Source: Stratiformator vulcanicus
GTDB lineage: Bacteria; Planctomycetota; Planctomycetia; Planctomycetales; Planctomycetaceae
Reading direction: 5' to 3'
Length of the DNA stretch: 64,000 nucleotides
Assembly (NCBI RefSeq): GCF_007744515.1
Contig: NZ_CP036268.1
Location: 3,146,712 to 3,210,711, forward strand
This document shows positions 1 through 64,000 of the stretch, piece by piece (the first letter of the stretch is position 1; each line of letters begins with the position of its first letter). A program made the position numbers and the translations under genes. The notes beneath the pieces are model-generated. The model saw nothing but the letters and a program-made list of their open reading frames with translations. It was not told the origin of the DNA and ran no database searches.

Positions 1-219
1 AACCGATCAGCCAAGACGCCCGCCACGCCCGCCAGCCCTGCCTCAATGCTTCTTCTGAGGGTTTGTTGACGTTTGGCAACATTGGAACGGCTCAGATGCC
101 GACTCGGCCTGCCCGTCACACCTTGTTTCGTGCTACAGTTCAACAAAGGTACGTTCAGGATTTCATTCGCATCAGCCGGCTTCGCTCGGCCGTTTCCCCT
201 CTAAATTTCGGCCACCGCT
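1..219. other. upstream region of uppP, no gene seen
   Basis: I see no convincing coding sequence here. A TTGACG-like hexamer lies near 67-72, but I could not match it to a good -10 box at normal spacing, so I do not call a promoter. The stretch may contain the 3' flank of a gene outside the window. Confidence 0.4.
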
Positions 220-1014
220 GTGGGATCGCTGTTGCAGGTCATTGCGCTCGGCATTGTCCAGGGACTCGCCGAGTTCCTGCCGATCAGTTCGTCCGGCCAT
301 ATCGTGATCGCAAGCGCGCTGCTTGAGCAATTTGGTGATGAGTCACTTCCCAAAATCGGCCTGACGACCAACGTCGCGCTGCATGTGGGTACGCTCGTTT
401 CGATATTGGTCGTGTTTCGACGAGAACTCATTCAAAGCCTGTCCGACCCCCCATTACTCCGAGCCGTTGTCGTCGCGACGATTCCACTTGCGCTAATTTA
501 CCCGTTGAAGGACACGTTGGAATCGGCGTTCGAGAGTCCGTTGGTCGCAGGATGCGGTTTGCTTGTGACCGCGGTGCTGCTGTTGGCAGCCGAGCGGATG
601 GGAACAGGCGAAGGTTCTTCGCGGGTATCGCTCGCTCAGGCAGCCATAATCGGGGTCTTCCAATTAATCGCGCCCTGCCCAGGAATTTCGCGATCGGGCA
701 GCACGATTGCCGGTGCCCTGTTCGCCGGTGTCGAACGCAGGACAGCCGCAACGTTTTCGTTCATCATTGCCATTCCGGCGATCGCGGGAGGTGCGGCGGC
801 TTCTTTAGTCGATGTGATTCAAGAACCTGAGCAGCCCGATTGGGGCCTTCTTCTTATCGGCGCAATCGTGTCCTGTCTCGTCGGCATTGCGGCACTACGG
901 CTGATGCTCAATATCGTTGGCAAACGACGTCTTTGGATTTTCTCAATCTATTGCAGCGTCGTCGGATTAAGCACCATCGTCTGGCAATTGCAGTACGCCT
1001 TGACTTCGAATTGA
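220..1014 (+). CDS. uppP: undecaprenyl-diphosphatase UppP (BacA family)
   Basis: Integral membrane phosphatase that converts undecaprenyl pyrophosphate to undecaprenyl phosphate, recycling the lipid carrier for cell-wall and polysaccharide synthesis; it also underlies bacitracin resistance. The 264 residues are the usual family length. The family's two signatures are present: the N-terminal E-F-L-P-I-S-S-S-G-H block (residues 18-27) and the P-G-I-S-R-S-G loop (residues 154-160), both lining the active site. Several hydrophobic helices follow. The start codon is GTG at 220; the encoded protein begins directly with the first family block, so little is missing. It stands alone on the plus strand and converges with the giant gene at 1090. 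No terminator was clearly seen between them. Confidence 0.95.
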   Translation: MGSLLQVIALGIVQGLAEFLPISSSGHIVIASALLEQFGDESLPKIGLTTNVALHVGTLVSILVVFRRELIQSLSDPPLLRAVVVATIPLALIYPLKDTLESAFESPLVAGCGLLVTAVLLLAAERMGTGEGSSRVSLAQAAIIGVFQLIAPCPGISRSGSTIAGALFAGVERRTAATFSFIIAIPAIAGGAAASLVDVIQEPEQPDWGLLLIGAIVSCLVGIAALRLMLNIVGKRRLWIFSIYCSVVGLSTIVWQLQYALTSN

Positions 1015-1089
1015 CCGAACCCGGCTCAATGAAGAACCGGTTCAATGAAGAATCTGACACAATAGCGATAATCGCGTCGCTGGAATCCA

Positions 1090-4000
1090 TTAATTAAGAC
1101 GGCGAGTCCGCAAGAACACCTGGCGCAGCATCCCGATCGCCAAGGGTACGCACAGGATTACGAGAGCGAACACGGCAGCACACACACTTCCAATCAGATT
1201 GGGATGAAAAAACCAAGTGAAAGCAGCCACTACAATCGCCGCGGAATAGGTCCATCGACGACCTTGCATCGGATCAGTGCACGCAATTCTTAAAATCAGA
1301 ACAAACGCGAGCCATGCCGATATTAACCCGAGGCTCACATGGCCGACTCCTCCATCGTCATTGACCGCTCTGGATGTCAGCGTCTGAGCCGAACGATCCT
1401 CCTCCTCGCCTGCACTTAAGTTAGAAACAAGGTTTGGCGACGGAACCGGTGCCAGTCGGACAGAAATAGTTCTTGCACTGCGTTCGTACCATTTTCCCGA
1501 AACGGACTCCGGCAACTGCATCTTTTGAGATTCATCGTTCGAAAGACGATTTGCACGGCCGAACGAGAGAACCTTCGCGCCGTCGACAACGACGGCATTA
1601 CGCCCGACGGACCTATCGTCCATCTGAAGCGGAGTGACCGCAATCGGCCCGCCTTTCGAAATATAATATCTTGCCGTCGCAACTCCCGCGGAATTGGCAG
1701 GAAACCGGACGAGAACCTGCGGCGCGGCGTCGTCAGGGGCGGCAAGTTCGGCTGAGCAATCCTCGCCTTCAACCGTAATCGGCCCCGTCACGTCCGTCAG
1801 CACATTCCAAGTCCATTCCGTCGACACCGTTGGCGAACGCGCAAACTGCATTTGCTGCGTCACCTCAAACAGGCCTGACTCTCTTCGATCAATAATTTGC
1901 GTCGAAAGAACCGGAAGAGCCAGTTCTTCGACTGGCGTTACATTAACTACCGGCCCTGTGATCCGGTCTCTCGATTGAGAAGCGTCAGACAGAAGAAAAG
2001 TATTTTCCCGGTCTCCTGTGAGATCGACCGTTTCGCCTCTGATGAGTTTAAAGTCACCCGAATCGATCTCGTCAATGACGAAGCCTGACCATGAATTGCA
2101 CTCGATCACATATTGCTTGATTGAGTATTCCGACCGGCTGGGCTGCAGCAAAGGCAATCGGACCGAACCCCGAAACGGAACCTCTCGACTTCCGAAAATA
2201 GTGACCTCATAACCCTCGCTGGATGGGACGGTACGGAAGATCGAAAGCTGATTCCCGATAAGCGTCCATGACGCCAAACGATCTACCCCTTCGGACTGCA
2301 CTGAAACACGTCGAACGTCGAACCCGGCAGGAATCGTCACGTCATCTTCAAGAACGCCAGCACGACCGCCTCGGAACTGAGCCGTCCAATTAATATTCAT
2401 CCGCTGATCGACCACAACACATTGCTGCCGAACTTGAATGAGCGGATCGCCCTCAACTCTCGTCAGTTGAAGGGGCATTCGTGATGGCTTCGATTGAAGT
2501 AGCCAAACGATTTGACCGCTGTTTAGCACCGCAAACTCCAACACTTCAGGATCGGCCGGAGCCCAAGCGTCGCCCGCCACTTCCGGCAGCGAATGATTGA
2601 CTTTCCAAGCGACGCCGGCAGAGACGCCAACAAAGACCCTGGCAAATAAATCATTTGAGCCATTAATCCGGATCGAGGACGGAAAAATTTCAGCAGGAAT
2701 CGAAACAACTTTCGACATCCTCGCCGCGGACGATTCTTCCTTAACAGCAAGCATCAGTTCCACCGGCAACTGCCAATAGCCATCACTGGTTTCCAAATCA
2801 GCGGGCAGGGGAACAGTCATCGTGCGAATCGATGTACCGGCAGCGACATTCGAAAACGTGCCACTTCGCCAATTAGCTTCTCTCGGAATTGAATCTTTTG
2901 GAACGGGAATCGAAATTGATTTCGGTCGCCGTCGAATCTCGTTCATTTTAATATGGTAGGTAACTCCCAACATTCCCGCCGCAAGACGCACTCGGCACAA
3001 AACATCAACCGTCTCTTCTGAAATTGCAGGTTTATTCCCTAATTCAATTGCAATCTCAGTTAATCGAGATACATCTACCGTCGAATCAGAAATCTTAAGC
3101 GGTTCTGACGCCGCGAGCGGTGACTTACCGGACAAGGCCCGCACACGAATCGGCTGCTTAACACCAACAATTCGAAGGCTGGCACGCGGGACAGGCCGCA
3201 ATGGCAATTGCAGATCTCGAGCAGACCCGTTCTGGCTTTGCAACGGAGCTGAAACGACAACCCTGATCTCATGCGTCTCTTGCAAGGATGATTCCGAGCG
3301 ATCAACGGGCGCTTTTAAACGGACCGCCAGCTCTTCGTCATGGCGGATCAGCTCGACCGGTTCTCCGTCGAACCATGCGTCGGTCTCCTCAGTCCGGACG
3401 AGACGAGCTCCGGGTATCGCAAACCGATCACTATTTGCAACGCCAGCCAATACTTGAAATCTGGCTTCGAGTTTCATCACTTCATCGTCGATCGCCGTCA
3501 ACGTATATTCGGCACTCGTGCAAATAAAGTCACGGCGAACTTCATGCGCCGCACGAAGCTGCGCCAGCGTCTTTTCTTTAACATGGACAATATTAGGAGT
3601 GTCCGGATCACGAAGAATTTCAATCGGCATCGTGGCCACGCCAGTTTTAGAATCCGGCGTGAGTAGCCGCCTTCCGTGTGAAGACTCGGCCTTCGCTACT
3701 CCGAATACCAGACCGGCAATGAACAATCCTAGCGCCGATGACCTCAATATAGATGACCGGTTTGAAACAACGGTACTTCCCTCGGAATCATCACGGGTTC
3801 GCAAAGCAGACGAACCGGAAGATAGAAGAAGCGGAATCATTAAGCTCAGCACGGTTCCGCAAAGAATCGCCGGACCAATAAAACTAAAAGGGCCCGCGAT
3901 GGCCAAGCAACAGATCATGCCGGCTGCGAACGTCAGAATCGTCACGCCGCCGACAACTCGCCTTAATGAAAACACGAACATCGTTACGAGCAATGTTGAA

Positions 4001-6798
4001 ATGAGAGCAACGGATCTATGCCGTCGCGTATCAACCGCTGCAATGGTCGTACCCTGCCTTACATTTTCGAATGTATAAGTTCTTGCTTCACTCGCATCGT
4101 CTGGGTTCGCCCATTTTACGCCGTCAATCCAGAGTTTTGTTGAACGAGGAGTACGAACTTTCCAAACGATCTCCTGCGAATCGCCGTTGACCGAAGAACG
4201 CCTTATCCTAGCTCGAGTTCCCAACAAAGTTTTCTCGACAGTCAATTTAGGCCCATCGATATCGTTGGCCGCTTGCGACTCTTCTTCTTTCGTCACACCG
4301 TCACGCCGGATATTTGCGGTCTCTACGATCGCCCCTCTTTCTTGTCGTTCGTTCTCACCGTTGCGATAGACAAAGTGCTGAGACGTTTTAACTTCCGAAA
4401 AAACACTTGTGTGGCCCCAGCGCATGGGGTCAGTCCCGAGCCCACCGCCGTTCGCAACCGATGACCAGTGGGACACGTCGGAAACGAGGACGACTGGCAA
4501 AGACCCGCGATTGACTTGCGCAGCGCGCCACAGAGTAAGTTTCGGCTGTTTTGAATCGTAGTGCAGCCGCTGCGACTCCTGCGTCAAATTTTGTTCGTCC
4601 TCCGAATCCTCCGCTTCAGGGCTAGCAAGACTCGCTCGAATCCCATCCGTTCGTGATCTTAAAAGCACAATCCCTTTCAAAGACGCACCGTCGCGACCGA
4701 CGGGAAGAGGGACTGTTACCTCTTGCCCTTTCGGAGATCGCAACTCTGAGACACCAACAATCGTTTTGGTGGTGTTCTTTCCGCCGGGAATTCGCAGACG
4801 AATAGACGAATGCCGCCCTGGACGACTTATATCCGTAATCGCATTGACGACCGACACACCCTGGTTCGGATCGGTGGTCGACCACCGAACGTCAGACATT
4901 GGCCCGGTCATTTCGAGATCGAGAAACGTGTCAATCGGTTCGGCTGACACTTCCAGCCGATATTCAACAACCGTTCGCCCGGCGTCGACATCAATTGAAG
5001 TAGTAGTCTCCGCATTGAAGAGTTCACTCTTAAGTACACTTTCGACAGCCTCTTCAAATGAATCTGTATACAGCCGCATCGAGCCGGGTTGCCCACGCGT
5101 CTCCAAAGACTCACCCGAACTCCCAACTGACTGAAATGTATATTTGCTTTGAATGTTCTCCAGTGAAACACCCTGAGATTGCGTGACAATCTCGATCGGA
5201 CGGCTTGGAATCGTCACTGCCGTCGCGACGATACCAAAACGCCCACTCTCACCCGGCCTCAGTTGATTCGGAAGTGCAACGACGAGCCGTCTTTCTCCCG
5301 AAGGAAGTCGGTAATCATCCCAAATCACTTTTTGATTACTCGACGTCGACAGATTAGCTTTGCCGTGACCTTGAACGTCCGCCACGTCCCATCCGTATGG
5401 AACGCGGAACTCAAGCGAAGGAAGTGCTCCCGAGGTCACCGATATATCGTATTTGCTACGACACACGAGTTGGCCCACGGTTTCACTTAATTCATGAATG
5501 GCCTCCGCAACATATCGCGGTTGCTGCTCAGACAACCGAAAGCGAAGCGACGGGTTACTCGCGAGAATATTAAAGTTAAGTCTGCTGCCGTCATCACGGG
5601 ATGACAATTGCTGCATCCCTTCAGACTTCAAGTCAAACACATTTATCCCACCTGAAAGTTGCACTTCGAAAGCAACTCCTTCGGTGACTGCCTCAACTGG
5701 CATTAACATCGGCACTTCGACGAACTGATCTGTGTTGAGAAATGAATTCGTCGAGACAGTGAGTTGGGGCAATACACCGCGATATGAACGATCGAGGCGG
5801 CAATCAATAATTTGAATATTGCCTTCGGCACGTGAGATGAAACTCAACTCGTCACCGCCGAGGCTAATTTCTAACTGGCTGACAGTGTCTGGAACGCTAA
5901 ACCGCAGACTGCTGACTGCATCCCGAAAAGGTCGAAGACGAAGTGACGCAACCGTCTTCACAGAATCGCGTCCGATTGTCGCCGCGACATTCCCCTCTGC
6001 CCACAACGGAATAGTCTTCTCCCCCTTCTGAACGCGGGAAAGAGTGACTACAAGTTTTGACCGTGACCCGTTGAGAATTTCCCAACGGCCTGTTCGTTCG
6101 GACGAAGAAATGAGCCGTCGAACAATACCGGACTTACTTGTCAGATCGAATTGGCTCGGAACGCTTAAGACGCCTTTCGTTACCACAGCTTCCGGAAGAG
6201 TTAATTCCAAGTCACCTTCACTGCCGATCAACTGAATCTCACTGTCCCATCGACCTGTAACGCGCCGCAACGGGCGCGGAAGCCGGGCAATCAACCGCCC
6301 AAGCCGATCGGAACCAAACGGGATATCCTCTCCGTCGACAACAACGGACCGCAAATTAACGTTAATCGTATCAGACAATACGAGTGCGCTGATCGGCTTC
6401 TGAAAGACAAGTTCGAACGAGCCACGGCATCCATCGCTACTGACGCGCCCTTCAAAACTCGATTGAGAAATTGCTGTCGGCGTTAATTGGGAAGCGTGGT
6501 TCTCGATCGATGACGACATTAGCTCAGCTAAGTGGGACATCGTCGCCGCCGTCCACTGCCCCGGCTCGATCGAATCGTCAAGTCGCCGTTCTCGAACGAA
6601 CGCCATCAATGACGGAGAACTGGGGCGAATCGCTTCTACTGGGATATTTTCTTCACAGTAGCCGACTCGAGCCGAAATAGTCCATGTCAACGAGATACTC
6701 GTGTAAATCGCGAACAGAACGACTCTGCTATTTAACGAGCGGAGCGTGACTGACATATCCGTCGATCTTATTTCGCAGGAGAAACTGGTCTGATTCAT
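1090..6798 (-). CDS. giant exported membrane-anchored protein, unknown function (1902 aa)
   Basis: I do not recognise a named family. The N-terminus holds a signal-like hydrophobic segment (about residues 22-45). A long beta-rich, low-cysteine region follows to about residue 925, then roughly three transmembrane helices (930-990). A second signal-like hydrophobic segment ending G-V-A-K-A lies near 1020-1035, followed by another beta-rich region of about 750 residues and a C-terminal block of about four hydrophobic helices (about 1815-1895). The two halves have the same layout (signal, beta-rich part, membrane helices), suggesting a fusion or internal duplication. The gene starts 5 bp after the stop of the upstream gene 6804-10244, which has the same overall plan, so the two are probably co-transcribed and may form one envelope complex. 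A start at Met15 is possible. Codon use and base composition match the neighbours. Confidence 0.85.
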   Translation of the reverse strand: MNQTSFSCEIRSTDMSVTLRSLNSRVVLFAIYTSISLTWTISARVGYCEENIPVEAIRPSSPSLMAFVRERRLDDSIEPGQWTAATMSHLAELMSSSIENHASQLTPTAISQSSFEGRVSSDGCRGSFELVFQKPISALVLSDTINVNLRSVVVDGEDIPFGSDRLGRLIARLPRPLRRVTGRWDSEIQLIGSEGDLELTLPEAVVTKGVLSVPSQFDLTSKSGIVRRLISSSERTGRWEILNGSRSKLVVTLSRVQKGEKTIPLWAEGNVAATIGRDSVKTVASLRLRPFRDAVSSLRFSVPDTVSQLEISLGGDELSFISRAEGNIQIIDCRLDRSYRGVLPQLTVSTNSFLNTDQFVEVPMLMPVEAVTEGVAFEVQLSGGINVFDLKSEGMQQLSSRDDGSRLNFNILASNPSLRFRLSEQQPRYVAEAIHELSETVGQLVCRSKYDISVTSGALPSLEFRVPYGWDVADVQGHGKANLSTSSNQKVIWDDYRLPSGERRLVVALPNQLRPGESGRFGIVATAVTIPSRPIEIVTQSQGVSLENIQSKYTFQSVGSSGESLETRGQPGSMRLYTDSFEEAVESVLKSELFNAETTTSIDVDAGRTVVEYRLEVSAEPIDTFLDLEMTGPMSDVRWSTTDPNQGVSVVNAITDISRPGRHSSIRLRIPGGKNTTKTIVGVSELRSPKGQEVTVPLPVGRDGASLKGIVLLRSRTDGIRASLASPEAEDSEDEQNLTQESQRLHYDSKQPKLTLWRAAQVNRGSLPVVLVSDVSHWSSVANGGGLGTDPMRWGHTSVFSEVKTSQHFVYRNGENERQERGAIVETANIRRDGVTKEEESQAANDIDGPKLTVEKTLLGTRARIRRSSVNGDSQEIVWKVRTPRSTKLWIDGVKWANPDDASEARTYTFENVRQGTTIAAVDTRRHRSVALISTLLVTMFVFSLRRVVGGVTILTFAAGMICCLAIAGPFSFIGPAILCGTVLSLMIPLLLSSGSSALRTRDDSEGSTVVSNRSSILRSSALGLFIAGLVFGVAKAESSHGRRLLTPDSKTGVATMPIEILRDPDTPNIVHVKEKTLAQLRAAHEVRRDFICTSAEYTLTAIDDEVMKLEARFQVLAGVANSDRFAIPGARLVRTEETDAWFDGEPVELIRHDEELAVRLKAPVDRSESSLQETHEIRVVVSAPLQSQNGSARDLQLPLRPVPRASLRIVGVKQPIRVRALSGKSPLAASEPLKISDSTVDVSRLTEIAIELGNKPAISEETVDVLCRVRLAAGMLGVTYHIKMNEIRRRPKSISIPVPKDSIPREANWRSGTFSNVAAGTSIRTMTVPLPADLETSDGYWQLPVELMLAVKEESSAARMSKVVSIPAEIFPSSIRINGSNDLFARVFVGVSAGVAWKVNHSLPEVAGDAWAPADPEVLEFAVLNSGQIVWLLQSKPSRMPLQLTRVEGDPLIQVRQQCVVVDQRMNINWTAQFRGGRAGVLEDDVTIPAGFDVRRVSVQSEGVDRLASWTLIGNQLSIFRTVPSSEGYEVTIFGSREVPFRGSVRLPLLQPSRSEYSIKQYVIECNSWSGFVIDEIDSGDFKLIRGETVDLTGDRENTFLLSDASQSRDRITGPVVNVTPVEELALPVLSTQIIDRRESGLFEVTQQMQFARSPTVSTEWTWNVLTDVTGPITVEGEDCSAELAAPDDAAPQVLVRFPANSAGVATARYYISKGGPIAVTPLQMDDRSVGRNAVVVDGAKVLSFGRANRLSNDESQKMQLPESVSGKWYERSARTISVRLAPVPSPNLVSNLSAGEEEDRSAQTLTSRAVNDDGGVGHVSLGLISAWLAFVLILRIACTDPMQGRRWTYSAAIVVAAFTWFFHPNLIGSVCAAVFALVILCVPLAIGMLRQVFLRTRRLN

Positions 6799-6803
6799 AC
6801 CTC

Positions 6804-9800
6804 TTATTCTCCCGGGAGCGACTGTTTGGACAACTCATTTGTCCGCTCCCCCGACTTCGTCAAGAACTCGCCTCTATTATCTAGAGAGCTAGATTCGTCG
6901 ATAGAACCGTCCGATTTATTGTCGACAAAATCATCTATTAACGAGATGCTGCCCGATAGCTCATGATCATCTTCGACCCGGATGATCGGCGACGCGAACC
7001 GAGCACGCTGGAATTGTTCTACTGCGGCTGCAATAAGAACGATTACGGCACCTACCACAGCGGGGGGAATGAACATGAACAATCTTTCGCCGATAATAAT
7101 CCATAGCGTTCCGCCGAGCCCGATCCACAAGACTGTGCACAAAGGGCTTCGCAACACCGGGTTCTTAATAATCAAAAACACGAGGAGCGCCGCCACCACA
7201 GCCCCGACGAGGAAAACGAGTGAAGTTGAAACAATGCTGAAGATAATGATGTCAGGATAAGCGGCCCCCTCAAAATTGTACCTTCGCCAATCGATATCCC
7301 GGGTCGCTCCGAATGAAATTTCGCCGTCCGTTTGGCTGAACTCTGCTGCCGGACGGCGGCTGGCTCCCGTTAACGACCAAGCCCATTCAAACATCGGTCG
7401 AAGTCCGTCGGGGTCATTCCAGAGATATAACTTCGAGGGAAGTGAAATTTCGACTGACACGTCTTTGACAGGTGCGGCCGTGACAATTCGCGGCGATTGA
7501 ATTATGAAACGCTCCCACATCGATGGAGCAACGGCCTCTCTCGCCCGGAAAACGACCGTTGCAATTTTTGCGTCCGATTGCGAAGCAGCAGAAACCTTGA
7601 GATCGTCGCGTTTTACAGAAATAAATAGGCCTCCAACCGTTTCAACTATATTGGTCGCAACACGCTTTCCATCGATGTACATGGCGGTCACCTGAACCGT
7701 CTCGGGAACACTTACTATGACGGGAGTGTCAATTCCATTGCCGAACACGCCCGCAACAATTGGTTGATCAATACGGCCGACCAACTGACCGGACCGATCG
7801 AAAAGCAGTTTGATGTTCGCCCTTAATCCGAGCATCTGTGCGGGGTCAGACAGGTTTGGCCGTGAGATCTCAATAGTCAATTGCTTTGGCACGTTAACTG
7901 ATGCCCACTCGATCGACGACCGGTCCTCGCTGTTGAACCGGGCCCATTCCTCGCTGACCGGGGAAACAGGCAGGAGACTACTTTCGAGCGTTCTCAATCG
8001 GCATCCACTGACACTTGCATTAACGACCTGCAGTGGTGAAGTAGTGACGGCAAATCGCGGTTCGGGACGATATAGCGGCCTCTGAGCAGTCGCAACTGAA
8101 AGGGCTTGGTCTTTAACAGTTTGCGGGTCGTTAAATGGCATTAATGGGACCGACCAGCTTGCCGTCAATTCGAACTTGCCGGACTGGAATTGACTGAACT
8201 CGACGACGATTAACTTACTTGAAGTCGTCGGTTCAATTTGACTCGACACATTGAGAATTCGACCGACCTCGTTCGTTATGACGGGCAGATGGTCGGCTAG
8301 AGAATCGTGGCGAAAGACGAGCTGATTTATCGAACCGTAGCGCACGTTGACTGAAAAGTGCTGCTCGAAAGTCGTTCGGCGAGAACCGACCGAGACACCG
8401 ATTTCGGTAACAACGTCAGTAACGCGAGATCGTGGTTTAATTCTCGGGCGAACAATCGTTGAGCCTGCTTCAATTGCGTAGATCGAAGAAAGCGTGTCTC
8501 CCGATGGTGTGGTCCGAAAAGGAATGGGGGCACCTGACTCGTCGACAAGAATTGCGTCGAATCGATCAGTCGACTCGACATTGACGATGGCATTGCCGAC
8601 GGTTCCGCCGATAACTTTCGGCAGCCTGATACGCTCTAAAGACTTGATGTCAGTGTCGCTGAGAATCCCGGCAAATCCGAATTCGAACTCACGAGTGTCG
8701 CCATAGTTGATTTGAAACTGCAACCGCGACTTTTCATCAGGAGCATCGGGAAAGTCGAGGACTCTCGCCCCGGCTCCTTCCTTTGGCAGTAACTGCCAAT
8801 CATTCGCTCCCGGCCACGAGACTTCAATTTCTTCCAAGTCGCCGCGAAGAATGCTGCATCGAAATTTGCAATTAATCTCTACCTGTTCTTCGCTAAAGCG
8901 GAGCGTATATGCCGGGCGAACGAGCCAGGCAGGTGTGACGCGTCGTGCTTCAAAGGCGAACCGAAAAGGCTGGTTTAAGAATTCGAATGCCGCACTGCCG
9001 GTCGCGAAACCGCTGTCTCGCACGTCTATTTTCTGAACATTCCGACTTCTTTGCCGATTGAAAAGGAGGTTGAAGTCGCGTGATTGGGTTAAGACGATCA
9101 CACCTTTGTGGGATCGCTTCGGCACACCGTCTACTTGAAAACCGTCGAATTCGACGGCAACCGACGGTTGTTCTGTATTTTCGAGGGGCCGCTCCAATTG
9201 CCAATCAATCTCGAGCGTTCCCGCGGCCGGTTCTTGCAGCAAGACCTCTGCAAACACTTGCCCGTCTTCGGTCGTGACGGTGTAACCCGCGACCAAACGT
9301 CCTACCGCTTCCCGCACAGTGAACCCAGCCGGCAATGAAACCTTAACGCGTTCGATCGGGCCATTCGTCGATTGCAGCCTTTGGAGGGCCTGCACGCGGA
9401 TTGTCTCCGCAACGACCGCCACGGAAATTGAGGTCGAAACTTTTAATGTCTCCGCTTCGCCCGATTGATCGGCAAGGCGTTGCCATTCGACGGCAAACTC
9501 GTTGCCAAATCCGGCCATCTTGAATGAATTCGGCTCATCGGCCGATCGCTCGGTGATGATTCCACGTGCACCGGCCTGCCGGGCAATGTCGGTGACGGGC
9601 TCTTCAAACTTAAGTTTCGCCGTCGACTTGGCCGGTGTCGTTGGAAAGCCGATGCGAAGGCCCCTGCGGGACGCCTTTCTTTCCACTCTCACGAGCACAT
9701 TGAGCACGAGCGTATGGGTTCCGCGACCTGAAAAATCGAAAACGTATCCCTCTGACGCATCAAGGCTGCGGAACTTGGCGGAGCCCGGTCCGTCGTATCG

Positions 9801-10244
9801 CGTCGAGGTCAGAGTAGCGGTCGGTATGCCCAACAGGACGGGGTGAGGTCCTTCGTGCGAATCAATCTGTATGCTGTATCGGACGGCGAGTTCGGCCAGC
9901 TTGTCCCCAATGGCTCCGGTCAATTCGATATTTTCAATCGTTGCTGGAGGGCGTTCTCGTTCTTTGAGCCACGTGTAGAACTGCTTTCGTGTCGCATCGC
10001 TGAATAACTCAGGAGGTCTTTTCTCACTTCCAGATGGGCTAGCCGATCTCGAATCAACGCGTGCCGGGGCACCGGCATTATCGGAATCTTGGGCGAGCAG
10101 TGAAGTCGGCAATAAGGTCGTCGCTGCGAACAATTGAGCCAAGATCGCCAGTGATTGCCAATGAACGGTCAATCGCCGACGAGAGCATTGAGATGTCGTT
10201 CGAAGCTTGCCGCTCACGTGTCGACCGCGTATTGAAGAAACCAT
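6804..10244 (-). CDS. large exported membrane-anchored protein, unknown function
   Basis: Exported protein without a recognised family. From the ATG at 10244 the product is 1146 residues. A basic stretch and a hydrophobic segment ending L-L-A-Q near residue 50 form a long signal peptide. The middle 900 residues look beta-rich, and several hydrophobic helices follow near residues 995-1075, leaving an acidic, Ser/Asp-rich tail of about 70 residues on the far side of the membrane. An in-frame TTG at 10304 would add 20 residues, but that extension runs through a terminator-like hairpin (10248-10273), so I prefer the ATG; neither start has a good Shine-Dalgarno. The gene lies 5 bp upstream of the 1902-residue gene and shares its layout, so the pair is likely one operon and one structure at the cell envelope. 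Confidence 0.8.
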   Translation of the reverse strand: MVSSIRGRHVSGKLRTTSQCSRRRLTVHWQSLAILAQLFAATTLLPTSLLAQDSDNAGAPARVDSRSASPSGSEKRPPELFSDATRKQFYTWLKERERPPATIENIELTGAIGDKLAELAVRYSIQIDSHEGPHPVLLGIPTATLTSTRYDGPGSAKFRSLDASEGYVFDFSGRGTHTLVLNVLVRVERKASRRGLRIGFPTTPAKSTAKLKFEEPVTDIARQAGARGIITERSADEPNSFKMAGFGNEFAVEWQRLADQSGEAETLKVSTSISVAVVAETIRVQALQRLQSTNGPIERVKVSLPAGFTVREAVGRLVAGYTVTTEDGQVFAEVLLQEPAAGTLEIDWQLERPLENTEQPSVAVEFDGFQVDGVPKRSHKGVIVLTQSRDFNLLFNRQRSRNVQKIDVRDSGFATGSAAFEFLNQPFRFAFEARRVTPAWLVRPAYTLRFSEEQVEINCKFRCSILRGDLEEIEVSWPGANDWQLLPKEGAGARVLDFPDAPDEKSRLQFQINYGDTREFEFGFAGILSDTDIKSLERIRLPKVIGGTVGNAIVNVESTDRFDAILVDESGAPIPFRTTPSGDTLSSIYAIEAGSTIVRPRIKPRSRVTDVVTEIGVSVGSRRTTFEQHFSVNVRYGSINQLVFRHDSLADHLPVITNEVGRILNVSSQIEPTTSSKLIVVEFSQFQSGKFELTASWSVPLMPFNDPQTVKDQALSVATAQRPLYRPEPRFAVTTSPLQVVNASVSGCRLRTLESSLLPVSPVSEEWARFNSEDRSSIEWASVNVPKQLTIEISRPNLSDPAQMLGLRANIKLLFDRSGQLVGRIDQPIVAGVFGNGIDTPVIVSVPETVQVTAMYIDGKRVATNIVETVGGLFISVKRDDLKVSAASQSDAKIATVVFRAREAVAPSMWERFIIQSPRIVTAAPVKDVSVEISLPSKLYLWNDPDGLRPMFEWAWSLTGASRRPAAEFSQTDGEISFGATRDIDWRRYNFEGAAYPDIIIFSIVSTSLVFLVGAVVAALLVFLIIKNPVLRSPLCTVLWIGLGGTLWIIIGERLFMFIPPAVVGAVIVLIAAAVEQFQRARFASPIIRVEDDHELSGSISLIDDFVDNKSDGSIDESSSLDNRGEFLTKSGERTNELSKQSLPGE

Positions 10245-10247
10245 ATC

Positions 10248-10273
10248 AAAAAACCCCGCAGAATATCTGCAGG
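10248..10273 (-). terminator. terminator-like hairpin just before the 10244 start
   Basis: On the minus strand this reads as an 8-bp stem (C-C-T-G-C-A-G-A with T-C-T-G-C-G-G-G, one G-T wobble), a 3-base loop and, after one G, six T. That is the form of an intrinsic terminator. It lies 3 bases upstream of the ATG at 10244, so it could attenuate transcription of the two giant genes, or be chance if translation starts at TTG 10304. Confidence 0.45.
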
Positions 10274-10571
10274 AGAAGTCGCTGCCGCTGCAGAGCCGGT
10301 TCAAATCGAGTCCAATGATCGATCCGCAACCTCTTTCTTAAGACGACCATACTCGAGACGCCACTGACCGAGCCCTCACGGTAAGGTCGCGACCGAGATG
10401 GCTCGTGGGGATCACGAACTCGCTTACCGTCGTTGGCTCACAACGACGACGGACGATCACAAGGCGAGTATGAAGGAGCCTGTGTCCACAGTTCAATCGC
10501 TGAAGCCTGTGCCGTCGATTAATATTATGAGGAACGGTCGTAGCTGAGAACGGCCGATTCGTGTCGTTTTC

Positions 10572-11357
10572 TTAAGAAAGGCTGAGTACGGCGACCAACT
10601 CGTCGTGAATAGCCGTTCCGTTCGTTACAAGCAGGTCCGGCACGCCGACATCGAAAGCGGCTCCGTCCAACTTCGTTACGGTTCCACCGGCCCTGCGGGT
10701 AATAACGACGCCACCGGCCATGTCCCAAGGCTTTAAACTGCTTGACCAAAAGCCATCGAGGCGGCCGCACGCGACATAGCAGAGATTCAGCGCAGCCGAC
10801 CCGGTCCGTTGGACATTCTCTGCAGCGGGGAGGGCGACTAGAAATCGACGAACGGCCGGGTCGGCTGGGTCCGTGTTGCGAGGCAAGCTGGCGACTAGCA
10901 GCGATTGGCGAAGTTGCGGAATTGTCGACGTCGAGATCGCGTTGCCGTTGAGCAGGGCCGGACTTGTTGAGGTCGCCTCGAATAACTCTTCGCGAATGGG
11001 ATCGTAAACGACGCCCAGGCTCAACTCGCCGTCAATTTCAAGGCCAATAGAGACGCAGTAATAGGGAAAGCCGTGAACGTAGTTCGAGGTGCCGTCCAAT
11101 GGATCGATGATCCAGCGAAAATTGGCTTCCTTCGACCGTGACGGCTGGGAGAGGCCTTCTTCGCCAAAGAAGCCGTGATCGGGAAATTGCTCGGAAATCA
11201 ATTTCTGGATGACGTCCTGCGACGCAAAGTCGGCCTCCGTCACAACATCGGCTCGACCTTTCTCAGTCACAGAAAATCGATCCGACCACGACAGCAGGAC
11301 CTCTCCCGCAGCCACGGCGGCCTGTTTTGCAACATCCAGGTATTCAGCAGGCTCCAT
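10572..11357 (-). CDS. inositol monophosphatase family phosphatase
   Basis: Mg-dependent, Li-sensitive sugar/nucleotide phosphatase of the inositol monophosphatase fold. The 261 residues carry the metal-binding motifs in order: G-E-E-G at 65-68, W-I-I-D-P-L-D-G-T at 82-90 and W-D-M-A-G-G at 211-216 (third metal ligand D212). In bacteria this family covers inositol-1-phosphatase/SuhB, histidinol-phosphatase (HisN) and 3'-phosphoadenosine phosphatase (CysQ), and the sequence alone does not separate them; no his or cys gene adjoins. The start is well supported by a G-A-G-G-A-G Shine-Dalgarno about 6 bases upstream of the ATG at 11357. It follows the hydroxyacid dehydrogenase gene by about 55 bp on the same strand, so co-transcription is likely. 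Confidence 0.9.
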   Translation of the reverse strand: MEPAEYLDVAKQAAVAAGEVLLSWSDRFSVTEKGRADVVTEADFASQDVIQKLISEQFPDHGFFGEEGLSQPSRSKEANFRWIIDPLDGTSNYVHGFPYYCVSIGLEIDGELSLGVVYDPIREELFEATSTSPALLNGNAISTSTIPQLRQSLLVASLPRNTDPADPAVRRFLVALPAAENVQRTGSAALNLCYVACGRLDGFWSSSLKPWDMAGGVVITRRAGGTVTKLDGAAFDVGVPDLLVTNGTAIHDELVAVLSLS

Positions 11358-11413
11358 CCGTGACTCCTCAACATTCCGTATTCGTTTCTTGACTCACAAC
11401 GCCGCTGAATGCG

Positions 11414-12445
11414 TCACGAAGGGGGATTCACGCAGTGCGGCATCGGCTCATCCGCGAGCGCACGCAAGACGTTCTCAGCCGCGATATCGGCCATCGCGGC
11501 GCGGGTGTCCACGGTCGCGCTGCCGATGTGCGGGATCACGACGCAGTTCTGCAGGTCGAGCAGGGGGTCGTCGGCGGGAATCGGCTCGGGGTCGGTCACG
11601 TCGAGTCCGGCCGCCGCGATTTCGCCGTTCGTGAGTGCAGCGGCAAGGTCGTTTTGATTGTGGATCGATCCGCGGGCCGTGTTAATGAAGACGGCTGTCG
11701 ACTTCATCTTTTGAAACGCCGATGCGTCGAACAGGCCGCTTGTCGAATTATTCAGGTCGCAGTGAACCGAGATGAAGTCGGACCGGGTCAGCAGTTCGTC
11801 CATTGAGACATAGTCGGCATCGAATTCCCCTTCGGCTTCCGGTTTCGATGAACGGCTTGTGTAGAGCACATCCATGCCCCAACCGCCGTGGCAACGACGG
11901 GCCATCGCTTGACCGATCCGCCCCAAACCGACGATGCCGATCGTCTTCCCGACCAAGTCAAGGCCGATAAAGCCGAGCGGTTCCCATGTCTTCCATTTGC
12001 CGTCGTGGACCGATCGTTCACTCTCTGATATGCGTCGCGCACAGTTTATTAATAGAGCGAAGGCGATGTCGGCTGTTGCATCAGTCAGAACGCCCGGTGT
12101 GTTGCCGACCCGAATGCCGCGTCGCGTCGCTTCTTCGACATCAATGTTGTTAAAGCCAACGGCATAATTGCTGACGACCTGCAATTGCGGTCCGACTCGG
12201 TCCATGAAATCGGGGTCGATGGCATCAGAGAGCATCGACAGCACGCCGTGACATCCGGCTGCACGCGTGCAAAGCGTCTCGCGATCAGGCGGCAGATCGC
12301 CTTCCCAGATATCGACGTCGCACAATGTGCGTAATCGCTCCAACCCGTTCTCCGGAATGCGGCGGCTGACGAAAACGCGGCGTTTGGAATCTTCGGCCAT
12401 CAAAGTGCGGTCAGGGTAAGTAGGAAAATTCGGATGGGTTTTCAT
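11414..12445 (-). CDS. D-2-hydroxyacid dehydrogenase (glycerate dehydrogenase/hydroxypyruvate reductase type)
   Basis: NAD(P)-dependent oxidoreductase that reduces 2-keto acids such as glyoxylate or hydroxypyruvate to D-2-hydroxy acids. The 343 residues show the family's two-domain order: an N-terminal catalytic part, a Rossmann nucleotide-binding motif G-L-G-R-I-G in the middle, and the catalytic triad Arg (N-T-A-R-G), Glu (D-P-E-P-I-P) and His (P-H-I-G-S-A-T). This pattern fits the glyoxylate/hydroxypyruvate reductase (GyaR/GHPR) branch rather than SerA, because there is no C-terminal ACT domain. The first 15 residues are unlike the family, and an in-frame ATG at 12400 gives a more typical N-terminus (M-A-E-D-S-K-R-R); neither start has a clear Shine-Dalgarno. 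It precedes the inositol-monophosphatase-like gene on the same strand. Confidence 0.9.
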   Translation of the reverse strand: MKTHPNFPTYPDRTLMAEDSKRRVFVSRRIPENGLERLRTLCDVDIWEGDLPPDRETLCTRAAGCHGVLSMLSDAIDPDFMDRVGPQLQVVSNYAVGFNNIDVEEATRRGIRVGNTPGVLTDATADIAFALLINCARRISESERSVHDGKWKTWEPLGFIGLDLVGKTIGIVGLGRIGQAMARRCHGGWGMDVLYTSRSSKPEAEGEFDADYVSMDELLTRSDFISVHCDLNNSTSGLFDASAFQKMKSTAVFINTARGSIHNQNDLAAALTNGEIAAAGLDVTDPEPIPADDPLLDLQNCVVIPHIGSATVDTRAAMADIAAENVLRALADEPMPHCVNPPS

Positions 12446-12755
12446 CCGACAACTTGAGTCCGGACGGAGCCTATCAGCGCAGATTCTGAGAAGCCAGTTG
12501 TGGTCGGATCAGGTCTTCCGGTGACGCCGGAAATGCGTCTCGGTCCGATTGTCGGGCTTGTGAGGGTTTCGGCAGCCCGGGCGCGTAAGGATTGCAGGCA
12601 ATTTGTACAAGCTCGGCAACACCGCCGCTTCCGCTTTGCAACAGGATGTATGGTTTCAACACCCGTCGAATCGAAACGGCGACCTCGCGTTGCCGGTTTG
12701 CAACAGGTTTCGACCGGCCGGGTCAACGAATTCAACCATCGAGCAGTGATACGCG
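12446..12755. other. divergent intergenic region upstream of the Tad operon
   Basis: About 310 bp between the minus-strand dehydrogenase and the plus-strand prepilin peptidase. It must hold the promoters of both, but I could not pick out a clear -35/-10 pair. A short sequence, TTTGCAACAGG, occurs twice (about 12634 and 12698) with imperfect flanks and could be an operator or chance. Open frames crossing it have no family features and overlap the pilus genes in the wrong frame. Confidence 0.4.
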
Positions 12756-13277
12756 ATGCCCGAGTCCATCCTACAACTCGCCGTGCTCCTCACCGGTCTG
12801 GCCGTTTACTCGGTCATCACTTTGGTGACGGATATCCGCTATCACCGCATTCCCAACAAAGTGACCGTCCCGATGTTCGCGGCCGGTTGGATCTACCAAC
12901 TCGCCTTTGCGGGCCTGCCGGGACTGGCGGACGGAGGCCTCGGCTTTCTAGCCGGGTTCGGCATTTTATTCATCCTCTGGATGATCGGCGCGGCCGGCGG
13001 AGGCGATGTCAAACTGATGGGCGGCCTGAGCGTTTGGCTCGGCTGGCAGCCGACGCTGATCGTGCTCGCCATCAGTGTTCCGCTCGTCGTGTTCTTCGGA
13101 CTGGCACGACTGGCATTCAATTGGATGCAGAAATTATTCAGCGGAGCCTCGGACGACGAAAGTCCGACCGCTCCGAAACGAGCGAGTACTCGCGTGATGC
13201 CTTTCGCGGTACCCGTCGCCCTTGCCGTCTGGACCTTCGTGGGATGGTCGACCTATCTCCAACTCGCGACCGGATGA
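12756..13277 (+). CDS. type IV prepilin peptidase, A24 family (CpaA/TadV-like)
   Basis: Membrane aspartyl protease that cleaves the leader of Flp/Tad prepilins and pseudopilins on the cytoplasmic face. The 173 residues match the short, methylase-lacking CpaA/TadV class. Both catalytic aspartates are visible: D26 in T-D-I-R-Y-H-R-I-P-N and D84 in G-G-G-D-V-K-L (the G-x-G-D motif). About five or six hydrophobic helices cover most of the chain. It is the first gene of the Tad cluster, and its stop codon directly abuts the start of the TadE-like gene, which indicates translational coupling. The ATG at 12756 is the only good start near the first helix. Confidence 0.93.
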   Translation: MPESILQLAVLLTGLAVYSVITLVTDIRYHRIPNKVTVPMFAAGWIYQLAFAGLPGLADGGLGFLAGFGILFILWMIGAAGGGDVKLMGGLSVWLGWQPTLIVLAISVPLVVFFGLARLAFNWMQKLFSGASDDESPTAPKRASTRVMPFAVPVALAVWTFVGWSTYLQLATG

Positions 13278-13706
13278 ATGCCCATGCAAACTCAAAAACT
13301 TAACTCGACTCGAAGAGTCCGCCGCCGCCCGCTCCGCGGGATTCTGAGCGCGGAACTCATTCTTGCATTGCCTGTCCTGTTGATGGTCGGGGCGATGATG
13401 TTCGAGATCGGCATGTTGCTGCACGCCCGGGGGGTCGTCGTCGATGCCGCCCGCAATGGTGCCAGACATGCCAGCTATGTCGACATCGAACCGGAATCGG
13501 TCAGAGAACACACGCTCCGCTCGCTCGGCCCGTTCATGAGCCGCTTCGCGGACGTCAGTGTTCGTTCGGCCGAGCGGACCGGCGACCCGGTCGAAGTCGT
13601 TGTGCGTGTGCCCATGCAGGCCGCCGCGCCGAATCTGCTGTGGCCCTTCGGTTTCGACCTACGAGGTCGAGAGCTGATTGCTGCGACGAAAATGACCAAA
13701 GAATAG
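13278..13706 (+). CDS. tadE: TadE-like pseudopilin
   Basis: Minor pilin-like protein of the Tad apparatus. The 142 residues have a basic N-terminal tail, then a TadE-type segment G-I-L-S-A-E-L-I-L-A-L-P followed by a hydrophobic helix (about residues 22-48), then R-N-G-A-R-H-A-S-Y and a small periplasmic domain. In TadE/TadF proteins the Glu five residues into the mature helix and this processing site are cut by the dedicated prepilin peptidase; here Glu is in A-E-L-I-L. The start ATG follows the stop of the peptidase gene with no gap (a second ATG lies two codons on). An untranslated gap of about 90 bp separates it from cpaB. Confidence 0.85.
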   Translation: MPMQTQKLNSTRRVRRRPLRGILSAELILALPVLLMVGAMMFEIGMLLHARGVVVDAARNGARHASYVDIEPESVREHTLRSLGPFMSRFADVSVRSAERTGDPVEVVVRVPMQAAAPNLLWPFGFDLRGRELIAATKMTKE

Positions 13707-13799
13707 CTGACTGAAATCACACCAACACCGACGAACCCGTTACCCAACTCACATCGCCGAATCCACTGGCCGACGCGACTTTACCCGGGAGATTGAATC

Positions 13800-14714
13800 A
13801 TGCGGTTTACACCCGCCCTGCTCGTACTGATTATGTTCGTCGTGGTCGGCGGACTCATTGCCGCATACGTGGCGAAGACCATTTTCGCCAGTGAAGAAGC
13901 GCCGGCCGAAGAAGAACGCCGGACAATTCCGATGGCCGCCGGCGACATCAAACCGGGCACGTTTATTACGGAAGCCCACATCGCCGACGGACTCATCCCG
14001 CCCTCAGAAATTGACGGTTCGATGATCCTGCGTCAGCAGGTGGTCGTCGGTCGTTACGCGAAAGAAGCGATCCCCGCTCGTTCGCCATTCCGCCTCGGCG
14101 ATCTCCAGGACCCTGGCTATCGCCCGAGCATTCAAGTCAAAGAAGGCATGCGAGCCGTTTCCGTCGGCATCAGCGATAGCAGCGACGTCGTCGAAGGGCT
14201 ACTCGATCCGGGCGACTTTGTCGACGTTCATATGACCGTCAGCAATCACCCGGATCGACGGATTCGTGGCGGCCTGACGATGACGCTGTTCCGCGGTGTC
14301 AAAATCCTGGCCGTCTCAAGTCGCTCGGGAGTCGCCGACTCGCCCACGGCGATCACGCTCGAACTGACGCCCGAACAGGCCAACATCATGATTCTCGCCC
14401 GTGACCGTGGCGACATCACCCTGACGTTGAACCCGGACGGTCTCGGGACCGGCGTCGTCGATGTTCCCGAAAGCGATCGGGCCACGCTCGAGCAGATTCT
14501 CGGTCTTCGCCCCACGCCCGAACCGGAACCGCCGCTCGAGATCGAGCATTTCGACGGCTCGCGACGCGATGTTCTTTACTTCAACGATGGACGCCGCGTG
14601 TGGCGGTCACAGATCGACACTCCGGGCAACGACCTGAACTACAACCCTATCAACGGTCGGCCTGACCGAGAACCGGCTCCCAAGGACGAGAAGAAAGTCG
14701 CACCGACGGCTTAG
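13800..14714 (+). CDS. cpaB: Flp pilus assembly protein CpaB/RcpC
   Basis: Periplasmic subunit of the Tad secretion system that works with the outer-membrane secretin; its SAF domain is thought to contact peptidoglycan or the secretin. The 304-residue product has one N-terminal membrane anchor (about residues 5-26), a short Glu-rich linker, a SAF-like domain starting near A-A-G-D-I-K-P-G-T-F-I-T (about 45-110) and an RcpC-type domain with M-R-A-V-S-V-G-I and L-T-P-E-Q-A-N. The tail from about residue 240 is charged and proline-rich. A G-G-G-A-G-A Shine-Dalgarno sits upstream of the ATG. The secretin gene that normally follows cpaB is not in this cluster. Confidence 0.92.
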   Translation: MRFTPALLVLIMFVVVGGLIAAYVAKTIFASEEAPAEEERRTIPMAAGDIKPGTFITEAHIADGLIPPSEIDGSMILRQQVVVGRYAKEAIPARSPFRLGDLQDPGYRPSIQVKEGMRAVSVGISDSSDVVEGLLDPGDFVDVHMTVSNHPDRRIRGGLTMTLFRGVKILAVSSRSGVADSPTAITLELTPEQANIMILARDRGDITLTLNPDGLGTGVVDVPESDRATLEQILGLRPTPEPEPPLEIEHFDGSRRDVLYFNDGRRVWRSQIDTPGNDLNYNPINGRPDREPAPKDEKKVAPTA

Positions 14715-14765
14715 TAATCTACCGCTTCAATCGGACCCGACCTCCGCAGCATTCTGATAGAAATC

Positions 14766-15932
14766 ATGACCAAGCCCACGAAACAAGAGCGAAAACCATG
14801 CGGTCGCAATCAGCGACGCGGCTATGCCGCGCTGCTGATCGTGGCAGCCGTTTTCGCATCGTTGGCACTGTGTGGTTACGTCGTGGAAAGCCTTTGGCTG
14901 CGGACGGCGAAGCAAGAATTGAAGAATACGGCGGAGGCGGCGTCATTGGCCGCCACTCGTATGTTGCACACCGACGATCGCCTGCGGGCCGACGTTGATT
15001 GGACTTCGATCCGTGAGCGCGCATCTTACGCCGCTCGCGAGGTCGCATTTTCGAGCCGCGTCGCCGGGGGTTCCGTCCCACTCGACGATCGACCCAACCG
15101 GGACGTTCGGTTTCTTGACGATGCCAATCGACTCAGCAATGTGGGCGACTGCAGCCACGCCGTCGTCACCGCCCGACGAACCAAGTCCAACGGGCGACCG
15201 ATCCCGCTGATCTTCGGACCGTTCTTCGGCAAGTTTATGCTCGACATGGAAGCAGTCGCCGAATCGCAAGCCAACCACCGCCTTTCCGGTTTGGCAGCGA
15301 CACGGCATATCGACATTCCCGCCTTCCCGTTGGCGATCCGATTTGCAGACGATGACGCGATCCCGACAAATGATTGGACCAGCGCGATCACTCAGCGCCG
15401 CGGGAACGATGAGTGGAGCTACGACCAAGAGAGCGGAACATTTCAGCCCGGCGCCGATGGCATTCCGGAACTCCAATTGAGCGTCGCCGTCGCCTCACCG
15501 GATGAAACGACGAATGCCGTTGCGGTCGACTTCTCCGCCGGCAACCCAGACGACCGGCCTTCCGGTCTCTCGGCCGAAGACCTCAGCGAATTCGGCGAGG
15601 AATTGCGATTTTTCCCGCGTGATCCGCGACTCGACGCCGTTCCGATCGACACGAATCTTGCGGAGCTTGGGAACGCGATCGAGTTGGGAGCAGGACGAAT
15701 CGTGTTCCTCTATGAAGGTTCGCAGGCGGCATCAACCGGCGCGATTCGTCTCGCCGACTTCGCCGCGATCCGGTTCGTCGATCTCATCGCGGCTGACGAC
15801 GGCTCCCTGCGGGCGATCGTCCAACCGACGATCGTCGCGACGCCGACCGCCATCCTGGCAAAGCGTGATTCCGAATCGTCCGACCTGCCGGCTCCGAACC
15901 CGTACGTCTGCAAGATCTATCTGAGCTACTGA
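14766..15932 (+). CDS. TadG-like pilus assembly protein
   Basis: Membrane-anchored periplasmic protein of the Tad cluster. The 388 residues start with a basic tail that includes R-R-G-Y-A-A-L-L, followed by a hydrophobic helix (about residues 18-42) and N-T-A-E-A-A-S-L-A-A-T-R-M-L, the signature of TadG/putative-Flp-pilus-assembly proteins in which a new membrane-anchored chain packs small alanines just after the helix. The rest (about 330 residues) is a soluble region without a recognised domain; I see no von Willebrand-A MIDAS motif, unlike many TadG proteins. It lies between cpaB and the ATPase gene, all in one direction with short gaps, so it should be co-transcribed with them. Confidence 0.8.
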   Translation: MTKPTKQERKPCGRNQRRGYAALLIVAAVFASLALCGYVVESLWLRTAKQELKNTAEAASLAATRMLHTDDRLRADVDWTSIRERASYAAREVAFSSRVAGGSVPLDDRPNRDVRFLDDANRLSNVGDCSHAVVTARRTKSNGRPIPLIFGPFFGKFMLDMEAVAESQANHRLSGLAATRHIDIPAFPLAIRFADDDAIPTNDWTSAITQRRGNDEWSYDQESGTFQPGADGIPELQLSVAVASPDETTNAVAVDFSAGNPDDRPSGLSAEDLSEFGEELRFFPRDPRLDAVPIDTNLAELGNAIELGAGRIVFLYEGSQAASTGAIRLADFAAIRFVDLIAADDGSLRAIVQPTIVATPTAILAKRDSESSDLPAPNPYVCKIYLSY

Positions 15933-15997
15933 TTCCAAACGAACCCTCAGACATTCAAATCCCGACCCGATCACCCTCGCGATAACAGGCGACCGCC

Positions 15998-17323
15998 ATG
16001 GTTACCAAGACAGAAACTCAGACCACGAACGGACAGGGACTTCCGACCCGGGAGTTCCAACGGGTCAAGACGCGCATCCATCACCGTATGGTCGACGCGA
16101 TCGACATGTCGAAGGCGGGCGATCTGGATGAAGCCGACCTGCGACGCCAGCTCACCGCCCTCGCCACGCACCTGTGCGATCAGGAAGACGTCGACCTTTC
16201 GTCCGAGCAGCGCGACCGCATGGTCCGCGAGATCATGGACGAAATCTACGGTTTCGGTCCGCTCGAACCACTGATGAGCGACCCTGCCGTCAGCGACGTG
16301 CTCGTCAACGGTCCTCACAGCGTGTTCGTCGAGCGGAACGGCCGGTTGGAACAGACCGACGTCGAGTTTGCTGACCAGCAGCACCTGCTCGAAGTCATCC
16401 GTCGCCTTGTCGGTCGAGCCGGCCGTCGGATCGATGAAGTCTCGCCGATGGTCGATGCCAAACTGCCGGACGGCTCACGACTGAACGCGGTGATTCCACC
16501 GCTGGCCCAGAAGGGGGCGACGGTTTCGATTCGCCGCTTCCGCACTCACCAATTGCAGTTCGACGACATGGTGGAGATGGGGACCCTCGCCCCCGCCATG
16601 GCCGACTTCCTGAAATTCGCCGTGGCCGGCCGCCTCAACATCCTGTTCAGCGGTGGTACCGGTGCCGGTAAAACGACCATGCTCAATAACGTGAGTCGTT
16701 ACATTCCGACGTCCGAGCGTGTTGTCACCGTTGAAGAAACAGCGGAACTGCAGTTGCAGCAACCCGACGTCGTCTCGCTCGAAGCCCGTCCGCACAACGT
16801 CGAAGGCAAAGGCGAAATCACGCTGCGAGATCTCGTCAAGAACAGCCTGCGGATGCGGCCCGACCGTGTGATCGTCGGCGAAGCCCGCGGCGGCGAAGTG
16901 CTCGACATGCTGCAGGCAATGAATACGGGCCACGACGGCTCGATGAGTACCGTCCACGCCAACGATTGCCGCGAAGCCCTCGACCGTATCGAACTGATGA
17001 TCGCCCTCGCCGGGGCCGAGTTGCCCAGCTCCGTCGCGCGACGCTACGTCGCCAACGCGTTGGACATCATCGTTCACGTGAGTCGGCTCAGTACCGGCGA
17101 GCGGAAGATCACGCGAATCTCGGAAGTCGTCGGAATTGAAGACGGCGATTACGTCGTCGAAGACATCTTCGTCTACCGGATGACCGGTGTGAAAGACGAT
17201 CGGGTCGATGGGGCCTTCTACGCCACCGGCCACGAGCCGCGCGTGCTGGGCCGACTGGCCGCCAAAGGACATGACATCCCGACCGACCTGTTCGTCGCGC
17301 GGGAACTGGAATTGAAAAAGTAG
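15998..17323 (+). CDS. tadA: Tad/Flp pilus assembly ATPase (CpaF/TadA)
   Basis: Hexameric secretion ATPase that powers assembly of Flp pili. The 441 residues show the family plan: an N-terminal helical domain with G-F-G-P-L-E-P-L followed by D-V-L-V-N-G, then the RecA-like domain with Walker [10 protein letters not shown] at about residues 218-226, the Asp-box/Walker B region ending [10 protein letters not shown], and the His-box stretch [12 protein letters not shown]. These are the catalytic motifs of the CpaF branch of PilT/VirB11 ATPases. The length is normal. Genes for the two membrane platform proteins follow directly. Confidence 0.97.
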
Positions 17324-17410
17324 GAGCAAGGAGCATCGAGCAGAAGGCGCATCCCTTGCCCCCTCCGCTCTTCGCTTTCCCCTCACGGCTTCTCGAAATC
17401 AGGCATAGCA

Positions 17411-18262
17411 ATGGCGACCGCAGCCCCTATCAAATCAAAACCCGAATTTGCCGGCATCTTGCGCGAACGCAACGAGTTCGCCCAGGGCGACAGCGGGCAA
17501 ACTTCGGACAAGATTAACAGCAGCTTTGACAGCCTGATGCTGCAATCAGGCCTGGGCATGTCGCCCGGTCTGATGCTGGCCGTCATCGTTTGCTCGGCGC
17601 TGGCGCTCGCCGGTGTCGCGTTCGTCGTTCAGGAAAACCTGCTGACGACCGGTATCGCGTTCTTTGTCGGCGGCGTGTTGGCCGTGCTGGCGTTGTTTGC
17701 CGTCAGGGCCCGGCGGCAGAAGAAGATCATGGGACAGATCCCGGACATGGTCAGCGAGTTGGCTCGCGCCGCTCGCACAGGACGCAGCCTCGAAAGCTGT
17801 TTGCAAACCGTCGCCGAAGACACGCCTTCGCCGCTCGGGGATGAATTGAGAATCGGAACCCGTCGCATGGCGATGGGTGTACCCGTTGCCGACGCATTAC
17901 GAGATCTGCCGGAACGGACGGGCGTCAACAGCTTGCACGTTTTCGTGATGGCCCTCGCGCTGCACAGCGAAACGGGTGGCGACCTGGTGCGGATCCTCGA
18001 GCGACTCGCCCGCGCCGTTCGCGATCGAATCGGCTTCCTCGGACGGCTACGAGCGGCCACCGCCGCGAGTCGTGCGACGGCGATCCTGATGCTCGTCGTT
18101 CCTCCGGCGATCGTGCTGTTCTTCATTATTCGCGACCCGAACTACCTGACCGACCTGTTCGACAGCTTCTGGGGCCGGTTGGTGACGGTGCTCGCAATCA
18201 TCCTTCAGATCGTCGGCAGCCTGTGGGTTCTGATGATCCTGAACCGCAGCCGTCGAACATAG
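17411..18262 (+). CDS. tadB: type II secretion system F-domain platform protein, TadB-like
   Basis: Inner-membrane platform protein of the Tad pilus machine, thought to couple TadA rotation to pilin extraction. The 283 residues contain two hydrophobic helices near residues 55-98, a cytoplasmic T2SSF domain with the typical P-D-M-V-S-E-L-A-R-A-A-R-T-G pattern and E-T-G-G-D-L-V-R-I-L, and two C-terminal helices. The gene lies about 87 bp after tadA and about 93 bp before tadC in the same direction. The ATG at 17411 is weakly preceded by an A-G-G sequence; no better start is available upstream. Confidence 0.92.
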   Translation: MATAAPIKSKPEFAGILRERNEFAQGDSGQTSDKINSSFDSLMLQSGLGMSPGLMLAVIVCSALALAGVAFVVQENLLTTGIAFFVGGVLAVLALFAVRARRQKKIMGQIPDMVSELARAARTGRSLESCLQTVAEDTPSPLGDELRIGTRRMAMGVPVADALRDLPERTGVNSLHVFVMALALHSETGGDLVRILERLARAVRDRIGFLGRLRAATAASRATAILMLVVPPAIVLFFIIRDPNYLTDLFDSFWGRLVTVLAIILQIVGSLWVLMILNRSRRT

Positions 18263-18355
18263 ACCACACAAGCCGGCGACATACGCCGCTCAACGAGTCA
18301 TTGAAATAATTCTCGACGGCCGATGCCTCGGGACTAAGAGAAACGGGATGGAATC

Positions 18356-19510
18356 ATGACCACTCAGACAATCTTCAATCTGGTTTACATCATCGGCGCA
18401 GTGGTCATCCTCGCCACGATCGTGCCGGTCGTGGTGAAGTGGTTCCGTCGTTCTGAAAAGAAAGCGGATCAGGCTCAGGCGGAACGCGTAGAGTCAGCCG
18501 CGCGACCGGAACCGGTGCGCCAGCAGGTCAACGAACCGGCTTACGCGATGGCCGGAGCGAGTGACGAGCCGGAGTCGAACCCGCATTGGCGGTCTCGACT
18601 CTTTGAAGAGTCGGCTCACAACGAAGCCCGCGAAGCAAAGCTCGATCCGGAAGACGTGCCGGTGCAGGGCGACGGCGACTATGCCTTCGGCGGCGCAACC
18701 ACCACGCTCGCTTCAATGCTGCCGGAGACCGAAGAACGACATCACGGCTGGCGCAAAGTCCTCCGGACGGCCGGCTATCTGTCTCCCCACGCCTGGCAGA
18801 ACTTCACCGCGTTTCGCTTTCTCGCGGTCGTCATTCCGCTCGTGCTGCTCGGGGCTTTATTGATTCTGGTTCCGAAAGCCTTCGAGATTCCAGTACTGAT
18901 CGCGATCCTGCTCGTCCCGGCAATCTGCTGGGCGGCGGTCGGCTTGTACGTGCGGAACAAGGCCGCCGATCGCAAACTTCGAATTGAACAGGGACTGCCC
19001 GACGCCGTCGACATGCTCAACATGTGCGTCAGCCAGGGCCTGACGATTCCGCAATCGTTTGAGAAAATCGCACGGCAGATCAAACCGGCCTATCCGGACC
19101 TCGCCAAAGAATTTCAGATTATCGTCGAACACGCCCGCGTCGGATCTCTCCCGCAGGCATTGGAAAACTTCGCCGATCGTGTCGACGTACCGGAAGCCCG
19201 TTCGCTGACGGCACTGCTGACGCAAACGGATCGTATGGGTACGAGCGTGTCGCAGTCTCTCTCGGACTACTCCGACAGCGTACGCGACGACCTCAAACAG
19301 CGGGCCGATGAGAACGCGAACAAAGCAGGCTTCAAACTCCTCTTCCCGACCGTGCTGTGCCTGATGCCGGCGGTCTACATGTTCCTGCTCGGTCCGGCGA
19401 TCGTCGAACTGAACAACTTCCTCCGCGAAGGCGGCCGCGAACTGCTCGACGACAGCCGAGCCGCGATCCAGGAAACCGGTATCCAGAACGACTCACGAAT
19501 CACCCGCTAA
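18356..19510 (+). CDS. tadC: type II secretion system F-domain platform protein, TadC-like
   Basis: Second inner-membrane platform protein of the Tad system, partner of TadB. The 384 residues start with one hydrophobic helix, then a charged linker of about 120 residues, a pair of helices near 160-205, the cytoplasmic T2SSF domain (G-L-P-D-A-V-D-M-L, then G-T-S-V-S-Q-S-L) and a last helix with P-T-V-L-C-L-M-P-A-V-Y-M-F. The additional N-terminal helix and linker make it longer than typical TadC (about 300), an unusual point. A G-G-G-A-T-G-G-A sequence precedes the ATG. It is the last gene of the operon and is followed by a strong hairpin at 19522-19602. Confidence 0.9.
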   Translation: MTTQTIFNLVYIIGAVVILATIVPVVVKWFRRSEKKADQAQAERVESAARPEPVRQQVNEPAYAMAGASDEPESNPHWRSRLFEESAHNEAREAKLDPEDVPVQGDGDYAFGGATTTLASMLPETEERHHGWRKVLRTAGYLSPHAWQNFTAFRFLAVVIPLVLLGALLILVPKAFEIPVLIAILLVPAICWAAVGLYVRNKAADRKLRIEQGLPDAVDMLNMCVSQGLTIPQSFEKIARQIKPAYPDLAKEFQIIVEHARVGSLPQALENFADRVDVPEARSLTALLTQTDRMGTSVSQSLSDYSDSVRDDLKQRADENANKAGFKLLFPTVLCLMPAVYMFLLGPAIVELNNFLREGGRELLDDSRAAIQETGIQNDSRITR

Positions 19511-19521
19511 CAAAGCAACAA

Positions 19522-19602
19522 ACAAGCCGCGCACGAAGTAAGCGGATCCCGGCGGGGACGACGTCTCCCTCAATCGATCCGCTTACTTCGTGCGCGGCTT
19601 GT
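19522..19602. terminator. perfect 27-bp inverted repeat between convergent genes
   Basis: Positions 19522-19548 and 19576-19602 are perfect reverse complements around a 27-base loop. It starts 11 bases after the tadC stop and ends 14 bases before the stop of the convergent oxidoreductase gene, so a role as a two-way terminator or mRNA 3' end is likely. The arm resembles the REP-like palindromes at 33126, 33316 and 36338 (acaagcc-cgc-gc...), so it may be a member of that family. No T tract follows. Confidence 0.75.
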
Positions 19603-19616
19603 GTATCTTTAATTCG

Positions 19617-20861
19617 CTATCCGATTCGAATCTCGCGTGCTTCGCGAAACGCCTGATTGCCGAGATGGCACAGCCGGGTCGAGAGTGACGTCGATTCATA
19701 GTCGAACGCCGTTTGACGTGACCGGATCGATTCAAGAAATGACCGGAGATAAGAGCGGGGATCGAACCCGATCGACCGACCCGCCGTCGCCTCGCCATCG
19801 ATGACTTTCCAACCGCCTCGATCGAGGATGAGCGTCCCCTTGGTGCCGTAAAACGCTACGGCCGCATTGCGTCCTTCCGGACCGCGGCGACTCCACTCGC
19901 GGTGCTCCCATTGGATGATCCGATCGCCGTAGTCATAGGTCACATTCAGCGAATCAGGCGTCTCTTGCGGCGGGGCCGCCGTTAATCCTGCTGCCGTCAC
20001 GCGTGTCGGCAGCGTAACCCCGAGGCCGAGCGCCGCGACGTCGAGCAAGTGCGGCCCCCACAGCCCGAGTTCCCCGCAGCCGTAGTCCCAAAAGCTCGAC
20101 CAGTTGCGGTGAAATCGATTCGCATTGAACGGCCGAGGCCCGGACGGGCCGAGCCACGCGGCGTAGTCAACGCCGTTCGGTTCGGCCGAGTCCGCCCGCT
20201 GCGGGATCGGCTTTCGCATGTTGACGGCCCAGGCCTTCGCCAACCGAACGTGACCGATGTTGCCGCTCCGCAGGTAATTCATCGCCTCGGCGAAGGCCGT
20301 GCTCCCACGCTGAGACAACCCCACACAGACAATGCGGTCGTTGGCTTCGATCGTTTCGCTCAGCCCGTCTAACTCCGCGAGTGTTCGCGTCAGCGGCGGC
20401 TCGACGTAAACGTCTTTGCCCGCTTCGACCGCATCGCGGATCATCTGCGCGTGCCAGTGATCGGGCGTCGCGATCGCGATGGCATCGATCTCAGGCGCGT
20501 CGAGAATGCGGCGGTAGTCAGACTCGATCCCCGGCGCGACCCCCGATTGTTCCGCCAACTCGCGAGCTGTTCGAGTCATCACGGACGCGTCGACATCGCA
20601 AACCGACGTGACGCGACAGCCCTCGATGGCGGCGAAGGACTTCGCGAGCGGGCGCCCCTGATGGCGCACGCCGATCACCCCGAGCCGGACAGGTTGATCC
20701 TGATCGTGCGGCCCGGCCGCAGCGCTCTGCGCGAAGGCTACACCACCCGCCACGGCCCCGGCCGCAGTGCGTGCTCCGTCGCCCAGAAATTGTCGCCGAT
20801 TGACGCCGATTCGCCCCGCAAGCGGGCCCGCCGGACGCTTTGATGTTTCGTGATCGCTCAT
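19617..20861 (-). CDS. Gfo/Idh/MocA family oxidoreductase, probable Tat export signal
   Basis: NAD(P)-dependent oxidoreductase fold, in planctomycetes often acting on sugars or polyols. The 414 residues begin with a twin-arginine signal (N-R-R-Q-F-L-G, RR at 22-23, then an Ala-rich hydrophobic stretch to about 50), then a Rossmann fold starting L-G-V-I-G (60-64) and the substrate domain to the end. The motif that normally reads E-K-P and carries the conserved lysine reads E-P-P here (154-156), in V-Y-V-E-P-P-L-T, so catalysis may be altered or lost. The nucleotide loop G-V-R-H-Q-G-R is also not the usual G-C-G. It converges with the Tad operon across a large hairpin and is divergent from the small membrane-protein gene at 20945. 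Confidence 0.88.
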   Translation of the reverse strand: MSDHETSKRPAGPLAGRIGVNRRQFLGDGARTAAGAVAGGVAFAQSAAAGPHDQDQPVRLGVIGVRHQGRPLAKSFAAIEGCRVTSVCDVDASVMTRTARELAEQSGVAPGIESDYRRILDAPEIDAIAIATPDHWHAQMIRDAVEAGKDVYVEPPLTRTLAELDGLSETIEANDRIVCVGLSQRGSTAFAEAMNYLRSGNIGHVRLAKAWAVNMRKPIPQRADSAEPNGVDYAAWLGPSGPRPFNANRFHRNWSSFWDYGCGELGLWGPHLLDVAALGLGVTLPTRVTAAGLTAAPPQETPDSLNVTYDYGDRIIQWEHREWSRRGPEGRNAAVAFYGTKGTLILDRGGWKVIDGEATAGRSIGFDPRSYLRSFLESIRSRQTAFDYESTSLSTRLCHLGNQAFREAREIRIG

Positions 20862-20944
20862 GCCTCAAGTATACCGCGCCTGAGGGCGGTTACGAATGTC
20901 CGAAGTTCGTCGCTATGCTACGCGAAATGAAATCGGGAGACTCG

Positions 20945-21235
20945 ATGCGATATCTGGACACAATCCGCTTCACCCTCTGCGGCGCCGCAATCCTGCTCGC
21001 CGTGACGATCGTCGCCGCCATCGTCTGGGCGATTCTCAGCCGCGTCGGCGACCCGGCGGGAACGGGAGGCGCCTTGGCCGTCACCGCCACTGCGGGAGTG
21101 CTGCTGGGGATCGACCTACTGGTGCTGCTCGCAGCGACGGCACTGGCCGTGCTTCAAATGTTGAGTGGCCCGGACACCGTCCGGGTCGCAAAGCGACCAG
21201 AGGACTCAGCTGCGGATTCCGACCCAAGGAAGTAG
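20945..21235 (+). CDS. small two-helix membrane protein with repeat-derived C-terminus
   Basis: The likely start is ATG 20945, preceded by G-G-G-A-G-A four bases away; longer in-frame starts exist upstream but overlap the divergent oxidoreductase gene. The 96-residue product has two hydrophobic helices (about residues 7-30 and 40-65) joined by a Gly-rich loop and no known domain. Its last 24 codons (L-S-G-P-D-T-V-R-V-A-K onward) read through a copy of the dispersed repeat found at 49945 and 50182, so the natural C-terminus may have been replaced by repeat sequence. A hairpin (21236-21255) begins immediately after the stop. Function unknown. Confidence 0.6.
   Translation: MRYLDTIRFTLCGAAILLAVTIVAAIVWAILSRVGDPAGTGGALAVTATAGVLLGIDLLVLLAATALAVLQMLSGPDTVRVAKRPEDSAADSDPRK
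21164..21202 (+). repeat. dispersed repeat piece inside a coding sequence
   Basis: The 39 bases starting AGTGGCCCGGACACCGTCCG match the repeat pieces at 49945-49983 and 50182-50220, with four differences from the latter. The core CCCGGAC-nnn-GTCCGGG is a palindrome. Here it lies inside the 3' end of the small membrane-protein gene. Confidence 0.75.
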
Positions 21236-21412
21236 CCCGGCCTTTCATGGCCGGGTACCAACAGGCACAAGATGCTGTTCGAGAATCTCCCGATTGACCG
21301 GAGACTGAGGCCTCAACGGAACGTTTTCGAACGACATCTTGTCGCTACGCGACCCGGCCGCCAGCGACGGCCGGGCCACCCGCGCAACTCAGGTATTGAA
21401 ACCGGCTCCAGA
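21236..21412. repeat. fragmented dispersed repeats between two genes
   Basis: A hairpin (CCCGGCC at 21236-21242 with GGCCGGG at 21249-21255) is followed by sequence resembling, in both orientations, the 3' part of the roughly 238-bp unit at 49945-50420: around 21260 a reverse match (accaacaggcacaagatg...) and around 21325 a forward match (gttttcgaacgacatcttgt). A GGCCGCCAGCGACGGCCGGG palindrome lies near 21357. No gene is seen. Confidence 0.6.
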
Positions 21413-22093
21413 CTATCGAACTTCCGACGTGTAATAGCACTCCACAATTCTGTAGCCGCTCGCACGACCGTGACCAACAAGCTTCTCTTCGCCTGGACGA
21501 AGTGAGAGACGAAGTGAGAAACGGCGCAATGGCACTGAACCATATGCGGGACCGATAGTAACCACCATTGATCTGTTCGAATTGTTTTGACAGTACACCT
21601 CAGTCCATCCTCCCGAAAACTGCCCCCTTTTACGCACCTCAAAGAATCGGACGGACCACGAGGCGGGCAAAATCTTCTCTTTCTGGCGCCCCTGCGGGTT
21701 AGCTTGCTTGTCTGTCTTCCAGTTTTGACCAAAACCCGACCATTCCCAAATCCTGAACTGCTCGCCATCATTTTGGGCTATCATCTGCAGGCGACCATCA
21801 TCCGAAACCCAAGCCTTTCGTACTGACGTGTTGTCACCCGTTAGCGGCTTCCATCGGCCAATCGATTCGAACTGCCAAACTCGACTAGTGTCACCATCGT
21901 TAGTCGCGTGAATGTACGCCGTACCACTTTTCATCAGCAAGCTGTGTACGTGCGTATTACGGCCGGTTGCCCTGATTTTCTTTCCCTCAGTAATCACAAA
22001 AACTGTCTCCCCATGCTTGACGAATGTATCCGCGTGCGCAGGGACTGTGAGGCCAGCCAAAAATAAGCAAGAAATAATTGTAAGACAATTCAT
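21413..22093 (-). CDS. secreted protein of unknown function
   Basis: The 226-residue product begins with a classic signal peptide (M-N-C-L-T-I-I-S-C-L-F-L-A-G-L, cut after A-H-A near residue 21). The mature part is Trp- and Ser-rich with short repeats of the form R-x-W-x-F and I-W-E-W, suggesting a beta-sheet or propeller-like fold, but I recognise no family. The start is well supported: A-A-G-G-A-A-C-A-A-G-G-A directly precedes the ATG. It is a single-gene unit flanked by repeats on both sides (21236-21412 and 22216-22377), in a stretch that looks accessory. Confidence 0.75.
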   Translation of the reverse strand: MNCLTIISCLFLAGLTVPAHADTFVKHGETVFVITEGKKIRATGRNTHVHSLLMKSGTAYIHATNDGDTSRVWQFESIGRWKPLTGDNTSVRKAWVSDDGRLQMIAQNDGEQFRIWEWSGFGQNWKTDKQANPQGRQKEKILPASWSVRFFEVRKRGQFSGGWTEVYCQNNSNRSMVVTIGPAYGSVPLRRFSLRLSLRPGEEKLVGHGRASGYRIVECYYTSEVR

Positions 22094-22215
22094 TCCTTGT
22101 TCCTTTCATAACATTGTTCCTGGACCTTTAGCGGAAAAACGATAAGTAGAGCAATGTACGGAAACAACTGCCTAATTACGAAAACTTGAATTTTATCGAA
22201 TGAGGATGATCGGCA

Positions 22216-22377
22216 GGTGGCTGGGGTCGGGCGCGAATCATACAATCGCTCCCGATCACGTCGCGACACGTTGAAGAATACTCAAGTCGCCCGCCCCCAG
22301 TGTCAGGGGCGTTCACCGGCTCAACGCTCACACCGCGTTCGCTGGGGGCGGCTCTGCGAGACCGTCCCCAGCCACCC
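22216..22377 (+). repeat. nested inverted-repeat element, copy A
   Basis: Outer arms GGTGGCTGGGGTCGG (22216-22230) and the complementary CCGTCCCCAGCCACC near 22362-22376 enclose an inner pair, CGCCCCCAGTG (22292-22302) with CGCTGGGGGCG (22340-22350). The inner hairpin sits near the right outer arm. The same architecture recurs at 42936, 43242 and, inverted, 51569. It lies in the roughly 300-bp gap between the secreted-protein gene and the 3' end of purL; nothing else is seen there. Confidence 0.85.
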
Positions 22378-22396
22378 GTCGCAGTTTCAAACCCGT

Positions 22397-25306
22397 CTAC
22401 CAGCTTAAAGGACCCTGCCAAGCCTCCTTTAATTCCTCCAACGGTGAATTGATCCGCACTCGGCCTTCGGCATCGGTAACTCGCACGGAAGAACTACCGG
22501 TAACCTCACCCAGTCTCACGCAGGGCAATCCAGCAAATCGGGTCTCGAACTCTTCCGCCTTCGAGGCTCTAACTTCGATCAGGAATCGGGTCGGGCTTTC
22601 GGCGAAGAGCAGGGCGGTCGGGTCGACGCCGTCCGGGAACGTCAATTCTATGCCCAAGCCGCCGGCGAAGGCCATTTCTGCGGCCGCTGCGGCGAGGCCG
22701 CCTTCGCTGAGGTCGTGGCAGCTTCGGACCGTTCCTGTATGAATCGCTTCATGGACGGCAGCGAACACCTTCGGGGCACGCTCCAGGTCGACCTCCGGTG
22801 GAGCACCGCCCTCAATTTGATTTACTTTGAAATAGTGGCTGCCGCCTAACTCAGTTTTCGTTTCACCGACGAGATAGATCGCATTGCCCGCGGACTTCAG
22901 GTCCATCGTGACGGCGGCGGACACGTCATTAATTTGACCGATGGCACTAATTAAGAGCGTGTGCGGAATGATCACCGTCTGCCGGATGCCGTCCGCATCA
23001 ATATAGGAGAACTCGTTATTAAGACTGTCCTTACCGCTGATAAAGGGAGCCTTAAATGCAACGGCTGCTTCCTGACAGGCCAGCGCCGCACGCACGAGTG
23101 CTCCGAGCGTTTCGGGGCGTTCGCAGTTGCCCCAACAGAAGTTATCCAGAATCGCAATCCTTGACGGATCGGCTCCCACCGCGACGGCATTTCGAATCGC
23201 TTCATCAATCGCGTTGGCGGCCATAATCCCCGCGTCGAAATCGCCGAGGCCGGACGTGATGCCGCACGACACGACGATACCGCGCGAGGAATTCAAATCA
23301 GGCCGAACGACGGCGGCATCGGAGGGGCCGTCTTCCTGAATACCGACCAACGGCTTAATCACACTTCCCGACTGCACCTCGTGATCATATTGCCGAATGA
23401 CCCACTCCTTACTGCAGACGTCGAGCGATCCGAGAATCGCTTTCAGATCGCTATCGTATCGGTCTTTCGATGGAAGGTTCAGCTGTGGAAATTTCGGCTG
23501 CGTGAATGTCGCCTCGCGAATGACCGGCGGGCGACCGTCATGCAAGAACGTCATAGAGAGATCGCAGACCTCGTTGCCGTCATAGTTCAGCACGAGGCGG
23601 CCGGTGTCGGTAAATTCGCCGATCGCGGTCGCCTCGACACCTTCGGACGCACACAGGTCGCGGAACTCCTCCCAATTTGAGGGCGGCACCGAGAGGACCA
23701 TTCGCTCTTGGGCCTCGGAGATCCAAATCTCCGTGTAACTGAGGCCCTCGTATTTCAGCGGGGCTTTCTCGAGATCGACTTGTGCGCCGGTCTCTTCGCC
23801 CATCTCTCCGACGGCGCTGCTGAAGCCGCCGGCGCCGCAGTCGGTGATGGCGGAATAGAGATTGCGATCTCGCGCGGCGAGGACGACGTCGGCCACCATC
23901 TTCTCTGTGACGGCGTCGCCGATCTGTACGGCTCCGCCGGAGACCACTTCGCTCTCTTCGGTCAGCTCCGCCGACGAGAACGTCGCTCCGTGGATTCCAT
24001 CTTTTCCGGTCCGACCGCCGACGGTTACAATTAAGTCGCCGGGAGAAACTTTCTTTTCGCATTTATCGACCGGAATCGTGGCGACGTTGCCGCAGAACAC
24101 GAGCGGATTCCCGATGAATCGCTCGTCGAACAGCACGGCACCGTTGACCGTCGGGATTCCCATGCGGTTGCCGTAGTCGCGCACGCCGGAGACGACGCCT
24201 TCCATGATGGCCCGCGGATGCAGCACGCCCTTGGGCAGTGCGTCGGCAGCGATCTCGGGAGGGGCGAAGCAGAAGACGTCGGTGTTGCACACGGGACGAC
24301 CACCCAGCCCTGTGCCGAGCGAATCGCGAATCACGCCGCCGATGCCGGTATTCGCGCCGCCGTAGGGCTCCAAGGCCGAGGGGCGATTGTGTGTTTCGAC
24401 TTTGAAACTGACATTGAGCGTGTCGTGAAACTTGACGATGCCGGCGTTGTCTTTGAAGACACTGACGCACCAGTCCTCGCTGCCGAGATCACGGCGAATC
24501 TGCTGAGTCGCCGCGAAGATCGTCTCCTTGAGCATATTGTCGAACGACACTTCGCGGGTCTGCTCGCCCACTTGCTCCCGGTAGCGGATGCGACCGGCGA
24601 GCGTTTTGTGCGAGCAGTGCTCGCTCCAGGTCTGAGCGATCGTCTCCAATTCACAATCGGTCGGTTCTCGATCGAGTTCCCGGTAGTGAGCCTGAATCGT
24701 CCGCATCTCGTCGAGGCTGAGGGACAATTGCATGTTGCGACTGAGGGCCAGAAGTTCCTCATCTGAGAGCGTGCCCAAAGTCAGTTTGACGAGTTCGAAC
24801 TGGTACGGGCTGCCCAGCGCGATGGAATCGAGTTGGAGCGGGCCGAAGAAGACGCGTTCGATCGCATCGTTGGCGAGCACCTTCGACGCGAGACGGTCGA
24901 TCGCCGCTTGCGGAACGTCACCATCGAATCGGTACTTCCGTCCGGCCGCGACCGCATCGACATCGAGTCCGGAGGCGCGGAACATCTGCCGGGAACTGGA
25001 GCCGACATTGTCCGTGACGCCGGGTCGCGGCAATACGGTCATCAAAGTGCCGGAGCCATTTCCCTTGGAGGAACCGTCATCTGGCAGTGCCCTGAGTTCA
25101 AATTGCTCGACGACCGGATCGGTCAGCCGTGCGGCGATGTCGGTGCGGACGCGAGATTCGTCCTCCCCGCCCTCGATCAGAAACGATCGTGAGGCCGCCA
25201 CTGGAGGTAGCGTGTCGATCCCGATTCGCCGGGCCGAAGTCAGCACACGTTGAGCTTCGCGATCGGGTTCGCCGTCGCGCGGCCGAATTTCAATTTCCCA
25301 CAACAT
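22397..25306 (-). CDS. purL: phosphoribosylformylglycinamidine synthase, PurL with fused PurS-like domains
   Basis: ATP-dependent FGAM synthase synthetase subunit of purine biosynthesis. It converts FGAR to FGAM with ammonia supplied by the glutaminase PurQ, which is not fused here: the chain ends after the second AIR-synthase C domain. The 969 residues exceed ordinary small PurL (about 730) because about 210 residues precede the core. That part looks like two PurS-like domains in tandem (about 1-75 and 88-160; the second contains P-G-V-T-D-N and K-V-L-A-N-D-A-I-E). The core has the expected W-S-E-H-C-S-H-K-T near residue 235, [21 protein letters not shown] after it, and D-C-G-A-G-G-F-S-S and [10 protein letters not shown] later. 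No Shine-Dalgarno is visible at the ATG. Confidence 0.95.
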
Positions 25307-25469
25307 AGTTTACATCCGACCTGTTCTCGTTGTCTTGACTGCTTCCGATTCGAAAGTTCGGAAGCAGGTTCTTCAGAGGTCAAAGGCATGAAGCCGATGG
25401 TCAGTCAAAAATAGAGCTTCCCGGCCGCTTGCGAGTCTGACGCGAATTCCGGATGGCGCCATTTCGCAC

Positions 25470-26375
25470 TTAGTCACATTCGTGATCGAGTCGCTTTCGA
25501 GCAGCAGCGGCGGCCGCCAGCATATCCGAAATCGCTTGGGAATCCTGCTGCTCGATTGCGCTGCGAAAGCGGGAGAGCTGCTCGCTGAAACGGTCGAGCG
25601 CCGCCGTCACTTCTTTTTGGTTGGCGATGAAAATTTGCGTCCACAATTCGGCATCCCCGGCGGCGACGCGAGTCGTATCGCGAAAACCGGTTCCGGCGAA
25701 CGCGTCGAAATCACCCGCTTGAATCAGCCCCGCGAGCGCGGAAGCCGTCACGTGGGGCAAGTGACTGGTCAATGCGAGGATGCGATCATGGTCCTGCGGC
25801 GACATGCTTGCGACATTCGCGCCCAGTGAACGCCAAAACGATTCGACCATACTCACGGCTGATTCGCTGTTTTCAGCGGTCGGGGTGACGACGCACGTTT
25901 TTTGTTGAAAGAGTGACGCACTTGCGTGCCGCCATCCCTGTTTTTCCGACCCGGCCAACGGATGCGAGCCCACGAATTCGATACCGCGTTCCAGCGAACC
26001 GGCCGCATCGCGACAAATCGTTGCCTTCACGCTGCCGCCATCGGTGATCACAGCGCCGTCCCGGCAGTGACGGGCGATCGCGCGCACGTCCTGCGCGATT
26101 CGTCCGACCGGCGTGCAGACGACAGCGAAATCAGCCTGCGGATCGGTCGGCGGACCATCGATTTCCTGCGCCACGTCGATAAGGCCGGCCTCGCGGGCTT
26201 CGTCCAACCGACCCGGGTCACGACCGAAACCGACGACCGTCCAGCCGGGATGATGGGCTTTGATTGCTGCCGCAATCGATCCACCGATCAAGCCGACGCC
26301 GACAATCGCGACGACACCATCGGTCGGGATGTGTTGGCTCGGATCACCCGGTGATCCCGATCGATTCTGGTGCAT
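25470..26375 (-). CDS. tyrA: prephenate (arogenate) dehydrogenase TyrA
   Basis: Oxidative decarboxylation of prephenate or arogenate in tyrosine synthesis, NAD(P)-dependent. The Rossmann motif I-V-G-V-G-L-I-G-G-S lies near the N-terminus, D-G-G-S-V-K and then the active-site block G-S-H-P-L-A-G-S-E-K-Q-G near the middle, and the helical dimer domain (L-T-S-H-L-P-H, then G-F-R-D-T-T-R) after it. About 301 residues is typical for the single-domain enzyme with no chorismate mutase or ACT domain. I choose ATG 26375 over an in-frame GTG at 26381 because G-G-A-G lies 8 bases upstream of the ATG but only 2 from the GTG. The gene is divergent from the large gene at 26589. Confidence 0.93.
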   Translation of the reverse strand: MHQNRSGSPGDPSQHIPTDGVVAIVGVGLIGGSIAAAIKAHHPGWTVVGFGRDPGRLDEAREAGLIDVAQEIDGPPTDPQADFAVVCTPVGRIAQDVRAIARHCRDGAVITDGGSVKATICRDAAGSLERGIEFVGSHPLAGSEKQGWRHASASLFQQKTCVVTPTAENSESAVSMVESFWRSLGANVASMSPQDHDRILALTSHLPHVTASALAGLIQAGDFDAFAGTGFRDTTRVAAGDAELWTQIFIANQKEVTAALDRFSEQLSRFRSAIEQQDSQAISDMLAAAAAARKRLDHECD

Positions 26376-26588
26376 GTCCACAACTCCGGTCGCACTTTAA
26401 ATTGCCTTCGCCGATCATGCCAGCGGGCGACGGAAAGCGAGGTCCGGTCCGAAGCGAGTGCCGGAGGCGCCCTTTCCAATCAACGCCCCCCGTGTTTTAC
26501 TGGAAGATTCCGAATTTCTCGTTTTCCGAATCTCTCGCCCCATCGGGCGTCTCGATTCGGTCGATTCTTTTTGAGTCTGTCAGACACG

Positions 26589-29500
26589 ATGGCCAATTCC
26601 GGGACTTCTTCCGGCAAAATAACCGAAGCCGCCCGCGCGTTGCTCGGCTACCTGAATTATTCCGCGGGACGAGCGGACGTTGCGGCACTTTCCGCCGCTA
26701 ACGAGATGTTCGCCGCCCTCGATCCGTCTTCGTGGGACGAGGTCCGGTCCGCTCTGCGCGGCGAGTTGAAATCGCTCGCGGCCGAGTCAGATGCGTTTCG
26801 GGACAGCCGTCAGGCGAGTGCCGCCCTCGATCTCACCTTCGATGAGTTGCTGCCCGCCTATCGCCGCCATCACCGGGATCTCCTGGCGCACCTCGAACCG
26901 ACCGACGAACTCAATCCGTTTTTCCTGATGCGGATGTTTGAGGCAGTGCTGCGGCAAGAATCCCCCTTGGATTCGTCAGATCGTGTGGTCGAAGGCACGA
27001 TCGGCACGATCAACGATTACGTCGGTTACCGCCCGCGGGCCGTGCTCGAGAACGACCGGCTTGCCGAAGTCTATGCCCACGAACGATTTCGCCCGGTCCC
27101 GCTCTTTATCGCTGGAGCCGGGGTCGCATGGGGGCCGTTTCACGACCTGCTCGAAGCCGCATTGAAGATTTGTCATCAGTGTCCCGCCCCGATGCGCGAG
27201 GCGGCGTACCTGCATGTCGAACGCCTTGACGAAATCGCACTCGATGTCCGGGCGCACGATCACCTGCATCCGGTCAACAAACGGACGAACTACCCGTTCG
27301 GGGAATGGGATCCCGATTTGATCGATGAGTCGGGCTACTACCGGCGATTTATCGTTCGCAAGATCATCCTCGATTCGCTCTCGGCATGGCTGCGGGGTGA
27401 GGATGGCTCGAACCTGTCTTACGAGGACCGGCTGTTCGACGCCGCCGGCGTGTTGTGCGGCACCATGCTGATGGCGTCGGCAATCAGCGGCGAAGGACCC
27501 ACGACCCACGACTCGACGCGATCGCTGACCGACTTGCTGCCTGACGTCGCGAAGCAACGGGATGACTATTACGGCTGGCTGATGGCCATCGCCGGGAGCG
27601 GGCGGGCAAAGCGTCTTCAGAGCGAGCAGAAACAGTTCCGGCAACCTTTCGGTCGAGTGCGACAGTTCCTCAATCTTTATCTCGCCGAATATGGATCGCG
27701 GCAGGTGCAATCGCGACACGTGGCTGTGCAATACGCCCGGCTCGGCATGGCCCCGGCCGCGCGAGAACTGTCCGCTCAGATCCCTTCCGTCGCCGGACGA
27801 ATCGAGTGCGACATTCGCTGCCGCATTTCGAGCGGACGTGTGGCCTGTTCCGAACGCGATATCGATGAGGCGATCCAGTCGTTTCGCGATGCGTGCGATT
27901 TAATGCGACGCGGTATCGAATGCGGCGGGCTGATTGACCCGTGGAATATCCTCGGGTTCCAAGCCCAATTCCCACTGTTCGCGGCACGTGAAGACGCCAT
28001 TCCGGATCATCGAGCCGAATCGTTATTCGATTTGATGGAAGCAACGTTCGATCTCGCTGGCGAGATCACGACGGTTGCCGCCGCACTCGGACGCGACGAC
28101 AGCGATTTCCTGCGCGAGTTCCAACAACTCGGCGACTGGTGGGATCGGTTCGCGACGACAGTGATTCAGGATCTGCCGTCGATTTCCGGGCAGGAGCATT
28201 TCGACTCGGCGTCGGCCGTCGCGAGCGTTTTGCGGGCTTGGTATCAATCGAAGCAACCGGGTGAGGACGTTTCCTTTTGGAGAGAGCGTGTTGAAGTCCT
28301 CGATTCTCCGCGTTCCTTCGGGCGGATCGTGCGTGTGCTTCTGGATCACAATCAAGCGCTGGCGGCGGCGGGCTTGCTGATGGAATGGCTCAGCCGCGTT
28401 GACGATGTCGGTGCGGAATCGGGCGAGTTCTCGCTATTCGATCTGCTTCGCCGCGTATTCGATACGATCGTGTCGGATGAGTCGGACGAAGCCGAAACGT
28501 GGCAGCAGACGCGTCGATTCTTCGACTTCCTCGAAGCCAATGCGGGTGAGTTTTGGGAGACCCCGAGCTTTTCCGAATTCGGTGACGATGCCGAGCCGGA
28601 GGCTGCCGCGAATACCGACGACGGGGAGGATGAGCTGTTCGCCGCCGCGTACGAGGGCGTCGTTTATCGCGACAGCTCGGATGATGGGCAGGAAGGCGAA
28701 CTGATGGATGACGGGATGATCCCATCGACCGACGATGCCGAATTCGACACCGCCGCCGAACGACTGGAGCCGAGGCTGAAGTTTCTGAGTGCGTTGGGCC
28801 GGCTGTGGCAGGAAGCGGCCGGGCGATTCGACCCGGTCCGGCTCGAAAACTCGATCGCCGACTCCAACCCCCGCGCCGAATTGCCGACGCGAACTCTTAA
28901 CCGATGGAGGCGGCACGCGAACCGTCTCTCCACCGATCTGCGCAAGCTCGGTCACTTCATCGAAGACCGAAGTATCGAAGCCACCGCCGGGGACGCCGAT
29001 GCGAACGCGGCGCTCGACAACGTCGTTCAGGCAAAGCTGCAATTGCTTCATCAGGTGGTCGCTCCCGTGTTGGAGGTTGACATGGGACACGCCCTGCTTG
29101 CGGCGCGCGTTCGCGACGAGGTCGACCCGCGATCCCGCTGCATCGCCGCCGTCCTCGCGGCCGATGTCGGAGGTGTCCGAACGACGATGTCTTCGCTCAT
29201 TGCCGACCTGAAGTTCGAGCCGCTGCTGTATGTGGGGTTCGATCACGGCGGCCGATTCAAAAAGGTCGTTGACGTCCGTTCGCGACAGCGGCTGATCCGA
29301 TTTCTTCTCTCGGAGCTGCCGCGGCTCGGGCTGTTGCAGGAGACCCGTCGATTGCTCAAGACAGCGCTCGATATGGAGCGCCGTTCCCGTCCCGAAGGCC
29401 CCGCGGTGACGGAGTTCGACCGCCTGTTCCGAACGGCATTTTCGGAAAGTCTCGATGCCGCCATTCGCTCGGTTTCACGCACCGCTTCCCGTTTGCCACA

Positions 29501-30626
29501 ACCGCGTGTCGAGCGACTCGCGCCGATGCAGCCCCGCCGAAAGAAACGATCGGCCCGTCCCGGGCGGCCCCGCAAGCGTGTCCCCGTTCGCACGGTTTCG
29601 CATGTCGCTGCGCTGCCGACTCGATCCGATTCGGTGGTCGAAGCCGCGGGCCTGATCGTCGACGCCTTCAGCGGACTTTGGATCAGGCACGCCCGCACGA
29701 TGCGGCTCTCTGCCGCCGAGGCGTTTCTCGATCCCGTCATCTGGCGTCGGACCAAAGCCTTCGTTCGCGAGTATGGCAGCGAATTGCTGCACGCCCGCCT
29801 GATGACCGTGACCAATCTTCGAGCAATTTTGCACGAAGGCGTTGCCGGCTTTCTTGACCGCTTGGTTGAAGATTCCAATCCGCTTTCCGAATTGAAATTC
29901 GCCGACGCACTTAAAACGAAGAAAGTCGATGCTGACGAAGCGGCGGAGATTCTGGAACTGATCTTCACGACGGTACTCGATCAGCTTGATCGATTCGTCG
30001 AGTACAACACCACGACGACACAATCGGACTATGGCGAGAAGTTTGATCGCTTCCTCGATCTGCTCCGCATTGAAGCGCGATACGACCGCGATCAATGGAA
30101 CCTGATGCCCATGATCCTCGCGCATCGGGCGATGGCCGAGCACGGCGAATATGAAGCGGTCCGGCAGTGGGAGAAATTTCTGGCCGTTCAGACCGCCGAG
30201 AAAGCAGACGCCTATCTGAAACGGCTCGGCGATATCGAGCGGCGACACGCCATCCGACTGCCCTCGGTTCATGACCATGTCGCCGAAAAATTTATTCGAC
30301 CGCTCGCGGTGAATCGCATTCTGACGCTGGTCGCCAAGACCACCGGTGATGCGCCGGTCGATCGGGCGCGGCGCGAATTTCGATCGGCCGTCGAGGCTTA
30401 CCTTACCGAATCGAGCGGTTCCTCGGTCGACTTGCCGGAATGGTTGGCTCGGCTCGAGCAGCGCGTCGATGCCGTCGTCTCACACCGTGACGCCCGACTC
30501 GATCCGTTCACCCTCCGGCGAGCACCGCGGCAAATGCGGCCGCGGCAACTGCTGCTGCAATTGCGGCGAGCGGAGCGACGAAAGCCTAAGAGGCCGCGCG
30601 AGCGCACGAACGAACTCGCATCCTAA
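26589..30626 (+). CDS. large soluble protein of unknown function (1345 aa)
   Basis: I do not recognise the family. The ATG at 26589 (M-A-N-S-G-T-S) is chosen because upstream in-frame codons overlap the divergent tyrA start region and encode unrelated low-quality sequence. The product has no signal peptide or membrane helix and is predicted mostly alpha-helical, with leucine/alanine/arginine/aspartate-rich stretches. A very acidic insert lies at about residues 660-725, and a strongly basic proline-rich stretch (R-R-K-K-R-S-A-R-P-G-R-P-R-K-R) at about 980-995 could bind nucleic acid or form a linker. The C-terminus is Arg/Lys-rich. It is a single gene with no obvious operon partner. Helical-repeat scaffold is my best guess only. 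Confidence 0.8.
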   Translation: MANSGTSSGKITEAARALLGYLNYSAGRADVAALSAANEMFAALDPSSWDEVRSALRGELKSLAAESDAFRDSRQASAALDLTFDELLPAYRRHHRDLLAHLEPTDELNPFFLMRMFEAVLRQESPLDSSDRVVEGTIGTINDYVGYRPRAVLENDRLAEVYAHERFRPVPLFIAGAGVAWGPFHDLLEAALKICHQCPAPMREAAYLHVERLDEIALDVRAHDHLHPVNKRTNYPFGEWDPDLIDESGYYRRFIVRKIILDSLSAWLRGEDGSNLSYEDRLFDAAGVLCGTMLMASAISGEGPTTHDSTRSLTDLLPDVAKQRDDYYGWLMAIAGSGRAKRLQSEQKQFRQPFGRVRQFLNLYLAEYGSRQVQSRHVAVQYARLGMAPAARELSAQIPSVAGRIECDIRCRISSGRVACSERDIDEAIQSFRDACDLMRRGIECGGLIDPWNILGFQAQFPLFAAREDAIPDHRAESLFDLMEATFDLAGEITTVAAALGRDDSDFLREFQQLGDWWDRFATTVIQDLPSISGQEHFDSASAVASVLRAWYQSKQPGEDVSFWRERVEVLDSPRSFGRIVRVLLDHNQALAAAGLLMEWLSRVDDVGAESGEFSLFDLLRRVFDTIVSDESDEAETWQQTRRFFDFLEANAGEFWETPSFSEFGDDAEPEAAANTDDGEDELFAAAYEGVVYRDSSDDGQEGELMDDGMIPSTDDAEFDTAAERLEPRLKFLSALGRLWQEAAGRFDPVRLENSIADSNPRAELPTRTLNRWRRHANRLSTDLRKLGHFIEDRSIEATAGDADANAALDNVVQAKLQLLHQVVAPVLEVDMGHALLAARVRDEVDPRSRCIAAVLAADVGGVRTTMSSLIADLKFEPLLYVGFDHGGRFKKVVDVRSRQRLIRFLLSELPRLGLLQETRRLLKTALDMERRSRPEGPAVTEFDRLFRTAFSESLDAAIRSVSRTASRLPQPRVERLAPMQPRRKKRSARPGRPRKRVPVRTVSHVAALPTRSDSVVEAAGLIVDAFSGLWIRHARTMRLSAAEAFLDPVIWRRTKAFVREYGSELLHARLMTVTNLRAILHEGVAGFLDRLVEDSNPLSELKFADALKTKKVDADEAAEILELIFTTVLDQLDRFVEYNTTTTQSDYGEKFDRFLDLLRIEARYDRDQWNLMPMILAHRAMAEHGEYEAVRQWEKFLAVQTAEKADAYLKRLGDIERRHAIRLPSVHDHVAEKFIRPLAVNRILTLVAKTTGDAPVDRARREFRSAVEAYLTESSGSSVDLPEWLARLEQRVDAVVSHRDARLDPFTLRRAPRQMRPRQLLLQLRRAERRKPKRPRERTNELAS

Positions 30627-30674
30627 CGCCGATCGGACCGCGACCGGCGTTCGCGGATGATGCGACGGGCCGGA

Positions 30675-32774
30675 TCATTTCTCCCCGACTGGTTCGAGCA
30701 CTTTCTGCTGCTCGTGGTGGGGCATTAATTCGTACTGCGTGACGGCCATCGTGAATTGGCCTTTGCCCGCCGAAAGACTCGATAGCACTCGCGCGTAGGT
30801 CAGCATTTCAGCGAGCGGCACGACGGCCGTGATCGTCTCCAATCCGTTCCCGGCCGGTTCGAGTCCTTCGACTCGACCGCGACGGGTCGAGATATCGCCC
30901 GTGACCGCCCCCACGGTTTCATCCGGAACGGTAATCTCGGCCCGCACCACCGGTTCCAGAAGCGTCGGTTTCGCCTGCTCGAAGACCTTCTTAAAGCAAT
31001 TTCGCCCCGCGGCTTTAAAGGCATTTTCATTGCTGTCGACCGGGTGGTCTTTGCCGAAGAACAGCTCCACGCACACATCCTGCACCTGATAGCCGGCGGC
31101 GACCCCGGCTCGCATCTGCTCGCGAACACCTTTCTCAACGGCAGGAATAAATTGATTCGGCACCGAGCCGCCGCTGACGCGATCGACGAAGGCGAAATTA
31201 ATGTCGGGGTCGTGATGAAAATGCCGCAGATGTTCGAAACGATCCTTGGTGAAGTACTCGTCGGGATTAATACCCGGCGGTAGTTGCGAAACCCTTAAAT
31301 GCACTTCGGCGAATTGTCCCGCTCCTCCCGATTGTTTCTTGTGACGGTAGGAATCGGTCGCTTCGCCGGTCACGGTTTCCCGATATGGTACGCGGGGAGT
31401 ATGAGTGACAATATCGACATGCTCGCGGGTGTGAAGACGTTCCTCAACGAGCTTCAGGTGCAATTCACTCATCCCCTGAATGACCATCTCGTTCGTCTCA
31501 TCATCGCGGGTGAAGTGGAAGGTCTGATCTTCCTCTTCCATGCGATGCAGGGCCGTCGATATCTTTTGTTGATCCGACCGGCTCTTCGGCTCAACGGCCA
31601 GCCCGATGACCGGCTTCGGGAACCGGATCGGCGGTAATTGACGCTCGGCTCCGTTCATGCCGATCGTATCACCGACATGCAATTCCTCGACCTTGGGAAC
31701 CGCGACGATATCCCCCGCGAACGCCTCTTCGGCCCCCTCCTGTTGACCGCCCTGTAAATCGAGCAGCCCGTGCAATTTGACGGTCCGACCACTCGCGAAG
31801 TCGGTCACCGTGGCGTCCTTGGTGAGCCTACCGGAAAAAATGCGGACGTAGCTGAGCTTGCCGGCGTACTGATCGATTCGAGTCTTAAAGACCTGACCGA
31901 TCGCCGGACCATCTTCGCTCGGTACAAGGTCGACAACCCGACCATCCGCGGTCACCGCCTGATGGGGCAGTTTGGCGGGAGACGGCGCGTAGGTCGCCAA
32001 CGCGTCCATGAGTTCGGCAACTCCGACGTCCGCTGACGCGCTGGCAAAGAAAATTGGAATTAAGGTCCCACTGAGCATTGCCCGCGTTGCCCCGACCACA
32101 AGATCCTGCTCGGAAAGTTCTTCGCCGTCGAAGAACCGTTCCATGAGCTTGTCGTCCGACTCCACGATCGCGTCGATCAGCATCTGACGAACTTCGTCGA
32201 AGGAAATCGGCAGTTCACTCGCCGATGCCTCCGCCGAATTAAGAACGGAGACGACACTCTTAAAAGAGCCGCCCTCTCCGACCGGCAGATTCATCGGCAC
32301 ACATTCGCTGCCGAACATCTCGCGGGTATTCTCTAAGAGTGCTTTTAAGTCGGCCCCATCGCAGTCGCAGTCATTAATCAGGATCATGCGGGCAAGACCT
32401 TCCTGAGCGGCCTCCTGAAATCCGCGCCGCGAATTGACTTCGATTCCGTGACAGGCATGAATGACGACCACAGCCGTCTCGACCGCGCGTAAGGCACCGG
32501 CAAGCTGCCCCGCGAAGTCGGGGAAGCCGGGCGTGTCGAGCAGATTAATGCGGGTGCCGTTGTGCGCGAAGTGGCAGATGTGCGAGAAGATCGACATGTG
32601 CCGGGATCGCTCCTCATCCTCGGCATCAAGAAAGCTCGTGCCGTCATCGACGGAACCGGCCTGCGGAATCACTCCCGCCTTGAACAGCATCCGGTCGGCA
32701 AGAGTCGTCTTACCGACCGCCGCGTGGCCTACCAGAGCAACATTCCTCAACTCATCAACGTGCCGAACCGCCAT
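30675..32774 (-). CDS. elongation factor G-like GTPase (EF-G paralogue)
   Basis: Translational GTPase of the EF-G fold: domain I (G domain), II, III, IV with the typical Y-R-H-K-K-Q-S-G-G-A-G-Q-F-A-E-V, and V. The 699 residues are full length. Walker A G-H-A-A-V-G-K-T is at 16-23. Three motifs deviate from canonical EF-G: switch I reads R-H-M-S-I (58-62) instead of R-G-I-T-I; the D-T-P-G-H-V-D-F motif reads D-T-P-G-F-P-D-F (80-87), so the catalytic histidine is Phe84; and the N-K-x-D base-specificity motif reads N-D-C-D (134-137). It therefore resembles FusA2-type paralogues rather than housekeeping FusA. The ATG has a C-A-G-G-A-G...G-A-G-A-A region upstream. The gene stands alone, with no rpsL/rpsG/tuf neighbours. 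Confidence 0.9.
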   Translation of the reverse strand: MAVRHVDELRNVALVGHAAVGKTTLADRMLFKAGVIPQAGSVDDGTSFLDAEDEERSRHMSIFSHICHFAHNGTRINLLDTPGFPDFAGQLAGALRAVETAVVVIHACHGIEVNSRRGFQEAAQEGLARMILINDCDCDGADLKALLENTREMFGSECVPMNLPVGEGGSFKSVVSVLNSAEASASELPISFDEVRQMLIDAIVESDDKLMERFFDGEELSEQDLVVGATRAMLSGTLIPIFFASASADVGVAELMDALATYAPSPAKLPHQAVTADGRVVDLVPSEDGPAIGQVFKTRIDQYAGKLSYVRIFSGRLTKDATVTDFASGRTVKLHGLLDLQGGQQEGAEEAFAGDIVAVPKVEELHVGDTIGMNGAERQLPPIRFPKPVIGLAVEPKSRSDQQKISTALHRMEEEDQTFHFTRDDETNEMVIQGMSELHLKLVEERLHTREHVDIVTHTPRVPYRETVTGEATDSYRHKKQSGGAGQFAEVHLRVSQLPPGINPDEYFTKDRFEHLRHFHHDPDINFAFVDRVSGGSVPNQFIPAVEKGVREQMRAGVAAGYQVQDVCVELFFGKDHPVDSNENAFKAAGRNCFKKVFEQAKPTLLEPVVRAEITVPDETVGAVTGDISTRRGRVEGLEPAGNGLETITAVVPLAEMLTYARVLSSLSAGKGQFTMAVTQYELMPHHEQQKVLEPVGEK

Positions 32775-33354
32775 TTCTCCCGCTCCTGTTCGGGCCGGTT
32801 GGCGGCGTGAGGACGTTCATCGCCGACCGATCGGCCGGGTCTTCAAATCCGTCGCCTGTCTCGCCGCGTCATTCGCCGGAGCGATCGTCGCGATGCGGTA
32901 ACTGGTCGCTTCGCGAGGACGGCTTCAGCCGATGACACTGGCGCCCAAGCGGCGGGGAATCGGCTCCGGCGACCGACTCATGGGGCGAATGGCCCGTCTC
33001 GCATCAGATTTTCGCTCGGGGGTCACCGCCGAACAAATCGGTCGTCACTGATAACTTATCACAGAGGAGAAACGCATTCCAACCAAGGCACGCAGTATTT
33101 CTCATTAAATCAATTCCCCAACCAAACAAGCCCGCAGCGCGAGCAAGGGAATCCGCTCGAAGGGTTGCCCAATCTGTTGACACTTAAGAATGAAGTCTGC
33201 ATTCTTGTGCCGAATATTTTGATAGACCGCGCTACGAAGTGTCTTCATTATTCGAGCATCGATACCACTATTCAATCAGAAAATCTCGGCTTATGTGGAG
33301 GCATTAATCGTCTTGTCCCTTGCTTGCGCTGCGGGCTTGTTGATCGCATCGACT
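32775..33354. other. 580-bp intergenic region with an inverted REP-like pair
   Basis: No gene is seen. The region is upstream of the EF-G-like gene and downstream of the polytopic membrane-protein gene, so it holds the EF-G promoter, which I could not locate with confidence. The notable content is the inverted repeat pair at 33126-33150 and 33316-33340. The roughly 165 bp between the arms is lower in GC than the surroundings and has no open frame with a start and ribosome site. Confidence 0.5.
33126..33340. repeat. inverted pair of 25-bp REP-like sequences
   Basis: ACAAGCCCGCAGCGCGAGCA-AGGGA at 33126-33150 and its reverse complement at 33316-33340 match in 24 of 25 positions, separated by 165 bp. 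The right arm begins 15 bases after the membrane-protein stop. The same sequence occurs singly at 36338-36362, and a related one forms the 19522-19602 hairpin. The paired arrangement resembles a bacterial interspersed mosaic (BIME-like) unit. Confidence 0.8.
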
Positions 33355-34530
33355 TTAACGTGTGCGTGGCAGCGGGAGCAGCAGACTGTTTAATTCGAAG
33401 AGCGCAAGCCTGCCGTCGGCGTTGACGAATTGGACTAAGAACAGCAGGCCGACACCCAGAAAAATGATCGGCACAAACAGTACGATTCCCGAGACCGTCC
33501 ACCATACGGAGCCGGGAAGCTCTCGCTTGTCAGCCACGGCATACGCCGCTCCCGCCGCAAGTCGCGCGGGCCACGCGACAACCACGAACAGCGGAGCAAC
33601 GATCCAAGCGACATCGGCCGGCACATGCACAATCGAAAGTAGAGAGATCGGCAACGCGAGCAGCAGCGCAGCGATCGCCGCTAAGAGGACCGACCACGGA
33701 GCGCGACGAAACAGGCCCCATAGTGACGTAATGTGAAACGCCGCTCGCCAGCGATTTCGTGCCGCAAATCGGGCTTGCGCGAGCGGCTGAATCATCAACG
33801 TAATTGCGAGCGCCATCGCCCCGAGAAATCGCCCGACGGCCATCGGACCGGGCTGCGGCGTATCGATCATCAGCAGCAAGGCCGGGACCGCAAAGATCAC
33901 CCACGCGACGAATACCCCGCGCAATCCGAGCCAGAAGCGACTCCGCAATCGAAGCGCCGCAAGGAACCCGCTCATCCGCAGCGAAGCCCGCCTCACGAAG
34001 CGGCCACGACGAATCTCTCGCCATCCGCGAAGGAGCGTGCCGATCGGATTAAAGAACCGCGCCGGCTTCGCCCCCAAACCGACGGCGAGCAGCAGGTAGA
34101 GCAAGACGATCCACGAGAGGACTACCGTCACGCCGGTGAGACGCTGGGCGACGATCCCGTCGGGATCGATCAGCACCGCATCGGCGGCGAAGTCCGCGAG
34201 TAAGCGCAGCGGAAATGTGAACAGGATCAAACCCACCACCAGCGACGCCCCGCGACGCATTGTCCGGGCCGAGGGAATCGCATCGCGCCAGCGAAAGCCG
34301 TTGGCGATCCGGCCTTCAGATTCCAACAGGTAGCCGAGCACGTAAACGTTCGCTATCGGTATGGCCGATAGCGCCGAAAGGAAGATGACGGCCCCGCAAG
34401 CGTTGAGCCCATGATGCAGGAATCCGCGAATGCGCCGCACGAGCGTCATCCCTGTCAACCGACGTTCAGCCATCGGCTCCGCCGGCGCAACGAAGTCGGG
34501 CTGCGTGGGAGGGGCGACTTCCGCGGACAT
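33355..34530 (-). CDS. polytopic membrane protein, unknown function
   Basis: The 391 residues contain about eight to ten hydrophobic helices with short loops. A soluble Pro-rich N-terminal tail of about 25 residues and basic loops such as R-G-W-R-E-I-R-R-G-R are visible. I recognise no transporter signature. The plan (paired helices, then A-R-N-R-W-R-A-A-F, helices, then a pair near the end) is reminiscent of DUF4013-type membrane proteins, but that is a loose impression. The ATG at 34530 has no Shine-Dalgarno, and starts at Met19 or Met28 are possible. It is divergent from the DUF1549 gene. Confidence 0.75.
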   Translation of the reverse strand: MSAEVAPPTQPDFVAPAEPMAERRLTGMTLVRRIRGFLHHGLNACGAVIFLSALSAIPIANVYVLGYLLESEGRIANGFRWRDAIPSARTMRRGASLVVGLILFTFPLRLLADFAADAVLIDPDGIVAQRLTGVTVVLSWIVLLYLLLAVGLGAKPARFFNPIGTLLRGWREIRRGRFVRRASLRMSGFLAALRLRSRFWLGLRGVFVAWVIFAVPALLLMIDTPQPGPMAVGRFLGAMALAITLMIQPLAQARFAARNRWRAAFHITSLWGLFRRAPWSVLLAAIAALLLALPISLLSIVHVPADVAWIVAPLFVVVAWPARLAAGAAYAVADKRELPGSVWWTVSGIVLFVPIIFLGVGLLFLVQFVNADGRLALFELNSLLLPLPRTR

Positions 34531-34693
34531 GTCGGACGACCAGAACCAAAGACGAAGAGATTGGAACGCGACTAACGTTTCATACCCGCAAACTCATCGC
34601 GGCGCTTCATCCGATTGCACCATCGATTTCAATTGCTTGAAACGATTCGTCGCCCGATCCGGTATATTGGGGAGCAATTCGCAGGAGCTTTCG

Positions 34694-36319
34694 ATGTGGC
34701 GGAATCGATTCATTTTCATCTGCGGGCTGCTCGCGATCTCCGCGTACGTTTTCGGCGCAGCGGCGATCCCCGAGCCAATCAGCACCGCAATTCCCGCAGC
34801 CGAACGATCTGAAGCGCCGGAACCTAAGTCCGGACCGACTGACGGGTCCTTTGCCCAAGCCCTCGCCGACGTCGAAGCAGAACTGTCCGCCCGCAGTTCC
34901 ACGGCCATTAGCATTCCCGTCGCGGAAGAGCTAACGATTCTGCGTCGGCTATCGCTGGCACTGCACGGCACGATTCCGTCACTGGAAGAGATTCGCCGTT
35001 TCGAATCGGATGCCCGGCCCGATCGTCTCGACCGTGCGACAAAGCAGATCATCGAAGACCCGCGGACGGCTGATTACGTTGCCGAACGCTTGAGCCGGAG
35101 TTTCGTCGGAACAGAGAACGGCCAGTTCATCGTGTTTCGCCGCGATCGATTTCTGAATTGGCTCAGCACCGAACTGAACGAGGGGCGGCCGTTCAACGAG
35201 ACCGTGCGGGACATGATCTCGGCGCGGGGACTTTGGACCGACCGACCGGCGGCTAACTTCATTACTGCGGCGGTCACCGACGATCAGATCGACAACGCTG
35301 AATTGACCGGTCGCATTTGCCGAGCGTTTCTCGGTCAGCGAATCGACTGCGCCGAATGCCATGACCACCCGTTCGCCGAGTGGAAGCAGACGGATTTCGA
35401 AGGGCTTGCCGCATTCTTCGAAACGACAGATATCAGCCCACTCGGCATCCATGAGAAGTCAATTGCCGAAATCGCCAGTCAGCGTGCGACAAGTGAAATC
35501 GGCGAGCCGATGGTGCCTTTTTATTCGGAGGGATTGACCGACGGTGAGTCGCCGCGCGATCGTCTCGCGGCGTGGATCGTCGATCCGCAAAACAAACGGT
35601 TCGGCCGAGCCGTTGCCAATCGCATGTGGTGGCTGCTATTCGGTCGGGCTTATCACGCACCGGTCGATGATATTCCCGACCCGGGTGATGAGTCGACCCG
35701 ACTGTTGGACATCCTCGGCGAGGACTTCGCGACGCATCAGTACGACCTGCGTCGGCTGATCCGGCTGATCGCGTCGACCTCCGCCTTTCGCGCCGCCTCC
35801 GCCATCGAGGGGATCGACCAGTCGCGATTTGAGACCGCACAGGACGAGTGGCGAATCTTCCCGGTCAGCCGCCTGCGGCCTGAGCAAATCATCGGATCGA
35901 TGCTGCAAGCCGTGCAAATTCGCACGGCCGACGCGGATGACCAATTCTTGTTCCGTTTGATTCGTTTCGTGCGGGAACGCGACTTCGTCGATGCCTACGG
36001 CGACCCCGGCGACGAGGTACCCGCCGATGCGAGCGCGACGATTCCGCAAGCACTGCTCCGGATGAACGGCCGGTTCACCCGCGAACTGACGGAGGCGAAC
36101 CCCTTCACCGGAACGGGCCGCATCAGCGCGTTCTCGTCTGATGTCGACACCGCCGTCGCAACGGCGTTCCTGTGCGTGCTGACCCGACGCCCGCACGCGA
36201 ACGAACTGGAATCGATCCGGCCGTGGATGAAGCAATCCGACGCGACCTTCGAATCGTCGCAGCTCGAAGATCTAATGTGGGTGCTGATGAACTCCCCAGA
36301 GTTCGCGTGGACCCATTAA
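34694..36319 (+). CDS. exported DUF1549/DUF1553 domain protein
   Basis: Member of the planctomycete-expanded DUF1549/DUF1553 family, usually encoded beside a DUF1501 gene as here. Its biochemical role is not settled. The 541 residues begin with a signal peptide (M-W-R-N-R-F-I-F-I-C-G-L-L-A-I-S), then the DUF1549 part with R-L-S-L-A-L-H-G-T-I-P and the cysteine block R-I-D-C-A-E-C-H-D-H-P-F-A-E-W (C-A-E-C-H at about 218-222, which could bind a c-type heme), and the DUF1553 part with F-G-R-A-V-A-N-R-M-W-W-L-L-F-G-R. At 541 residues it is shorter than the common 700-1000, lacking the N-terminal cytochrome and lectin-type domains. The ATG at 34694 has A-G-G-A-G 7 bases upstream. Confidence 0.9.
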   Translation: MWRNRFIFICGLLAISAYVFGAAAIPEPISTAIPAAERSEAPEPKSGPTDGSFAQALADVEAELSARSSTAISIPVAEELTILRRLSLALHGTIPSLEEIRRFESDARPDRLDRATKQIIEDPRTADYVAERLSRSFVGTENGQFIVFRRDRFLNWLSTELNEGRPFNETVRDMISARGLWTDRPAANFITAAVTDDQIDNAELTGRICRAFLGQRIDCAECHDHPFAEWKQTDFEGLAAFFETTDISPLGIHEKSIAEIASQRATSEIGEPMVPFYSEGLTDGESPRDRLAAWIVDPQNKRFGRAVANRMWWLLFGRAYHAPVDDIPDPGDESTRLLDILGEDFATHQYDLRRLIRLIASTSAFRAASAIEGIDQSRFETAQDEWRIFPVSRLRPEQIIGSMLQAVQIRTADADDQFLFRLIRFVRERDFVDAYGDPGDEVPADASATIPQALLRMNGRFTRELTEANPFTGTGRISAFSSDVDTAVATAFLCVLTRRPHANELESIRPWMKQSDATFESSQLEDLMWVLMNSPEFAWTH

Positions 36320-36337
36320 GAAGTCATTGAAAAGCAA

Positions 36338-36362
36338 ACAAGCCCGCCGCGCAAGCAAGGGA
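36338..36362 (+). repeat. REP-like repeat at the ribosome-binding position of the next gene
   Basis: This single copy, acaagcccgccgcgcaagca + aggga, lies between the DUF1549 stop (36319) and the GTG start at 36368. Its last bases (A-A-G-G-G-A) sit 5 bases upstream of that GTG and could act as the Shine-Dalgarno. It matches 33126-33150 in nearly all positions. Confidence 0.8.
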
Positions 36363-36367
36363 TTTCC

Positions 36368-37642
36368 GTGTCCGACTTCCAACCTCATCCGCGACTTCGA
36401 TCGCGCCGCGACCTGTTCCGCATTGCGTTGGGTGGCGGGCTTTCATTTCTACTTCCGCCCCTATCACTTCGCGCCAGCGAACAACGTGGCGTTGAGCGAC
36501 CGGCATCGCTGATCACCGTCTGGCTACAGGGTGGGCCGAGTCAGTTGGAAACCTGGGACCCGCATCCGGGCACCAAAATTGGCGGTCCGACGCGGGGAAT
36601 CGAAACGTCGATCCCGAAGATTCAAATCGCCGAGCATTTCCCGCGAATCGCCGAGCAGTTGAGGCACCTCAGCGTCATCCGCTCGTTGTCGTCCAAAGAA
36701 GGGGATCACGAACGCGGGACGTATGCGGTCAAGTCTGGGTACCGGCCCGACCCGACGGTGACGCACCCGTCGCTCGGCTCGCTCGTCACGCAGGCATTGC
36801 CGAATAAATCGCTCGAGATTCCCTCGCACGTCGCGCTCGCTTCCGGCACTTGGCCTCCTGTCGGTGGGTATCTCGGGGCCGAATACGATGCGTTCAAGGT
36901 CAGCGATCCCGGCGGGCAGATGCCGCACATCAACCCTCCCGTCTCCACGGAACGACAAGCGATGCGGGTCAACGGACTCGACATCCTCAATCGCTCCTTC
37001 GCACGCGGCCGACCGGGGCAACTGGAACGCACGCTTCAACCGGAGACGGTCCGACGGGCACTAACCATGATGAACTCCGAGCAACTCGAAGCCTTCAAGA
37101 TCGAGGAAGAAACAGCGGAGACTCGCGCGGCTTACGGCGAGGGTCGCTTTGGACGCGGTTGCCTCGTCGCGCGTCGACTCGTTGAGACCGGTGTCCGAGC
37201 GGTTGAAGTCACACTCGACGGTTTTGACTCGCACGCCGATAACTTTGATGCGCATGTCGCCCGCGCAAACGAACTCGACCCCGCGCTGTCGCAACTGGTT
37301 CGCGAGTTGCGGGAGCGCGATTTGTGGCAATCGACGATGCTGCTGTGCGTCGGCGAGTTCGGACGCACTCCGCGAATTAACTCGCTCGATGGTCGCGACC
37401 ACTGGCCGCACGGTTTCTCCTGTCTCGTGGGCGGGGGCGGCCTGCGATCGGGCGTTGTCATTGGTGCAACCGATCCGGAAGGGGGCCGCGAGCCGGTCGA
37501 CCCGGTGACAGTACCCAATCTGCACGCGACGATCCTCTCCCGCTTCGGGATCGACCCGGACGAAGAACTGTGGACACCGATCGGTAGACCGCTCGCGCTG
37601 TCGGAGGGAACGCCGATCGAACGCCTTTTACCTGCCACTTAG
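36368..37642 (+). CDS. exported DUF1501 domain protein
   Basis: DUF1501 proteins belong to the alkaline-phosphatase/sulfatase-like superfamily and are nearly always paired with DUF1549/1553 proteins in planctomycetes. The 424-residue product has a twin-arginine signal (S-R-R-D-L-F-R-I-A-L-G-G-G-L-S-F-L) and the typical W-L-Q-G-G-P-S-Q-L-E-T-W-D-P (about residues 52-65), then K-E-G-D-H-E-R-G-T-Y and G-E-F-G-R-T-P-R-I-N...G-R-D-H-W-P, which are conserved metal- or substrate-site-like blocks in the family. The start is GTG. It is 48 bp downstream of its partner gene, so the two are co-transcribed. Confidence 0.92.
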   Translation: MSDFQPHPRLRSRRDLFRIALGGGLSFLLPPLSLRASEQRGVERPASLITVWLQGGPSQLETWDPHPGTKIGGPTRGIETSIPKIQIAEHFPRIAEQLRHLSVIRSLSSKEGDHERGTYAVKSGYRPDPTVTHPSLGSLVTQALPNKSLEIPSHVALASGTWPPVGGYLGAEYDAFKVSDPGGQMPHINPPVSTERQAMRVNGLDILNRSFARGRPGQLERTLQPETVRRALTMMNSEQLEAFKIEEETAETRAAYGEGRFGRGCLVARRLVETGVRAVEVTLDGFDSHADNFDAHVARANELDPALSQLVRELRERDLWQSTMLLCVGEFGRTPRINSLDGRDHWPHGFSCLVGGGGLRSGVVIGATDPEGGREPVDPVTVPNLHATILSRFGIDPDEELWTPIGRPLALSEGTPIERLLPAT

Positions 37643-38096
37643 TTCTTTCTACGGCTTACATGCCCGGTTTTAATCTGGCCCGGACCCCGCTTGGGTTGCG
37701 TCGAGCATTCAGGCAGACATTTCTGAGCAGGGGCTTCAATTCGGTTGAAATACAAGCCCGAGGCGACAGCCGTCGGGAGAAACGCGGATTGATCGACCAT
37801 CGGCTTGCGCCTCCGGCTGGTATTGGAATCACTTCTAGCAGACCGGCATCCAATGTCGATTTTGGTCGCCAACTGAATGCTCTGGCGGCTGCGCCGCACG
37901 GACGGTGTCCGTGCCACTCGAGATCGGTGGCGAGGCGGGTCAATTTCGGGCACGTGAACGGTTTCACCGCTCCGATCTTGATACCGGCACGATCGTTGCA
38001 TCCGGAATCTTCCGCTCAACCCGACCGGGGGTCGGGGTCGATGCAATAGGTGTGGCGTCCTTGCGCGCCGCAGTGATTCATGGTCAAGGAGTGGCA
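37643..38096. repeat. intergenic region with a diverged dispersed-repeat copy
   Basis: Between about 37840 and 37925 the sequence matches unit 2 at 50244-50328 (cagaccggcatccaatgt ... ctggcggctgcgccgcacgg, then gtccgtgccactcg). The rest is repeat-like without open frames that have starts. The extended open frame of the channel gene that enters from 37905 is translated repeat and is not the true N-terminus. Confidence 0.65.
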
Positions 38097-39500
38097 ATGA
38101 GCGGATCGGCAGTACGCCCCGGCAAACATGGCAAAACAGCCAATCAAGCGGTGACGCACAAACCAGGCAAGAGGGGCGGACAGGGGTCCGACTTGTTGCC
38201 GATTATGGTCGGAATGGTTCTGACGCTCGGCTTTTACGCCGCCATTCCGTCACTGCCGGCTTATCGCGAATTTGTGACGCGTTACTTCTGCGGACACCCG
38301 CTCGAGTACGTCACGGCGGGGCTGTTCTTCATTGGTCTGGCAATCCTCGGGCGAAAAATGCTGGCCCTCGGGGCTGAGCGGCGTGCCTTTCGGCAGATTG
38401 ATGAAGCCGCCGGAGAACCACTCGCCCGGACGCTGCGATCGCTTGGGCTTGTCGACTACTTACTCGCTGGGATTCCGCCGCGGGCGCGACGGACGGCGAT
38501 CGCGGGACGGCTCCGCGACGTCTCCGAGTATCTTGACGGCAACCCGACTCAGAACGAAGTCGGCGGACATTTGAAATATCTGGCGGAACTGGCCGCCGAG
38601 CGCATGCACGGCAGCTACGCGTTTCTGCGAACGATCACCTGGGCCGTTCCGATCCTCGGATTTCTCGGCACCGTCATGGGAATCACAATCGCGATCGCCA
38701 ACATCAATCCCGAACAACTGAACTCGTCACTCGGCGAAGTCACCGGCGGTCTTGCGGTCGCGTTCGATACGACGGCGCTCGCTCTGGCACTGTCGCTCGT
38801 TCTCGTGTTCGCCAATTTCATGACCGAGCGAGCCGAGCAGCGGCTTCTTGACGATCTCGAAGAATTCGGCATCTCGCTTTCTGCCCGGCTCGGTGCGGCA
38901 TCGGCCGCCGGTTCGCCCGTGATGGACGCCGAAGCGGAAATGGCCGAACGGTTCTCGTCCGAAATGCAACAGTTGCTCGGCGAGCAGGCGGCCGTCTGGC
39001 GGGAGTCGCTTGAACTGGTGCGGACCCGCTGGGTCGAAACGATCAACGAACAACAGACGGAACTCGCGGCCAACCTGCAATCGGCCTCGATGGCGACACT
39101 GGCCGATCATTCTCGGTCACTCGCCGCAGCCCGGCATGAGCTCATTGAAGCCGTCAATCAGTCGACCGGTGCGATTACCGGCTCGGTCGATCGCTTCACT
39201 CGGGAAGCGGACGAACGTCAGACCGAACAAATCGCCGAACTTCGCTCGCTGTGGACCGGTATCTCCGAGCAGCTCGGCGACTCGGGCGACCGCCTTCGAG
39301 AGCATCATGCGGCGATGCAGGCTCAGACCGAGCAACTTTCTCGACTGATGTCGGACGAAGCTGATCTGGCTCGATTGCAGCAGCTTCTGGCCGACAATCT
39401 GGCCACGCTGCAGATCGGCGAGACGTTCGAAGATTCGATCAACAGCCTCACCGGAGCCGTGCATTTGTTGACAAGTAAGGCGGGCAAGCGGGCCGCGTAG
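38097..39500 (+). CDS. MotA/TolQ/ExbB-type proton channel protein with long coiled-coil tail
   Basis: Predicted inner-membrane stator subunit that couples proton flow to a periplasmic partner. Starting at ATG 38097 (A-A-G-G-A-G five bases upstream) the product has 467 residues: two hydrophobic helices near 35-65 and 75-95, a cytoplasmic loop, and the family block with G-F-L-G-T-V-M-G-I (about residues 188-196) and V-A-F-D-T-T-A-L-A-L-A-L-S-L-V-L (about 220-235). A tail of about 220 residues follows, rich in Glu, Gln, Leu and Arg, with a predicted long coiled coil. TolQ/ExbB are about 230 residues, so this is extended. It begins a three-gene operon with two ExbD-like partners. Upstream in-frame codons from 37905 lie in repeat. 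Confidence 0.88.
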   Translation: MSGSAVRPGKHGKTANQAVTHKPGKRGGQGSDLLPIMVGMVLTLGFYAAIPSLPAYREFVTRYFCGHPLEYVTAGLFFIGLAILGRKMLALGAERRAFRQIDEAAGEPLARTLRSLGLVDYLLAGIPPRARRTAIAGRLRDVSEYLDGNPTQNEVGGHLKYLAELAAERMHGSYAFLRTITWAVPILGFLGTVMGITIAIANINPEQLNSSLGEVTGGLAVAFDTTALALALSLVLVFANFMTERAEQRLLDDLEEFGISLSARLGAASAAGSPVMDAEAEMAERFSSEMQQLLGEQAAVWRESLELVRTRWVETINEQQTELAANLQSASMATLADHSRSLAAARHELIEAVNQSTGAITGSVDRFTREADERQTEQIAELRSLWTGISEQLGDSGDRLREHHAAMQAQTEQLSRLMSDEADLARLQQLLADNLATLQIGETFEDSINSLTGAVHLLTSKAGKRAA

Positions 39501-39557
39501 GCCTATCCGTGTGAAGCAAAATCGACCCGACCGACGTCCTTCAGCGAGGCACGCTCG

Positions 39558-41705
39558 ATGGCCCGAGCGAAAGCCGCGGCGGCCAATCCCGTTTCACTGT
39601 TCCCGTTCCTGGCCGTGCTCCTATGCGCGATGGGGGCGCTGATCTTCTTGCTGATTGTTATCACGCAACAGATCCGGGAAGAGCGACTCGCGACGGCTTC
39701 AGTTGCCGCATCGGACTCCGATGACCCGGAGCCGCCTGAAATCATCCAACCGCCCGTACCGGAGCTGCATGCGCCGCCGACATTGGCGCCCACGCCGATC
39801 GTCGCGGACGCCGGGACTCGCAATGGGATGGCCGGACAGATCGACCCCGATCAACCGGTGAAGGTCCCCCGCGTCTATCTCTTCCGCGAGAACCCGCCAG
39901 CGCCGCCGCCGCCCGATCCGAATCAAAAGATTCGCGCCGCCTACGCGCTCGCGACTCAGAAAGTCGAAACGTTTCGCGCTCGCGCCGCGTCCGGCCGCAA
40001 TCGATCGATCGCACTGAGCCGCTCGGTCACGGCGCTGAAGAATGAACTCCAGTCGGCCGACCGCCGACGCAGCGAACTGCAACAGGCAATTGCCGCCCGA
40101 GATGCCGAGCGGTTGAAGAAGGAAACGCAGCTCGCCCGAATGCAGGCCGAACTGAGCAAACTGGCTGATGAGGTCCGCGAAAAAGCGGAGCAGCGCGCCA
40201 GCGAGCCGCCGAAGTATTCCGTTGTGCCGTTCGATGGCGCAACGGGAACGACTCGGCGTCCGATCCTTATTGAATGCACGGGCGAAGGGCTGACGTTTCT
40301 GAACGAGCGAATCGATCTGGGCGGAGCCGACCTCAATGGTTTTACGGCCGATGCGAACCCCGTCGCAGCCGGAGTCGACGCACTCAATGCCTACTGGAAG
40401 CAGCAGGACCGGCGGGAACCTTACGTGCTGCTGCTGGTGCGTCCGGAAGGCACGGTCGCGTACTACGCGGCCCGGCTGTTCCTGGGCGACCGGATCGAAC
40501 AAACCGGTTACGAGCTCATTCCTGACGGCGTCGAAATCGCGTTGCCCGAGATCGACCGCGAAGCACGAGATTTAGCGGTCGCGGCGATGCGTGATATCCC
40601 ACGATCGATCGGATCGGTCGGTCGATCGATGGGACGCGCTCCGGTTCGAAACGATGACCCGATCGAAATCACGCTCGGCGAGCGCGGTCTATCAATGGGG
40701 GGCCTCTATGAAGACCCGACCGAGATGACACCCAATTACGCTCGCTCGGAAACGAGCGGACCAAACCGGAACTCCTACGGACCGGGGAATGGGCCTGCCT
40801 CCGAGCCACGCACCAATCCTCGCTCCCCCTTCGCCCCCGGCAACAATGCGGGACGATTCGACCGGAACGCCGGCCCGGCTAACGGGACCGGTCTTAATCC
40901 CAGCGACCCATCCGGAACGGGGCAGCGCCGTTACGGCGACCGCCCCAGCCAGTCAGGCCCCTCCGGCAGCGATTTCGACGCCTACCTGCAAGCCGCTCGC
41001 GATCGAAAGTCGGGCAACTCCACAAACTCACCTGAGCGGAGCCGCGGCGAAGAGGGTACATCGAGTAACTCTGACGCCCCAACGAATCCTGATGCGAAAT
41101 CATCCGGAACACGACCCGACGGAAGGCAGTCGCTCGAATCGCTGCTCAGCGGAGCGGGCTCTCAGCAGAGCCGGGCGCAGCAGCTTCGCCGAGATCCGTT
41201 GAGGGACCAAGATGACAACTGGGCCCCGAGCGAGCGATCGCTCTCCTCCACGCGGGCGGGTAAGGCCTCCGGTGAACCGCGGTTGCTGTCCGACGATATC
41301 GAAGAGACCGCGCTCAACGGTTCGACCAGAAATCTCCCGCAGGCTCGCGGCGATGCCACACTGTGGGGTTCCTCTTCTCGCAACGCGCTAATCGGGTTGG
41401 AACGGTCGATCAACGTCCGCTTCTACGCAGATCAATTGGCTGTCGGATCACAATCGCCGATCAAACTCGGACGTGGCGAAACTTCGACCGAATTGCTCCA
41501 GGCACTCGTCCGTAAAACGAACGCAGAAACGACGGCGTGGGGTGATCCACCCGATGGCTTCCGATGGACGCCGCAGCTCGACATCGACGTGATGCCGGGC
41601 GGGAATCAACATCTCGGCCGCATCGACGACCGGCTGTCGCGTTACGGTCTGCGAACTCGCATCGAGCGTCGACTCACCGATCCCGCACTCGAAACGGGGA
41701 ATTAA
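39558..41705 (+). CDS. large ExbD/MotB-like partner protein, membrane anchor without Asp (715 aa)
   Basis: No known full-length relative. One N-terminal transmembrane helix (about residues 14-38: F-P-F-L-A-V-L-L-C-A-M-G-A-L-I-F-L) lacks the aspartate found in ExbD, TolR and MotB helices. It is followed by a Pro-rich segment, a coiled coil (about 110-220), a soluble domain with P-I-L-I-E-C-T-G-E-G-L and P-Y-V-L-L-L-V-R-P-E-G-T-V-A (about 235-345), and then about 180 residues of Asn/Gly/Ser/Pro-rich, low-complexity sequence, ending in a compact region. The ATG is preceded by G-A-G-G. It lies between the channel gene (57 bp) and the second ExbD-like gene (3 bp), so the three almost certainly work together. 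Confidence 0.8.
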   Translation: MARAKAAAANPVSLFPFLAVLLCAMGALIFLLIVITQQIREERLATASVAASDSDDPEPPEIIQPPVPELHAPPTLAPTPIVADAGTRNGMAGQIDPDQPVKVPRVYLFRENPPAPPPPDPNQKIRAAYALATQKVETFRARAASGRNRSIALSRSVTALKNELQSADRRRSELQQAIAARDAERLKKETQLARMQAELSKLADEVREKAEQRASEPPKYSVVPFDGATGTTRRPILIECTGEGLTFLNERIDLGGADLNGFTADANPVAAGVDALNAYWKQQDRREPYVLLLVRPEGTVAYYAARLFLGDRIEQTGYELIPDGVEIALPEIDREARDLAVAAMRDIPRSIGSVGRSMGRAPVRNDDPIEITLGERGLSMGGLYEDPTEMTPNYARSETSGPNRNSYGPGNGPASEPRTNPRSPFAPGNNAGRFDRNAGPANGTGLNPSDPSGTGQRRYGDRPSQSGPSGSDFDAYLQAARDRKSGNSTNSPERSRGEEGTSSNSDAPTNPDAKSSGTRPDGRQSLESLLSGAGSQQSRAQQLRRDPLRDQDDNWAPSERSLSSTRAGKASGEPRLLSDDIEETALNGSTRNLPQARGDATLWGSSSRNALIGLERSINVRFYADQLAVGSQSPIKLGRGETSTELLQALVRKTNAETTAWGDPPDGFRWTPQLDIDVMPGGNQHLGRIDDRLSRYGLRTRIERRLTDPALETGN

Positions 41706-41708
41706 CCA

Positions 41709-42860
41709 ATGGCCCGTCGACGTGGGGGCGATCCCGAATTCGGCTCCGATTCTTTCCTCGACATTGTCGCAAACATTGTCGGGATTCTGATCATTCTCAT
41801 CGTGGTCGCCGGCCTGCGTATTGCGCAGATGCCGGCTGTTCTCCCAATGGAAATGGTCGAATCTGGACCGGCCCTTGTCGAGCCAGAAGTGCTTCCCGAA
41901 CTGCCGCCGACACCGCTCACGCCACCACCCGCTCCCCGACCCGCAAAAATTAAAAAGCTCGCGCCGGTCGTCGCTCCCCGTCCGGTGATTGTCGAAGTCG
42001 AACCCGAACCACCGAAGGCCCCGCAGATCGACCAGCAGCTTCTCGCCGCACAGCGACAAGCAGAGGACGAACTGCGCCGGCTCACCATATTGGTCGACCA
42101 AGAGGACGATACATCCGCGAAGCTCGCCCAATTTCAAACTGCGGCCGAGCGAAAACTTGCCGCCGAGCGGCAACGACTCGCGGCGCTGCAAAGCCGCATC
42201 GAGGATCAACGGCAGCGAACCGCGTCGGTCGAAACTCAAGTCGCAAAACTGAATGCGATCCGTGAACTTGCGGATCAGCGAATTGAAGAACTTGAAGAAC
42301 AGCCCACGATCCGTCTCGAACATGAATTAACCCCCGTCGGCACCACGGTGCAGGGAACCGAGATTCACTTCATGATCTCCGGAGGCAAGATCAGCCGCGT
42401 GCCGCTCGACGAACTCGTTTCACGGTTGGAGCCCGAGATCCGCCGACAACTCGCCTGGCTCGCCCGCAACGGACGCGGCACCGGAGAAGTCGGACCGATC
42501 GACGGCTTCTCGATGATCTACGTCGTGGAACGAGGCGGAAAATCGATCCTCGACGAACTCGCGGGCCGAGCGACCGGCATTCGCATCTCGGTCGCCGGAT
42601 GGAAAGTCCTGCCGGAGCCGAACTATCCCCGCGAATCAGTCGACGAGGCGTTACGGTCTGACTCACGGTTCCGATCGCAACTGCGACTCGCCCCCCGCGT
42701 GGCGGCACTCACCTTTTGGGTCTATCCCGACAGCTACGCGGAGTTCCGGGAATTTCAGGCCTACGCACACCAGCAGGGCTTCACCGTCGCCGCCCGCCCG
42801 CTGCCCGAAGGCGTCCCCATCGCCGGCTCCCCCCGCGGCAGCAAATCGCAAGGGCGTTAG
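41709..42860 (+). CDS. ExbD/MotB-like partner protein with transmembrane Asp
   Basis: The 383-residue product has an ExbD-like N-terminus: G-S-D-S-F-L-D-I-V-A-N-I-V-G-I-L-I-I-L-I-V-V, with D18 at the position of the proton-carrying aspartate of ExbD/TolR. After a Pro-rich linker and a coiled coil (about 110-200) there is a soluble domain with E-I-H-F-M-I-S-G-G-K-I-S, ending A-L-T-F-W-V-Y-P-D-S-Y and R-P-L-P-E-G-V-P-I-A-G-S-P-R-G-S-K-S, which looks like a planctomycete-specific C-terminus. It starts 3 bases after the previous stop. The last 20 codons and downstream sequence have been tandemly copied (see 43109 and 43403), so the gene's end is the template for a local duplication. Confidence 0.85.
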   Translation: MARRRGGDPEFGSDSFLDIVANIVGILIILIVVAGLRIAQMPAVLPMEMVESGPALVEPEVLPELPPTPLTPPPAPRPAKIKKLAPVVAPRPVIVEVEPEPPKAPQIDQQLLAAQRQAEDELRRLTILVDQEDDTSAKLAQFQTAAERKLAAERQRLAALQSRIEDQRQRTASVETQVAKLNAIRELADQRIEELEEQPTIRLEHELTPVGTTVQGTEIHFMISGGKISRVPLDELVSRLEPEIRRQLAWLARNGRGTGEVGPIDGFSMIYVVERGGKSILDELAGRATGIRISVAGWKVLPEPNYPRESVDEALRSDSRFRSQLRLAPRVAALTFWVYPDSYAEFREFQAYAHQQGFTVAARPLPEGVPIAGSPRGSKSQGR

Positions 42861-42935
42861 TTCTCCGAGCAAGCAACCAATAGCCCGACGCGCCAGCGAG
42901 GCCGTTACCTCAACGAATTGCCAATCCGCAATGCC

Positions 42936-43104
42936 GGGTGGCTGGGGACGAGCGCGATATACGTTCGGCGTTAAGGGCGCGCCGGCTTCGGCATGTATCA
43001 CCTCGCTCGCCCCCAGCGGTTCGCGAGCGGACGTCACCCTGAATTGCACAGCTTGCACCGCGATCGCTGGGGGGCGACTCTGGCGAGACCGACCCCAGCC
43101 ACCC
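42936..43104 (+). repeat. nested inverted-repeat element, copy B
   Basis: Outer arms GGGTGGCTGGGGACG (42936-42950) and CGACCCCAGCCACCC (43090-43104). Inner arms CGCCCCCAGCG (43008-43018) and CGCTGGGGGGCG (43065-43076). As in copies A and C, the inner hairpin lies about 58 bases from the left arm and about 14 from the right. The orientation is therefore fixed even though the outer arms are symmetrical. Confidence 0.88.
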
Positions 43105-43241
43105 GTCGCTGCCCGAAGGCGTCCCCATCGCCGGCCCCCCCGCCGCAGCAAATCGCAAGGGCGTTAATTCTCCGGGCGAGCTACCAATAGCCCGACGCGC
43201 CAGCGAGGCCGTTGCCTCAACGAATTGCCAATCCGCAATCC

Positions 43242-43398
43242 GGGTGGCTGGGGACGAGCGCGACACTGGGTCGGCGCTGAACGCGCGTCGGTTTCTGCAA
43301 ATATCGCCTCGCTCGCCCCCAGCGGATGTCAGCAAGAATTGCACAGCTTGCCCCGCGCTCGCTGGGGGCGGCTCTGGCGAGACCGTCCCCAGCCACCC
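43242..43398 (+). repeat. nested inverted-repeat element, copy C
   Basis: Outer arms GGGTGGCTGGGGACG (43242-43256) and CGTCCCCAGCCACCC (43384-43398), perfectly complementary. Inner arms CGCCCCCAGCG (43314-43324) and CGCTGGGGGCG (43360-43370), also perfect. The sequence between arms differs from copy B at many sites while the arms are kept, which suggests selection on pairing. Confidence 0.88.
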
Positions 43399-43402
43399 CT
43401 CG

Positions 43403-43718
43403 CTGCCCGAAGGCGTCCCCATCGCCGGCTCCCCTGCCGCAGCAAATCGCAAGGGCGAAAATTCTCCGGGCGAGCTACCGATAGCCCGACGCGCCAGCGA
43501 GGCCGTTTAGACGCGGGCACCGCGGGTTCGGGGCATTGGCCGAATACAGCCTCTGTTGCGAATTCGCATCACGTCACCGGGAATGATGCCCGGACGCAAC
43601 GTCTATTGAGAACCACCCGCAAAAAACGCTCGCGTTTTCGCCTTCTCCCAGATCAAAACGCCAACGGTCCGGTCCTTGCTTCTCGTGACGGCGTTCATAC
43701 GCAGTTGCGAGAGAAACA
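43403..43718. other. gap after the tandem duplication
   Basis: About 315 bp. The first roughly 105 bp are the truncated third unit of the duplication; the rest precedes the small GTG-started gene. I see no further gene. Fragments such as ccgggaatgatgcccgg (about 43578-43594) are palindromic and may be minor hairpins. Confidence 0.5.
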
Positions 43719-44111
43719 GTGCAGGGTGTGGGAGCAATCGGCGGGGCGGCCCTCGGAATGGGGGCGGCGTCCGCTATCAGCGGGGCAGCAACCGGTACCG
43801 GCGGCGTTACGGCCGGACCGGGCGGCGCGCCATCGGCACAGATTCCTTCGAATCCCGTTGAGTCGGCGTCCGAACTCGGGCAACTCGATCAGCTTACCGA
43901 GGCCCTCGCGGAACTCGATTCGATTGACCTTCTGATGCTGATCCTCCTTTCGGGGGCATCGCACAAAGAAGATGAGGAGAGCTCCGCGGAGTTCCTCCTC
44001 GGCCTGATCGCCGGGATCGCCGCAGCAGGCCAAACGGGCAGTGCGGATGGCGTATCAGATTCCGGTGCCGGGGCGTTCGCTCCTGGCACGCTGGTTGATG
44101 TCAGTGCTTGA
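43719..44111 (+). CDS. small Gly/Ala-rich protein of unknown function
   Basis: The 130-residue product starts with GTG at 43719 after a weak G-A-G-A-G sequence. The first 45 residues are Gly/Ala/Thr/Ser-rich low complexity. The middle (about 50-95) is an amphipathic helical segment with L-D-S-I-D-L-L-M-L-I-L-L-S-G followed by an acidic K-E-D-E-E-S, then a hydrophobic stretch L-L-G-L-I-A-G-I-A-A-A. It has no signal peptide. A coding role is plausible because codon bias matches neighbours, but no family is recognised. It converges with the DUF1598-like gene after 38 bp. Confidence 0.5.
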   Translation: MQGVGAIGGAALGMGAASAISGAATGTGGVTAGPGGAPSAQIPSNPVESASELGQLDQLTEALAELDSIDLLMLILLSGASHKEDEESSAEFLLGLIAGIAAAGQTGSADGVSDSGAGAFAPGTLVDVSA

Positions 44112-44149
44112 TGACTTCTGCTGACCTGTCGGCTGAATCTTCCCGGACG

Positions 44150-45622
44150 TCAGTCCCACCACCAGTTGTCGGACGCTTCCATCGCGCGTTGGCGGCGGTC
44201 CGATAGTTTCGACCCGTCGGTCACCGGCTTGGCCGACCTGACCAACGCGGCCGGACGAATCGAGACACCGCCCGCGATGATTCCGACAACCGTTCCGGTG
44301 CCGGCCCGTTTGGCGTTAGCGGTCGAGGCCACCCATTTCGGAACGGGTGTTTTCGTGATCGGGAAGCGTGAGTCTTGCTTGAAGACCGGCATCGACCACC
44401 CGACCGCGCCGCCGATCTGCGGTTCTTCCAAGAGTGCCGTCAGCAGCAGTATGTCGACCAGATTCTGCAACTCGGCGAACGATCGATGGACCGCCGCGAG
44501 TTCTTCGAAGTGCTCGGAGAACAACCGAGCGAATCGCTCGGTCGAAGCGTCGGTCGAGAGCGCATTCGATCGATTGCCCGCATCATCCACGACCTCGTCC
44601 TGCGACAACAGCTTCAATCGCGGACCGGCCAGCTCGAACGCCGTCCCCGCCTCGTTTCGCACGATCGACTCGAAACGTGGCACGAACCACCACCGCTGCA
44701 TCGCGTTCCCTCCGGGTCTCAGCATCGCCAAATGAGACGGCACCCGCCGCGTCCCCGACGGCAAGAGTCCCGAGGCGACCTTCTTCATGACCCAGTCGGC
44801 TTCCACCAGCACCGAGGCGAACCGTGAATCGGCCGGGACGCCGTGCACACTCACGACCTGATTGCCGAGGACCTTTGCCATTGTGAGGAATCGCCCGGCT
44901 GCGATGGCCGGAGGCGCCGGTGTGGAATTAGCGGCGATCCAACGCTTCAAGTCGGCGAGTTTGCTTGGAACCGGGTCGATCGAGCAACCGACCGAGTTCG
45001 ATTGATCAGCCGAGCGAATCGCGACCACGAGGTCTTCCAATCGCAGCGGGGCCCGGCCCGATTCGACCGACGTGATTCGCCCCGCAGAATCGGGGGCAAA
45101 GGGCTCGGCCGGTCCCGAAATCACAACGTCTCCGGTTTCCGGATAGAGAAAGACGTGTTCGATTCGCGTGAGGCCGGCGAGAAACGCCATCTCTTCCGAA
45201 ATTGCCTCACCTGCGACCAGCCGCTTTGCGACCGCATTCTCCAATCGAACGAGCGACACCTTTCGCGATTCGCTCGAGCGAGCCACATCTTCGGACAGTC
45301 GTTCGGAGACATAAGCTCTGGCTCGTCGCGCGTCGAGCCGCGGCACGCGGTTGCCCTGAACCGCCGAGGTCATCAAGCCGTCACGGTCGACAAAAATTCC
45401 TCCTCCGACGCTTCCTCCACCACCGGCTCCTCCGCCGCCGGTTCCTCCACCACCACCCGCTCCTCCGCCGCCTGCACCCCCACCACCTGCGCCGCCGCCA
45501 CCCGCGCCACCACCGCCGGTCTGGGCGAAACTGAGCGTCCCGGCCGAAGCGATCGCGACAAGCAGCATCAATCGGTAACAGCACCGCTTATACGGGTGCC
45601 CGCTGCGAAGTTCAAAAATCAT
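44150..45622 (-). CDS. secreted Gly-rich DUF1598-like protein
   Basis: The 490 residues begin with a signal peptide ending S-F-A-Q near residue 34, followed by a striking tract of about 40 residues composed almost only of glycine with regularly spaced Ala/Thr (G-G-G-G-A repeats). Then come R-K-V-S-L-V-R-L-E-N-A and L-A-G-L-T-R-I-E-H-V-F-L-Y-P-E-T-G-D-V-V-I-S-G-P-A-E-P-F, which from memory matches the planctomycete DUF1598 family. The C-terminal 60 residues end in N-W-W-W-D. Function unknown; a secreted or cell-surface protein. The ATG has no Shine-Dalgarno, and Met19 is a possible alternative. The gene is downstream of, and in the same direction as, the lipoprotein pair. Confidence 0.8.
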   Translation of the reverse strand: MIFELRSGHPYKRCCYRLMLLVAIASAGTLSFAQTGGGGAGGGGAGGGGAGGGGAGGGGGTGGGGAGGGGSVGGGIFVDRDGLMTSAVQGNRVPRLDARRARAYVSERLSEDVARSSESRKVSLVRLENAVAKRLVAGEAISEEMAFLAGLTRIEHVFLYPETGDVVISGPAEPFAPDSAGRITSVESGRAPLRLEDLVVAIRSADQSNSVGCSIDPVPSKLADLKRWIAANSTPAPPAIAAGRFLTMAKVLGNQVVSVHGVPADSRFASVLVEADWVMKKVASGLLPSGTRRVPSHLAMLRPGGNAMQRWWFVPRFESIVRNEAGTAFELAGPRLKLLSQDEVVDDAGNRSNALSTDASTERFARLFSEHFEELAAVHRSFAELQNLVDILLLTALLEEPQIGGAVGWSMPVFKQDSRFPITKTPVPKWVASTANAKRAGTGTVVGIIAGGVSIRPAALVRSAKPVTDGSKLSDRRQRAMEASDNWWWD

Positions 45623-45724
45623 TTTGCAACTCGATCGTGTGAGACGGCCCGTCTCGGTTCAACCAGCGGCTCGCCGGAACAACGCGACCAGCACATGCCG
45701 CTCAATAGTGAAACGCAAAGCCGC

Positions 45725-46798
45725 TCAGCGATAAACACCGTGACAATCGGTACAAGACTGCGACAGTTTCGAGCGGGCCAAATCAAACCCTTCGAAATCG
45801 CCCGCCTCGGCCGACTCCCGCATCGTCTTGGCCGATTCGGTCATCAAATTCGAGTAGCCTATGAACTCACTGTCTTCCGCGTATCCATAGCCTTCCTGCA
45901 CAATCACTTGGGCCAACACCGCTAGCAACTGCGACTCACGGCTGACTTCGTCCCGATTAGAATTTAGTGCGTCAGAACCCGCCCCCAGCAAATTCAGATT
46001 TTTCTCCGCCGCGTCGAACCGTTGCATCAGTCCGCCGAAATCGGCGACCTCCCAGAACTGCACCTCGTCGGAAGACTCGGGCAGATCGGGAGCGATATTC
46101 CCACGCAGCACGGCGTCGATCTTTTCGAAAGGTTCGGCGACCTGCTTCTGAGATTTCGCACCGCGGCGAAGTTGCTCCGCCACCATTTCGGCTGCGAGGT
46201 CGCGAATCGCGGGAGCATGGTCCTTCCATGAAATCGGGTCGGAGTGCATGGTCGCCACGTGGGCAAGGGCTCCCAGTTCCGCTGCGTAGTATGGGATGTC
46301 GAGGTAGCCGTTGTTGAAGTCGGCCACCGAGCGGACTTTGCCGGCGAACCGATTGCGAATCTTGGTGACCTCTTCGCTCAACGCATCGCCGGTGATCAAG
46401 TCCGACCAGGCGACGGCCTTGTCAGGAGGCTCCGACGGATTGCTGTCCGTCCCGGTCGATTCTTCCGGTACCGAAGAGGCGACTTCCACGGAGCCGGTTG
46501 CCCGCGCTTCCATCCCGGCCACGATGCGCTTGTCCGCGGCGATGGCGAGGGGATCGTCGAAGAAAATCTCTTCGGGCACGTTCGGCCAACGGATCTGCTC
46601 GGCGGTCGTTGTCACCGGCGAACCGCCTCCGCTCGGCCTGGCCGGGTTATTGCCTGCGTCAACTTGCGGCGGAGCCATTCCCGCTTGCGGGTCGGAGGAC
46701 GTAACCTCAGCAGGCTCACTGCCGGAACCACCGCCACAGCCGGGGAGCGCGAACATCACGGCGGACAAGCACAGAACTCGGACAAGCGCGGGTTTCAT
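45725..46798 (-). CDS. cytochrome c'-like lipoprotein with C-terminal CxxCH
   Basis: Exported lipoprotein: the signal peptide ends L-P-G-C near residue 21, and the Cys would be lipidated. A Ser/Pro/Thr-rich linker precedes a mostly helical domain that ends in C-T-D-C-H-G-V-Y-R, with the heme-attachment motif C-x-x-C-H at residues 349-353 only four residues from the end. That layout is characteristic of cytochrome c' type helical bundles. A role in electron transfer or ligand binding at the envelope is inferred. Its ATG overlaps the stop of the upstream PQQ-propeller gene by ATGA (46795-46798), so the two are translationally coupled and their products may cooperate. Confidence 0.8.
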   Translation of the reverse strand: MKPALVRVLCLSAVMFALPGCGGGSGSEPAEVTSSDPQAGMAPPQVDAGNNPARPSGGGSPVTTTAEQIRWPNVPEEIFFDDPLAIAADKRIVAGMEARATGSVEVASSVPEESTGTDSNPSEPPDKAVAWSDLITGDALSEEVTKIRNRFAGKVRSVADFNNGYLDIPYYAAELGALAHVATMHSDPISWKDHAPAIRDLAAEMVAEQLRRGAKSQKQVAEPFEKIDAVLRGNIAPDLPESSDEVQFWEVADFGGLMQRFDAAEKNLNLLGAGSDALNSNRDEVSRESQLLAVLAQVIVQEGYGYAEDSEFIGYSNLMTESAKTMRESAEAGDFEGFDLARSKLSQSCTDCHGVYR

Positions 46799-48150
46799 TC
46801 TGTTGCCTGATTAATTCGGTACAGATGCGAAATCGAACGCAAGAAGATCGCCCCATCCGCGATCGCCGGGGTCGCGTTGAAGCCTTCGGGGAATTGCGTT
46901 TTCGACAGAAGTTCGTATTCACGTTCAGCCGCCACGACGGCGACCGTTCCGTCCTTACCGCACAGCAGCACGCGTTCGCCGTCGGAGACAGGCGAGGACC
47001 AGAAGTCGTCCCGAATGCGTTCCTTCCAGAATTCTTCGCCCGAGATGACATCGCGGCAAGTCACGATGCCATCGTCCGACACCATCAGCAGCAACTCGCC
47101 GACCACGATCGGCGATGACCGTTTCGGCACCATGCGACCATTGGACCAGACGACTTTGGCATAGCCATCCGAATCGATTTCGGTCGGGTCGATCGCCACA
47201 AGCGACGTTCCCCCGTCTCCGGCGGTCACCATGATGAGTCCCTTTGCCATGACAGGCCGCAGCCCCGCGTTCATGCCGCCATGGCGGACGCGCCATAATT
47301 CATCGCCGGACTTGGGATCGTAGGCCACCGTCTCCATCGCCGCGGGACTGACCAATTGAAGCCGGCCGTCGACTTCGAAAATCGCGGGCGTGCTGTAGGC
47401 CTTGTAGCGATCGGGATTGTCTGATTCGTAATCGATTCTGCGATCGACCTTCCAAGCGGTCTCACCGGTCCGGGCATCGAGACAAATGACGTACTGCACA
47501 TCGACCCCGTCACAACTGAAATAGAGTCGGCCGTCCTGCAAAATCGGAGACGAGGCCGGTCCCCGGAAATCGTCGTACAAAATGTCCCGTCGCTCCCACA
47601 ACGTCTCGGCCGATTTCGAGTCGAGGCACGCGGTCCCGTAACGACCGAAATGCACGTAGACGCGTCCCGATTCAACGACCGGGGAGCAGGACGCATACGT
47701 GTTGGTCGGATGCGAGAAATTTGGCGATTCGTTTTCGAACACGACCCGATCATGAATCACAGTGCCATCGGTCGCGTCGATCGCGAGTACAGACATCGAG
47801 CGGCCGTCTTCGGTCGCGGTCGTGAGCCAGATCGTCCCTTCAAGCACGACCGGCGAGGACCAGCCGCGTCCGTGCACAGGAGTTCTCCAGACGACATCCG
47901 AATCCGCGTTAATGTCGACCGGGAGATTGGCACTTTCGACGAGGCCGTTCCCGTCGCCCCCGCGGAACATCGTCCAATCAGATTGGGAGGCATTCGCGTG
48001 AGTTCCACCGGCGCCGGACGTCCGAAGAGTCTCCGACTCCGCGGCAAGACCGGATGTCTCCGGAGTATCGGCGGGCGCTCGCGACCCGCCGCATCCGCAG
48101 CACGCGAGAAATAAAATGAGGGGGCCAAATAGCCCAGCAGGTCGACGCAT
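46795..48150 (-). CDS. PQQ-type beta-propeller lipoprotein
   Basis: Exported eight-bladed propeller of the PQQ-enzyme/BamB type. From ATG 48150 (G-G-A-G seven bases upstream) the 451-residue product has a signal peptide ending L-A-C-C-G-C and blades with W-T-M-F-R-G-G-D-G-N-G, G-R-G-W-S-S-P-V-V-L-E-G-T-I-W and S-S-P-I-L-Q-D-G-R-L-Y-F repeated. Similar planctomycete proteins are annotated as outer-membrane assembly or PQQ-binding-like proteins; no PQQ catalytic residues are evident, so an enzymatic role is not supported. The open frame extends upstream to 49461, but that part is antisense to the NtrC-type gene and is not real. Coupled to the downstream cytochrome gene by ATGA. Confidence 0.88.
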   Translation of the reverse strand: MRRPAGLFGPLILFLACCGCGGSRAPADTPETSGLAAESETLRTSGAGGTHANASQSDWTMFRGGDGNGLVESANLPVDINADSDVVWRTPVHGRGWSSPVVLEGTIWLTTATEDGRSMSVLAIDATDGTVIHDRVVFENESPNFSHPTNTYASCSPVVESGRVYVHFGRYGTACLDSKSAETLWERRDILYDDFRGPASSPILQDGRLYFSCDGVDVQYVICLDARTGETAWKVDRRIDYESDNPDRYKAYSTPAIFEVDGRLQLVSPAAMETVAYDPKSGDELWRVRHGGMNAGLRPVMAKGLIMVTAGDGGTSLVAIDPTEIDSDGYAKVVWSNGRMVPKRSSPIVVGELLLMVSDDGIVTCRDVISGEEFWKERIRDDFWSSPVSDGERVLLCGKDGTVAVVAAEREYELLSKTQFPEGFNATPAIADGAIFLRSISHLYRINQATE

Positions 48151-48342
48151 TCTGATTCTCCGATCGGTCTTCTGCAGCGTAACGGCGCTACGGTCGAAAG
48201 TCACGGGGCCCGCACTCTTGGACAGCGATCCGAAATTTTTGATCAAATTCTCGCAATTTCGATCGATTTCCCTACAGAAAACCAGATTGTGCCCCCTCCG
48301 GGCATTTGCTACCAACCGCCCCCGACACACTGACCTGTCACG

Positions 48343-49854
48343 ATGAATCGAGTCCGGGCATCGCCACCGGCGTCGGCACAGCCGTCGCTTTGGCAGCAGC
48401 CCTTCGTCGATCAATTTGATCGACACAGAGCGAACGAGGGATTGAAGTTGACCAAGACGGCCGACGAAACCGCCCGACACAAGCTCCGCGTCCTCTTCGT
48501 TGACGATGAGGATGCGATTCGCAATATCATGTCCATTGAGCTGCCCCGGCTCGGATTTGACGTCACACTGTGCGCCGACGGCGCCGAGGCCATCGAGGCG
48601 CTCAACAAGCAGTCGTTCGATGCGGCCATCATCGATCTGCGGATGCCCAATGTCGACGGCTGGGGCGTTGTCGATCACATCAATGAGGTCGCGCCCGAGA
48701 CCGAATTTGTCATTAGCACCGGCCACGGCGACATGGACGAGGCGATTCACGCCGTCCGCAAGGGAGCGTTCGACTTCCTGCCGAAGCCGACCAAGCTGTT
48801 TGAAATCGCCAACGTACTCAATCAGATCGGCGAGAAACTCGCCCTGCAAAACAAAGCCGCCGCGCTCGAATCGCAAATTCGAAAAGTCGAAGGCCCCAAA
48901 AGCGACTTGATCGGCGATGGCCCCTTGATGGCCAAAGTCAAAATGCTGATTCAGAAGATCGCGCCGACCGACTCGACGGTCCTCATTCTCGGCGAAACCG
49001 GCAGCGGCAAAGAGATGGTCGCCCGCCGCATTCATGAACTGAGTAAACGAGCCGACAAGCCGTTCGTGGCGGTCAACTGCGGGGCACTCCCCGAGAATCT
49101 CGTCGAAAGCGAATTCTTCGGCCACCGCAAGGGAGCCTTCACCGGTGCCGAAACCGCTCGCAAAGGCCTGTTCGAAGTCGCCAACGGCGGAACGCTGTTC
49201 CTCGACGAATTGGGCGAGCTCGACAAGACGATGCAGGTCAAATTGCTCCGATTTCTGGAGTCGGGCGAGATCCGCCGCGTCGGCGAGAACGAATCCTTCA
49301 CGGTCGATGTTCGCATCCTGTGTGCGACGAATCGCGACCTCACGGAGATGGCCGCCGAAGGCGAGTTCCGCGATGACCTTATCTTCCGCATTAATACATT
49401 CGAGATGCACCTGCCGGCACTTCGCGACCGACAGGAAGACATTCCCGAACTCGCCCGGCACTTAATCGCCCGGCACCTTAAGAAGTCCGACATCTCGGAC
49501 GAGTTTATATCGCCGGAAGCAATGGACATTCTGACCCGGCACGACTGGTCGGGCAACGTCCGCGAGTTGGCCAACGGACTGGAACACGCTGTTATTCTGT
49601 CGGACGGTCACACGATTAAGCCGGAAGATCTGCCCGCCAATATTCTTCGCAGTGCCCGGGCCAACGGAGCAGCCAGTGTCCCGTTCCAAGTATTGGGCGA
49701 CACCAAAACCCTGCGGGAAATCGAGCGGGACGTTATCCTGCAAACACTGAATCGCAATGGCGGAGACAAGCCCTCAACCGCCAAAGAACTCGGCATCGCA
49801 CTCAAGACGCTTTACAATAAGCTGAACCAGTACGATGCTACGCAGGCTGCTTAA
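48343..49854 (+). CDS. NtrC-family sigma-54-dependent response regulator
   Basis: Two-component transcriptional activator. The receiver domain begins near residue 48 with V-L-F-V-D-D-E-D-A and has the phospho-acceptor D98 (I-I-D-L-R-M-P). The sigma-54 AAA+ domain follows with Walker A G-E-T-G-S-G-K-E and G-A-F-T-G-A at 264-269, the loop contacting sigma-54, then L-F-L-D-E-L-G-E (Walker B). A Fis-type helix-turn-helix is at the C-terminus (A-K-E-L-G-I-A-L-K-T-L-Y-N-K-L). The 503 residues include about 45 unusual N-terminal residues; in-frame TTG codons at about residue 34 could be the true start. No adjacent histidine kinase gene is seen; the sensor is elsewhere. It is divergent from the PQQ-propeller gene. 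Confidence 0.95.
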   Translation: MNRVRASPPASAQPSLWQQPFVDQFDRHRANEGLKLTKTADETARHKLRVLFVDDEDAIRNIMSIELPRLGFDVTLCADGAEAIEALNKQSFDAAIIDLRMPNVDGWGVVDHINEVAPETEFVISTGHGDMDEAIHAVRKGAFDFLPKPTKLFEIANVLNQIGEKLALQNKAAALESQIRKVEGPKSDLIGDGPLMAKVKMLIQKIAPTDSTVLILGETGSGKEMVARRIHELSKRADKPFVAVNCGALPENLVESEFFGHRKGAFTGAETARKGLFEVANGGTLFLDELGELDKTMQVKLLRFLESGEIRRVGENESFTVDVRILCATNRDLTEMAAEGEFRDDLIFRINTFEMHLPALRDRQEDIPELARHLIARHLKKSDISDEFISPEAMDILTRHDWSGNVRELANGLEHAVILSDGHTIKPEDLPANILRSARANGAASVPFQVLGDTKTLREIERDVILQTLNRNGGDKPSTAKELGIALKTLYNKLNQYDATQAA

Positions 49855-49857
49855 AAA

Positions 49858-50469
49858 GCTATCAGCTATCAGCTATCAGCTGTCAGCTTCTGGCGAGCCC
49901 AACCGCGGGCCGCCCGGCCTTTTGAGGCCGAGTCGTTACCTGAGAGTGGCCCGGACATCGTCCGGGTCGCGTAGCGACAAGAGTATTCAGGCAGCGATTT
50001 CCCTGCTGATGAGGCATCGAATTTTAAAGGTGGCCGGCAGCTGAATGCTCTGGCGGCTGCGCCACACGGACGTTGTCCGTGCCACTCGGGTTTATTAATT
50101 TCACTCCCGGAGTCGGCCTCCAATTGTCTTGCGATGTTCTCAAACGGCATCTTGTGCCTATTGGTAACCGTCCAATTATAGAGTGGCCCGGACATCGTCC
50201 GGGTCGCGTAGCGACAAGAGCACTCGGGTTGAGGTGTCCCCACCAGACCGGCGTCCAATGTTAATTGTGGTCGGTAGCTGAATGTTCTGGCGGCTGCGCC
50301 GCACGGACGTTGTCCGTGCCACTCGGGATTTATTAATTTCACTTTCGGTGTCGGCCTCCAATTCTTTCTTAATGTTTTCGAGCGGCATCTTGTGCCTGTC
50401 GGCACCCGGCCACAAAAGGCCGGACTACCCAAGTCTTGCCGATAGCTGACAGCCGATAGCTGACAGCTT
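49858..50469. repeat. inverted heptamer arrays flanking a roughly 550-bp repeat block
   Basis: Left array (49858-49889) is agctatc repeated with a final agctgtc and starts 4 bases after the regulator stop; right array (50441-50469, gatagctgacagccgatagc...) is its inverted form. Together they could pair and enclose the tandem 238-bp units. The same heptamer family forms the hairpin at 63924-64000. No transposase is present. Confidence 0.75.
49945..50420 (+). repeat. two tandem copies of a roughly 238-bp dispersed repeat
   Basis: Copy 1 (49945-50181) and copy 2 (50182-50420) share AGTGGCCCGGACATCGTCCG, then gtcgcgtagcgac, ctggcggctgcgcc, a GCACGGACGTTGTCCGTGC palindrome, ttattaatttcact, gtcggcctccaatt and gcatcttgtgcct in the same order. 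Diverged partial copies lie at 21164-21412 and about 37840-37925. Between shared blocks the copies are diverged, so this is old. Confidence 0.82.
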
Positions 50470-50953
50470 AAATAAAAAACGGACGCGCGCCCGGCAGTTT
50501 TGCCGCGGCAACATCCGCCGCATGGGGATAACGCAGTCAGATGACTACTCCCACCGGCGGGGCGAACAGAGGCGGTGCGCACCGTGTGTTCCTCCAACCG
50601 TAGGAAGACGGTTGCGCGGCGGCCCACGTTCGGGTGCCGGGGCGCGTCTCGCCCCCGCATCTGGATGATCGCATCGTCCTTGCATCGCTCACTTCCGCGG
50701 CAGCCAAAGGACGATTGACCAAGAGAACAGATGCAATACCGGAAACGAGCCTCCCCCTGCGGGGGCAAGCTGCCCCCGGCACCCAGCAAAAGGAGAAATC
50801 GAGCAGGTAACAATTGCCAATGCGTGTAAGATAGGCGGAGTCACGCGACGACGTCCGCCTATCGAAATAGCAATTGACAGCTAAATTGATAACGCGCGCG
50901 GATCAACGATAATGCCTGCGCCACCCTTTGGCTCTCCTCACTGCAAGTGAGTT

Positions 50954-51457
50954 ATGAAACGCATCTCCACATTGCTCGCGCTGGTGCTATTCGGCTGCAC
51001 GCCCTATGGGTCGGATGAAAACGCAATTCCGCCCGAGGTGCTGGCCGCGTTGCGTAACTCTGATCAAGTAGCGTTGTACTCTCTCGACCCGCACCCGCAT
51101 CAGGTCGTCAAAGAAAATCTGAAGTACTACCCGCTCGGAAACGAATCGGCGGTCATCGACTCAATGGAATTAACGGAGCCGAGGTTGATTTCGAGTATCG
51201 CCGACGCACTGGAACAAGACGTCGCGGCGAGTTCAGGACTGGCAGCCGGCTGCTTCCTGCCCCGACACGCTCTTAAATTTCGGACGGAAGATGATCATAT
51301 CGCCGAAATCGTAATCTGCTACGAGTGCCTGAATGCGGTGATCGCCGTCGACGAAAAACCAATCGCTTCAGTTCTACTCTCCGGAACCTCGGCCGAATTA
51401 CTTAATCGAATTATCGACGACGCGGAAATCGAGCGGGCTACTCCATCATCGAGATGA
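50954..51457 (+). CDS. small lipoprotein of unknown function
   Basis: The 167-residue product starts at ATG 50954 with a short signal and lipobox L-F-G-C (Cys near residue 15), so it is an exported lipoprotein. The mature part has paired cysteines (C-F-L-P and I-C-Y-E-C) but no known domain. The start is moderately supported by A-A-G-T-G-A-G upstream. It lies in a repeat-rich stretch next to the toxin/immunity remnants, on the opposite strand, with a nested inverted-repeat element after it. No functional link is evident. Confidence 0.7.
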   Translation: MKRISTLLALVLFGCTPYGSDENAIPPEVLAALRNSDQVALYSLDPHPHQVVKENLKYYPLGNESAVIDSMELTEPRLISSIADALEQDVAASSGLAAGCFLPRHALKFRTEDDHIAEIVICYECLNAVIAVDEKPIASVLLSGTSAELLNRIIDDAEIERATPSSR

Positions 51458-51568
51458 GCTGCATTCAGCACACTATTGATTTCAAATCACTGGCAAAGCC
51501 CGTCCCACCCGTCGCCCTTACAACCAAGACCCTTAATTCCAACTCGGACGATTCGTCCCAATGTCGGC

Positions 51569-51729
51569 GGGTGGCTGGGGACGACCTTTTAGTCGCCCCC
51601 AGCGATCACGGGTCGCCGGTCACAAAGTGGGCGCCCGTTGGACGACTGGGGGCGGGCGACCTTCAATTAGTCCGACGTGGAATGACGACCAAGTGCCTGC
51701 TTAATAATCGCGCCCGTCCCCAGCCACCC
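51569..51729 (-). repeat. nested inverted-repeat element, copy D (inverted)
   Basis: Outer arms GGGTGGCTGGGGACG (51569-51583) and CGTCCCCAGCCACCC (51715-51729). The inner arms (about 51594-51605 and 51643-51654) lie close to the left outer arm, the mirror image of copies A-C, so this copy is in the opposite orientation. It sits between the lipoprotein and the SUKH-like gene, ending 6 bases before the latter's stop codon. Confidence 0.85.
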
Positions 51730-51734
51730 GTCGG

Positions 51735-52211
51735 CTAATTGAAGGGATTGGCTATATTTTGTGGACTCCTTAAATACTCTCGCAAGAGATCTACGAACGT
51801 ATTTGCTATCCTTTTCCGATTTGTTCCGTCGAACGCATCGATCGCACCCCCCGAACCCTCTTGATCCAGAGATAAAACGAGAACAAATGCTTTGAGCGAG
51901 TAATCAGCGATTTCGATCTCTCGAATGTTGTCTGCCAATCGATCAAGGTCGAAGAGTACCTCCGAAATCGATCGAAAGTGAATCAGCGCATCATCCGTTT
52001 GCCCCGGAGGCATACCGTTCACGCTTTCGAAATACGCGTAAAGCTCTGGATGTCTCGCCGGTTCCAAATGTAACTTCAGTGAGTCAATTTGAGCTGTCGT
52101 TGCCGAAGCGTTTTGCTCGACCCCTTGCAAACGCCAGTATTTTTGAAGCTCGCAAAGCATCTGACGTACATCATCACTGGTCACGGACAATAGCGCCGGC
52201 CGAAGTTTCAT
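51735..52211 (-). CDS. SUKH (SMI1/KNR4)-like immunity protein
   Basis: The 158-residue product resembles SMI1/KNR4-family proteins, which serve as immunity proteins in many bacterial polymorphic toxin systems: L-K-L-H-L-E-P-A-R-H-P-E-L-Y-A-Y-F-E-S-V-N-G (about 46-67) fits the family's L-P...Y...N-G opening, and the remaining length and acidic helix (S-D-D-V-R, D-R-L-A-D-N-I-R-E-I-E) agree. It has no signal peptide. The assignment is from pattern memory, not a search. It is the third gene, downstream of the immunity-like gene at 52372 and the orphan toxin domain, all on the minus strand, which fits an immunity array. Confidence 0.6.
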   Translation of the reverse strand: MKLRPALLSVTSDDVRQMLCELQKYWRLQGVEQNASATTAQIDSLKLHLEPARHPELYAYFESVNGMPPGQTDDALIHFRSISEVLFDLDRLADNIREIEIADYSLKAFVLVLSLDQEGSGGAIDAFDGTNRKRIANTFVDLLREYLRSPQNIANPFN

Positions 52212-52371
52212 TTAAAGTTGTCAAAACATCATGTAAAAAATTTAGATAAGCGAGAATATCCCAGCCCGCTGAAGTGCGGTGGCAACACATATTCCCGCTT
52301 CACGTCGGACGGCGCGACTGTATAAATTGTGCGTTGACGGTCTGATCATTTTCATATTCTGCACTCCAATG

Positions 52372-52797
52372 CTATCGATTTTTCAGTATCTCGCGTCCGA
52401 GCACCTCAGGATCGATTGAGGAATCGAAGACCGACTTCGCGTCAGGGTCGGGAACGACCCCGCCGTCCGGATTCGGGACGTGCGGTTCGACTACGAATTG
52501 AGATCCATCATATTCAACAGATAGAAACGTCGATTTTCGGTGTAGCATACCTGCTGACCTAACCCCAGCGGCTTCCAGCAATGGCTTTGTGATCGACGAA
52601 AAGTCGGTGGGATGCGGCATTCCTTGGTGAGATTCATTGAGGGCATCTATAATTTGCTGGCCCAACGTTCTGGAATCACATTCTGTCGGCAACTGCTTGA
52701 TGTTGTCACTGCCAAACCATAGCTTCGTCGTCGCTTGATTAAGCGGACAGCATAATATTTTTTCCTTCAAGAGATAAACACCAACCATCTTCAACAT
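52372..52797 (-). CDS. CDI-type immunity protein (DUF1436/CdiI-like)
   Basis: About 141 residues from ATG 52797 (GTG 52804-52806 also in frame). The pattern L-G-Q-Q-I-I-D-A-L-N-E-S, then P-T-D-F-S-S-I-T-K-P-L-L-E-A-A-G-V-R-S, then a middle strand set and D-G-G-V-V-P near the end resembles contact-dependent-inhibition immunity proteins of the DUF1436/CdiI group that inactivate a toxin by tight binding in the cytoplasm. There is no signal peptide. It follows the toxin-domain stop by 6-16 bases on the same strand, the normal order toxin-then-immunity. Likely intact, but untested; the toxin partner upstream is truncated. Confidence 0.6.
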   Translation of the reverse strand: MLKMVGVYLLKEKILCCPLNQATTKLWFGSDNIKQLPTECDSRTLGQQIIDALNESHQGMPHPTDFSSITKPLLEAAGVRSAGMLHRKSTFLSVEYDGSQFVVEPHVPNPDGGVVPDPDAKSVFDSSIDPEVLGREILKNR

Positions 52798-52812
52798 GAC
52801 GGGCACCGTATG

Positions 52813-53208
52813 CTATTGGAGAATTGTAAAGTAAAAATCGACGCCAACCGCTTTCGCTTCCTGATGTATCTGCCGCAATAAATCAAATTGCGTGTTGCTA
52901 GCTCCGGGAGGAATGGCAACATGCACGGCTCGTCCGGTGATCTCAGAAGACTTTATTTGAAAGTTCGCGTAGAATGCACCGTTAAAATCTTTCACTTTGG
53001 TTACAAACCCTCTGAGCAGTGTCCCAAGTGATTGCAGATTCTGGTATGTAGGAGCCTTTAAATCTACACTCTTGATACTCGTAACGACACCATCAGCAAA
53101 GCGGTCTACAGTTGGATAATTTTGAGGGAGGTTTTGACCAAGGACAGTTTCAATTGCTTCTCCCCGCGGCGGGTGGCACTGGCTCCGCCAGTGATTGCGG
53201 CTGAACAT
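52813..53208 (-). pseudogene. orphan CDI-type nuclease toxin C-terminal domain, truncated
   Basis: The 131-residue frame ends at 52813. From R-G-E-A-I-E-T-V-L-G-Q-N-L-P onward it closely resembles the C-terminal toxin domain of CdiA/polymorphic toxins (R-G-E-A-I-E, L-P-Q-N-Y-P-T-V-D-R-F-A-D-G-V, T-S-I-K-S-V-D-L, then I-T-G-R-A-V-H-V-A-I-P-P-G). The normal large delivery and repeat portion is missing: a stop lies immediately before the ATG, and the first 15 residues cross a palindromic repeat (53177-53193, CACTGGC-TCC-GCCAGTG). I read it as a fragment left after deletion or repeat insertion. It may still be expressed as a short cytoplasmic toxin domain, which would explain retention of immunity genes. 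Confidence 0.65.
53177..53193. repeat. short palindromic repeat at the toxin truncation point
   Basis: CACTGGC-TCC-GCCAGTG is a 7-bp-stem palindrome with a 3-base loop. It lies where the toxin homology begins and is a sequence type often dispersed in planctomycete genomes. The exact repeat boundaries are not clear. Confidence 0.5.
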
Positions 53209-53318
53209 TCATCAAGATTGAGAGAAACCGGCGATCGTCGGCAGGGAGAGGCAAAGCCGTACGGGATTGTTGTGCAGGCTGTCGGTTGCCGAAACCAAGG
53301 CCGAAACCAGTGCGTCCC

Positions 53319-55109
53319 TTAATCCCCCGCCGCAACTTCGATCGGCTGCGGCATGCCGTCTGAGGGGGTTGCTTCGGGGGCCGTTGCGATGCGAGCGTCA
53401 TTGGTTGGTGCTTCGGCACTGCGCTTTGGCGGGGCGAGGGCGATGGTGCTTTTGCCGTAGCCGACGGTCGTGATCCACATCGGACTTGTCTTACGAACCG
53501 GTCGGCGGACCTTTCGGCCGAAACGATCGACGAAGTTCTCCGCCTCGGGCTCTTTCGCGCCGTCACGCAGTGTTAATTTCACTTCGCGACCGGTCGGGTA
53601 CTTAAGCATCAAAGCGAAGTCGTGTTGCGTGTTCGATGCCACCAGCGGCGCTCCGACTTCTCCCTGCTTGCGGAATTCGACGGTCACGAACTGATCGCCG
53701 ACATGCAGTTTCGGGCGACCGTATTCGCTATTTTCATTTTCGCCGGCGACAGCAAACAGGACCTTGTCCAAATCCCAACTCTTATCGGCGACCAGCACGA
53801 AGTCGTCGCGACCGTAATTCAGGTCGTAATAGCCGTAAAGCGAGCCTCGCAGGCGGCTCGCTACATGGTTCGGCATCGCCTCCCGGCCGAGCGCGGCCGC
53901 GCACTTGAGCAGCACCGGTACGGGCACGCGGGCGACAAGTTGCGGGTCTTGAAGTTGCTGGGCGATGCGAGACGGGTCTCCCGTTTCGGCGATGACCGAA
54001 ACGAGCGCGACGCGGCTTTGTGCTTCTTCAAGATCGGCGTCCAAATTTCGCAGCACGGCGTCCTCGGCCTTCGCGAGCCGACCGGCCCGCAGCAGCACAC
54101 CGGCGGCAGCAAGATTGACCTGCCAGGAATCGGTCACATAGGCGACCGACTTTTCAGCCGCGGCGACGGCCCGGTCATCGTGCCGGTATTCACGGATCAT
54201 CGCCAGATTGACCCACGAGGCGGCGAGCATTTCGTCACGTCGGAAATGCCCTTCGCCCAGTTCGGTTAGTCGCTCGAACGTGCGGCACGCGTCGTCGAGT
54301 TTCCCCAAACCTTGTTCGGTGCGCGCCACGTGATATTGATAGGGCGGATAGCACTCCATGAAGGGTTCCATCCGCTTGAGGAGTCTTAATCGGACCGGGG
54401 CGTCGCGTTCCTGCAGGGCGTGTTCGAGCCGATCGAGATCGTCGTTGCGAAGCAGCCAGCGGTCGGGGATGTTCCGTTTGCGGGCCAGCTTCCAGAACAC
54501 ATCGAGAAAGCCGGTCGATTTATCCATCACCGCTTCGATCCGTTCTTTTTCCACATTGAACAGATCTTTGTCGCGATCGATTTGCGAAGAGCGGACATCC
54601 CACCAACTTCCGGCTCCGATACGGGCGGCGGTGATGTAGTCGATCTCGGCCAATTCGGTCGCCACTTGCAAAGCCGTCGCGGTCAGACGTTCGGCGACGG
54701 TGCGATTGAAATGGTTCTTGACCACTTTCTCTTCGCGTGCGGACAGCCGGACATCGCCGATCTCATCAAGGACGGACGAATACAGCTTGATGACCTCTTC
54801 GTCCCCAATACCGTTGAGATTCAGATTGTTGAGAATCCGCTGCTCTTCTTCGGCCAAGACCTGCGGCGTCGGATATTTGCGGATGCGATAGAACGAGGAC
54901 CGGCAGTAGTTCATCGCGACCGCCGTCCGCTTGGCCTCCTGGATGGCCGTCTCCCCGGCGACCGAGGATGAAAGAGCAGATGCCGGTTCATCGGCAATCG
55001 CACAGGCCCCCCACGAGACGAGCAGCGTCATCGCGGAGACCATCAGCATCCGCTCGAACAACGTGTCGAACGATGTCCGCTTGGACGGATATTTCTGGAA
55101 GCGTGGCAT
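53319..55109 (-). CDS. exported helical-repeat protein of unknown function
   Basis: The ATG at 55109 (G-A-G-G nine bases upstream) gives 596 residues; a longer open frame starting at 55175 has no support. A signal-anchor lies at residues 20-40 (M-V-S-A-M-T-L-L-V-S-W-G-A). The middle 300 residues are alpha-helical and TPR-like (L-D-D-A-C-R-T-F-E-R-L-T-E-L-G-E-G-H, A-A-S-W-V-N-L-A-M-I-R-E-Y), suggesting a protein-interaction scaffold. The C-terminal 150 residues are more beta-like and end in a Pro/Ala/Thr-rich tail. I recognise no catalytic motif. The gene stands alone, with repeats and the toxin remnant downstream and a 380-bp gap upstream. Confidence 0.8.
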   Translation of the reverse strand: MPRFQKYPSKRTSFDTLFERMLMVSAMTLLVSWGACAIADEPASALSSSVAGETAIQEAKRTAVAMNYCRSSFYRIRKYPTPQVLAEEEQRILNNLNLNGIGDEEVIKLYSSVLDEIGDVRLSAREEKVVKNHFNRTVAERLTATALQVATELAEIDYITAARIGAGSWWDVRSSQIDRDKDLFNVEKERIEAVMDKSTGFLDVFWKLARKRNIPDRWLLRNDDLDRLEHALQERDAPVRLRLLKRMEPFMECYPPYQYHVARTEQGLGKLDDACRTFERLTELGEGHFRRDEMLAASWVNLAMIREYRHDDRAVAAAEKSVAYVTDSWQVNLAAAGVLLRAGRLAKAEDAVLRNLDADLEEAQSRVALVSVIAETGDPSRIAQQLQDPQLVARVPVPVLLKCAAALGREAMPNHVASRLRGSLYGYYDLNYGRDDFVLVADKSWDLDKVLFAVAGENENSEYGRPKLHVGDQFVTVEFRKQGEVGAPLVASNTQHDFALMLKYPTGREVKLTLRDGAKEPEAENFVDRFGRKVRRPVRKTSPMWITTVGYGKSTIALAPPKRSAEAPTNDARIATAPEATPSDGMPQPIEVAAGD

Positions 55110-55484
55110 TGGGACGGACCTCAAGTGGTCGTTGGCGGCGAGCCCGCGCTGTCCTTTGCGCGGAAGCGGCCGCAATTTCCTATCGAAGTCCGTTTCGATC
55201 TGTGGTGTGGGTTGGGCGAAGTCTTCTACTTGCGAACGGCGTGCCCGCTCAGGATCGGCCGAAAAAAACCGTATTTGTCTGAGTTTTCGGACGATCTGAC
55301 GACTTCGGAGGGTGTGCGGCGGGCACTTCTTTCAAGCCCGCACGACTGCGATTGTAACTTCACCAATGGCGATCCCATCGGCTTTCATGAGCAAACGCAG
55401 GCGATCACGTACGTTTGGTCGCACAACGAAGCGATCACGGGCTTTGCAGTCGACCTGTCGGGTCGTGACAGTTCTGCTTGTGGG
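55110..55484. other. 375-bp gap upstream of the 53319-55109 gene
   Basis: This is the 5' flank of the gene ending at 55109 and must contain its promoter; I could not identify a clear -35/-10 pair. No open frame has a start, ribosome site and protein-like composition. It ends at the terminator at 55485. Confidence 0.4.
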
Positions 55485-55517
55485 AAAAAAGAAAGCGGCG
55501 GGGATGTCCCCGCCGCT
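55485..55517 (-). terminator. intrinsic terminator after the DegT-family gene
   Basis: On the minus strand an 11-bp perfect stem (AGCGGCGGGGA with TCCCCGCCGCT, 2-base loop, 55494-55517) is followed by T-T-C-T-T-T-T-T-T. It lies about 40 bases after the stop of the aminotransferase gene and points away from it. Confidence 0.9.
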
Positions 55518-55555
55518 CGTATCGATCGATGTGCCGTATTAAGCAAGCAACGAGA

Positions 55556-56794
55556 TCAGCCCACGCGGCGAAGCGGCAGGGTATCGCTGCCCTGTTGCTC
55601 ACTCGCGTAGAGTCGAGGCAGATTGGCCCCGCGACCGAGTGCCCGCGAAACGCCGCGAACGACTTCTTCCTGCATCGAGGCCGTCAGTTCGCTGTAAATC
55701 GGCAACGCCAGGACTTCGGCACAGGCCCGCTCACACTCGGGCATATCGCCCTCTTTGTAACCGAGGAACTCGAAGCATTTTTGCATGTGCAGGCCGATCG
55801 GATAATAGATGCCGCACCCGATGTTGTCCCCGCGCAGGCTTTGCTGCACTTCGTTCCGTTTGCCGTCCGGAACGCGAATGACGAACTGGTTGAAGATATG
55901 TCGCCGGTCGGGCAGCGTCGTGGGAAGTTCGACCCCGTCGAGCAATTCGTAGTGCCGAAACAACTCGGCGTAGCGTTTACCGTTTTGGCGTCGGGCCTCC
56001 GACCAGTCTTCCAAGTGCCGCAACTTGATGCGGAGCACGGCTGCCTGAAGCGCGTCGAGGCGACTGTTGAAACCGACCTCCACATGGTTGTACCCGCCGA
56101 CATCGCCATGCACGCGAAGGCGACGCAGTCGATTGGCGACCTCGGGATCGTCTGTGGTGATGATTCCGCCGTCGCCGGCTCCGCCGAGATTTTTGGTAGG
56201 GAAGAAGCTGAAGCAGCCGGTCGTGCCGAGAACTCCGGCCTTTCGGCCGCGATAGGCCGAACCGATGGCCTGCGCCGCATCTTCGATGACCGGGATGCCC
56301 AATCGCACCGCGATCCGCCAGATCGGCTCCATTTCGGCGCACTGGCCGAAAATGTGAACCGGCATGATTGCTTTGGTCTTGGGCGTGACGGCTGCTTCGA
56401 TTTGTTCGGGATCGATATTGAATCCGACCGGCTCAATATCGACGAACACCGGCTTGGCACCGACGCGGTGGATCGCCCCTGCGGTCGCAAAGAACGTGAA
56501 GGGACTCGTGATGACTTCGTCACCCGGCCCGACACCAGCCGCCATAAGCGACAAGATCAGGGCATCTGTGCCCGACGCGCATCCGACCGCGTGCGCCGAA
56601 TCACAATATGCAGCAATCTCTTTCTCGAGCTCCGCCACCGGCTCGCCCAAAACGAATGCCTGCTGCTCAAACAGTTCGGAAACCGTCTGCTGCACTTCGT
56701 CGCGAATGGTCGCGTACTGAGCCTTGAGATCGATCAGAGGAACTGGACAGGGGGCGGGGGCCGGGCCACCGTCTGCAAGACGGACACTGCTCAT
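55556..56794 (-). CDS. DegT/DnrJ/EryC1-family PLP aminotransferase
   Basis: Sugar aminotransferase or related PLP enzyme that transfers amino groups to nucleotide-sugar keto groups in polysaccharide or glycan synthesis. The active-site lysine is in F-F-P-T-K-N-L-G-G-A-G-D-G-G (K201 from the chosen start), and the cofactor-contact block D-A-A-Q-A-I-G-S is present. The ATG at 56794 is preferred over that at 56806 because G-G-A-G lies 6 bases upstream; both products are about 412-416 residues, the normal family length. A strong intrinsic terminator follows. No other polysaccharide gene is adjacent, so the sugar substrate cannot be named. Confidence 0.92.
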   Translation of the reverse strand: MSSVRLADGGPAPAPCPVPLIDLKAQYATIRDEVQQTVSELFEQQAFVLGEPVAELEKEIAAYCDSAHAVGCASGTDALILSLMAAGVGPGDEVITSPFTFFATAGAIHRVGAKPVFVDIEPVGFNIDPEQIEAAVTPKTKAIMPVHIFGQCAEMEPIWRIAVRLGIPVIEDAAQAIGSAYRGRKAGVLGTTGCFSFFPTKNLGGAGDGGIITTDDPEVANRLRRLRVHGDVGGYNHVEVGFNSRLDALQAAVLRIKLRHLEDWSEARRQNGKRYAELFRHYELLDGVELPTTLPDRRHIFNQFVIRVPDGKRNEVQQSLRGDNIGCGIYYPIGLHMQKCFEFLGYKEGDMPECERACAEVLALPIYSELTASMQEEVVRGVSRALGRGANLPRLYASEQQGSDTLPLRRVG

Positions 56795-56806
56795 CGGCGA
56801 CTCCAT

Positions 56807-57186
56807 TCGCTCGGCAAGTGATCGGAAAATTTGATGCGAAACCGCGGGAAGCGATTCGGCGAATCCGGTTGATAGTTCGGTCTTCGCAAGCGGTCAAGAT
56901 GAGCCGACTTTCGCCGCAACGACAATTCGACGCAGTACCGGCACGTCGATCGCTACTAACGGAGTGCGAATAACTGCCTCCCCCGCCCCGCCTCCAGTAC
57001 CCCACCATCGCTCTACATATTTCCCCACCCACCCTCGCGTAGAACTACCGACGACAACAACTGTCGTAAATCATTCCCCAAAAGCAACTTGCGCCTTTCA
57101 TCCTTGTTCGTAATAAATTTTATTGCCAAATGACATCGCGATCGGTGTGATGCGGCTCCAAGGGGTTTCTTTGAGTTAATCGGATA
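56807..57186. other. 380-bp divergent region
   Basis: Separates the minus-strand aminotransferase gene from the plus-strand exported-protein gene, so it should hold both promoters. The sequence near 57110-57130 is AT-rich (gttcgtaataaattttattgcc), which is the likely -10 area of the plus gene, but I cannot fix the hexamers. No gene is seen. Confidence 0.45.
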
Positions 57187-57789
57187 ATGCAAATCGCTGA
57201 AATGTTGGGCAGACAACACGCTACACCGAGCATTCTCGCGGGCGTCCTCTCAATCGGCGGCGGTCTACTCGCATTCGGCCTCGCCGAGGCCCGCGATGAT
57301 CGCGATGAGGTAACCGAGTTCGTCGCATCACGCGACGCGGCCTACGAAGCCGTCAGCAAAATGCTGAACACGCCGGCGGAGGGTTTGACGAGAACGTTAC
57401 CGACCGAGCCACTTAACGTGCAGTATCGATTCAGAAAGGCGAGTATTGAGGCAGTCCGACTCAGTCTGCAAAACGGACCGTGGTCGGCCCACCGATTTCT
57501 CGTGGCTGCCTATTCCACAGAGACCAAAGACCGTTTGCGCGACGATGCTCTTGATCCCGACCGATTCAATTCGATCGACAAGACGCTCGATTTACTCGTT
57601 GCCGAACTGGATAACCACGGTTTCGTTTCCCGAAAACCGGCTTCAATTAGTCGGCATCGGAGCGACCGAGAGATTTTGCTCCGTCGCGATGGGCCGGGGC
57701 ACATCGAGGTTCTAGCTCGTGCGTCGTGGGACCCCGAGGAACGGGGATGGTTCTTGAATCTAAGAATCAACGAGAGCTTCGAACAGTGA
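57187..57789 (+). CDS. exported protein of unknown function
   Basis: The 200-residue product begins with a short charged segment and a hydrophobic stretch (I-L-A-G-V-L-S-I-G-G-G-L-L-A-F-G-L-A) of signal or anchor type. The mature part is mixed alpha/beta, charged, and ends W-F-L-N-L-R-I-N-E-S-F-E-Q. No family is recognised. The start ATG at 57187 has no strong Shine-Dalgarno, and an ATG at 57202 is also in frame. The gene converges with the IlvE-type gene after about 35 bp. Confidence 0.7.
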   Translation: MQIAEMLGRQHATPSILAGVLSIGGGLLAFGLAEARDDRDEVTEFVASRDAAYEAVSKMLNTPAEGLTRTLPTEPLNVQYRFRKASIEAVRLSLQNGPWSAHRFLVAAYSTETKDRLRDDALDPDRFNSIDKTLDLLVAELDNHGFVSRKPASISRHRSDREILLRRDGPGHIEVLARASWDPEERGWFLNLRINESFEQ

Positions 57790-57825
57790 GGCGATAAAGC
57801 GATCAAGTGCCCGACCTCGCGTGGT

Positions 57826-58683
57826 TCATTTTCGGGTCAGATCGCGGAAGGCCTCAAGTAATCGATTGGTCGTTCGGCCCGGTTTGCCATCGCCGATCGG
57901 ACGACCGTCCAAACTGATGACCGGCACGACTTCCGCCGCTGAGCCGGTGAGGAAGCACTCGTCCGCCACGTAGAGATCATGCCGAGTCAGGGTGACCTCT
58001 TCTGATGGGATTTCCGCCTCCCTGGCCAGTCGCAATACCGCGCGGCGGGTAATGCCGTCGAGAATCCCCGCATCAATCGGCGGCGTCTTCAGCACGCCGT
58101 GCTTCACAATGAAAATATTGTCGCCGGTACATTCGGCGACTTCGCCTTTGTGATTCATCATCAAAGCCTCAACGGTTCCGGCGTCCGACCCCTCGACTTT
58201 GGCCATGATGTTGTTGAGGTAGTTGAGCGACTTAATTCGCGGGCTCAGCGCCTGCGGGTGATTACGGATCGTGCTCGCCGTCACCAGCGGCATGCCCTCT
58301 TCGTAAATTTCCGGCGGATAAAGCGTGATCGTATCGGCGATAATGATGACCTGCGGATCGCTCGTGCGGCGGATATCGAGTCCCAACGACCCGGATCCCC
58401 GCGTCACAACAAGTCGCACGTAGCCGTCGGAGATGTTGTTGGCCGCGACCGTCTTCTCAACCGCCCGCGTCATTTCGTCTGGCGACATCGGAATTTCGAG
58501 CCGGATCGCTCGCGCGCTCTCGAACAGCCGTTCGATGTGCTCGGGATGCAAGAAGACTTTGCCGCCGTAGACGCGGATGCCTTCGAAGACGCCGTCGCCG
58601 TAGAGCAGGCCGTGATCAAAGACGCTGACGGTCGCCTCTTCCTTGGGCACGAGTCGGTCGTTGAGAAACACCTGCAGCGACAT
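57826..58683 (-). CDS. ilvE: class IV PLP aminotransferase, branched-chain type (IlvE-like)
   Basis: Transfers the amino group between glutamate and branched-chain 2-keto acids; the class also includes D-alanine aminotransferase and 4-amino-4-deoxychorismate lyase. From ATG 58683 the product has 285 residues: V-F-D-H-G-L-L-Y-G-D-G-V-F-E-G-I-R near the N-terminus, the PLP lysine at K151 in I-K-S-L-N-Y-L-N-N-I, and then G-E-V-A-E-C-T-G-D-N-I-F, typical of the branched-chain group. I choose 58683 because a G-A-G-A-G-G-A-G block lies about 7 bases upstream; longer in-frame starts run over that ribosome site. The gene stands alone; its substrate range is inferred. Confidence 0.88.
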   Translation of the reverse strand: MSLQVFLNDRLVPKEEATVSVFDHGLLYGDGVFEGIRVYGGKVFLHPEHIERLFESARAIRLEIPMSPDEMTRAVEKTVAANNISDGYVRLVVTRGSGSLGLDIRRTSDPQVIIIADTITLYPPEIYEEGMPLVTASTIRNHPQALSPRIKSLNYLNNIMAKVEGSDAGTVEALMMNHKGEVAECTGDNIFIVKHGVLKTPPIDAGILDGITRRAVLRLAREAEIPSEEVTLTRHDLYVADECFLTGSAAEVVPVISLDGRPIGDGKPGRTTNRLLEAFRDLTRK

Positions 58684-58803
58684 CAGCATCTCCTCTCGGG
58701 GCGAATACGGTTCCGCGTATCTCACCCGACCAGCCCCAAGTCGGCAAGGTTCACGCGAAGGGGAGGGGGGAAGAGGGAGGCGTGCGCCTTCTGGTGAAGC
58801 GGC

Positions 58804-58852
<49 letters not shown>

Positions 58853-58929
58853 ATCGCATCGAGCTTCACCGCTCAACTCTCGACACTGGACTCTCAACGC
58901 TCGACCCTTCGCAAACGGCCCGCGCAACA

Positions 58930-58953
58930 AAAAACCCCGCCTGAAAAGCGGGG
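58930..58953 (-). terminator. minus-strand intrinsic terminator
   Basis: Read on the minus strand: GCCCCGC, loop TTTTCAG, GCGGGG, then a T-run. It is about 300 bases downstream of the S41 gene stop, and would stop read-through from there into the IlvE-type gene on the same strand. Confidence 0.8.
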
Positions 58954-58970
58954 CATTCACCAGCAGACTT

Positions 58971-59096
58971 TCACCTCTCACCTCTCACCTCTCACCTCTC
59001 ACCACTCACCACTCACCACTCACCACTCACCACTCACCACTCACCACTCACCACTCACCACTCACCACTCACCACTCACCTCTCAACTCTCACCTC
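58971..59096 (+). repeat. heptamer tandem array TCACCTC/TCACCAC, 18 units
   Basis: Eighteen 7-base units in one phase: four TCACCTC, eleven TCACCAC, then TCACCTC, TCAACTC, TCACCTC. Copy-number variation by slippage is likely. There are no spacers, so it is not a CRISPR array. Confidence 0.93.
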
Positions 59097-59191
59097 TCTC
59101 ACAAATCCGGGGAGGACAAACGAATCCATTCGTCGGTGCTCTTCAGATTTGACTCTGTCGCGCTCCCTGTCGGTCGCGGCTATACTCCTCC

Positions 59192-59212
59192 CCGCTTTCC
59201 GCTTTCCGCTTT
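59192..59212 (+). repeat. short heptamer array CCGCTTT, 3 units
   Basis: Three units of CCGCTTT directly upstream of the terminator at 59214. A fourth 7-base-period motif in the same gap. Confidence 0.75.
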
Positions 59213-59213
59213 C

Positions 59214-59236
59214 AAAAAAGTGCCTCGTCTTGAGGC
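59214..59236 (-). terminator. minus-strand intrinsic terminator after the S41 gene
   Basis: On the minus strand GCCTC, loop AAGAC, GAGGC, then ACTTTTTT. It lies about 20 bases past the stop codon of the S41 protease gene. Confidence 0.8.
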
Positions 59237-59257
59237 GTTTCGCGGTCCTGATCTCTC

Positions 59258-61138
59258 TTAGCGTCGGCTGAGCTGATCGTAGTTCACACCACGCTCAGCC
59301 GCCGAAGCCATCTCCCGGACGTCGTTGCCGGTCGCTGCTTTGTGAGCGGCGATGACATCGACATCCTGCGTCAGCGGTTTCAGCAGATCGTAGTTGCCGT
59401 CGCGGACTTCGATGTCCGGTGTCACACCGGCTCCGGCCATCTTGCGTCCCGTCGGCGAGTAAAACAGAGCAGTCGTAATCTTCAGGTTGCCCCGAACAGT
59501 GCTGACCGGGAAGTGCGTCTGCACCGTGCCCTTGCCGTACGACCGGCGTCCCACAACCACTCCGCGACGATTGTCCTGAATCGCGGCGGCGAAGATTTCA
59601 CTGGCACTCGCACTGTTTTCATCAACCAGCACAACCAGCGGAACCTTCCAGGTTCGGGCTCGGCTCGCACTTTCCGACATGTTGTCCTCAGCCGTGCGGC
59701 CTTTCGTCGAGACGATGCCACCCGAAGGCAGAAACTTGTTCGAGACACTGATCGCCGTAGTGAGCAGACCGCCCGGGTTGCCCCGCAGGTCGAACACGAG
59801 CGATTTCATGCCTTTGTTGTGAAGGTCCCACAGGGCTTCGTCCATTTCCTTGTCGGTCGTGGCGGCGAACTTGTCGAGCTTGATGTAGCCCACACCCGCC
59901 CGGCTGTCGATCATTTTCGCTTCACTCACGCTTCGCAGTTCCACCTGAGCACGTCGCAACGTGACCGAGTTGCTCGCCCCGTTGGCCTTCGCAATCCCGA
60001 GCATGACCGGCGAGCCGATCGGTCCGGTGATGAGGTCGACCGCGTAGTCGAGGCTGCGTCCCTTCAGGCTCTGCCCGTTGATCGATGTGATGACGTCACC
60101 TCGCTCGACCCCGCCAGCTTCGGCAGGACCGCCACGCAGAGCCCGCACCACGATAATCCCGTTGTCGTGCGGCTTAATCTCGACACCGATTCCGACAACG
60201 TGCGTGTCCATCACACCGGCGGTCTTGCCGGGGACATCGAGGACGGCTCCCTGTCGGCCCGACGGGTCTTCCGGCAGGAAGGCCGAGTATTTGTCGAGCG
60301 ATTCAGTCGCACCGTAGACAAACTCCGCGGCGACGGCCGTTCCGCCCAGGTTCAGCGTGCTGGAAGCCACGTTGGCGACACAGTACATGGCGTTCATGGC
60401 ATCGTTGGCATTCGAGATCGAACGGCTCGCGATGCACTCGTCTACTCCCCGTTCGAAGGCCGCGATACGATCCCGGCTCGGATTGAGGTTGTAGGCCCGT
60501 TGAAATTCCGGATTCGAAACCGCTCGCTTCAAGTTCGTCACAGCCTGTGCCACCCGATCCTGATAAGAGGTCGGCTCGTAGTGCCGGGCATCGATCATCC
60601 GCGAAATCTCCATGTAGAGATTCACGAATTGCTGACCGCTGGTCGACTGGATGAACCGCAGCGTGACGGGGTTGCCGTAGCGTTGGCTCAACTTGGCGTC
60701 GACAAGATCGACACCGGTCGGTTCAGCCGGTTGAGTCGGAACAGCCGGTTCCCGTCCGAAGTCGAGGTCGATCGGATTGCGATCGAGATTTCGATCGATC
60801 GGGCGATTCCGGAACAACTCGTCGTAGTTCCGAAGCGGAGTGCGATCACGCTGATCGTTGACCGGCTTCCGCGTCCGATAGTCGATTTGGCGATCGTAGC
60901 TTCCGTTATTGCTTCGGTCGTTGCTGATTCGATCGTTGTCGCGGCTGCGATAGTCGCGTCGATCCAACCGCAGGTCTTGCTCATATCGCGAGTCGAAGTT
61001 CGACCGAACCGAGTCGGTCGCGAACGTCGACGGCGCGGGGCCGAAGTCGGCAGCGGCCAACGGAGCCGCGAGAACCGTGGCAGTGAGCACTGAGATCGCC
61101 CACTGCGAAGCGTTTTGAAAAAGGGTCGAAATATTCAT
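59258..61138 (-). CDS. exported S41 carboxyl-terminal processing protease with PDZ domain
   Basis: Serine/lysine-dyad protease of the CtpA/Prc/S41 family acting in the periplasm on proteins with exposed C-terminal tails. From ATG 61138 the product has 626 residues: signal peptide ending A-A-A-D near 30, an Arg/Asp/Ser/Asn-rich low-complexity linker of about 90 residues (about 45-130), a helical part, the PDZ domain (about 310-385; G-I-I-V-V-R-A-L-R-G-G-P-A-E-A-G-G-V), and the catalytic core with S-A-S-A-S-E (about 509-514) and the general-base lysine K536 in S-Y-G-K-G-T-V-Q. The Arg/Asp-rich linker is unusual. The ATG has A-G-G-A about 8 bases upstream. It is 108 bp downstream of csrA. Confidence 0.93.
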   Translation of the reverse strand: MNISTLFQNASQWAISVLTATVLAAPLAAADFGPAPSTFATDSVRSNFDSRYEQDLRLDRRDYRSRDNDRISNDRSNNGSYDRQIDYRTRKPVNDQRDRTPLRNYDELFRNRPIDRNLDRNPIDLDFGREPAVPTQPAEPTGVDLVDAKLSQRYGNPVTLRFIQSTSGQQFVNLYMEISRMIDARHYEPTSYQDRVAQAVTNLKRAVSNPEFQRAYNLNPSRDRIAAFERGVDECIASRSISNANDAMNAMYCVANVASSTLNLGGTAVAAEFVYGATESLDKYSAFLPEDPSGRQGAVLDVPGKTAGVMDTHVVGIGVEIKPHDNGIIVVRALRGGPAEAGGVERGDVITSINGQSLKGRSLDYAVDLITGPIGSPVMLGIAKANGASNSVTLRRAQVELRSVSEAKMIDSRAGVGYIKLDKFAATTDKEMDEALWDLHNKGMKSLVFDLRGNPGGLLTTAISVSNKFLPSGGIVSTKGRTAEDNMSESASRARTWKVPLVVLVDENSASASEIFAAAIQDNRRGVVVGRRSYGKGTVQTHFPVSTVRGNLKITTALFYSPTGRKMAGAGVTPDIEVRDGNYDLLKPLTQDVDVIAAHKAATGNDVREMASAAERGVNYDQLSRR

Positions 61139-61246
61139 GGGAGTGATCCTCTCCGTCAATTGGATTCTTGGATAAGTGAGTCGGAAATCCGTTTTGGTGG
61201 GCGGCATCCGTCCTGATCCGACAGTCGCCGCATTCGCTTCGATTGC

Positions 61247-61522
61247 TCAGACAGCCTGAGGCAGCACGAAGTAGCCTGAGTAGCTGACCGTCGCCGGCAT
61301 CGCCGCCGAGTCTTCGAAATCGGGCGTGACGACAGCCTTCTCAGCGTCGTCTTCCCCGGTCGGCTCTTCGTCCCGCACGGCCAGTTCGCCACGCAGCACG
61401 CGGATGTCGCTGGGAGCATCGATGCCGATCTTAACGGAACCCTTCCCAGTCCGGATCACCTTGATCGTGACGTTGTCGCCAATTTGAATCGTTTCAGCCT
61501 GCTTACGAGTCAAAACTAACAT
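61247..61522 (-). CDS. csrA: carbon storage regulator CsrA with extended C-terminus
   Basis: Small RNA-binding dimeric regulator that binds GGA motifs near ribosome sites and represses or activates translation. The N-terminus M-L-V-L-T-R-K-Q-A-E-T-I-Q-I-G-D-N-V-T-I and the middle V-K-I-G-I-D-A-P-S-D-I-R-V-L-R are canonical. At 91 residues it exceeds the usual 60-70 by an acidic tail of about 30 residues (about 53-91), a variation seen in some planctomycetes. The start has an excellent A-G-G-A-G-G-A-G Shine-Dalgarno 7 bases upstream. It precedes the S41 protease gene on the same strand, possibly in one operon. Confidence 0.95.
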   Translation of the reverse strand: MLVLTRKQAETIQIGDNVTIKVIRTGKGSVKIGIDAPSDIRVLRGELAVRDEEPTGEDDAEKAVVTPDFEDSAAMPATVSYSGYFVLPQAV

Positions 61523-62096
61523 TGCCCTACTCCTCCTGAATGTGGCCGCGTTTGGCGGCCGGGTGATGGACCCGGTAGTCAGGACCGCAAGTCTGACGTC
61601 CGTGTCACTGTGTTGTTCGGAAGAATCAATTTGCGAACGGTGTGCCGGAGCCGGTGCCGAAAGTCGCTTTTCGCATTGACTTTTTGCAAGTCACTTATAT
61701 GAATGCATTTACATTTTTATTTGGCGCGCCACACAACCGGATTCCCCCTTGTAAGTTCGTCGAATCCCCCAATCCGAAATCGGAAGGATTACAATCCTTC
61801 GCGCGCCAATTCGAAACGTGTCATAATGATGGCGACAGGTTGAATCATTTTGACTCGACCCGTGCCCGTGGGGAGAACCCCGATTATGGCGGTCGGGGCG
61901 ATTACGCGGCTTGAGCCGTTTCGAAGCACTCTCGACAGCGGGTGCTCGGCCAATGTATGCCCCCTCGAAGTGCCCGGACGAATTGCAAAGCGACCGGGGT
62001 GCGCTATACTCGCCGCCGGTCTGATCGGAATGATCAGATTCGATCGACGAGACCGATTCACGCACGACATTTTCACACACGACATTGGGGCCAGAC
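61523..62096. other. 574-bp divergent region between csrA and gatC
   Basis: No gene. It contains the csrA leader and, on the plus strand, a good promoter for gatCA (61983-62010). The area around 61690-61730 is AT-rich and may hold the csrA promoter, but no clear hexamers were found. Confidence 0.5.
61983..62010 (+). promoter_or_regulatory. candidate sigma-70-type promoter of gatCA
   Basis: TTGCAA at 61983-61988 and TATACT at 62005-62010 with 16 bases between, about 87 bases upstream of the gatC start. Nothing else in this gap matches as well. Transcription start would be near 62017. Confidence 0.6.
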
Positions 62097-62396
62097 GTGG
62101 CTGAGCAGTTCACCAGCGAAGACGTTAGAAAGGTCGCCTCACTGGCCCGACTCCGACTCGAAGATGCCGAGTTGGAGACATTCGCCGGGCAGATGACCGA
62201 CATCCTCAAATACGTGGAGATGCTCGAAGAGGTCGACACGGAGGGCGTCGAACCGATGGCCCACGCGGTTGAGCGCAGCAATGTCCTCCGCGAGGACGAA
62301 CCGACGCAGATGCTTCCGCGCGAGGCGGCCCTCGCCAATGCTCCGAAGACCGACGGCAAGTTCTTTCTGGTGCCGCAAATTATCGACGCCGAATAA
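62097..62396 (+). CDS. gatC: Asp-tRNA(Asn)/Glu-tRNA(Gln) amidotransferase subunit GatC
   Basis: Small subunit that bridges GatA and GatB in the complex that converts misacylated Glu-tRNA(Gln) or Asp-tRNA(Asn) to the correct aminoacyl-tRNA. From the GTG at 62097 it has 99 residues and starts A-E-Q-F-T-S-E-D-V-R-K-V-A-S-L-A-R-L, typical of GatC; it has the later conserved L-R-E-D-E-P-T and ends F-F-L-V-P-Q-I. A TTG at 62085 would add four residues and is also possible; neither has a strong Shine-Dalgarno. gatA follows after 51 bp, and gatB is not in the window. Confidence 0.92.
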   Translation: MAEQFTSEDVRKVASLARLRLEDAELETFAGQMTDILKYVEMLEEVDTEGVEPMAHAVERSNVLREDEPTQMLPREAALANAPKTDGKFFLVPQIIDAE

Positions 62397-62447
62397 GCGG
62401 ACTCGGCCCCAACTGGCGGAATCGGATCAGATCAGGATACGAGATTT

Positions 62448-63923
62448 ATGGCTCAGGCAGACCAGATCATCGCAAAATCGGCTGACGAACTCGCCCGACT
62501 CATCGCGGACGGCGGCCTCTCATCGACCGAAGTCACGACCGCGTTTCTCGACCGCATTGACGCAGTCGACTCGCAGGTGGAAGCCTTCCTGCACGTCGAT
62601 CGCGAAGACGCCCTCAAACAAGCCGGGGAGGTCGACAACAAGCGGTCAGCCGGAGAAGCCCTCGGCCCGCTCGCCGGCGTACCAATTGCGGTCAAGGATG
62701 TCCTCTGCGATGAGACGAAGGCCTGCACCTGTGCGAGCCGGATGCTGGAGAACTTCCGGCCGCCTTATTCGTCGCACGTCGTCAACAGGTTGAAGGCGGC
62801 CGACGCCGTATTGATTGGCCGCACAAACATGGACGAGTTTGCGATGGGCTCGTCGACCGAGAATTCGGGCTTCCAGAAAACGAAGAATCCGTGGAGCCTC
62901 GACAGCACCCCCGGCGGCTCCAGTGGCGGAAGCGCTGCCGCGGTCGCGGCTTCGATGGCCCCGCTCGCCCTCGGCACCGACACCGGTGGCTCGATCCGCC
63001 AACCGGCCGGCTTTTGCGGTATTGTCGGCTTGAAGCCCACGTATGGCCGCGTCTCACGATACGGTCTCGTCGCCTTTGCCAGTTCGCTCGATCAAGTGGG
63101 GCCGATGTCTCACGACGTCTCCGGATCGGCCCGGTTACTGCAGGCGATCGCGGGGCATGATCCGCTCGATTCGACTTCGCTGCCCGAGCCGGTCCCCGAT
63201 TATCTCTCGACGATCGACCAACCGATCGACGGACTCCGCATCGGTATCTGCCGGGAGCACTACGGCGAAGGCCTCAGCCCCGAAGTCGACCGGGCGGTGC
63301 AGGCGGCGGTCGACACTTATATCGAGCAGGGGGCCGAGGTCGTCGACGTTGAGTTGCCCCATTCGAAGTACTCCGTCGCGACCTACTACATCATTGCGCC
63401 GTCGGAGGCCTCCAGTAACCTCGCCCGCTATGACGGTATTCACTACGGCTACCGGGCCGAGAAGTTCGACGACATGATCGACCTTTACGCCCGCAGCCGT
63501 GGTGAGTCGTTCGGGGCCGAAGTGAAACGCCGCATCATGCTCGGGACTTACGCCCTGAGCGCCGGGTACAGCGATCAGTATTACAACAAAGCCTTGAAGG
63601 TCCGCCGGTTGATCCGCCGTGACTTCGACGATGCGTTCTCCAAAGTCGACGTAATCCTCTCGCCGGTCACGCCGTCGCCCGCATTCAAGATCGGCGAGTT
63701 GGCCGATGACCCGCTCGCGATGTACCTCTCGGACATCTACACGATCAGTGCGAATCTCGCCGGCATTCCCGGCATTTCGATTCCTGCGGGTCAGAGCGAA
63801 AGCGGACTTCCGATCGGCCTGCAATTACTCGGCCCGACCTTCGGCGAGGAAACCCTCTTCCGCGCTGCCCGCATGTTCGAACAACGCACCGACTGGCATA
63901 AACAGCGAGCTGCGCTCGCGTAG
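62448..63923 (+). CDS. gatA: Asp-tRNA(Asn)/Glu-tRNA(Gln) amidotransferase subunit GatA
   Basis: Glutaminase/amidase subunit that releases ammonia from glutamine for transamidation of mischarged tRNA. The 491 residues carry the amidase catalytic triad: K83 (G-V-P-I-A-V-K-D), cis-Ser S158 in T-P-G-G-S-S-G-G-S and nucleophile S182 in D-T-G-G-S-I-R-Q-P. The length and all blocks are normal. It follows gatC closely in the same direction. Its stop codon is fused to the start of a heptamer hairpin at the window end. The pair suggests that this organism makes Gln-tRNA and/or Asn-tRNA by the indirect pathway. Confidence 0.97.
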   Translation: MAQADQIIAKSADELARLIADGGLSSTEVTTAFLDRIDAVDSQVEAFLHVDREDALKQAGEVDNKRSAGEALGPLAGVPIAVKDVLCDETKACTCASRMLENFRPPYSSHVVNRLKAADAVLIGRTNMDEFAMGSSTENSGFQKTKNPWSLDSTPGGSSGGSAAAVAASMAPLALGTDTGGSIRQPAGFCGIVGLKPTYGRVSRYGLVAFASSLDQVGPMSHDVSGSARLLQAIAGHDPLDSTSLPEPVPDYLSTIDQPIDGLRIGICREHYGEGLSPEVDRAVQAAVDTYIEQGAEVVDVELPHSKYSVATYYIIAPSEASSNLARYDGIHYGYRAEKFDDMIDLYARSRGESFGAEVKRRIMLGTYALSAGYSDQYYNKALKVRRLIRRDFDDAFSKVDVILSPVTPSPAFKIGELADDPLAMYLSDIYTISANLAGIPGISIPAGQSESGLPIGLQLLGPTFGEETLFRAARMFEQRTDWHKQRAALA

Positions 63924-64000
63924 CTTTCAGCTATCAGCTTTCGGCTATCAGCTTTTCAAGCGATGGCAACGGCTGATAGCTGACGGCTGATAGCTGAAAG
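63924..64000. repeat. heptamer-type inverted repeat after gatA
   Basis: Two 29-base arms (63924-63952 and 63972-64000) built from the same agctatc/gatagct heptamers pair nearly perfectly around a 19-base loop. It begins directly at the gatA stop, in the same position as the array after the regulator gene at 49858. The repeat may run beyond the window. A 3'-end stabiliser or terminator role is plausible. Confidence 0.8.

Follow-up and report, generated by a model that had tools for sequence, protein, structure and literature searches.

Models of 5:2 motors assume two equivalent Asp residues that are used in turn. Several arrangements related to the locus described here are known. In Myxococcus xanthus, AglQ and AglS are both described with the Asp and may form either hetero- or homodimers (PMC9389320). 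Non-identical pairs encoded beside tolQ-like genes have been reported from the PVC group among others: heterologous TolR-like proteins, and TPH-vWA pairs whose vWA monomers each have one Asp and a vWA end domain (PMC12204202). ZorB of the Zorya system carries a peptidoglycan domain of the Pal/OmpA type and assembles into 5:2 complexes (PMC11890865), and a phylogeny of stators has been published (PMC12505986). While heterologous pairs have been described, no description of a partner without the Asp was found in the portions of the literature searched, which lay mostly outside subscription journals. Here we describe a three-gene locus of Stratiformator vulcanicus which we interpret, with a probability of roughly 60%, as an inner-membrane, ion-driven 5:1:1 stator in which one axle helix works and the other is silent.

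The locus lies in a stretch of 64,000 nucleotides (the window) from a 5.23 Mb, single-contig genome with seven PF01618 matches. Three ORFs follow one another in tandem on the plus strand (Table 1); their products are called P1, P2 and P3. The gaps between them are 57 bp (P1-P2) and 3 bp (P2-P3), and the three co-encoded genes are thus present as the initial annotation of this DNA had described them. A purine-rich stretch precedes the ATG of P1 (AAGGAG) and of P3 (GGGGA). Rfam and tRNA scans of the whole window were empty, and scanning for promoters and terminators yielded no usable result.

Table 1 Features of the triad, in positions of the window.
Feature	Position	Strand	Basis
P1, MotA/TolQ/ExbB-type channel subunit, 467 aa	38097..39500	+	PF01618, 51.5 bits; conserved pore motifs
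P1 cytoplasmic tail, about residues 246-467	38832..39497	+	Conservation in the P1 alignment
P2, silent partner, 715 aa	39558..41705	+	Homologues adjoin P3; no family over its cut-off
P2 A19 codon, at the ion-carrying Asp site	39612..39614	+	In register with P3 D18
P2 long helix (stem), residues 121-215	39918..40202	+	AlphaFold2 model mc16ab5a72171
P2 periplasmic domain 1, residues 219-359	40212..40634	+	Model; TolR 5by4 match; homologous to domain 2
P2 linker, about residues 361-600, probably disordered	40638..41357	+	pLDDT mostly below 50
P2 periplasmic domain 2, about residues 605-712	41370..41693	+	Model; ExbD 8vgd match
P3, active partner, 383 aa	41709..42860	+	Homologues in 119/148 genomes of the class
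P3 D18 codon, presumed ion carrier	41760..41762	+	Asp in 71/71 motif-bearing P3
P3 long helix (stem), residues 108-196	42030..42296	+	AlphaFold2 model m5f66f287df91
P3 periplasmic alpha/beta domain, residues 208-383	42330..42857	+	pLDDT mostly 90 or above

P1 belongs to the MotA_ExbB family (PF01618), its score clearing the cut-off of 22.9 bits, which confirms the type of channel assigned to it initially. The pore motifs GFLGTVMGIT (GFLGTV..IT) and AFDTTALAL (DTTALAL) are conserved, the pore Thr residues are kept, and the long C-terminal tail, a putative coiled coil, terminates in a stretch conserved in the P1 alignment (NL..L.....FEET..SL.AA.HLL). A search of the PDB sequences with P1 returned ExbB, TolQ and MotA rows only, all of them weak (best E 0.005). 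One explanation for such a channel is a Zorya-like defence motor, in which damage would be sensed through the wall and the long cytoplasmic tail would act on a cytoplasmic effector. P1 matches the PADLOC ZorA2 models in its core and along some of the tail (E 6e-12; these matches carry no cut-off), and the long tail of ZorA is functionally required (PMC11890865). However, P1 reaches only 22.6 bits with the NCBIfam ZorA_2 model, whose cut-off is 100; P2 and P3 contain no OmpA-like domain (Pfam, E up to 1); there is no Zor match among nine neighbouring ORFs searched (E up to 0.01); and the triad, unlike a mobile defence system, is found in most genomes of its class. A Zorya-like motor is therefore very improbable, and identity with Zorya was rejected on the ZorA_2 score and the lack of Zor neighbours.

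P2 and P3 are partners of unequal length, and the difference between them noticed initially, a 715-residue partner without the Asp and a 383-residue partner with it (D18), is borne out by the alignment of their helices. The membrane helix of P2 (SLFPFLAVLLCAMGALIFLL) has A19 at the site of the proton-carrying Asp and that of P3 (DSFLDIVANIVGILIILIVV) has D18 at the ion-carrier position; the two helix profiles align without gaps, A19 against D18 (probability 95.5, E 1.6e-8). Neither protein scores over the cut-off of any Pfam or NCBIfam family, neither matches PF02472 (ExbD/TolR) in Pfam at E up to 1, and PDB sequence searches with both gave nothing meaningful.

The AlphaFold2 monomer model of P2 (mean pLDDT 66.6, pTM 0.37) predicts a long helix, a first domain, about 240 low-confidence residues and a second domain (605-715 in the model); homology between the two domains is supported by their profile alignment (probability 97.9). 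Among the aligned chains, TolR 5by4 ranked first for domain 1 (Z 7.0, rmsd 3.9, 85 residues), with ExbD 8pek at Z 6.0; domain 2 matched ExbD 8vgd (Z 6.2, rmsd 2.9, 69 aligned residues) and ExbD 8p9r (Z 6.1), the ExbD rows being tied with sugar kinases and other unrelated folds, and all of these values lie below Z 8. The modelled topology of domain 2 is beta-beta-alpha-beta-alpha-beta, which we take to be the order found in TolR and ExbD. Profile comparisons of P2 or P3 with ExbD gave no significant link (probabilities 0.6 to 13), and neither model had a Foldseek match at E 0.001 or below. The fold matches suggest a weak resemblance of the two periplasmic domains of P2 to TolR/ExbD (Z 7.0 and Z 6.2), contrary to the first impression of periplasmic domains unlike ExbD. 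The P3 model (mean pLDDT 82.3, pTM 0.50) has its membrane helix at residues 13-40, followed by the long helix and a single alpha/beta domain. The best fold rows for P3 were RuvC-like (Z 6.8 and less), weak and ambiguous matches that decide nothing; there was no TolR/ExbD row among the matches listed, which has no bearing either way.

Homologues of P3 were present in 119 of the 148 genomes of the class, and 80 of the 119 matching loci, hand-chosen for spread, were fetched. When 84,980 species genomes were scanned with a pattern, 385 relatives were found; 79 of the best 80 had planctomycete titles, among them Kuenenia, which we assume to be a planctomycete, and one was titled Nealsonbacteria (L192). 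Among 246 genomes sampled across the phylum there were 26 matches at 1e-6 (15 in the same class, 11 elsewhere), and the best two outside the class (G354 and G334) hold a second type of triad.

The initial annotation had proposed looking for conserved synteny in planctomycete genomes, and the order P1-P2-P3 proved to be conserved. Leaving aside family f2 and loci truncated by a contig end, 61 of 64 have P1 upstream, on the same strand. The P1-P2 gap has a median of 10 nt and is at most 100 nt in 53/61 loci; the P2-P3 gap has a median of 7 nt and is at most 200 nt in 63/65. P2 is longer than P3 in 65/65 loci (medians of 699 and 360 aa). Around the 80 loci no gene recurs widely besides the triad, the next clusters covering 13 and 11 loci.

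The Asp motif of P3 was found in 70 of the 80 fetched loci and, with the window, in 71/71 motif-bearing proteins, a count to be read with the search pattern, which itself demanded FLD or FVD; the ten failures all belong to family f2. The corresponding site of P2, where the pattern allowed A, T, S or D, could be read in 66 proteins (65 complete loci and the window) and is Ala in 59, Thr in 3, Ser in 2 and Asp in 2. It was unread in 15/80 loci: the ten of family f2 and five cut by contig ends (L064, L092, L096, L102, L109). Positions of the P2 helix outside the pattern are nearly fixed (C+4 in 61/66, G+7 in 66/66, L+9 in 65/66, L+13 in 63/66), and the Gly at +7 is common to both helices (70/71 in P3). 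Canonical ExbDs of the clade served as a control: all 34 that matched a pattern blind to the site ([TA]P[MLFQ][IVLM] before it) carry the Asp, the loci being for the most part the top PF02472 match of each genome. The three exbB-exbD-exbD operons of the same genome as the window (L234, L235, L237) have the Asp in 6/6 ExbDs. The recurrence of both the gene order and the Ala/Asp contrast across the class indicates that this arrangement is more than chance.

P2 carries Asp in two loci (L070 and L089), so that both partners have it there. In these two cases, from genomes G110 and G102, P2 reads SFLD/TFLD. The channels of the two genomes and of G136 are unlinked, encoded elsewhere in the genome; they group in a single clade (support 1.0) and have a His in the pore stretch GTVxHFG, and the P2 site of G136 is still Ala. 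In family f2 the pair is kept with neither motif (10/10 loci). Nineteen further channel or P3-like loci comprised nine silent/active triads (eight of 'type 2', with PFLS and SLLD, and L296), five distant triads with Asp in both partners (L232 and L292-L295) and five that were unreadable. At least two types of triad thus keep the silent state stably, and two-carrier versions of this scaffold exist as well. The initial annotation had named homologues with Asp in both partners as what would contradict a one-active, one-silent design; such homologues do exist, in 2/66 and in the five distant triads, while the other 64 stay silent/active, and their existence points to P2 as a former or potential ion carrier.

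These variants could also be read as neutral drift at the P2 Ala, with a P3 homodimer and a P2-P3 heterodimer serving as interchangeable modes of one motor. The presence of Thr, Ser or Asp at the P2 site in 7/66 proteins and of Asp in both partners in 5/19 additional loci would fit such a scheme. Against it, the site is small and non-acidic in 64/66 proteins and the paralogous second triad type is likewise silent/active (8/8, with Ser), which argues that the silent state is selected or very stable; we regard drift between two modes as quite unlikely, and retain an axle with one silent helix as the preferred reading.

The pairing of P2 with P3 was addressed through their stems, whose lengths were read from the alignments as the number of residues between the Asp site and the first globular domain. 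Over 66 genomes the stems span 145-287 residues in P2 and 146-298 in P3 and their lengths covary (Pearson 0.88, Spearman 0.86, raw values). Phylogenetic correction by 65 independent contrasts, taken on a tree built from the globular domains, leaves a correlation of 0.86, or 0.67 once the five largest contrasts are dropped; in 46 contrasts P2 and P3 agree in sign, and in 10 they disagree. The P2-P3 difference has a mean of 0.1 and a median absolute value of 7 residues, and 59/66 pairs agree within 10%; in three f4 loci the two stems differ by 43 to 48 residues (180/224, 174/222 and 177/220). Control lengths (P2 linker, P3 domain and P1 tail) correlate with the stems at -0.04 to 0.28 in raw values, and the corrected correlations, calculated for the P2 linker and the P3 domain with the P1 tail left uncorrected, are -0.01 to 0.11. 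An earlier, cruder measure of the coil, the longest proline-free stretch, had given r = -0.44 between P2 and P3; it was replaced because such stretches often crossed the membrane helix or ended at a single proline, and the alignment-anchored measure was chosen only after it had failed. P2 and P3 also remain neighbours in 13/13 loci without an adjacent channel (the ten of f2, L058, L070 and L089).

Stem covariation, unbroken P2-P3 linkage and homologous, in-register helices together argue for a parallel heterodimer over two homodimers. On this comparative sequence evidence, of which the covariation of stem lengths is the strongest part, a P2-P3 heterodimer is the favoured interpretation. The heterodimer of one active and one silent helix first suggested for this locus thereby gains a class-wide contrast between Asp and Asp-less partners and a favoured pairing; the homologues with Asp in both chains count against it in part. 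Matched stems could alternatively reflect a common distance to the target: P1 and a P3 homodimer would then form an ordinary 5:2 stator, and P2 would be a separate or peripheral single-pass protein, positioned as TonB or TolA is next to ExbBD or TolQR, whose stem equals that of P3 since both must reach the same layer. TonB/TolA-like partners at the side of a motor are known (PMC12204202), and the long tether and end domain of P2 recall TonB and TolA. However, the P2 helix is homologous to, and in register with, the axle helix of P3, its positions outside the search pattern are strongly conserved, and P2 has twice regained the Asp, which would make little sense outside the pore. Separate complexes are accordingly the less probable outcome, although one to be taken seriously, and we proceed with the heterodimer.

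In the proposed motor, five P1 subunits would form the channel, with one P2 and one P3 helix side by side in the pore. The ion would be carried by D18 of P3 only, the A19 helix of P2 being passive and completing the axle, and ion flow would turn the axle against the pentamer; with a single carrier, five protonation events per turn would be expected instead of ten. Outside the membrane, P2 and P3 may run in parallel as a length-matched stem and then diverge, P3 finishing in one domain and P2 continuing through a TolR/ExbD-like domain and a long tether to another domain of this kind. The two unlike periplasmic heads would probably grip peptidoglycan or outer-membrane components, and the P1 tail may pass motion or a signal to the cytoplasm. 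We infer the stoichiometry, the ion, the rotation and the role, the role being the weakest step.

As to that role, the triad may be a core envelope motor of planctomycetes without Tol-Pal. TolB_N was absent from all 25 relatives searched, including the window's own genome, and TonB_C was found in 6/25 and is absent from that genome, a distribution compatible with a Tol-like envelope motor. The ExbB-ExbD-ExbD operons coexist with the triad in the same genome. The accessible main text of a study of essential genes in Planctopirus limnophila (PMC10632474) makes no mention of TolQ, ExbB, MotA or 'proton channel'. A wider proposal, which we put forward tentatively and hold to be possible rather than probable, is that the triad is an obligate single-carrier 5:1:1 stator throughout the class, mirrored by the second triad type and replacing Tol-Pal, on a scaffold that is elsewhere two-carrier or, apparently in one family, channel-charged, so that the number and place of the carriers would be evolvable.

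If the main interpretation is true, a family with one Asp would test the need for two carriers, the number of ions per turn and the importance of axle symmetry, and the natural revertants (L070, L089) and the cousins with two Asp residues (L232, L292-L295) are ready comparisons. Bacteria without a detected TolB would also gain, in the triad, a candidate envelope motor.

Compared with the known systems, the triad shares with AglRQS of Myxococcus xanthus one TolQ-like channel and two different TolR/MotB-like partners, but AglQ and AglS both have the conserved Asp and P2 does not. Like the TolR-like and TPH-vWA pairs it has paired, non-identical axle proteins; unlike the TPH-vWA pairs, one of its chains lacks the Asp, and it has no vWA match in Pfam, the fold search being weak. 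It resembles Zorya ZorAB in its MotA-like channel with a long cytoplasmic tail, and differs in that the wall domain of ZorB is not seen and no ZorC, ZorD or ZorE lies among the nine neighbouring ORFs searched. The exbB-exbD-exbD operons of its own genome (L234, L235, L237) likewise encode one channel and two partners each, but these partners are short and all six carry the Asp. With TolQR and ExbBD (PF01618 and PF02472) the triad has in common the channel family, the axle Asp of P3 and, perhaps, the periplasmic fold that the domains of P2 weakly match; in contrast to them, P2 and P3 fall outside PF02472, one axle chain is silent, the stems reach 145-298 residues and the channel has a long cytoplasmic tail. 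These comparisons suggest that the triad is an ion-driven stator related to the Tol and flagellar motors but built with an asymmetric axle.

A second, paralogous type of triad, shorter than that of the window, was recognised at eight loci, some of them from outside the class, and is listed together with a 1418-aa protein of the window. The N-terminus of the L288 channel is weakly zinc-ribbon-like. Active partners of this type (LDSLLDT) are also present at L285-L287, where neither a silent partner nor a channel was recognised adjoining them.

Features discussed, with positions in the window where applicable
Feature	Position or loci	Description
1418-aa protein	26370-30626	no Pfam match
Type-2 triads	L221, L222, L283, L284, L288-L291	shorter; silent partner PFLS, active partner SLLD

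The cluster of the 1418-aa protein is present in 11 of the 80 loci fetched from relatives, and in L038 its homologue adjoins the triad (41% identity across most of the length). Among other neighbours, an ORF that is presumably QueD-like lies close to the triad in 13/80 loci (L041 among them), and an ORF we take to be QueC-like occurs in a neighbour cluster of 5.

The family f2 retains the pair of silent (P2) and active (P3) partners without either membrane motif (L069, L073, L075, L078, L081, L084, L095, L114, L115, L116), and no channel gene was found near the pair at these 10 loci. The P2/P3 stems, running from the membrane helix to the first globular domain, were measurable at 7 of these 10 loci and are similar in length there (e.g. 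184/190, 176/176). Nine f2 genomes gave a channel match and eight were read (L224-L231): the gene is located away from the pair, the pore stretch carries a Glu (GTVEGIS, 8/8), and the next gene encodes a partner of a single helix, in which Ala occupies the Asp site and a Lys stands further along (DSFVAVVVTKLTG, 8/8). GldLM is a charge-swapped motor, and by analogy the f2 channel and its one-helix partner may form another.
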